DNA of 23,257 bases from a virus, in the IMG/VR virus record IMGVR_UViG_3300030102_002336, positions 373 to 23,629 of that record. The stretch is one strand, 5' to 3'. Positions 1 through 23,257 of the stretch are shown here, piece after piece. The notes under the pieces are model-generated. The model made no database searches and was not told the DNA's origin. It saw nothing but the letters and a program-made list of their open reading frames with translations. Made by a program: the position numbers and the translations under genes. Numbering within the stretch: position 1 is the stretch's first letter; every line of letters begins with the position of its first letter.

Positions 1-9
1 CGCAGAGTT

Positions 10-726
10 TTGACCGACATTCATTACAACGTTTTTTCTTTGCCAGCGGCCCTCATGGTCGAACATGATATGTCAGACAAAATGGTTGATGATCTGAACA
101 ATCACCTGGACAAATTAAGAGAAGATAAAAACAAAAAATCTGCTGGCGATAAATTGATTGGCCAGATACATCAAGGCGAACAATTAATAATTGACTTTAC
201 TAAACCAGAGATTCTTGAGTTTAGACAAGTGGTAGAAAATTTAGGCGTTAGCTACATTAGACATTTTGTTGAGTTTACCAAATCCCAAATACATCCTAAA
301 AAAATAGAAATGGATCAACTTTGGTCGGTCCACAGTTATGAGGGTGACTACAATCCAATTCACGATCACCTAACCAAATCACCCATGGGTATATCATTTA
401 CTTGTTGGACCAAGATACCCGATCAGATTAGCAAACCAGGAGAAGAAGAAAAATTACATTATGATTTATATAATAGCTCTGGTGCCATTGATGGTTTTAT
501 TAATTTTACTTATGGTTTAAACCAAACCTCAGATCCAGAACGTTTGCGGCCATCGCAATCCAGATACATCAAACCCGAGGTTGGCAAACTACTTATGTTT
601 CCGTCCTGGATGCAACATTGTGTCTATCCTTTTTTTGGTCCAGGAGAAAGACGTACCGTAGCTGGCAATCTTAATTGTTTTAACTTAACACCCGAAGAAA
701 TACAGGAGGCCCAAAGTGGAGTTTGA
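10..726 (+). CDS. 2OG-Fe(II) oxygenase, phage type (5' end uncertain)
   Basis: Likely a non-haem iron, 2-oxoglutarate-dependent dioxygenase of the group often seen in marine phages; its substrate is unknown. Visible motifs: an H-D-H cluster (H118, H120) after a W...Y.GDYNP stretch, then FPSWMQH (H203 as the probable distal iron ligand) and GERR (R214/R215, 2-oxoglutarate carboxylate), closing with a GNLN strand. This order fits the double-stranded beta-helix fold. The iron motif reads H-x-H rather than the textbook H-x-D, as I recall for this subgroup. The TTG at position 10 is the first start codon in frame, but the frame is open to the window edge and no clear Shine-Dalgarno (SD) is seen, so the true start may lie upstream. 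The 3' end overlaps the nuclease gene and carries its ribosome binding site, which implies co-translation. Confidence 0.7.
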   Translation: MTDIHYNVFSLPAALMVEHDMSDKMVDDLNNHLDKLREDKNKKSAGDKLIGQIHQGEQLIIDFTKPEILEFRQVVENLGVSYIRHFVEFTKSQIHPKKIEMDQLWSVHSYEGDYNPIHDHLTKSPMGISFTCWTKIPDQISKPGEEEKLHYDLYNSSGAIDGFINFTYGLNQTSDPERLRPSQSRYIKPEVGKLLMFPSWMQHCVYPFFGPGERRTVAGNLNCFNLTPEEIQEAQSGV

Positions 727-1489
727 AATAGGAATATATGACGATTTAACTTATGAAGAATATGCAAGCATCCCAGCTTATAGATCTCACGATCTTACCG
801 CGGCCATAAAATGTCCGTACACCTGGAAAAATGCAAAGCCACTTGAGCAGTCGCCAGCTTTGCTGGAAGGTCGGGTCCAACACACCGTATTCCTGGAGCA
901 TCATAAATTCAATGATGAGTTTGTGATTCAACCACCCATGGACCGCAGAACAAAAGTCGGCAAAGAAATGTATGAGGACTTTATCGCAACCGTTGGTAAC
1001 AAAACTGTTATTACCCAGGATCTTTATGACCTTTGCATGGAGCGCAGAAAAATAGTCGAAGATTATGTTCCAAAAGAAACCGACAAAGTAGAAAGCTCTT
1101 TAGTTTTTATGTGGCACGATCAACCTTTTAAATGTCGAATGGATTGGTACGACGGCCATGATGTTTGGGATCTCAAAACATGCCGGGACGCATCACCCAG
1201 AGGATTCAAACAAGCAATTAATAATTTTAAGTACCACATGCAGGCCGCTTTGTATTTAGATGCTTGCAAGGTTTTAGATTTGCCAGCAGATAAGTTTAAC
1301 TTCTTGGCCCAGGCTAAAACAGATCCATACCCTTATGCGGTTTACTCCATGTCATCCGAGGCCATTGCTTATGCAAGAGCCAAGAACGAACAGGCCCTTG
1401 CCATGATATTAGAGTGTGAGAAGTCTGGCGACTTTAAACCTTTTAACTTAGAAGGCCCGCAGGTTGTGGAACTTGGAGATCTATATTAA
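716..1489 (+). CDS. RecE/exonuclease VIII-like PDDEXK nuclease
   Basis: Predicted 5'-3' dsDNA exonuclease of the PDDEXK superfamily (RecE/Exo VIII type), which would make 3' overhangs for annealing or recombination, or degrade DNA during phage replication. Key residues are in the expected order: G52..H56 (GRVQH), D143 (MDW), D152-x-K154 (WDLK), then Q176-x3-Y180 (QAALY). At 257 residues it matches the nuclease core alone; the long N-terminal part of E. coli RecE is absent. The start is GTG: an AGGAGG at 704-709 lies six bases before it, and the gene overlaps the end of the upstream oxygenase. A single-strand annealing partner is not in the window and may lie to the left. The gene ends directly before a strong hairpin terminator. 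Confidence 0.8.
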   Translation: MEFEIGIYDDLTYEEYASIPAYRSHDLTAAIKCPYTWKNAKPLEQSPALLEGRVQHTVFLEHHKFNDEFVIQPPMDRRTKVGKEMYEDFIATVGNKTVITQDLYDLCMERRKIVEDYVPKETDKVESSLVFMWHDQPFKCRMDWYDGHDVWDLKTCRDASPRGFKQAINNFKYHMQAALYLDACKVLDLPADKFNFLAQAKTDPYPYAVYSMSSEAIAYARAKNEQALAMILECEKSGDFKPFNLEGPQVVELGDLY

Positions 1490-1490
1490 A

Positions 1491-1517
1491 AAAAACCCTC
1501 CATTGCGGAGGGTTTTT
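1491..1517. terminator. bidirectional rho-independent terminator
   Basis: An 11-bp perfect stem (A5CCCTCC pairing with GGAGGGT5) around the loop ATTGC. It gives a run of U on both strands. It sits between the convergent ends of the nuclease gene (stop at 1489) and the leftward CxxC-protein gene (stop at 1530), so it can end transcription from both sides. Confidence 0.9.
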
Positions 1518-1529
1518 CGGCCCTGGTTA

Positions 1530-1856
1530 TTAGTTAAGAGTAGACTCTTTTGGGACCTTTCTAAAATACTGCATCCCAGAAGTTTTAGCATTTAGCTTTT
1601 CACCATTGTGAATAACCGTAATGCCCTCTCTCTGTGCTTCTAACATACAATCAGCACAAATGACCAGTTCACCTTTCTCGTCGTGGCCTTCGATTGTGTG
1701 TTCACATAACCAGGTATCGATAGGTATGCTACGATGGGTTTTATATCCACTCACCTGTTGCTTACCTAGCTGTTGACAGCAATCGCAGTAATCTAAAATC
1801 CTCTCCAGAGTCTTAAAGGTTACTTTTGCCATCTCACCTTTCGTTGGTTTTTCCAT
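1530..1856 (-). CDS. small protein with paired CxxC motifs
   Basis: A 108-residue protein not assigned to a known family. Cysteines C24, C26, C27, then C51 and H53, then C67 and C70 form a CxxC...CxxC arrangement (CDCC and CADC) typical of zinc-ribbon or treble-clef folds, so it probably binds zinc. The first Met has a good ribosome site (GGAGA seven bases upstream); a second in-frame ATG at codon 9 has a weaker one. It is the first gene after a near-consensus promoter at 1916-1944 and ends 13 bases before the shared terminator, so it seems to be a single-gene transcript. A role in host takeover or regulation is a guess. Confidence 0.65.
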   Translation of the reverse strand: MEKPTKGEMAKVTFKTLERILDYCDCCQQLGKQQVSGYKTHRSIPIDTWLCEHTIEGHDEKGELVICADCMLEAQREGITVIHNGEKLNAKTSGMQYFRKVPKESTLN

Positions 1857-1915
1857 AAATTTTCTCCATAGAATTGGGCGATTTTATACCCACTATAAAA
1901 CCTCGACCCAAACCC

Positions 1916-1944
1916 ATTATAACATAATGTATACATTTATGCAA
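1916..1944 (-). promoter_or_regulatory. sigma-70-type promoter with palindrome in spacer
   Basis: On the minus strand: TTGCAT (1944-1939), 17-base spacer, perfect TATAAT (1921-1916). The spacer holds the 12-bp palindrome AATGTATACATT (1926-1937). A second TGTATA box lies at 1948-1953, roughly 20 bp from the first. It would drive the CxxC-protein gene with a leader of about 50 bases. The boxes match the arms of the inverted repeat at 2714-2743, so both sites may be bound by the same regulator. Confidence 0.7.
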
Positions 1945-1964
1945 ATTTGTATATTTATGAAATT

Positions 1965-2678
1965 TTAGAAAAGGTCTTGATACAGGTTTAAAATGCGGTC
2001 TTTGTTGCATAACCAAAAGACTAATAAATATCTGTCACCAGATCCCACCGGCAAGCCTTTATGTAAATGCGTAAAGCTAGGAAATATTAAAGCGTGTCCG
2101 GTTGGCAAAGGTTTGATGGCCCCATGATTATGGAACTCAGTTCCGCCGCCCTCATAGTCTCCGGTGTTTAAAGGAACCACCACACTAATATCTGCGCTTT
2201 CGTCGTGGTGCCAGGCTCCCTGCTTTTTATCTTTTAAGTTGTAGTTAGCAATCTGTATACTTGCTGGATCTCCACAGCTCCTTTGCCAGATTGCCATAAA
2301 GATAGGATTCAATACTGTTTGAGTTACGAACCACATGTTTCGGTAAAGCTCGGGACAATGTTCTTTTAAAACAATTTCTGGTATCTGTCGCAACTTATCT
2401 TCATCGGAGTTTCCCTCAAAACCTATTTCTTTTTTCATGCTGTCAATCTCTTTAATTAATAGCTTACAAAATTGTCTGCGAAACAATGGGATCTTATAAA
2501 CTTCTGGATATATTTTTTTGGCCATAGCATGAACTGGTGTCTTTGCCATTTTTTTTGTTCCACCATCGGCATGGTACTTGGCCACTATAGGTATTGTTTG
2601 TTGAACCGCATCATAAGTCGCTTGGTTTATCATCCAGTGAGATTGCATGCTAAGTAGGTAGTTTTTAAGCTGATACAT
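1965..2678 (-). CDS. prolyl 4-hydroxylase-like 2OG-Fe(II) oxygenase
   Basis: A 237-residue dioxygenase with an intact active-site set: H157-x-D159 in HHDES, H206 in the H-K-G-L-P-V segment, and R216 in GDRY. The segment GGGTEFHNHG, then PTGHALIFPS, is characteristic of the P4H-like double-stranded beta-helix, in which Fe(II) is held by H/D/H and 2-oxoglutarate by the Arg. Substrate unknown; phage members are thought to modify proteins or nucleic acid bases. It appears distinct from the oxygenase at the left edge, with a different motif layout. No SD sequence precedes the ATG. It is divergent from the ribbon-helix-helix gene and may be transcribed from the symmetric promoter/operator at 2714-2743. 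Confidence 0.8.
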   Translation of the reverse strand: MYQLKNYLLSMQSHWMINQATYDAVQQTIPIVAKYHADGGTKKMAKTPVHAMAKKIYPEVYKIPLFRRQFCKLLIKEIDSMKKEIGFEGNSDEDKLRQIPEIVLKEHCPELYRNMWFVTQTVLNPIFMAIWQRSCGDPASIQIANYNLKDKKQGAWHHDESADISVVVPLNTGDYEGGGTEFHNHGAIKPLPTGHALIFPSFTHLHKGLPVGSGDRYLLVFWLCNKDRILNLYQDLF

Positions 2679-2713
2679 TGTAAATTATTTTATCATACAT
2701 TTTTTAATATTTA

Positions 2714-2743
2714 ATTGTATATTTGTGCAAAAGCGTATACAAT
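2714..2743. promoter_or_regulatory. symmetric operator / candidate bidirectional promoter
   Basis: A perfect inverted repeat, ATTGTATA (2714-2721) and TATACAAT (2736-2743), with a 14-base gap. Because of the symmetry each strand reads TTGTAT, 17 bases, TACAAT, a fair -35/-10 pair in both directions; the -35 of one overlaps the -10 of the other. Rightward it serves the ribbon-helix-helix gene, leftward the oxygenase. The layout suits autoregulation by the adjacent DNA-binding protein. The -35 match is modest (3 of 6), so promoter activity is inferred; the repeat itself is directly visible. Confidence 0.6.
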
Positions 2744-2749
2744 CCCCCC

Positions 2750-2947
2750 ATGGAACAAGATATTAAAAACAATAAAACCAGGAAAAGTTTAGCAGTTGAT
2801 GTGTCAACATACGATCTTTTGCAAGCAATTTGCGATATGGAAAGAAGATCTAAAATTGACCAGCTCAAAGTTCTGATCGAAAACGAGTATGTAAGGTTGA
2901 AAAAACATGAGGCTCTTTTTGAAGAAGAACACAGAGACGTTGTTTAA
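2750..2947 (+). CDS. ribbon-helix-helix (CopG/Arc-type) regulator
   Basis: A 65-residue protein whose core fits a ribbon-helix-helix DNA-binding domain. There is a short strand (KSLAVDV, about residues 11-17), helix 1 (STYDLLQAICDMERR) and helix 2 (SKIDQLKVLIENEYVRL), preceded by a basic N-terminal arm (KNNKTRK). Such proteins bind as dimers and insert the paired strands into the major groove of inverted repeats. ATG 2750 is preferred over a TTG at 2723 in the same frame because that codon lies inside the operator/promoter. Only CCCCCC separates the predicted -10 from the ATG, so the transcript would be leaderless and has no SD. Likely a repressor of itself and of the divergent oxygenase gene. 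Confidence 0.7.
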   Translation: MEQDIKNNKTRKSLAVDVSTYDLLQAICDMERRSKIDQLKVLIENEYVRLKKHEALFEEEHRDVV

Positions 2948-2953
2948 ACTCTA

Positions 2954-3187
2954 ATGTTTAAAAACATTATGGCTAAAAAAAACACGCCACAGTCTTATAA
3001 ACCAGTGCTTGAGGCCCCGGAAGTTATAGAGCTGTTTAGTCGATTGACGCTACATCAACAAACAGCGTTACTGAGGTTAATATCTCGTAACTTAGAAATT
3101 AAATTAAACGGGCAATCTCACATGGGTTATGAGTTAGACTATGAAGTAGTTGGTGCCATGATCCAGGCAACAGAGTCACAAGATTAG
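2954..3187 (+). CDS. hypothetical small protein
   Basis: A 77-residue protein of no recognised family. The middle (EAPEVIELFSRLTLHQQTALLRLISRN) looks helical, and no signal peptide or membrane segment is seen. It follows the regulator gene by six bases and ends at a terminator, so the two probably form a bicistronic unit. There is no SD at ATG 2954. That ATG lies in the first arm of an inverted repeat (AATGTTT, two bases, AAACATT, 2953-2968), and a second in-frame ATG at 2969 follows the repeat directly and could be the real start (MAKKNTPQ...). Confidence 0.6.
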   Translation: MFKNIMAKKNTPQSYKPVLEAPEVIELFSRLTLHQQTALLRLISRNLEIKLNGQSHMGYELDYEVVGAMIQATESQD

Positions 3188-3238
3188 TCGCGATTAGGCT
3201 TTTTCTCATAAATTTTTCAGCCTAGACTCCAAAACTTT

Positions 3239-3269
3239 AGAGCGTAGTTTGCGACAAAACGCTCTTTTT
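3239..3269 (+). terminator. rho-independent terminator
   Basis: AGAGCGT (3239-3245) pairs with ACGCTCT (3259-3265), with a possible inner TTTG/CAAA extension, followed by a run of five T. It ends the rightward regulator unit. Its tail overlaps the stop codon of the leftward 839-residue virion gene. A second looser pair (TAGGCT near 3195-3200 with AGCCTA near 3219-3224) could help terminate leftward transcription, but lacks a good U tract. Confidence 0.7.
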
Positions 3270-5787
3270 ATCCTAGGCTGGCAATACCACTTTCTCTCAT
3301 TGCGATCTCTCGATCTAATTCATCGGGTAGTATTGTGGGTGATAATGTCTGCTGGAGTGTTAAGTCCGGACTAGGTTGGTCAAACAAAGGTTGATCTATG
3401 TTTGGCATTTGAAACTGGTTCAACGAGCTTTGTAAGTTTTCTATTGGTTGCTCTACTTGTAGCGGCCCAAAACTTGGATCTTCTTGCTCGATATTTATAA
3501 TCTCGTTTAATCTTGCTTGATTTTGGTTAAATATTTCATCTAAAGCCTCTGCGCCACCTCTGGCCAAAGTTTGCGTATAGTAATATATTTTAGGGTTGAG
3601 AGTATCAAAGTATTGCCTCAACTCTACCGCTCTATCTGGATTTATCAAGGCCTCAATCAATTCATCCTCGTAAGCCTCCTTTTGTTTTCTAATAATATTT
3701 TCACCAAAGTCGTCAAATCCTTTAGCAATAAATCTTGAGGGCAGGTTAAACAAGCCTTTTAAAATACCAGCCGCTTTTACACTTCTGCTCATCCCTTCTT
3801 GTTCCAATAACCTGGACATAGCCTGTAAAGATTGAGTAGGTGATTGAGATTGCGTTGCAATATAACCAACCGACTGCATGATTTCTGCCATATCAATAAA
3901 GTTTGCTAACTCTTCTGGTTCTAAAACCGATTCTAATATTTTAGCCTTTTTACCTCTAGCTACTCGCTTGGCCCTTTCTTGCATAGCTGGCTCTAAAACA
4001 TCATCTGCTAAAGGTATCGGATTGCCTAAAGGATCTGTTGCATAAGGAAAAGCTCTGTCTACTTGCCTAATACCTAGCCTAGATAAAAACCTATTGGGTC
4101 CACCTAATGGATTTACAGTACCAACAACTGCATCGTCAAACTGTGTCATTAACCAGGTACCTTTTAAATTTTGCCAAGCCTGTGCACCAGATTGTGTTAC
4201 GCCGTCTGCATCTACGAACTCTGCTTGCATAATCCTTCTTAAATCTTTAATTTCTTTTGGTGAAATAGTCCCATTAAAAAGCCTTTGTGTTAGACGACCA
4301 GCTTGAGCTCCACCTTTTTCGACGGCCTCTGCTAATTGCCTTACGACACTTCTCTCTAATTGTTGTAGATAACCCTTAGTAGGATCGTAAACTGCGGAGG
4401 CTTTTCGGTAAATATCGTTACCATTTTTTAATCTTTTTGAAATTTCATTACGCATCAAAGTTACTTCTCTTTTGATAAACTTTTGACCGTCTTTTGTGAG
4501 GCCCTCTAAAAGAGGTGTAAAGTCTTGCGTCAATGATGTATGTAAACTTTCAGTGGTATTTTTTAAAGCACCGGTATTTTGATCTATTAAAGACTCTCTT
4601 ACAGTCTCTAAGGCCTTTCTAAGTGGGCCCTTAACATTTTGATCTGCCAGTTTATCATCTATGTTTTTTGCAATATCTGATACATCAAAGTTTATGTCTA
4701 ATTCAAAAGCATCATCGTATATTTTGCTTGCTCTAGTCTTACGCCTCTCTAAACTTTCTTTTAAAAAAGCATTAGCCGCCTCAGCAACATCCATAGATGC
4801 GTCAAGAGATTCTTTACCAGATAATTTATCTTTTACTCCAGATTTTACATATTTACCACTGAACAATTCATTAAAAAAACCTTCTGCGGTTTCTTCTACT
4901 TGTGCGTTTCTGGTGTGATAAAAGTCCCACAACTTATCGGCTCTAGGTTGCATTTGTAAATATTTTTGTATTGCAGATGCGTTAGTGACCGTGCCCTCTG
5001 CCTCTGCTCTTGTAAGTGTGATTCCATATTTATCTTGTGCATAAGCTATTTTTTCATCAGCTGTTTTACCACCAGACTCTACTATGTCTTGTAAAGCAGT
5101 TCTTCCCTCTGCGCCAGGAAATTTTTTAATAATGTTTTCAGCAAAAACACCGAAACTTTTAGCTGGTGCACCTAATGGTATAGCTCCAAAACCAGAACTG
5201 ATAGCCAAATCTTTAGTAGCTTTTTCCACATTTAAAGGCGGTCCGTTAAATAATTCAGAGGTTCCGGCTCTCGCCGCATAAGATAAAGTTCCACCAAGAG
5301 CTGTTCCACTACCACCTCCGGTTACAGCTCCAGGAATACCACCTGTTATTCCACCACCTATTAATCCAAGCGTTCCAAAACCTACCTCAGATGCAAACTG
5401 CAAAGTAGGACCGACCTTATCAAATATATCTGCTACGTCGGCACCAAAAAGTCCTTCGCTAAACTCTTTTTTTATCTTGCCGTCTTTTGGATCTACATAA
5501 GCTATGTCCTCATCTTGATCTATAAAATATAGATCCATCGGATCTTCACCTTGTTCTAATAATTCTGGGAATCTTTTTTCTGCAAGCCATCGGGTTTTAT
5601 ATGCCTCATCGTTTGTAAGTCCAGATAATAACGCGTCACCAACTCCGCTTTTTGCTTGCTCATCGGTAATTTCATCTTTTATTTTTTGCTCGCTTATATA
5701 TGTTTGTATTTTTATACGAGCTCCCTCTTCTGAATTTGCTTGAGCTCTGTACTTTTGGCCGTCTATGGTGATCTCATAAGTTTCCAT
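3268..5787 (-). CDS. large internal virion / ejection-type protein
   Basis: An 839-residue protein, last gene of the leftward late operon. It starts with a short beta-type module (ETYEITIDGQKYRAQANSEEGA, residues 2-23) of a kind seen at the N-terminus of marine phage virion proteins. A glycine-rich hydrophobic stretch follows at about 136-168 (repeated G-G and GxxxG), consistent with a membrane-inserting zipper. Residues about 250-560 are long helical, charged segments. The C-terminus is Gln/Pro-rich and ends with a DREIAMRESGIASL-type tail. No lysozyme or transglycosylase catalytic motif could be recognised. Size, position after the other tail-region genes and composition suggest a protein ejected with DNA, analogous to P22 gp16/gp20 or the T7 core proteins; this is inference. 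Confidence 0.65.
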   Translation of the reverse strand: METYEITIDGQKYRAQANSEEGARIKIQTYISEQKIKDEITDEQAKSGVGDALLSGLTNDEAYKTRWLAEKRFPELLEQGEDPMDLYFIDQDEDIAYVDPKDGKIKKEFSEGLFGADVADIFDKVGPTLQFASEVGFGTLGLIGGGITGGIPGAVTGGGSGTALGGTLSYAARAGTSELFNGPPLNVEKATKDLAISSGFGAIPLGAPAKSFGVFAENIIKKFPGAEGRTALQDIVESGGKTADEKIAYAQDKYGITLTRAEAEGTVTNASAIQKYLQMQPRADKLWDFYHTRNAQVEETAEGFFNELFSGKYVKSGVKDKLSGKESLDASMDVAEAANAFLKESLERRKTRASKIYDDAFELDINFDVSDIAKNIDDKLADQNVKGPLRKALETVRESLIDQNTGALKNTTESLHTSLTQDFTPLLEGLTKDGQKFIKREVTLMRNEISKRLKNGNDIYRKASAVYDPTKGYLQQLERSVVRQLAEAVEKGGAQAGRLTQRLFNGTISPKEIKDLRRIMQAEFVDADGVTQSGAQAWQNLKGTWLMTQFDDAVVGTVNPLGGPNRFLSRLGIRQVDRAFPYATDPLGNPIPLADDVLEPAMQERAKRVARGKKAKILESVLEPEELANFIDMAEIMQSVGYIATQSQSPTQSLQAMSRLLEQEGMSRSVKAAGILKGLFNLPSRFIAKGFDDFGENIIRKQKEAYEDELIEALINPDRAVELRQYFDTLNPKIYYYTQTLARGGAEALDEIFNQNQARLNEIINIEQEDPSFGPLQVEQPIENLQSSLNQFQMPNIDQPLFDQPSPDLTLQQTLSPTILPDELDREIAMRESGIASLG

Positions 5788-5789
5788 AT

Positions 5790-7205
5790 TTAGTTCACCA
5801 CTATGACATCATCACCGGCTAGTTTTTTATTATAGTCATCTACATAACCATTATAATAAGTAGTAAAGTCATTTATATTTTGGAACATTTCTGCTGTAAG
5901 CGCTTTTGCCTCTGCCTCTGAAACTCCTTGGTTAATTAAATCTCTGTAATACATTCTTTTTGCGGCGGCGTTAATAGCGCTTTGACTATTAGGATCAGTA
6001 ACCTGTGGCAAGTCCTCTCGTTTTAAATTTAACTCTGCTAACACTTCCTCTGTAAATATCATAGACTCTGGGTTATCGTCCCTGGCCCAATTCTGCCGCC
6101 ACTCGTTCATACCAGCGGTTAGTTGCGAACCATCGATTTTTCCGTCCTTCCATTGTGAGTAAAGACGAGAGTATTCTTTTCTTTCAGCCGAGGCTTTTGC
6201 TCTTGCTATCTCATTTGCTCTTTTGCCTGTGACTAAAATAAATTGGTTAGCGTCTTTTTCATTGGCCAGTCCAGCAACCGATGCTTGGAAAATAGCTAAT
6301 TCTTTGTTTGAAATAGCACCTTTATATGGCCCTACGATACCAAGCACAAAACCAATCTGTGTATTTTTCAAGGCCTGCCTGGCTGAAACCTCAGTTTGAT
6401 CTGCAAAATATTCACCAACAATAGGTATATCCACTATAAACTCTTTTACCTCACCTACTAAATTCGCACCCTTACCAAAACCAGTTTCGGGAATTTGGTC
6501 TTGTAAATAACTAAATTTTGCTAGGTTTTGATCGTTGTCGATAGAAACGTTTGCTTTTTCCTCTGTCTTTTTTACTTCGCCGTGTGCATCGAGGACAAAT
6601 TGATTTTCTACTTTTTGCGGTCCTTGTTCACCACCTATGTTGTAAATGTTACCTGTTTTTTCTTCTACTTTTGTATAGCCCTCACCTAACAAACGATCAA
6701 TTTCTGGTTTATCTTTTTCATACGCTGTTTCAGTAGCGATAACAGTCTTGCCGTCCTTGCCATATTTATTGTACTGAATAACCTTACCTAACTTAGTAGG
6801 ATCTTTAATAAGCCTTTGGGTTATAAGAGAGTTGTATAATTTATCGCCCTCTCTTACATCATCTATGGCCATTGATGCGGCCTGCATTTTAATTTTTTCC
6901 AGGCGATCTATTTGAGCTTGTTGTCTAGCGCTTTCATATTCAGAAAAACTGTTAAAACCCATGGCAAAACCCATACCAATACTTGGAGCTTGTCCAGTTG
7001 CGGCTTGTGCTGTTAATCCTTTTGAAAGGTTTGTTGCTAGATCAAATATACTTGGACCTCTTTGTTGTTGACCAAGCGGTTCCAACATATCAACGTATGT
7101 TTGATAGGATTTTTTGAAGTCTGGCGTAAACCGGTCTTTATTGGCCTCTAAAAAAGCAATCTCTTTTTCAAGATCCGAAAGTCCAGCACTTAATTCATCT
7201 TGCAT
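5790..7205 (-). CDS. internal virion-type protein, unknown function
   Basis: A 471-residue, mostly helical and charged protein. The N-terminus (about 1-120) has heptad-like charged helices (LEKEIAFLEANKDRF..., ARQQAQIDRLEKIKMQAA) around a Gly/Ala segment (APSIGMGFAMGFNSF, about residues 74-88). The middle and C-terminus contain AEAKALTAEMF-type helices. No enzymatic motif seen. The start ATG overlaps the stop of the preceding gene by one base (TAATG), with an AGAGGG upstream; the end is two bases from the next gene. Position and composition suggest a structural or ejection protein of the same complex as its neighbours. Confidence 0.6.
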   Translation of the reverse strand: MQDELSAGLSDLEKEIAFLEANKDRFTPDFKKSYQTYVDMLEPLGQQQRGPSIFDLATNLSKGLTAQAATGQAPSIGMGFAMGFNSFSEYESARQQAQIDRLEKIKMQAASMAIDDVREGDKLYNSLITQRLIKDPTKLGKVIQYNKYGKDGKTVIATETAYEKDKPEIDRLLGEGYTKVEEKTGNIYNIGGEQGPQKVENQFVLDAHGEVKKTEEKANVSIDNDQNLAKFSYLQDQIPETGFGKGANLVGEVKEFIVDIPIVGEYFADQTEVSARQALKNTQIGFVLGIVGPYKGAISNKELAIFQASVAGLANEKDANQFILVTGKRANEIARAKASAERKEYSRLYSQWKDGKIDGSQLTAGMNEWRQNWARDDNPESMIFTEEVLAELNLKREDLPQVTDPNSQSAINAAAKRMYYRDLINQGVSEAEAKALTAEMFQNINDFTTYYNGYVDDYNKKLAGDDVIVVN

Positions 7206-8860
7206 TAAACTGCCCTCTGGCCTTGATTTAAAAACTGACCAAAAGCACCGAAAGCGCCAAGTCCTGTTGCTAGGCCTGCTTGTAAAGGACTAGGTGCTGG
7301 CGTGAAGTCTGTAGTTGTCTGGAACTGTCCAGCTGGTGCCATGCCAACAAACGGCATTAATGATTGATATTGAGCTAATGGTGCTTGTTGAGCCTGTAAT
7401 TGATTGCGTCTTTGTGCATCAAGTCTTTGTTGTTCTAATGCTTGCTGTTGTAAACCAAACCCAGATAATTGTTGTACGTCGGCGGCTCTAGCGGCCTGTG
7501 CTTGACTACCGAGTCCAGATAAATTACCTGCCAGGCCAAACTGTGATTGTTGTCTTTGTTGACCGATTTGTGATTCTAAATTACCAAGTCCACTTAAGGC
7601 CCCTGCTAATTGCTGTTGTCCTGCCATTCTGGATCCTGCTAAATTAGCCAAACTACCTGCGGCTGTTCTTGCGGCTTGTTGCTGTCTAGCAAACTCTCCT
7701 AAACCTAGTCTCTGAGCCTCAGAGAACCCACCAGATCGTATTCCGCTGATAACCTCACCTAAACCTCTTCCTAACGCCTCACGACGTTCTGCGGCTCCTA
7801 ATCGTGCTCTGGATCCAAAAGCAGACTCGCCTCCTCTAGCAATATCCTGGGCCCTTGCAAGAATATCTTGTTTATCGCCCTGTTCCATTATGTCGCTTAT
7901 GGTTTGTTGAACCACTTGTTGTTCAAAAGGATTGTAAAATTGTCCTGTCATACTAGGATCATAAGCGCCAAGTGTTCCTCTTATAAGTCCTTCGGACTCA
8001 CCGATACCAGATAAAAGACTACCAAGTCCAGCTGTAGTTGCGCCCAGACCTGCTTGGCCAAATCTCCTGGCCCTTTCTAAGCCGGTGTCTAACGCGCCAA
8101 CTCCTGTTCTAAATGCTTGTTCTGCGTCACCAATAAACCTATCTTGTATGCCGATGCCTTCTCTGGCTAATTCTGCCGCTCTAAGTTGATCTGGAGTTAA
8201 TCCTGCTACTTGTTCTTCAATAACGACAGGTTTACCCTCATCGTCAAAAAATACCTTCTCTGCGGCTCTCATGGCCCCTGGTATAAATCCGCCTTTACCG
8301 TCTAAACCAAATAATAGTTGTTTAGTTAATGGATCTAATCCAGTTTCTACTCTTCTTATGCCAGCCGCAAAAGGAGCGTCACCGCCTATTTGTCTAATGG
8401 GTTGTGGTGCTGGTGACGGTGCAGGTGCAGTAGTTTGCACTGGTGCGGGTGGTTGTGGCGTTCCTAAAGATATAGGATTTATTGGCACGGGTCTCTCTAA
8501 AGAATCTGGCCCTTTATTTTCTATATTTAAAACACCTGGCGGAGTTACACCTGCCGAGCCAATAATTCCTCCACCTGGTAGACGTATTTCTGTTGGTCTT
8601 ATCCCCGGACCAAAGCCAAAGTCTTGTGGTGGTATAGGAACAACATCTTCTCTTCGTAAAATTGGTCTTTTTTGTGGACGTGGACGCAATCTATCTATAC
8701 TAATTTGCGGTATACCCCTTCTAATGTTACCTGGAGCACGAATTGGTACTCTTGGTATGTTTACAGGAGGTTTTGGCAAATTAGCAAAATCTAAATTAAT
8801 ACGCGGTATTTGACTTATACCTCGCAACATATCTCTTGGTAATCTGAATCTTGGTTCCAT
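7205..8860 (-). CDS. Pro- then Gln/Ala-rich virion protein
   Basis: A 551-residue protein with three compositional parts. The N-terminus (about 1-150) is rich in Pro, Arg and Ile. The middle (about 200-390) contains the segment QFYNPFEQQVVQQTI and a GGESAFGSRARL-AAERREALG-GLGE stretch that I associate with internal virion proteins of marine podovirus-like phages. The tail (about 390-500) is rich in Gln, Ala, Leu and Gly, with many QQ runs and a coiled-coil character. A hydrophobic Gly/Ala/Phe segment (LATGLGAFGAFGQFL) lies near the C-terminus. No catalytic motif. Likely a structural or ejected protein. The low-complexity composition gives long antisense open frames that I do not consider genes. 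Confidence 0.6.
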   Translation of the reverse strand: MEPRFRLPRDMLRGISQIPRINLDFANLPKPPVNIPRVPIRAPGNIRRGIPQISIDRLRPRPQKRPILRREDVVPIPPQDFGFGPGIRPTEIRLPGGGIIGSAGVTPPGVLNIENKGPDSLERPVPINPISLGTPQPPAPVQTTAPAPSPAPQPIRQIGGDAPFAAGIRRVETGLDPLTKQLLFGLDGKGGFIPGAMRAAEKVFFDDEGKPVVIEEQVAGLTPDQLRAAELAREGIGIQDRFIGDAEQAFRTGVGALDTGLERARRFGQAGLGATTAGLGSLLSGIGESEGLIRGTLGAYDPSMTGQFYNPFEQQVVQQTISDIMEQGDKQDILARAQDIARGGESAFGSRARLGAAERREALGRGLGEVISGIRSGGFSEAQRLGLGEFARQQQAARTAAGSLANLAGSRMAGQQQLAGALSGLGNLESQIGQQRQQSQFGLAGNLSGLGSQAQAARAADVQQLSGFGLQQQALEQQRLDAQRRNQLQAQQAPLAQYQSLMPFVGMAPAGQFQTTTDFTPAPSPLQAGLATGLGAFGAFGQFLNQGQRAV

Positions 8861-8861
8861 A

Positions 8862-10622
8862 TTATGCCGACGGACGTGCTTGACCGCTAAAAGCCTCCAT
8901 TAGTTGATACATGAGAGCAGTACCAGATTCACGATCCGGACTACCGTTTGGTGTAAGAGTTAATATTCCGCCTTGGTTTTGCATGTCAAAACTACCTGCG
9001 CCTCGAACAGCTCGGCCCGTCATAACAAACTCGCCGTCACTTAACATGGCTGGTATGTCGTCACTTGTCTCTGTTCCAGGACCGTCAATACGGCCATTCA
9101 TCCTTTCAAAATCTTCTGCGGCTACATTACCGCCTTCGGCATAAGCCATTGGCATGACCATACCGCCGCCATACATGCCTCTTGGTTTGCCACCAGATAA
9201 CTCTGGTAAGGTGCCTTCTGGCAATAAACCAAACTCAACAGGATTTGGTGGTTGTTGTCCCATCCTTCTAGCTATCTCGGCCTCTATGTTGTATCTGCCT
9301 GTGGCATCCATAGTCGTAAGTGGAGTTAAGGGCACGCCTTTTTGATCTTTGGCCTCATCAAAAGCTAACTTGCCAAGTCCTGCGGCTAAAGCTCCAATAC
9401 CACCAATTTTAGCTAAATTACCTAGACCGCCTAACCCGCCACCAGATCCGCTACCACCCATAAATTGACCTTTTAATATATCTTCTCCAGCTTTTATAAA
9501 GTCGGGAGTTCGGCCTGCGCCTCCAGTAAGTGCTCTACCTAAATTAAAATTACCCCCACCACCAGTCATAGGTATTGACGAGGGATCAGAGATATACTTT
9601 CTATATGTAGCAGGATCTACAGAGTTTCCTGCCGCATCTACAAAATTACCAGTGTTCGGATCAAGCTGTGAAGATTTTAAATCGAAAGCTGGTGTTTGTT
9701 GACCGCCACCCACCAATCCACTTAATGGACCGTCTCCAAGCAATCCTTGTAAACTTCCCAAACCTTTTCCTATACTGCCAAAACCACCAGCGGTGCCTTT
9801 GGCAATTTGTGATATGCCAGGTATTCCCGCAGACGCTAATTTACCAGAAATAAATGATCCCGCTTGACCTAGAGCACCACCAATGCCAGGTATTTTAGTG
9901 GCTAATCCACCGATGCCACCAAGAACACCACCCAACGCTGTTCCAACGCCTGGAACTAACATGGCTACTGGCGCTACTTTTGCAACAACTTTTTTAAGTT
10001 TTTTACCTATTTTTTTAAAAAAACCAAACTGCTCTAAGCCTGTGTTTGGGTTTAGACTAGCTATGCCGACACCGACTACAGCCTGCTCTGGGTTGATACC
10101 CATTTGATTAAACTTTTTTTCTAATAAAGATTCTACTTCTGGATCTTCTACAATTTCTGGAGGTATTACTACTTCACCTGGTCTAACATGGGCCAAAGCG
10201 GTATCTTCACCACCACCCAGCTTTGCAAGTTCTTGAGCTACTGAACCCATGGGTGCCATTGCCTGGGCCTGTAATTTTTCTATCATGGCCATCAAACCCT
10301 CTCTTTCTTCGGGATCTGTTGACATTTGAGCCTGCTCCAATAATGCCATTTCTGCATTAGCCATTTCTGCATTAGCAGTGTCAGCTGTGATACCTAACCT
10401 ATCTCGCAAACCTTGCATTGCTTGTGGATTAGGTTGATTGTCAAAACCAAAACTATAGTCTTTTCCGTCAATTTCAACGTCATATTGTCTTTGCATAGCG
10501 CCGCTCAGTGCTGGACCCATTCTCATAGCACCTGTTGCCATCATACCTGCGGTTCCAGACATTGGAGCCATGGTTGATGCCATTTGTGTTGTTTTGAGTA
10601 AATTATCTGCGTTTGGTTTCAT
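8862..10622 (-). CDS. Gly-rich virion protein with cationic/hydrophobic segment
   Basis: A 586-residue protein, Met/Ala/Gly-rich. Residues 201-216 form a cationic amphipathic stretch (FFKKIGKKLKKVVAKV). A long Gly-rich hydrophobic region follows (about 217-305, repeated GxxxG and GGxxG), a pattern typical of membrane-active peptides. Two similar short motifs bracket this core: VRPGEVVIPPEI (147-158) and, near the C-terminus, IPAMLSDGEFVMTGRAVRGAG; the second, preceded by GPGTETSD, is common in phage tail-region proteins. A 12-bp-scale direct repeat encodes ANAEMANAEMA (83-93). An AGGA five bases before the ATG supports the start. Possible membrane-penetrating ejection protein; function inferred from composition and position only. 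Confidence 0.6.
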   Translation of the reverse strand: MKPNADNLLKTTQMASTMAPMSGTAGMMATGAMRMGPALSGAMQRQYDVEIDGKDYSFGFDNQPNPQAMQGLRDRLGITADTANAEMANAEMALLEQAQMSTDPEEREGLMAMIEKLQAQAMAPMGSVAQELAKLGGGEDTALAHVRPGEVVIPPEIVEDPEVESLLEKKFNQMGINPEQAVVGVGIASLNPNTGLEQFGFFKKIGKKLKKVVAKVAPVAMLVPGVGTALGGVLGGIGGLATKIPGIGGALGQAGSFISGKLASAGIPGISQIAKGTAGGFGSIGKGLGSLQGLLGDGPLSGLVGGGQQTPAFDLKSSQLDPNTGNFVDAAGNSVDPATYRKYISDPSSIPMTGGGGNFNLGRALTGGAGRTPDFIKAGEDILKGQFMGGSGSGGGLGGLGNLAKIGGIGALAAGLGKLAFDEAKDQKGVPLTPLTTMDATGRYNIEAEIARRMGQQPPNPVEFGLLPEGTLPELSGGKPRGMYGGGMVMPMAYAEGGNVAAEDFERMNGRIDGPGTETSDDIPAMLSDGEFVMTGRAVRGAGSFDMQNQGGILTLTPNGSPDRESGTALMYQLMEAFSGQARPSA

Positions 10623-10624
10623 AT

Positions 10625-10936
10625 CTATCCTATCGTTACTGTTACAGCTCCTATACTCGCTGTTGCAGACAAACCAGTTAAGTATGTCTGGTGTTCGTAG
10701 AGATTCCTAAACTCAGTGCCATCAAAGCCTTGATGAACCTCTGTCGTACTGTTAAATATAATAGAGCCTGTTGCGAATTGCAATTCGCTAAGCTCTGTAT
10801 TTGTGTAGCTACGGACAACATCTGGATCCTCTGCTCCTAAGTTTAACTCTAATATTCTAACAAGCCTGTTGAATGTATCAACGGAAACATCTGTTCCTTG
10901 AGCTTGTGGAAGTCGAGTGGGTAGTAATTTACCCAT
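10625..10936 (-). CDS. small virion-type protein
   Basis: A 103-residue protein with no assigned family. It lies between the gp10-like gene, whose stop it overlaps (TAATG), and the Gly-rich virion gene. The N-terminal part (VDTFNRLVRILELNLGAE) is helical, the remainder beta-rich. It ends in the hydrophobic strand SIGAVTVTIG, very like the end of the 104-residue protein at 14958-15272 (GVGSVTVSIT). A structural role in the tail or neck is likely from its position. Confidence 0.6.
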   Translation of the reverse strand: MGKLLPTRLPQAQGTDVSVDTFNRLVRILELNLGAEDPDVVRSYTNTELSELQFATGSIIFNSTTEVHQGFDGTEFRNLYEHQTYLTGLSATASIGAVTVTIG

Positions 10937-12828
10937 TACCTACGTCCAGATTGTTGTATATCTATACGGGTATTACCCAATCTCCATTTAAAATCTTTTC
11001 TATCTTGCTCAGTGTTATCGTCATCTGACTCAAACCGTAATACAAACTGCCTGGTTCTAGTTCTCAAGCTAGAAAATGTAGAAGTATTCTTAATTTGTGT
11101 TGTTGAATCAGTGGTAAGAGATTGATTATTAAAATCTCTTCTTTTTACTACGATGTTCAATGCCGCATCTGGATTTGTTCCTAAATCATTTTGAAACAAT
11201 ATATCTGGTATGATTTTTTTCAAAAACACAAAATTATCACCATCGGTCACATCTATGTCCGCTGATTCAATAAAAACATTGTCCATGGAGCTAAGATCAT
11301 CATTGGAACCAGTTTCGTGTTGATAAATTACTTTTGATGAAGAGGTTTCACCAGCTACTAATGGTTTTTCATTTATGCCTGGGTTTAACCAAGAGTATCT
11401 TTTTAACGAACCTATGCTCCAAGAATCTTCCTCATAATTATAAATTACATATCTTGATATTTCGTCGGTGTCATCTGTTTTTGATGGATAAAAAAACCAT
11501 ATTTCAGAAAACTCTTCATTTAAGCCAGCAAAACATTTAAAAGATTGATCTATGTCTAAATCAGAAAAAACAAAATCTTGCACGCTACAATTTAATTTTT
11601 TGATTGATCCATTGTAAAAATAAAAAGCATTTTTAGACATGTAAAAAACGCCATTCGGTGCGTTTACTACAGCTTTTGGCCCAATCAAACCAGCACCTTC
11701 GTTTATAAGATTTAATGCAAAAGTCAATGGCGGCCCTATAAATTGCATGCTATATAAAGATGTATCTGTCCAAATCAAAACCTCTTGCCTAGATTTTATG
11801 CCCGCAATGATTGATGAGCCGCTTGATAATCTCAAAGAACCAGCAGTATTTGTGCTCAACGGCTCAAACTCTAATTCATTTTCTTGATCTGAAAAAGCAA
11901 CAAGCATGGGATCTATTGCGCCTGTTCTCGAACCACTGCTAAGAGGGTCAGCACCTAGAACGATTAAATGTCTGTCTGTTTCTGAGGTTATAACTTGTAA
12001 GGCTTTTGTTGGCACCTTGTTAGCTCCGCTTATACTAGATAATTCTACTGCTCTGGTCGACAGTCCATTGCTTTCATCCCATTTGAATATTCCGCCATTT
12101 CTAGGATTAATTATTAGATCTTCACCAAAATTATCATGTGTCCAAAGCCTTAGATTATTAGTATCGCTCAAAGCTGTGGCCGCTCCCCAGGTACCAGCAC
12201 CCCATGTTCCTACTCCCCAACCGGTGCTTGGTACAAAAACATCTAGGCCAGAGTTTATTTGGTAAACCGCATCTGTTGCAGAGCCACCATTACCACTATC
12301 GCTAGAATTAGCCGTCACTGTCGCTCCACTGGTATCTTTAGCAGTAATTTCGTATGTATTATCTCCTGTAACTAAATCTATTTGATATTCTTGGTTTAAA
12401 ACATCTGCTACTACATTTCCGCCTAAACTTACAGCACTTGAAAAAGTAACAAAATCACCGTTTACCGCTCCGTGTCCTGTTTCTGTCACAGTTATAGTAG
12501 AGGAGCCATTAGTGGCCCCGAAAGTTGTTGAGTTAGTTGAGGATCTTCTTATTGGAGTTACATCATTGTAAACGTTACCATTTTCTACATAGTATTTGTT
12601 GGTAGTGCCAACTCCTAGATATTGACTGCCGTCTAAAGCTATCCAAGCATGTAAAGCTCTGGGCGAGCCAATAAGAGTAGAATCTATATATTTTTCCCAG
12701 CCACCAATTTTTTCAACACGACCTTTTCTAAAACGTATGAAGTTGCCATCGACCCAACCCCCTTCATTAGAATAGTCGGTTTCTTCTTTATTGATCCCTG
12801 GTCTAAAATTAACTTTTGTAAGCGGCAT
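10936..12828 (-). CDS. P22 gp10-like tail hub / DNA-stabilisation protein
   Basis: A 630-residue protein similar to the P22 gp10 group, which closes the portal channel after DNA packaging and joins the tail. The N-terminus (PLTKVNFRPGINKEETDYSN, then GGWVDGNFIRFRKGRVEKIGGW) is the hallmark. Later segments such as RLWTHDNFGEDLIINPRNGGIF, FSDQENELEF, QEVLIWTDTSLYSMQFIG and NAPNGVFYMSKNAFYFYNG form the repeating beta-blade pattern of these proteins. It is longer than P22 gp10 (about 470 residues). An apparent insertion around residues 100-195 (GSSTITVTETGHGAVNGDFV...) reads as a separate beta domain. The ATG lacks a strong SD; the next upstream gene ends 30 bases away. Confidence 0.75.
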   Translation of the reverse strand: MPLTKVNFRPGINKEETDYSNEGGWVDGNFIRFRKGRVEKIGGWEKYIDSTLIGSPRALHAWIALDGSQYLGVGTTNKYYVENGNVYNDVTPIRRSSTNSTTFGATNGSSTITVTETGHGAVNGDFVTFSSAVSLGGNVVADVLNQEYQIDLVTGDNTYEITAKDTSGATVTANSSDSGNGGSATDAVYQINSGLDVFVPSTGWGVGTWGAGTWGAATALSDTNNLRLWTHDNFGEDLIINPRNGGIFKWDESNGLSTRAVELSSISGANKVPTKALQVITSETDRHLIVLGADPLSSGSRTGAIDPMLVAFSDQENELEFEPLSTNTAGSLRLSSGSSIIAGIKSRQEVLIWTDTSLYSMQFIGPPLTFALNLINEGAGLIGPKAVVNAPNGVFYMSKNAFYFYNGSIKKLNCSVQDFVFSDLDIDQSFKCFAGLNEEFSEIWFFYPSKTDDTDEISRYVIYNYEEDSWSIGSLKRYSWLNPGINEKPLVAGETSSSKVIYQHETGSNDDLSSMDNVFIESADIDVTDGDNFVFLKKIIPDILFQNDLGTNPDAALNIVVKRRDFNNQSLTTDSTTQIKNTSTFSSLRTRTRQFVLRFESDDDNTEQDRKDFKWRLGNTRIDIQQSGRR

Positions 12829-12857
12829 ATCTAAATTCTACCATTTTAAAAATAGAA

Positions 12858-13286
12858 TTAAGCCAATCTTATAATCGCACCTGTAGCTGTAGCGCTTGGG
12901 AATACAATTGTAAAATCACCAGCTGTGCTTGTTTTGTCACCACCAAAATCAATTGCACAGACGGCTTTATCACTATTAGTGTCGTTATATATCAAACACC
13001 CTCTTGCTGTAACGGTTGCATTACTAAAAGTTAAATCTGCAAAATCAACGATAGCCGTTGTTCCAGATGTGTTTGGCGTAACATTAGTCAACGCCGAACC
13101 GCCAGAAGTGTAATTAGTACCACTGGCTTGACCTGTAGTTGTAAAAGCAGTAGTTCCAGCTCCTAAAGTTGCCGAAGATGTATATAACGCTAATTTAAAA
13201 GAATTACCGCTACTGTTAGTGAAGTTATGTGTTCCAACCAAAAGTTCTTGTTTGAAACTTGTGCATATTGCCGATGTAATAGCCAT
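12858..13286 (-). CDS. beta-rich virion-type protein
   Basis: A 142-residue Thr/Ser/Gly/Ala-rich protein predicted to be all-beta. Segments FKLALYTSSATL, TNYTSGGSALTNV, VDFADLTFSNATVTARGCLIYND and CAIDFGGDKTSTAGDFTIVFP are of a type that recurs in uncultured marine phages beside gp10-like genes. No catalytic motif. It starts at an ATG preceded by AAGGAG, which lies within the last codons (KEL) of the upstream gene. Probably a tail or fibre-associated structural protein; exact role unknown. Confidence 0.65.
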   Translation of the reverse strand: MAITSAICTSFKQELLVGTHNFTNSSGNSFKLALYTSSATLGAGTTAFTTTGQASGTNYTSGGSALTNVTPNTSGTTAIVDFADLTFSNATVTARGCLIYNDTNSDKAVCAIDFGGDKTSTAGDFTIVFPSATATGAIIRLA

Positions 13287-13574
13287 TTAAAGCTCCTTAA
13301 TAATATCGGCCATGTCACTGTGGCCTTGTTTTTTTAACAAATTTACATAAGTCGTATTTTTTGACTTAATTGCATTTTTAATACTATGTAAGATTACAGT
13401 ATAAACTTGTTTTTGAAAAGCGTGGGCCTGTTGTTTTATGTGCTCTGGTGCCTCGTTAGAATAATCGCAAATTTTCTTAGTTGCTTGTGCGGCCCAAAAT
13501 TCTGGAGAATGACCTTCGTTCTCTGTTGAGTGCACAGAAATAGAGCCTAATTGAAATTCACTATCTACACTCAT
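13287..13574 (-). CDS. conserved small phage protein, unknown function
   Basis: A 95-residue protein with the marks of a small family I recognise from marine phages but cannot name: a GSISVHSTENEGHSPEFWAAQA start, a helical middle (IKQQAHAFQKQVYTVILHSI) and a GHSDMADII end. It overlaps the preceding Rossmann-fold gene by four bases, and its final Lys-Glu-Leu codons carry the AAGGAG ribosome site of the next gene. Function unknown. Confidence 0.65.
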   Translation of the reverse strand: MSVDSEFQLGSISVHSTENEGHSPEFWAAQATKKICDYSNEAPEHIKQQAHAFQKQVYTVILHSIKNAIKSKNTTYVNLLKKQGHSDMADIIKEL

Positions 13575-14314
13575 CCTTTATATGGTTCCGGTGGTGCAAC
13601 ATCTTCATTTATTTTCAAACCAATTTTTTCAAGTTTTTCGTTAATTTCATCGTAAGGACCTATTATAAATTTACCATCATGTGGTATTGCAACCAATGGT
13701 TTTTCTAATCTATGAAAACCATAAAGTTTTTCGGTAGCAGGTACATTTGAGTCTAGGACTGTAGACCTGCCGCTCATGCCAACAAGAATATCATTTTCCA
13801 TACATTTGCTGATCCAAAACTCTACACAAGCGCGACCAGCCTCGGCAAAGTGCATATTTTCTTTATATGAAAAATCAATGCCAAACAGATCTATTCTTCC
13901 AACCTGGTTCCACAATGCAAAAGCAACAGCGTAAGCCACTGTATTATTTAGATATGCACATTTGGTAGCATTGCATACTTCTTCTATCGGATAAAGCACT
14001 GGATTTTTTAATCGCGGATCAAGTTCACATGTGTAGATTGGTGTATTAGTTTTTGACAACAATCTTTGCATCACGTTAGTTTGTCTACCCGCATCCTCCG
14101 TGTCAAAAAACCTACTTGCAGGATCTAACATAAATATTTTATGGCAAGGATATGTAGCTCCAGCTGAGTTTATGCACCAAATTTCATCCCATGTTCTGCC
14201 ATTTTGTAAACCAATAGCAAAATCTACTTGGCTAATACCCAGGCCTACTATGGCCACTCTTTTGCCTTTTAGATTTTCGTTTGGTGTATTTTCTTTATTT
14301 TTTACTTCATCCAC
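13571..14314 (-). CDS. Rossmann-fold protein inside the tail module
   Basis: A 247-residue protein with an N-terminal nucleotide-binding-like motif after a short charged leader: strand VAIVGLGISQVDFA (about residues 20-33), a G-x-G-x3-[SQ]-x-D turn. Further strands follow: DEIWCINSAG, HKIFMLDPAS, TPIYTCELD and RIDLFGIDFSY. The pattern resembles DUF115/MAF-like or nucleotide-sugar-binding folds; the reaction is unknown. It starts with GTG (TAGTG overlap with the stop of the adaptor gene); the ATG four bases further in is in another frame. It has no SD, so translational coupling is likely. An enzyme among neck and tail genes suggests a virion-associated or modification role, but this cannot be settled here. 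Confidence 0.6.
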   Translation of the reverse strand: MDEVKNKENTPNENLKGKRVAIVGLGISQVDFAIGLQNGRTWDEIWCINSAGATYPCHKIFMLDPASRFFDTEDAGRQTNVMQRLLSKTNTPIYTCELDPRLKNPVLYPIEEVCNATKCAYLNNTVAYAVAFALWNQVGRIDLFGIDFSYKENMHFAEAGRACVEFWISKCMENDILVGMSGRSTVLDSNVPATEKLYGFHRLEKPLVAIPHDGKFIIGPYDEINEKLEKIGLKINEDVAPPEPYKG

Positions 14315-14961
14315 TAACTAACGCCAGTGCGTAAAAGATCATACCTGTATTCGTCTCTGGTACCTCTACCCTCAGACATGGTTTTGATCCGCGCGACTGC
14401 CTCCTTGAAACGCCCCTCAAACTGGGTAACGACATCAAGTGGCTCTTTTAGAAAAATCGCCGCCTCTACTAACGTGCCATACAACAAAGCGTCTGGATAA
14501 TCCGTAGACAAAAATGTTGTACCGCTGTCACTACCGCTCGTTAAAGATACTGGTTTATGTAAGTAATGCAACTCTACCGTATAGTTAGTATCGGGTACAG
14601 GTGCAACCTCAAAAGCTGTGTCATCAAATAAAGAGTAATATTTTGGCTGACCTGTTGTGGTCGTGCTTGGAGAATACTCTTTGATAAAAGATGAGTGTTT
14701 AAAATCCAAATAATCATAAGTGTTAGAACTTATAATGGCCAAACTAAATGGCGCATAAAAATCTGTGGGCGTAGCTAAAAAACGATTGCTTGATGTAAGC
14801 GTCCCTTGAACGTTTTTTCTTTGTTTTGGTAATTGAACCAGGCTAAATATTCTATCCTCTGACTCAGTAATAAAAGTATTTAGTTGAGATGTAAAAGTAG
14901 ACTCAGAGACCTGTAAGTAGTCTTGAACCGCTGTTTTTAATGTCGCTAATGTAAAACTCAT
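14314..14961 (-). CDS. neck adaptor protein (T7 gp11 / SU10-adaptor-like)
   Basis: A 215-residue protein likely to sit between portal and tail. Pattern: an N-terminal helix pair (LATLKTAVQDYLQ, FITESEDRIFSLVQLP), a middle beta region with LATPTDFYAPFSLAI and PKYYSLFDD, then strand VELHYLHKP. It closes with DYPDALLYGTLVEAAIFLKEPL and the long helix TQFEGRFKEAVARIK. This helix-beta-helix order is typical of podovirus adaptor (head-tail joining) proteins. It overlaps both neighbours by one to four bases. Assigned from pattern recognition, not alignment. Confidence 0.6.
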   Translation of the reverse strand: MSFTLATLKTAVQDYLQVSESTFTSQLNTFITESEDRIFSLVQLPKQRKNVQGTLTSSNRFLATPTDFYAPFSLAIISSNTYDYLDFKHSSFIKEYSPSTTTTGQPKYYSLFDDTAFEVAPVPDTNYTVELHYLHKPVSLTSGSDSGTTFLSTDYPDALLYGTLVEAAIFLKEPLDVVTQFEGRFKEAVARIKTMSEGRGTRDEYRYDLLRTGVS

Positions 14962-15272
14962 GTTATTGATACCGTTACAGAGCCAACACCCGATGTTATG
15001 CCAAAGGTTGTTAGTTCTTTACCTAACTTGCCATCACCTACATTAGTGTAAACAACAAAAAAATTGTTGTCATCTTTTTCCTGGGGCCTGGCATTTCTTA
15101 ACGCTTGCGGATCTTGTGGTACAGGTCTAGGCATCAACTGTGGATGTTTTGGGTCAAACTGATCTGGGCCTACAAGTAAACCGTCCCAGGTTCTTTTCAT
15201 ATCTTTTAATTTATAGCGAAATCCTGTTATGTCACAGATTCCGTAAGCAAATTTACCAGATGCAAAAGCCAT
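14958..15272 (-). CDS. small virion-type protein
   Basis: A 104-residue protein starting MAFASGKFAYGICDITGFRYKLKDMKRTWDG in segments that recur in marine phages next to adaptor genes. Residues C13, D14, G17, F18 and Y20 form a turn-like motif; a Pro-rich stretch (HPQLMPRPVPQDPQ) lies in the middle. It ends with a hydrophobic strand (GVGSVTVSIT) resembling the end of the protein at 10625-10936. It overlaps the gp4-like gene by one base (TAATG) and the adaptor gene by four. Probably a neck or tail structural protein. Confidence 0.65.
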   Translation of the reverse strand: MAFASGKFAYGICDITGFRYKLKDMKRTWDGLLVGPDQFDPKHPQLMPRPVPQDPQALRNARPQEKDDNNFFVVYTNVGDGKLGKELTTFGITSGVGSVTVSIT

Positions 15273-15967
15273 TACGCGTTGTTATAGCTACGAATATCTG
15301 GAGATATTCTATATGATGCTCTATCCTCGTCTTGCGACAAGGCTCTAGTAAACTCATCTTCATACATGCTTTTTAACATAGCAGTCCTTTCTGGTGCTCG
15401 TTTGATGGATATGTAATAAGCAAGTCCAGCAGTTAAACAAGGGTAAAACCTAAAAGGTATTTCCATAGTGTTTGTGGCTGAGTCTGAGTCATCCATTCTT
15501 GTCAATACATTCATAACAATGGTGTAAGTGCTTGATTTGTCCGGAGCTGGCCAAACTGAAATAGTAGGAGTTATTTGTTTATTTACAAAATATTGATTTG
15601 GTTTGCCTGTGGATGATTTATTAACTATATGTGAATATTCAGCTCTACTAAGCCTGGACATAGGAAGATCTGTAGTTTCTGAGCTTACGGTTTCGCGTAT
15701 GAAAACATCTAATACATCAATCGGAGCAGTGCCGTTAGTGCTATCGATGTTGTATTCTGTGGTGTCTTTTACCATAGACAATGTTTTTTGTGCTATGGTC
15801 CATTGATTTAAGCCTCTATTGGCCCATTCAGCTAACATCAAGTTTAAACTTCTATTAGCGCTTTTAAGGTCATAACCTGTACGCAACTCTAAACCACAAC
15901 GCTCAAAAGCCTCCTCTATATAGTCGGCTACTTGTAATTCAAAATTTTTACTGCCAGATAACGCCAT
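15272..15967 (-). CDS. P22 gp4-like tail accessory / head-completion protein
   Basis: A 231-residue protein of the kind that binds below the portal (P22 gp4 type). The helical N-terminal part has YIEEAFERCGLELRTGYDL and ANRSLNLMLAEWANRG-NQWTI, a common signature of these connectors. A beta middle follows (TEYNIDS, APIDVLDVFIR) with PNQYFVNKQITPTISVWPAPD. The end is helical, AERTAML-type (YYISIKRAPERTAMLKSMYED). An AAGGA six bases upstream, formed by the last codons of the preceding gene, supports the start. Confidence 0.6.
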   Translation of the reverse strand: MALSGSKNFELQVADYIEEAFERCGLELRTGYDLKSANRSLNLMLAEWANRGLNQWTIAQKTLSMVKDTTEYNIDSTNGTAPIDVLDVFIRETVSSETTDLPMSRLSRAEYSHIVNKSSTGKPNQYFVNKQITPTISVWPAPDKSSTYTIVMNVLTRMDDSDSATNTMEIPFRFYPCLTAGLAYYISIKRAPERTAMLKSMYEDEFTRALSQDEDRASYRISPDIRSYNNA

Positions 15968-15969
15968 AA

Positions 15970-16659
15970 TTAATCCTTATCATCGTCTGTGGCGTAGAGA
16001 TTGTCAAACGTAATTACCGGATCTGTGTAGCTCTCATGCGCCTCTGCTGAGTGAACCCATTGGCTTGGAGAAAAATCTGGCGGACCCTCGCCTGTTCTCC
16101 ACAATGCAGGATTTGTAGCTCTTACTCTATTGTTTGGTAATGCAACAAAGTTTCCTGTGTATTCACCTGCGTCTGTTAAGTATATCACATGACTTTGCTT
16201 GTGTTGTGCTGGATCATCTGCTATTGAATGTTCGGTGTAGTCAACAGTAAACATGTATTTACCCAAGTGAAACTCACCATCAATTTTGCAATGCCAGGGA
16301 CTAGAACTAACCCTGTCTAATATTACGGTGCTATGATGATGACTTAAACAATCCCAAGGTTGTGCAAGATGATCTTCCATGGGTTTTGGCCATTCTGCTA
16401 AGGGAATATCTGCAATTAAAGCCTGTATAGGCATCCTGGCCCACATTGCACCACCATGGACATTTTCATCTGGATAACCTTCAAAATCTGTCTCACAACC
16501 AGTGAATACTACTTGAAAAGACAAGGATCTATCTGGAATTGTATTAACTGCAAAAGCGAGAGCATGCAAATATTCTCCATGCCCGTGTTGATGGTTTGTT
16601 GTAAACTCTTTTCTTACCCAGCATTTAAACTGCGGGATATTTGATATTAAATATGCCAC
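15970..16659 (-). CDS. conserved marine-phage protein, unknown function
   Basis: A 229-residue protein, Trp- and His-rich, with no membrane segment. Notable stretches: FKCWVRKEF near the N-terminus, NHQHGHGEYLHALAFA, ENVHGGAMWARMPIQALI, HLAQPWDCLSHHHST and DDPAQHKQSHVIYLTDAGEYTGN. Clustered His (H23, H25, H27 and the triple His) might bind metal, but no known enzyme motif was recognised. I associate the overall sequence with a family frequent in uncultured marine phages between head and neck genes. The start is GTG, as no nearby in-frame ATG exists and there is no SD. Likely virion-associated. Confidence 0.6.
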   Translation of the reverse strand: MAYLISNIPQFKCWVRKEFTTNHQHGHGEYLHALAFAVNTIPDRSLSFQVVFTGCETDFEGYPDENVHGGAMWARMPIQALIADIPLAEWPKPMEDHLAQPWDCLSHHHSTVILDRVSSSPWHCKIDGEFHLGKYMFTVDYTEHSIADDPAQHKQSHVIYLTDAGEYTGNFVALPNNRVRATNPALWRTGEGPPDFSPSQWVHSAEAHESYTDPVITFDNLYATDDDKD

Positions 16660-16674
16660 TTATTTAATTATGGT

Positions 16675-17085
16675 TTACTTAGCTATTTTTCTAATACCTT
16701 TGCCAAGATTAGACATCATGCCGCCTTTAGCTTTGTATTTGGTACCTTTTTTCATGCTACCGCCTTTGGCCATACCCTTGGTGCCCTTTCTCATGCTACC
16801 GCCTTTAGCCATGCCCTTAGTGCCCTTTCTCATGCTACCGCCTTTAGCCATGCCTTTTGTTTTTTTCAACATATTGGCTTGACCTTGGGATCTTGTTCCA
16901 CCGCCCATAAGTGCTGACATAACAGATTTAGGCATGTTACCAATACCAGGATTAGCTTTCATTTCACTTGCTAAAGCCGCACCGCCTTTGGCCATATATT
17001 TAGTACCTTTCATACTACCACCCTTGGCCATATATTTAGTACCTTTCATACTACCACCTTTAGCTCTATATTTAGTGCCTTTCAT
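16675..17085 (-). CDS. AKGG repeat protein
   Basis: A 136-residue basic protein built from repeats. Residues 1-36 are three tandem copies of a 12-residue unit (MKGTKYMAKGGS type). Residues about 72-122 carry four copies of a 13-residue variant (MRKGTKGMAKGGS type). A short non-repeat centre (37-71, SEMKANPGIGNMPKSVMSALMGGG) and a basic end (SNLGKGIRKIAK) complete it. Lys and Gly dominate and acidic residues are almost absent, so it is likely to bind DNA or another polyanion inside the virion. A strong AAGGAG six bases before the ATG, itself within the last codons of the previous gene, confirms the start. Function unknown. Confidence 0.65.
   Translation of the reverse strand: MKGTKYRAKGGSMKGTKYMAKGGSMKGTKYMAKGGAALASEMKANPGIGNMPKSVMSALMGGGTRSQGQANMLKKTKGMAKGGSMRKGTKGMAKGGSMRKGTKGMAKGGSMKKGTKYKAKGGMMSNLGKGIRKIAK
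16720..16872 (-). repeat. 39-bp tandem repeats (coding, AKGG unit)
   Basis: About four tandem copies of a 39-bp unit encoding the 13-residue MRKGTKGMAKGGS-type repeat. The two central copies are almost identical in DNA (third-position changes only), so they arose recently or are kept alike by recombination. Confidence 0.8.
16978..17085 (-). repeat. 36-bp tandem repeats (coding, AKGG unit)
   Basis: Three tandem 36-bp copies encoding MKGTKYxAKGGS/A at the N-terminus of the same gene. The unit is one codon shorter than that of the downstream block, with Tyr instead of Gly after Lys. Confidence 0.8.
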
Positions 17086-17087
17086 AT

Positions 17088-17396
17088 TTATCTCCTTCCA
17101 AACAAACCCATGCTTTGGGTTTTGTTAATAATACCACCTTTTGCCACAAAAGTTTTAACGTTTGTAGGTTTACCGCCTACTCCTTGTTTTTTCGCTCGTT
17201 TTCTTCTAACAGCTGATCTAATTTCAGACTTAGACATGCTTTTAGCCTTAGACCTTGGAACACACTTTGGATATTTTCTTTTAGATCCTTTTGTTGAGGC
17301 CCGTCCACATGCTTGAAATTTACCGTCTTTTTTTGGTGCGCCAATATCTACCCAATCACCTTTTGGGCCTTTGCCGAACCATTCTTTTAACGACAT
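17088..17396 (-). CDS. small basic protein with conserved Cys pair
   Basis: A 102-residue, strongly basic protein. Pattern: KEWFGKGPKGDWVDIGAP-KKDGKFQACGRA, then RKYPKCVPRSKA, a helix SMSKSEIRSAVRRKRAKK, and GGKPTNVKTFVAKGG. The layout (W-V-D-I, C-G-R, YPKC, S-x-RR-K-R-A) is that of a small family found in marine phages and some giant viruses; I cannot name it with certainty. C29 and C46 may form a metal or disulphide pair. It contains one AKGG motif like the next gene. Starts at a TAATG overlap with the preceding gene. Confidence 0.6.
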   Translation of the reverse strand: MSLKEWFGKGPKGDWVDIGAPKKDGKFQACGRASTKGSKRKYPKCVPRSKAKSMSKSEIRSAVRRKRAKKQGVGGKPTNVKTFVAKGGIINKTQSMGLFGRR

Positions 17397-17728
17397 TATT
17401 TTTTCCTAGTTTTCCTTATTTGTTCTTTGCCTCTTTTAAAAACATTGGCTATGCCTGTTTTACCCATAACTTTGGCCCTTTGCTCGCCTACAGTAAGTAT
17501 TTGTATTTTTCTAGCAAAAGGTTTTTTAATTCTTTTAACTTTATTAACCGTAGCTGTTGCATCTGCCATGGTCTTAAATTTTATGCTCACCGTATCTTTG
17601 GGATTTTCGTCTGTGTATAAACGTCTACCAGACCCTTTTGGTTTTTTACCAGTGCCAACTTTCGGATCTCGTCTTTTTTTAGATCCTTTACTAACAGATT
17701 TGCCAATGCTACTTCTGTTTATGGCCAT
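17396..17728 (-). CDS. small basic protein, unknown function
   Basis: A 110-residue, strongly basic protein. The N-terminal 40 residues are a Lys/Arg/Gly/Ser-rich, probably disordered tail (KGSKKRRDPKVGTGKKPKG). The C-terminal part looks folded: TVSIKFKTMADATATVNKVKRI reads as a strand-helix pair, then KIQILTVGEQRAKVM. It resembles a DNA- or RNA-binding protein in composition only. Sited in the run of basic genes between head and neck modules. Confidence 0.6.
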   Translation of the reverse strand: MAINRSSIGKSVSKGSKKRRDPKVGTGKKPKGSGRRLYTDENPKDTVSIKFKTMADATATVNKVKRIKKPFARKIQILTVGEQRAKVMGKTGIANVFKRGKEQIRKTRKK

Positions 17729-17733
17729 GGCTT

Positions 17734-18207
17734 TTAACTTCTAGGCACTCTAGTAGGCTTACGCTTGCTATCCATAATTGCTCCGCATCCTCGAGCTTGT
17801 GTCATAACAGCGCCACCGCTTTTCATAAAACCCATTTTATTTCTTACTTTTGTTGGTAATTTTGATAAACCTTTACCTTTGTTGCCAGTTGGTATTGGTT
17901 TTAAATTTTTATTACTCACTTCGCCACCTTCTGCTTTTTTAGCACCTTTATAGCCACCACCACGTTTTTTATAGGTTTTTACTAACCAAGCATTAGCGTA
18001 AGCAGACGGATAAACGTCAAATTTTCTTTTTGCCTCAGCTTTTACTCTTGCATACAAAGCTGGCTTGGTTACATTGCTAGGTGTTTTGGATTTAGCGCTA
18101 CCACCTTTGCCAAACTTAATACCTTTTAAAGTTTTTGCTTGTTTAGCGTGTAATTTACTAGCTTTTTCTAAGCCTTTTATTACTTTTTTTACTTTTTGTT
18201 TTGCCAT
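17734..18207 (-). CDS. small basic protein with YPSAYANAW motif
   Basis: A 157-residue basic protein with several short motifs. The central segment (KPALYARVKAEAKRKFDVYP, then SAYANAWLVKTYKKRGGGY) is a recognisable domain of unknown function (DUF5872-like, from memory) found in phages and other large viruses. GG motifs appear as FGKGGSA, KAEGGEV and MKSGGAV, and the C-terminus reads MTQARGCGAIMDSKRKPTR. ATG 18207 is chosen because the open frame extending to 18273 would overlap the preceding gene by about 60 bases. No SD is visible. Possibly a DNA-condensing or internal head protein. Confidence 0.65.
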   Translation of the reverse strand: MAKQKVKKVIKGLEKASKLHAKQAKTLKGIKFGKGGSAKSKTPSNVTKPALYARVKAEAKRKFDVYPSAYANAWLVKTYKKRGGGYKGAKKAEGGEVSNKNLKPIPTGNKGKGLSKLPTKVRNKMGFMKSGGAVMTQARGCGAIMDSKRKPTRVPRS

Positions 18208-18211
18208 AATA

Positions 18212-18505
18212 TTACCAATTTTTACATGACCAATAGCCTGCTGTAAAGACATCCTTCTTTTTTTGCACGGCATCGCAATTATGCCTGGCCCTAAAAGATT
18301 TACGTCTAGCTGGTTGATCTTTTTTTATTGAAAGGTTTGGATCGCCGTATCTTACAATTTTTACTTGATCGCCTTTTTTTGCAAGCACAGCAAATTTTTT
18401 ATTTTTGCCTGGTGTCCTTTTTTGTTTGTTATAACCAGGAAAAGACTCACCGCGGTAGGTAAGCCTACCGCTGGAAGTCCTTTTGACATCTTTGGTTGTA
18501 GCCAT
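18212..18505 (-). CDS. small basic protein with C-terminal YWSCKNW motif
   Basis: A 97-residue basic protein: RTSSGRLTYRGESFPGYNKQKR, then KKFAVLAKKGDQVKIVRYGDP, and FRARHNCDAVQKKKDVFTAGYWSCKNW at the end. This pattern belongs to a small family of unknown function seen in marine phages and large DNA viruses, where the R-H-x-C...Y-W-S-C arrangement (C76 and C94 here, by my count) may bind metal. It is the first of the run of small basic genes. The ATG lacks a clear SD. Confidence 0.65.
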   Translation of the reverse strand: MATTKDVKRTSSGRLTYRGESFPGYNKQKRTPGKNKKFAVLAKKGDQVKIVRYGDPNLSIKKDQPARRKSFRARHNCDAVQKKKDVFTAGYWSCKNW

Positions 18506-18508
18506 AGA

Positions 18509-18913
18509 TTAGTCGTACTTCTTAATCATCTCCAAAATAATAGAGTAACTGTCGCCGCTGGAGTGGCCCACAGTTGTGAAGTCAATATCTCCGGTTTTGC
18601 CAGATCCAGCATTATTTGGGATAGCCGTAAAGTTATCGTAGTATTCATCGCCGGTTGCATCTGCCGGTATATGTGTAAGCAAGACGTTTGATGTCGCATC
18701 AAACTCTAACTTTACACTCATGCCAACAGTCATCCAATAAATCCTTTGGATGTGAACCTCAGTGCATGTTTGTCCGGCTGAGTTTTTACCTAAAGCAGAT
18801 ACATCTACTTTTTTAACAGCTGACTCGCCCGATCCATCAGACACATTAGTAAACCGCATGATGACATTTCTATCGCCGTCTAAAATGGTTTGAGAGGTTA
18901 CTGCGTCTGCCAT
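18509..18913 (-). CDS. beta-rich virion-type protein
   Basis: A 134-residue, acidic, beta-rich protein: TILDGDRNVIMRFTNVSDGSG, VDVSALGKN, then EVHIQRIYWMTVGMSVKLEFDATSNVLL, ending with SYSIILEMIKKYD. The repeated strand-turn composition fits a capsid or neck surface protein. The start ATG lies one base beyond the stop codon of the upstream gene, so translation is probably coupled. I recall similar proteins next to capsid genes of marine phages, without assigned function. Confidence 0.6.
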   Translation of the reverse strand: MADAVTSQTILDGDRNVIMRFTNVSDGSGESAVKKVDVSALGKNSAGQTCTEVHIQRIYWMTVGMSVKLEFDATSNVLLTHIPADATGDEYYDNFTAIPNNAGSGKTGDIDFTTVGHSSGDSYSIILEMIKKYD

Positions 18914-18914
18914 T

Positions 18915-19631
18915 TTATCTCTCTACGATTGCTGTAACGTAATCAATAGTCATGGTTTTAGCCGCGGCCTCGCCGTTTTGAATACCGAATGATACAGTTA
19001 ATTCTTCATCGTCTGGAAGATTTGTATTTACAACACCGACTGGCTCTGCGTTATTAACAGAGTAATGAACCAATGCTGTATCTGGATCTATAAAGAAAGC
19101 AACAGTAACAAAAGTATCATCTGCCATTGTATGAATTGCAGTAGTATCTGTTGATGTTCCGTCTTTTTCAACGATAAAGTCTAGGTTTGTATCACCATCG
19201 TCTTTGATAAAGAAAATACCGTCTGAAACCGCTAACGGAGTAGTATCGGTGATTTGTAGGCCCATAACAAAGTCAGATTGTGTAGCATCGCTTACTTTGA
19301 ACCTGGCTGAGAAATAAGCTCTTTTTGAACCATCAATTAAGAATGACTCGCCTTTTAGTTGTAAAAAGTCTAAGTCGTTATCGCCAGCCGCGTTAGTAAG
19401 CAAAAGTTGACCACCAGCACCAGAGGTTATTGCCTCAGTTGCGGATCCTGTTCCTGCCTCAGTTGTTGTTACTGTCCAGTCACCACTGTTATAGGTCATA
19501 AAATCATTGAAATAACCATAGTGTGTTTGGTCAGATGGTAAAGGCATAAACATCGGTTGATCTTTTTTTGCCTTGGTTGCAACGGTGTTACCCGCCCATT
19601 GTATTTGGTTTTGAAAATGTGGATTAGCCAT
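18915..19631 (-). CDS. concanavalin-like beta-sandwich virion protein
   Basis: A 238-residue protein. After an N-terminal tail (NPHFQNQIQWAGNTVATKAKK), residues from about 35 onward look like a concanavalin/LamG-like beta sandwich: GYFNDFMTYNSGDWTVT, GGQLLLTNAAGDNDLDFLQL, KRAYFSARFKVSDATQSDFVMGLQI, FFIKDDGDTNLDFIVEK, FVTVAFFIDPDTALVHYSVN and SFGIQNG. Such domains often decorate capsids or bind carbohydrate. The ATG is preceded by AAGGAG at a good distance. It is the first structural gene after the small-gene island and may have its own promoter upstream. Confidence 0.65.
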   Translation of the reverse strand: MANPHFQNQIQWAGNTVATKAKKDQPMFMPLPSDQTHYGYFNDFMTYNSGDWTVTTTEAGTGSATEAITSGAGGQLLLTNAAGDNDLDFLQLKGESFLIDGSKRAYFSARFKVSDATQSDFVMGLQITDTTPLAVSDGIFFIKDDGDTNLDFIVEKDGTSTDTTAIHTMADDTFVTVAFFIDPDTALVHYSVNNAEPVGVVNTNLPDDEELTVSFGIQNGEAAAKTMTIDYVTAIVER

Positions 19632-19661
19632 TATGAACTCCTTTGTTTGTATTAATGGAAA

Positions 19662-19673
19662 GCGGCAAGCCGC
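19662..19673. other. short GC hairpin in leader of virion gene
   Basis: GCGGC and GCCGC arms with a two-base gap form a compact hairpin between the nucleotidase gene and the beta-sandwich virion gene. It lacks a clean U tract on the minus strand (TTTCC follows), so it is more likely a leader structure than a terminator. It is one of the few GC-rich stretches in this AT-rich gap. Confidence 0.35.
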
Positions 19674-19684
19674 CCCTCATCAAG

Positions 19685-19719
19685 CTAATTAATTATTGTT
19701 AATTAGATACTACACTCAA
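19685..19719 (-). promoter_or_regulatory. candidate promoter overlapping an AT-rich dyad
   Basis: On the minus strand: TTGAGT (19719-19714), 16 bases, AATAAT (19697-19692), a plausible -35/-10 pair for the structural genes that follow. It overlaps a perfect inverted repeat CTAATTAA / TTAATTAG (19685-19692 and 19699-19706, six-base gap), which could be an operator. The AT-rich context makes chance matches likely. Confidence 0.35.
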
Positions 19720-19723
19720 GGAA

Positions 19724-20212
19724 TTACTTTAGCAAGTGAAGAGCGTCTAAAATTTGCAAGGTATCTTCTGGGTTTTTGTGTAAGATTCCAACACCTCCAG
19801 CCTCCTCCCAATGTTCAATGTTTGACTTTTTGTCATCAACCAAAACATGGTTTGGCCTAGCAAATATTTTTTTGTCTTTGCCTTTAAGAGTAGAAGATAC
19901 AACCACGTTTGGACAAACGTACTGACGGATCCATGAAATCTTATCTGCTACTACTAATGGTCTGTTAATTAAACCAGAACAGGTAAGGATCTCCCAGGGT
20001 AATCCAGAGTCTTTTACCCAGGCTATTAGATCTAATGCACCTGGCATGTAAGGCAAGTTCCTAAATAATCTTTTGTTAGTAAACTCTACCTTGCGATGAT
20101 CGTAAGTTTGCTCATCCCATAAAGGACCGTTTAAAAAGTCTGGGCCTTGAACTCCTGTAACAAAGTCAGCTAAAACTCCGTCCATGTCTAAGTATATTTT
20201 TTTAATAGTCAT
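19724..20212 (-). CDS. HAD-superfamily 5'(3')-deoxyribonucleotidase-like phosphatase
   Basis: A 162-residue HAD hydrolase close to the NT5C (5'(3')-deoxyribonucleotidase) type. Motif I is D9-M-D11-G-V-L-A-D-F (nucleophile D9, acid/base D11), motif II is ILTCSG (T77/S79), the motif III Lys is in GKDKK, and motif IV is LVDDKKSN (D126, D127). All catalytic positions are present, so it should be active, removing phosphate from nucleoside monophosphates in nucleotide salvage during infection. It is the last gene of the small-gene island. Its ATG overlaps the stop of the preceding gene by one base (TAATG), without an SD, so it is probably translated by coupling. Confidence 0.8.
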   Translation of the reverse strand: MTIKKIYLDMDGVLADFVTGVQGPDFLNGPLWDEQTYDHRKVEFTNKRLFRNLPYMPGALDLIAWVKDSGLPWEILTCSGLINRPLVVADKISWIRQYVCPNVVVSSTLKGKDKKIFARPNHVLVDDKKSNIEHWEEAGGVGILHKNPEDTLQILDALHLLK

Positions 20213-20553
20213 TATTTAAGGCAGGAGTATTGTTCGTCAAAGAATTCAATAATATATTCATAATCATAAATGTACTTTGTATATTTATCTCCACCCCAAA
20301 AACCTTGGATCTCTTGTGCGTTAGTATCTAACCAAATATTCGGGCCACCACCAGCTAACATAACCATAACATCTTCTAAGTTGCCAGATTGATCTACAAT
20401 ATATTTAACACTGTAGGCCTCATAATAATCATCATCATCATCATCTTCCGGGTAAAATTTCATCTTACCGTTTATGACATCCTCTGCATAACTATCGACC
20501 ATGCTTTTTAGTCGTAATTCAGTTTCGTTTAATTTTTCTTTACCTACCGCCAT
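20212..20553 (-). CDS. small acidic protein with poly-Asp run
   Basis: A 113-residue acidic protein of unknown function. A helical N-terminus (KEKLNETELRLKSMVDSYAED) leads to a run of six Asp (EDDDDDDYYEAY), encoded by an ATC/GAT triplet repeat near 20428-20446. A beta-type C-terminal half with many aromatic residues follows (IWLDTNAQEIQGFWGGDKYTKYIYDYEYIIEFFDE). ATG 20553 is chosen because an AGGAGG lies just upstream and the ATG overlaps the stop of the 27-residue micropeptide; the longer open frame back to 20670 would override that gene. Acidic, aromatic proteins of this kind can mimic DNA, but this is speculation. Confidence 0.65.
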   Translation of the reverse strand: MAVGKEKLNETELRLKSMVDSYAEDVINGKMKFYPEDDDDDDYYEAYSVKYIVDQSGNLEDVMVMLAGGGPNIWLDTNAQEIQGFWGGDKYTKYIYDYEYIIEFFDEQYSCLK

Positions 20554-20636
20554 TAGTACCTCCTTTCGTTTATATATAATGTGGTTATAAGAACTGCCGC
20601 TAATATTGTGTAGTACAGTATTTCTATTACTAACAT
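20553..20636 (-). CDS. 27-residue single-pass membrane micropeptide
   Basis: A small gene hidden in another frame. ATG 20636 is preceded by GAGGAGG at a good distance and overlaps the stop of the upstream gene (TGATG). The peptide reads MLVIEILYYTILAAVLITTL followed by YINERRY, i.e. one hydrophobic helix of about 20 residues with a basic end. Its stop codon TAA overlaps the next ATG. The start signal, the exact stop/start overlaps on both sides and the transmembrane character together make chance unlikely. It may be a small membrane effector acting on the host; no family is recognised. Confidence 0.65.
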   Translation of the reverse strand: MLVIEILYYTILAAVLITTLYINERRY

Positions 20637-20652
20637 CACGCCACCTCCTCAA
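20634..20652 (-). repeat. island junction repeat (copy 4)
   Basis: Minus strand TTGAGGAGGTGGCGTGATG: SD, stop and start fused. Identical over 19 bases to the copy at 20891-20909. It ends one gene in Glu-Glu-Val-Ala and begins the next. Confidence 0.85.
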
Positions 20653-20893
20653 TTTGTTCCATAAACTCAAAATCTGTGTCCCAAAGTTCGTCTATTCTGT
20701 CATAATCGATCTCAGCTTTTTTAAGCTGTATCTCTCTGCCATAACCATCGATAACCTTATTACCTGGTTCATCGATAATTTTTAAAATACCACTATCTAA
20801 AAAAGTAGATACAAAATATCTGCCAATAGAACCCTCTAACTGTAAAAATATACCGCTGTTATAATTTTCCAGTGCTTTTTTATATACATCCAT
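20636..20893 (-). CDS. small island protein, unknown function
   Basis: An 85-residue acidic protein (MDVYKKALENYNSGIFLQLE..., ending in MEQIEEVA). It looks like a small beta-containing fold with an acidic helical tail; no family recognised. ATG 20893 is used, overlapping the previous stop (TGATG), rather than the in-frame GTG at 20896. Its last codons (Glu-Glu-Val-Ala) form the GAGGAGG ribosome site of the micropeptide gene that follows. Confidence 0.65.
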   Translation of the reverse strand: MDVYKKALENYNSGIFLQLEGSIGRYFVSTFLDSGILKIIDEPGNKVIDGYGREIQLKKAEIDYDRIDELWDTDFEFMEQIEEVA

Positions 20894-20909
20894 CACGCCA
20901 CCTCCTCAA
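20891..20909 (-). repeat. island junction repeat (copy 3)
   Basis: The same 19-base junction as at 20634-20652, at the boundary between the 70-residue and 85-residue genes. The matching bases include the SD (GAGGAGG), the last two sense codons, the TGA and the ATG. Confidence 0.85.
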
Positions 20910-21105
20910 GTGTAATATAGATCCACTTGGCATTTTTCATGCCAAACAAACCTTGGTTTAAAAGATCGTAGTCGTTCTTGTTGCCAACAACGATGTTGAC
21001 TAATTTCTTTTTCAAAACAGTCTTGCTAGGATTGAGTTGCTTTTGGGTTTCACGAATGAAATCCCTGGCCTCCTCAATATCCTTAAAGTTTCTATTTATT
21101 GCCAT
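20893..21105 (-). CDS. small island protein, unknown function
   Basis: A 70-residue protein: a helical, charged N-terminus (NFKDIEEARDFIRETQKQLN) followed by strands (KKKLVNIVVGNKNDYDLL, KWIYITLEEVA). No family recognised. Its ATG overlaps the stop of the previous gene (TAATG) and is served by AAGGAGG in that gene's last codons. It ends with Leu-Glu-Glu-Val-Ala, encoding the next SD. Confidence 0.65.
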   Translation of the reverse strand: MAINRNFKDIEEARDFIRETQKQLNPSKTVLKKKLVNIVVGNKNDYDLLNQGLFGMKNAKWIYITLEEVA

Positions 21106-21119
21106 TACGCTACCTCCTT
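21103..21119 (-). repeat. island junction repeat (copy 2, variant)
   Basis: Minus strand AAGGAGGTAGCGTAATG, a variant of the junction repeat with TAA instead of TGA. It joins the 66- and 70-residue genes by a one-base overlap. Confidence 0.8.
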
Positions 21120-21305
21120 GTTTTCAACAAAATTTTTGGACATTTTCCACTCTTCCAAGTTTGACTTTGGATCACCACTTTCCCAAGCGATTTGGGTAGT
21201 TGGACTTTCGTCTAACCACCTGGCAATCGTCTCTGGTGATACGCCAAGTTTTTTTGCATAGGCCATATACCATTTGTAAGTATTAATCATTTCATAGTCA
21301 TACAT
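21105..21305 (-). CDS. small island protein with possible helix-turn-helix
   Basis: A 66-residue protein: an aromatic N-terminus (YDYEMINTYKWYMAYAKK), then LGVSPETIARWLDESPTTQIAW, which could form a helix-turn-helix (L-G-V-S-P-E-T-I-A-R-W-L), and a charged C-terminus ending in Asn-Lys-Glu-Val-Ala. The helix-turn-helix reading is tentative, as many small phage proteins carry look-alikes. ATG 21305 overlaps the previous stop (TGATG); the in-frame GTG one codon upstream is less likely. Confidence 0.6.
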   Translation of the reverse strand: MYDYEMINTYKWYMAYAKKLGVSPETIARWLDESPTTQIAWESGDPKSNLEEWKMSKNFVENKEVA

Positions 21306-21319
21306 CACGCCATCTCCTT
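21303..21319 (-). repeat. island junction repeat (copy 1, variant)
   Basis: Minus strand AAGGAGATGGCGTGATG, joining the first two island genes. It differs from copies 3 and 4 at two positions within the SD part. Confidence 0.8.
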
Positions 21320-21607
21320 ATTTAAATCTACCCACTTAACAACCCACAACCACTGATCTTTACCGTCTGGAGTGTCATAGCCTTTCATCATGTCGTATTT
21401 GTAAATGACATCTTTTTCAATCAAGCTACCCACGGTTCCCTCGGCCTCTTTTTGAGTCCAACCTTTTTTAGTAAGAACTTCTATAATCTCGTTTATCCAG
21501 CCATATTCAAACCACTCGCTGGTGTCATCGCTCTCACAAAAATCACTACCCTCAACATACTCGTTGAAAAGTTTGATTGCTTTTACTTGGTTTTCTGTAT
21601 ATTCCAT
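21305..21607 (-). CDS. first gene of small-gene island, unknown function
   Basis: A 100-residue acidic protein: EYTENQVKAIKLFNEYVEGSDFCESDDT, then EYGWINEIIEVLTKKGWTQKEAEGTVGSLIEKDVIYKYD, which looks like a small winged-helix-type fold (helix, helix, GWTQKEAEGT turn, LIEKDVI), ending with DQWLWVVKWVDLNKEMA. ATG 21607 is chosen because AGGAGG lies five bases upstream; the open frame reaches further back without support. It is driven by the promoter candidate at 21656-21684. Possibly a regulator or host-directed protein; no family recognised. Confidence 0.65.
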   Translation of the reverse strand: MEYTENQVKAIKLFNEYVEGSDFCESDDTSEWFEYGWINEIIEVLTKKGWTQKEAEGTVGSLIEKDVIYKYDMMKGYDTPDGKDQWLWVVKWVDLNKEMA

Positions 21608-21655
21608 AGTGCCTCCTGGCTTTTTTTTGTTTTTAATTTCATTTCCCACATAACT

Positions 21656-21684
21656 AATATACTAAATTATGCACATATTTGCAA
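21656..21684 (-). promoter_or_regulatory. candidate sigma-70-type promoter of the small-gene island
   Basis: On the minus strand: TTGCAA (21684-21679), 17 bases, TATATT (21661-21656), about 50 bases before the first island gene. A TGTATA box lies five bases upstream of the -35 (21695-21690 on the minus strand). The same TGTATA-N5-TTGCA arrangement is seen on the minus strand at the left-arm operator (2741-2725 region). It sits just after a terminator, as expected for a new transcription start. Confidence 0.5.
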
Positions 21685-21718
21685 GTTTTTATACACATTA
21701 TTTTAATTAATTTAGGCC

Positions 21719-21744
21719 AAAAAAAAGGGCCTTAAAAGGCCCTT
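21719..21744 (-). terminator. rho-independent terminator after the capsid gene
   Basis: On the minus strand: AAGGGCCT, four-base loop, AGGCCCTT, then a run of T (eight A on the plus strand, 21719-21726, two of them shared with the stem). It is about 45 bases beyond the capsid stop codon, so capsid mRNA can end here and the island can be expressed separately. Confidence 0.85.
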
Positions 21745-21789
21745 AATTTGAAATACTTGAGTTATAAACGGTATTTCTAGTCGTTCAGT

Positions 21790-22707
21790 TTACGCACCTT
21801 GCGATCCGAAGATTCCTCTCCAATCAGAGAAACCAAATGAATATCTTTCACGCGCTTTGTAACGAATGTTTCCAGTAGTGAAATCTGGTTCCATGGATGT
21901 TTCCATGCCAGTTCTTTGGAACATTTTAAGGCCATCGCCCATTGCTGTTACAGAAGTTAAGATGAAGTATGCGTCTGGATCATTTAGATAATGATTTACT
22001 GAATAACCGCCAGGAAGAACACCTGTGTTCTTAATAGCGTTCAAGTCATTATCAGATGTTCCAGTTCTGCCTGGTGAATTAAGAATTCTATCGGCAACAA
22101 ATACTAATTGTGGGGGGACGATTAGTTTGTCAGCTTGGACAGAGATTGTTAATCCTTTGTCATCTGTGAAAGTAGAGATACTAATTAGATCGTCCTCTAA
22201 TGAAGTTTCATTAAGGTCGGCCATAGTTGTTTGTCTATTAGCCGCTGTTCCACCACCTGCAAGTGGGTGAGCAGTGTTAATTAATGAAACACCGTCTCCG
22301 CCAGTAAAACTGGATGAGAAAGCATTATTGAGAACGTCCGCACCTTTAACCTCTTTGGTATGAGCCATAGATTTTGCTAGTGCTTTAACGTATCTTTTAC
22401 CGAGTGAGTCATAAAGATTATCCTCAACAGCCTCTTCTGTTAAAGCAAACGCTAACGCCACTGTATCGTGGGTGTAACGTGCACTGAAACTTTCAGATGC
22501 GTTGTCAAAGACTACTCCTTGACCTTCGGTTTTCGTAGGCGCAGATCCAAAGCCAGTAATTAATACTTCTTCTTCAAAGGCACGGTTGGAATCTTCAATA
22601 GAGAAGATTTCTTCGTATTCACGATCGTATTCATCATAGTTAAGACCAAATAATGAATTTAGACCTGGTTCTAGCTCTTTAGCGAGCTGAGCTCTTGATA
22701 TAGCCAT
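21790..22707 (-). CDS. major capsid protein (HK97-fold, Mu gpT-like group)
   Basis: A 305-residue protein forming the capsid shell. The sequence agrees with a capsid family common in uncultured marine phages. Segments are the N-terminal ISRAQLAKELEPGLNSLFGL, the conserved FEEEVLITGFGSAPTKTEGQ, ARYTHDTVALAFALTEEAVEDNLYDSL, AHTKEVKGADVLNNAF, INTAHPLAGG, ADKLIVPPQLVFVADRIL and C-terminal NIRYKARERYSFGFSDWRGIFGSQGA. Length suits a capsid protein without an attached scaffold domain. ATG 22707 is preceded by AAGGAG at six bases. It follows the head gene at the window edge by ten bases and is followed by its own terminator. Confidence 0.85.
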   Translation of the reverse strand: MAISRAQLAKELEPGLNSLFGLNYDEYDREYEEIFSIEDSNRAFEEEVLITGFGSAPTKTEGQGVVFDNASESFSARYTHDTVALAFALTEEAVEDNLYDSLGKRYVKALAKSMAHTKEVKGADVLNNAFSSSFTGGDGVSLINTAHPLAGGGTAANRQTTMADLNETSLEDDLISISTFTDDKGLTISVQADKLIVPPQLVFVADRILNSPGRTGTSDNDLNAIKNTGVLPGGYSVNHYLNDPDAYFILTSVTAMGDGLKMFQRTGMETSMEPDFTTGNIRYKARERYSFGFSDWRGIFGSQGA

Positions 22708-22717
22708 TATTTACTCC

Positions 22718-23257
22718 TTAAGCTAAGCCAGCACCTTTTTGTCCCATTATGTGATTTTGAATAACACAAAGAACGTTGGTGTTGGATGATGCTACGTCAT
22801 CGTTATCGGGATCCTGGGAAATATCAATTGCCTTAAGAGGTAACGTTGCGGTCGTAGCACCGGTTGTTACGTCTAGCTCAAGGTTTGATCTACCAGACTT
22901 AGTATCGCCAACAGGTGAACCATCAACAATGTCGAAGTTACCGAACAGATCTGCTACCGGGAAGGTATCATCTGCTTGGACCTCAAACACTACGTTTGGA
23001 TCATCTATGACGCTTGCAATAATATCACTAGCAGAAATACTACCAGGATATGTGTTTTTGAAAACTTGCTCGCCTGTGGTTGGGTCAGTGTATTGAACAC
23101 CGTTAAACACTCCGACAATTGGAACAGTACCAGTTGCGGCATGCCTTCCTATAACACCGGCTGTCAATTGAGTTACTAAATCGCCTTGAAAAATTGGAGT
23201 TGTAGCTCCACTTGCGATTCTATATCTTGATTGACCACCAGAATAAGGTGCCCCACC
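22718..23257 (-). CDS. head decoration/stabilising-type protein (5' partial)
   Basis: The frame stays open to the window edge, so the start lies beyond position 23257 and at least 179 residues are encoded. Conserved-looking parts: SRYRIASGATTPIFQGDLVT, IVGVFNGVQYTDPTTGEQVF, NTYPGSI, VIDDPNVVFEVQADDTFP, and the closing strand NVLCVIQNHIMG. The beta-rich composition and its position directly upstream of the capsid gene are typical of a head accessory or decoration protein in marine phages. An internal TTG at 23167 is not a credible start. Confidence 0.7.
   Translation of the reverse strand, partial: GGAPYSGGQSRYRIASGATTPIFQGDLVTQLTAGVIGRHAATGTVPIVGVFNGVQYTDPTTGEQVFKNTYPGSISASDIIASVIDDPNVVFEVQADDTFPVADLFGNFDIVDGSPVGDTKSGRSNLELDVTTGATTATLPLKAIDISQDPDNDDVASSNTNVLCVIQNHIMGQKGAGLA

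Follow-up and report, generated by a model that had tools for sequence, protein, structure and literature searches.

The 71-bp gap (2679-2749) between a leftward oxygenase-like gene (ATG at 2678) and a rightward 65-codon ORF (ATG at 2750) in the genome of an uncultivated marine phage is probably a compact divergent control region, in which two promoters are combined with a TTGYA/TGCA site bound by a regulator. Rightward, a host sigma-70-type promoter TTGTAT-N17-TACAAT would begin the joint mRNA of the regulator and the gene p77 no more than one base away from the regulator's ATG. In the leftward direction, the oxygenase would be transcribed from an extended -10 element, TGATAAAAT, that has no recognisable -35, and its mRNA would begin at most about 2 nt from the ATG. 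The regulator would occupy the TTGYA/TGCA element at 2714-2731, and the likeliest binder is the 65-residue protein, in the role of an Arc-like autorepressor. In that position the protein would block its own promoter; as it would also cover roughly positions -35 to -52 of the leftward promoter in a fixed helical phase, it could set transcription of the oxygenase as well, upwards or downwards. Comparison of sequences establishes the two promoters, their short distances to the start codons, the constant 22-nt spacing and the recurrence of the spacer element; the start sites, the identity of the binder and the direction of the leftward effect are inferred. The same element at other promoters of the phage would extend this control to a small regulon.

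Genomic Context and Relatives

The window, i.e., the whole stretch of DNA analyzed (23,257 nt), runs from base 373 to base 23629 of a viral record of 46,385 bp. Coordinates refer to the window unless they are preceded by an L-number, which designates a relative locus; querying viral contigs with the 65-residue protein yielded a first set of 80 such loci, and further searches added more. The features are compiled in Table 1.

Table 1. Features of the divergent control region and of related promoters in the window.
Feature	Position	Strand	Remarks
108-aa gene promoter TTGCAT-N17-TATAAT	1916..1944	-	L099 relative has TGCA at the same spacer place
2OG-Fe(II) oxygenase-like gene	1965..2678	-	ATG 2678, no SD; phrog_61, E 2.4e-29
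Leftward extended -10 TGATAAAAT	2687..2695	-	8 nt upstream of oxygenase ATG; start expected near 2680
Interval between leftward -10 and rightward -35	2693..2714	.	22 nt; length invariant, sequence not
Palindrome, left arm ATTGTATA	2714..2721	.	holds rightward -35
Candidate operator ATTGTA-N6-TGCAAA (family TTTGYA-N6-TRCAAA)	2714..2731	+	overlaps -35 and spacer; includes TGCA 2726-2729
Rightward -35 TTGTAT (family TTGYAN)	2715..2720	+	160/162 relatives
Palindrome, right arm TATACAAT	2736..2743	.	holds rightward -10; drifts to TATAAAAT/TATAGAAT in relatives
Rightward -10 TACAAT (family TANAAT)	2738..2743	+	6 nt before ATG
Small regulator-like gene, 65 aa	2750..2947	+	putative Arc-like ribbon-helix-helix; predicted leaderless
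p77	2954..3187	+	directly 3' of regulator; adjoins it in nearly all loci
Small-gene operon promoter TTGCAAATATGTGCATAATTTAGTATATT	21656..21684	-	same architecture, TGCA at spacer 6-9; 18.2 bits

A module of exonuclease, oxygenase (leftward), regulator and p77 (rightward) is retained in most relatives. In some, the regulator-p77 pair persists and is preceded by different genes or by a gap. No relatives of the regulator or of p77 were found in named phages, and among species genomes a single contig, from a Maricaulis MAG, carried one. The protein p77, which shows 47-100% identity among the relatives, had no match in Pfam, PHROGs or named phages. Judged by the terminase, the nearest named phages are the Pelagibacter phages HTVC027P and HTVC023P and the phage 023Pt_psg01 (58-62% identity), which does not fix the host. 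We found no study of transcription control in this phage group in the literature; the region described here provides a testable layout for a widespread group of uncultivated marine phages, comprising two promoters, a candidate regulator, a candidate operator and a number of target promoters.

The Rightward Promoter and the Start of the Regulator Gene

The first-pass annotation had placed a rightward promoter over 2715-2743, and this assignment is borne out by the relatives. In 160 of 162 loci, TTGYA(N)-N17-TANAAT-like elements precede the regulator gene; they align without gaps, with a 17-nt spacer, and fall into 28 clusters when loci differing at more than 2 of 29 letters are separated. Each of the 42 loci that could be read in an additional search has the same promoter (five clusters, mostly of the L109/L160 clade). 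A strict sigma-70 scan did not list the site because TTGTAT shares only three of six letters with the -35 consensus.

The ATG of the 65-codon ORF was confirmed at 2750, six bases past the -10 and without a Shine-Dalgarno (SD) sequence. An SD was present at 12 of the 27 starts examined in the window and absent before both 2750 and 2678. Since transcription is expected to start 6-7 nt after a -10, the +1 would fall on or beside the A of the ATG. The proposal of a leaderless or nearly leaderless mRNA gains support from the -10-to-ATG distances in the relatives: in 15 of the 28 clusters an in-frame ATG follows 6-9 nt past the -10, and for this reason the regulator mRNA is very likely leaderless, as far as can be predicted from sequence. 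The remaining 13 clusters have a longer leader, with an SD before the ATG in five of them. The regulator family would hold natural switches between a leaderless start and an SD-bearing leader at one conserved promoter, which makes it useful for asking why leaderless phage regulators are so frequent. Promoter and predicted leaderless start together are the strongest part of the case made by the first-pass annotation.

The Oxygenase Promoter and Its Distance to the Rightward Promoter

The profile match to phrog_61 (2OG-Fe(II) oxygenase; Table 1) assigns the leftward gene to this family; a Pfam OGFOD2-like match (E 1.9e-5) stayed under the cut-off of that profile. The gene is divergent from and adjacent to the regulator in most relatives. 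TGNTANNHT occurs 6-8 nt before its ATG in 27 of 42 distinct upstream sequences, compared with 0.5% in shuffles, and on account of this short distance the oxygenase mRNA is predicted to be probably leaderless as well. The conserved form in relatives with an adjacent divergent oxygenase is TGN-TAWAMT (TGATAAAAT in the window, TGTTATAAT in L165, TGCTATAAT in L166 and TGATATACT in L161), and the element varies at letters where a -10 may vary. No -35-like hexamer was recognisable at the usual distance. Coding sequence was rejected as an explanation for the conservation upstream of the oxygenase, because the reading frames there are broken, shifted or stopped in several loci belonging to several clades. 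TATACA-N18-TATGAT, considered as the leftward promoter for a time, was replaced, the aligned -10 in further clades clearly being TGNTATACT or TGNTATAAT.

The leftward promoter had been described as the mirror image of the palindrome. This was not upheld: the mirrored -10 TACAAT (2719-2714) becomes TACAAA in most relatives and the -35 is lost, so the mirrored pair is not conserved where the genes diverge; the extended -10 at 2695-2687 is kept instead. The L021/L026 group has a different leftward element, assigned tentatively, and its two promoters seem to overlap.

From the leftward -10 to the rightward -35 the distance is exactly 22 nt in 17 of 17 clusters, which are mutually related and were found by a pattern that needed both elements and left the spacing free. 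The interval itself has diverged in sequence, and neither ATG stays at a fixed distance, the differences amounting to 1-2 nt or more. Measured from the predicted leftward start, the centre of the site 2714-2731 lies about 43 bp upstream. Many regulators act from about -43 on promoters with a poor -35, as lambda CI does at PRM. The claim that one site controls both genes is retained in part: a shared control site is probable and the divergent oxygenase has been kept adjacent in most relatives, but this site is not the palindromic dyad. A bolder version, which we regard as rather doubtful, would have the Arc-like protein, made from its leaderless mRNA, repress its own promoter and, bound near -43, activate the leaderless oxygenase promoter that lacks a -35; in sisters of the L021/L026 type, with their overlapping promoters, the same site would shut both.

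A Candidate Operator within the Rightward Promoter

The best-scoring family-wide dyad centre is TTTGYA-N6-TRCAAA (column-permutation P 0.022, the letters of the -35 being included). At spacer positions 6-9, TGCA is conserved with column values of 0.79 for T, 0.64 for G, 0.82 for C and 0.96 for A; TCCA, TGTA, TATA and TGCT take its place in some clusters. A strict TGCA as an invariant failed in several clusters of the further clade and can be upheld as a preference only. No covariation between the TTGYA and TRCA halves was seen by eye in the promoter table of the relatives. On this comparison, TTGYA together with TGCA at its fixed place in the spacer is the best candidate for the operator, in place of the dyad reported before.

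The element recurs in at least two further promoters of the phage. Among its eight TTGYAN-N17-TANAHT sites, three have TGCA at exactly spacer positions 6-9. When the phage's own genome was rescanned with the promoter matrix, 29.9 bits were obtained at the regulator, 28.1 at a second leaderless-looking gene and 18.2 at a small-gene operon (shuffled windows give 0-2 hits above 9 bits). The second of these sites, GTTGTAATTTTGTGCACTTTTTTGTAAAAT, stands 7 nt before another ATG (L088:7741) of the same phage. The promoter of the small-gene operon, in the 21300-21700 region of the window, stays in place in relatives although the first downstream gene differs (compare L180 and L175). Across 21 phage records, TTGYA-N6-TGCA-N8-TANAHT with at most one mismatch has 38 matches, many of them the regulator promoters that defined the pattern, vs one for the reversed pattern. 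The simplest reading of this recurrence is a small regulon that shares the element.

Two observations belong to these sites. The second leaderless-looking gene (L088:7742-8023, record 42641-42922) encodes 81 aa beginning with MEVLDTLYFSWERSPAV, is preceded, 7 nt from its ATG, by a promoter of the same architecture, lies on the strand opposite to the 3' end of a 593-codon ORF and has a homologue with the same promoter in L182. Between two small-gene operons, a divergent AT-rich region (L088:10994-11134, record 45893-46033) with several TTGCA/TGCA elements reaches 20.5 and 16.0 bits when scored with the matrix of the regulator promoter and is probably another early control region.

The same letters could also reflect promoters without any operator. 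The symmetry would then follow from the combination of TTGTA as -35 with TACAA as -10, and the spacer TGCA would be a preference of the host's promoters. Since TACAA reads TTGTA on the opposite strand, part of the symmetry is inherent in the two elements, and the spacer TGCA is degenerate in some clusters. We nevertheless consider this account unlikely in view of the exact placement of TGCA in three of the eight sites and of the fixed 22-nt spacing.

The Putative Regulator

The motif RKSLA[VIL]D, which would form the strand of the fold, is common to all members of the regulator family and precedes two helical segments. The ribbon-helix-helix label given to the protein is plausible, and weak matches to phrog_3180 (Arc-like repressor; 18 of 32 members, best E 0.002) speak for it. 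On the other side, no Pfam profile exceeded its threshold among the members (RHH_1 reached E 0.085 in one of them, below the cut-off), hhalign gave a probability of 0.2% against P22 Arc/Mnt, and Foldseek returned no structural match to the regulator models. AlphaFold monomers were of low confidence: that of L160 has an extended segment, a helix at 22-34, a turn and a helix at 38-62 (pLDDT 70), which may agree with the strand-helix-turn-helix order of ribbon-helix-helix proteins, and that of the protein in the window is a single long helix. The assignment as a ribbon-helix-helix protein, Arc-like at best, is plausible and weak.

We infer the 65-residue protein as the candidate binder of 2714-2731. 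The element might instead be a true operator for another protein, either a host regulator or a complex that includes p77, and the weakly supported DNA-binding fold and the strict linkage of p77 to the regulator are in line with this. It seems improbable to us, since the element is conserved before this very gene family across diverged phages, as autoregulation predicts.

The Inverted Repeat

The inverted repeat ATTGTATA-N14-TATACAAT described initially does exist at 2714-2743, its arms being 100% complementary and 14 nt apart, and it yields TTGTAT-N17-TACAAT on both strands at these coordinates. On its own the palindrome is unremarkable and carries little weight because such repeats also arise in shuffled DNA: 14 perfect 8-bp inverted repeats with gaps of 4-20 nt are present in the window, for which dinucleotide shuffling yields 8.7 +/- 4.0, and when the 71-bp gap is shuffled in this way, one appears in 8.7% of cases.

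Both arms are perfect in the window and in L001-L012 only. In L013-L017 the right arm is changed to TATAAAAT or TATAAACT, and elsewhere three to six of the eight arm pairs match, two to three of these being owed to the -35/-10 consensus. The right arm amounts to the -10 and drifts as -10 elements do; what is conserved in addition is the TGCA of the spacer. With its symmetry gone outside the window and L001-L012, the palindrome was rejected as the best reading of a conserved operator. It is very unlikely that the dyad acts as operator and, within the same 30 bp, as a symmetric back-to-back promoter for the two genes: the perfect symmetry and the mirrored leftward promoter of the window's clade agree with it, but relatives that still have the divergent oxygenase have lost the mirrored -10/-35 and retained the extended -10 closer to that gene, and the symmetry may be due to chance, given its frequency in shuffles.

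A different palindrome, ATTCTATAGAAT, stands perfect or near-perfect at the -10 of L021, L026, L032 and L038. Some of these loci have an in-frame upstream ATG 7 nt past the -10 that would lengthen the regulator. L038 has this ATG in another frame, from which a short leader peptide would be made, its stop overlapping the regulator's ATG.

Comparison with Other Control Regions

The layout can be regarded as an unusually tidy case of an already known type of phage control region, because it finds parallels in phage PY54, in P22 and in RelB. In lambda, cI transcribed from PRM gives a leaderless repressor mRNA, and the regulator occupies a site near -42 at a promoter whose -35 is poor. The region described here resembles this arrangement in the predicted leaderless regulator mRNA and in the candidate site near -43 of a -35-poor promoter, and differs in that the regulator protein is unrelated. 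Leaderless lambda cI is also mentioned in the study of PY54 in which the cI and cro mRNAs were both mapped by RACE to begin at the AUG (PMC4488713). Two neighbouring promoters with leaderless mRNAs, here predicted, are common to both phages, whereas PY54 has the repressors CI and Cro and a separate operator and our region has an oxygenase as one of the two genes and a regulator that is Arc-like at best.

The ribbon-helix-helix protein RelB of Escherichia coli reads [A/T]TGT[A/C]A hexads on one face of the DNA over the relBE promoter (PMC2812701). These hexads resemble the TTGYA...TGYA found here; the relBE operator, in contrast, consists of four adjoining hexads without spacing, and no toxin has been shown for our locus. 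In the immI region of P22 (mnt/arc-ant, NC_002371), divergent promoters overlap and the 21-bp operator of Arc lies between the -35 and -10 of its own promoter. Shared with P22 arc are a small putative ribbon-helix-helix regulator, a candidate operator in the spacer region of the regulator's own promoter and the divergent promoters. Unlike our genes, which are predicted to be leaderless, P22 arc and mnt have leaders, the letters of the operators differ and no protein profile similarity was detectable. A separate observation, which bears on the phage being possibly temperate, is that L088:9517-10332 encodes a serine recombinase of 271 aa (Pfam Resolvase, E 3.2e-26).
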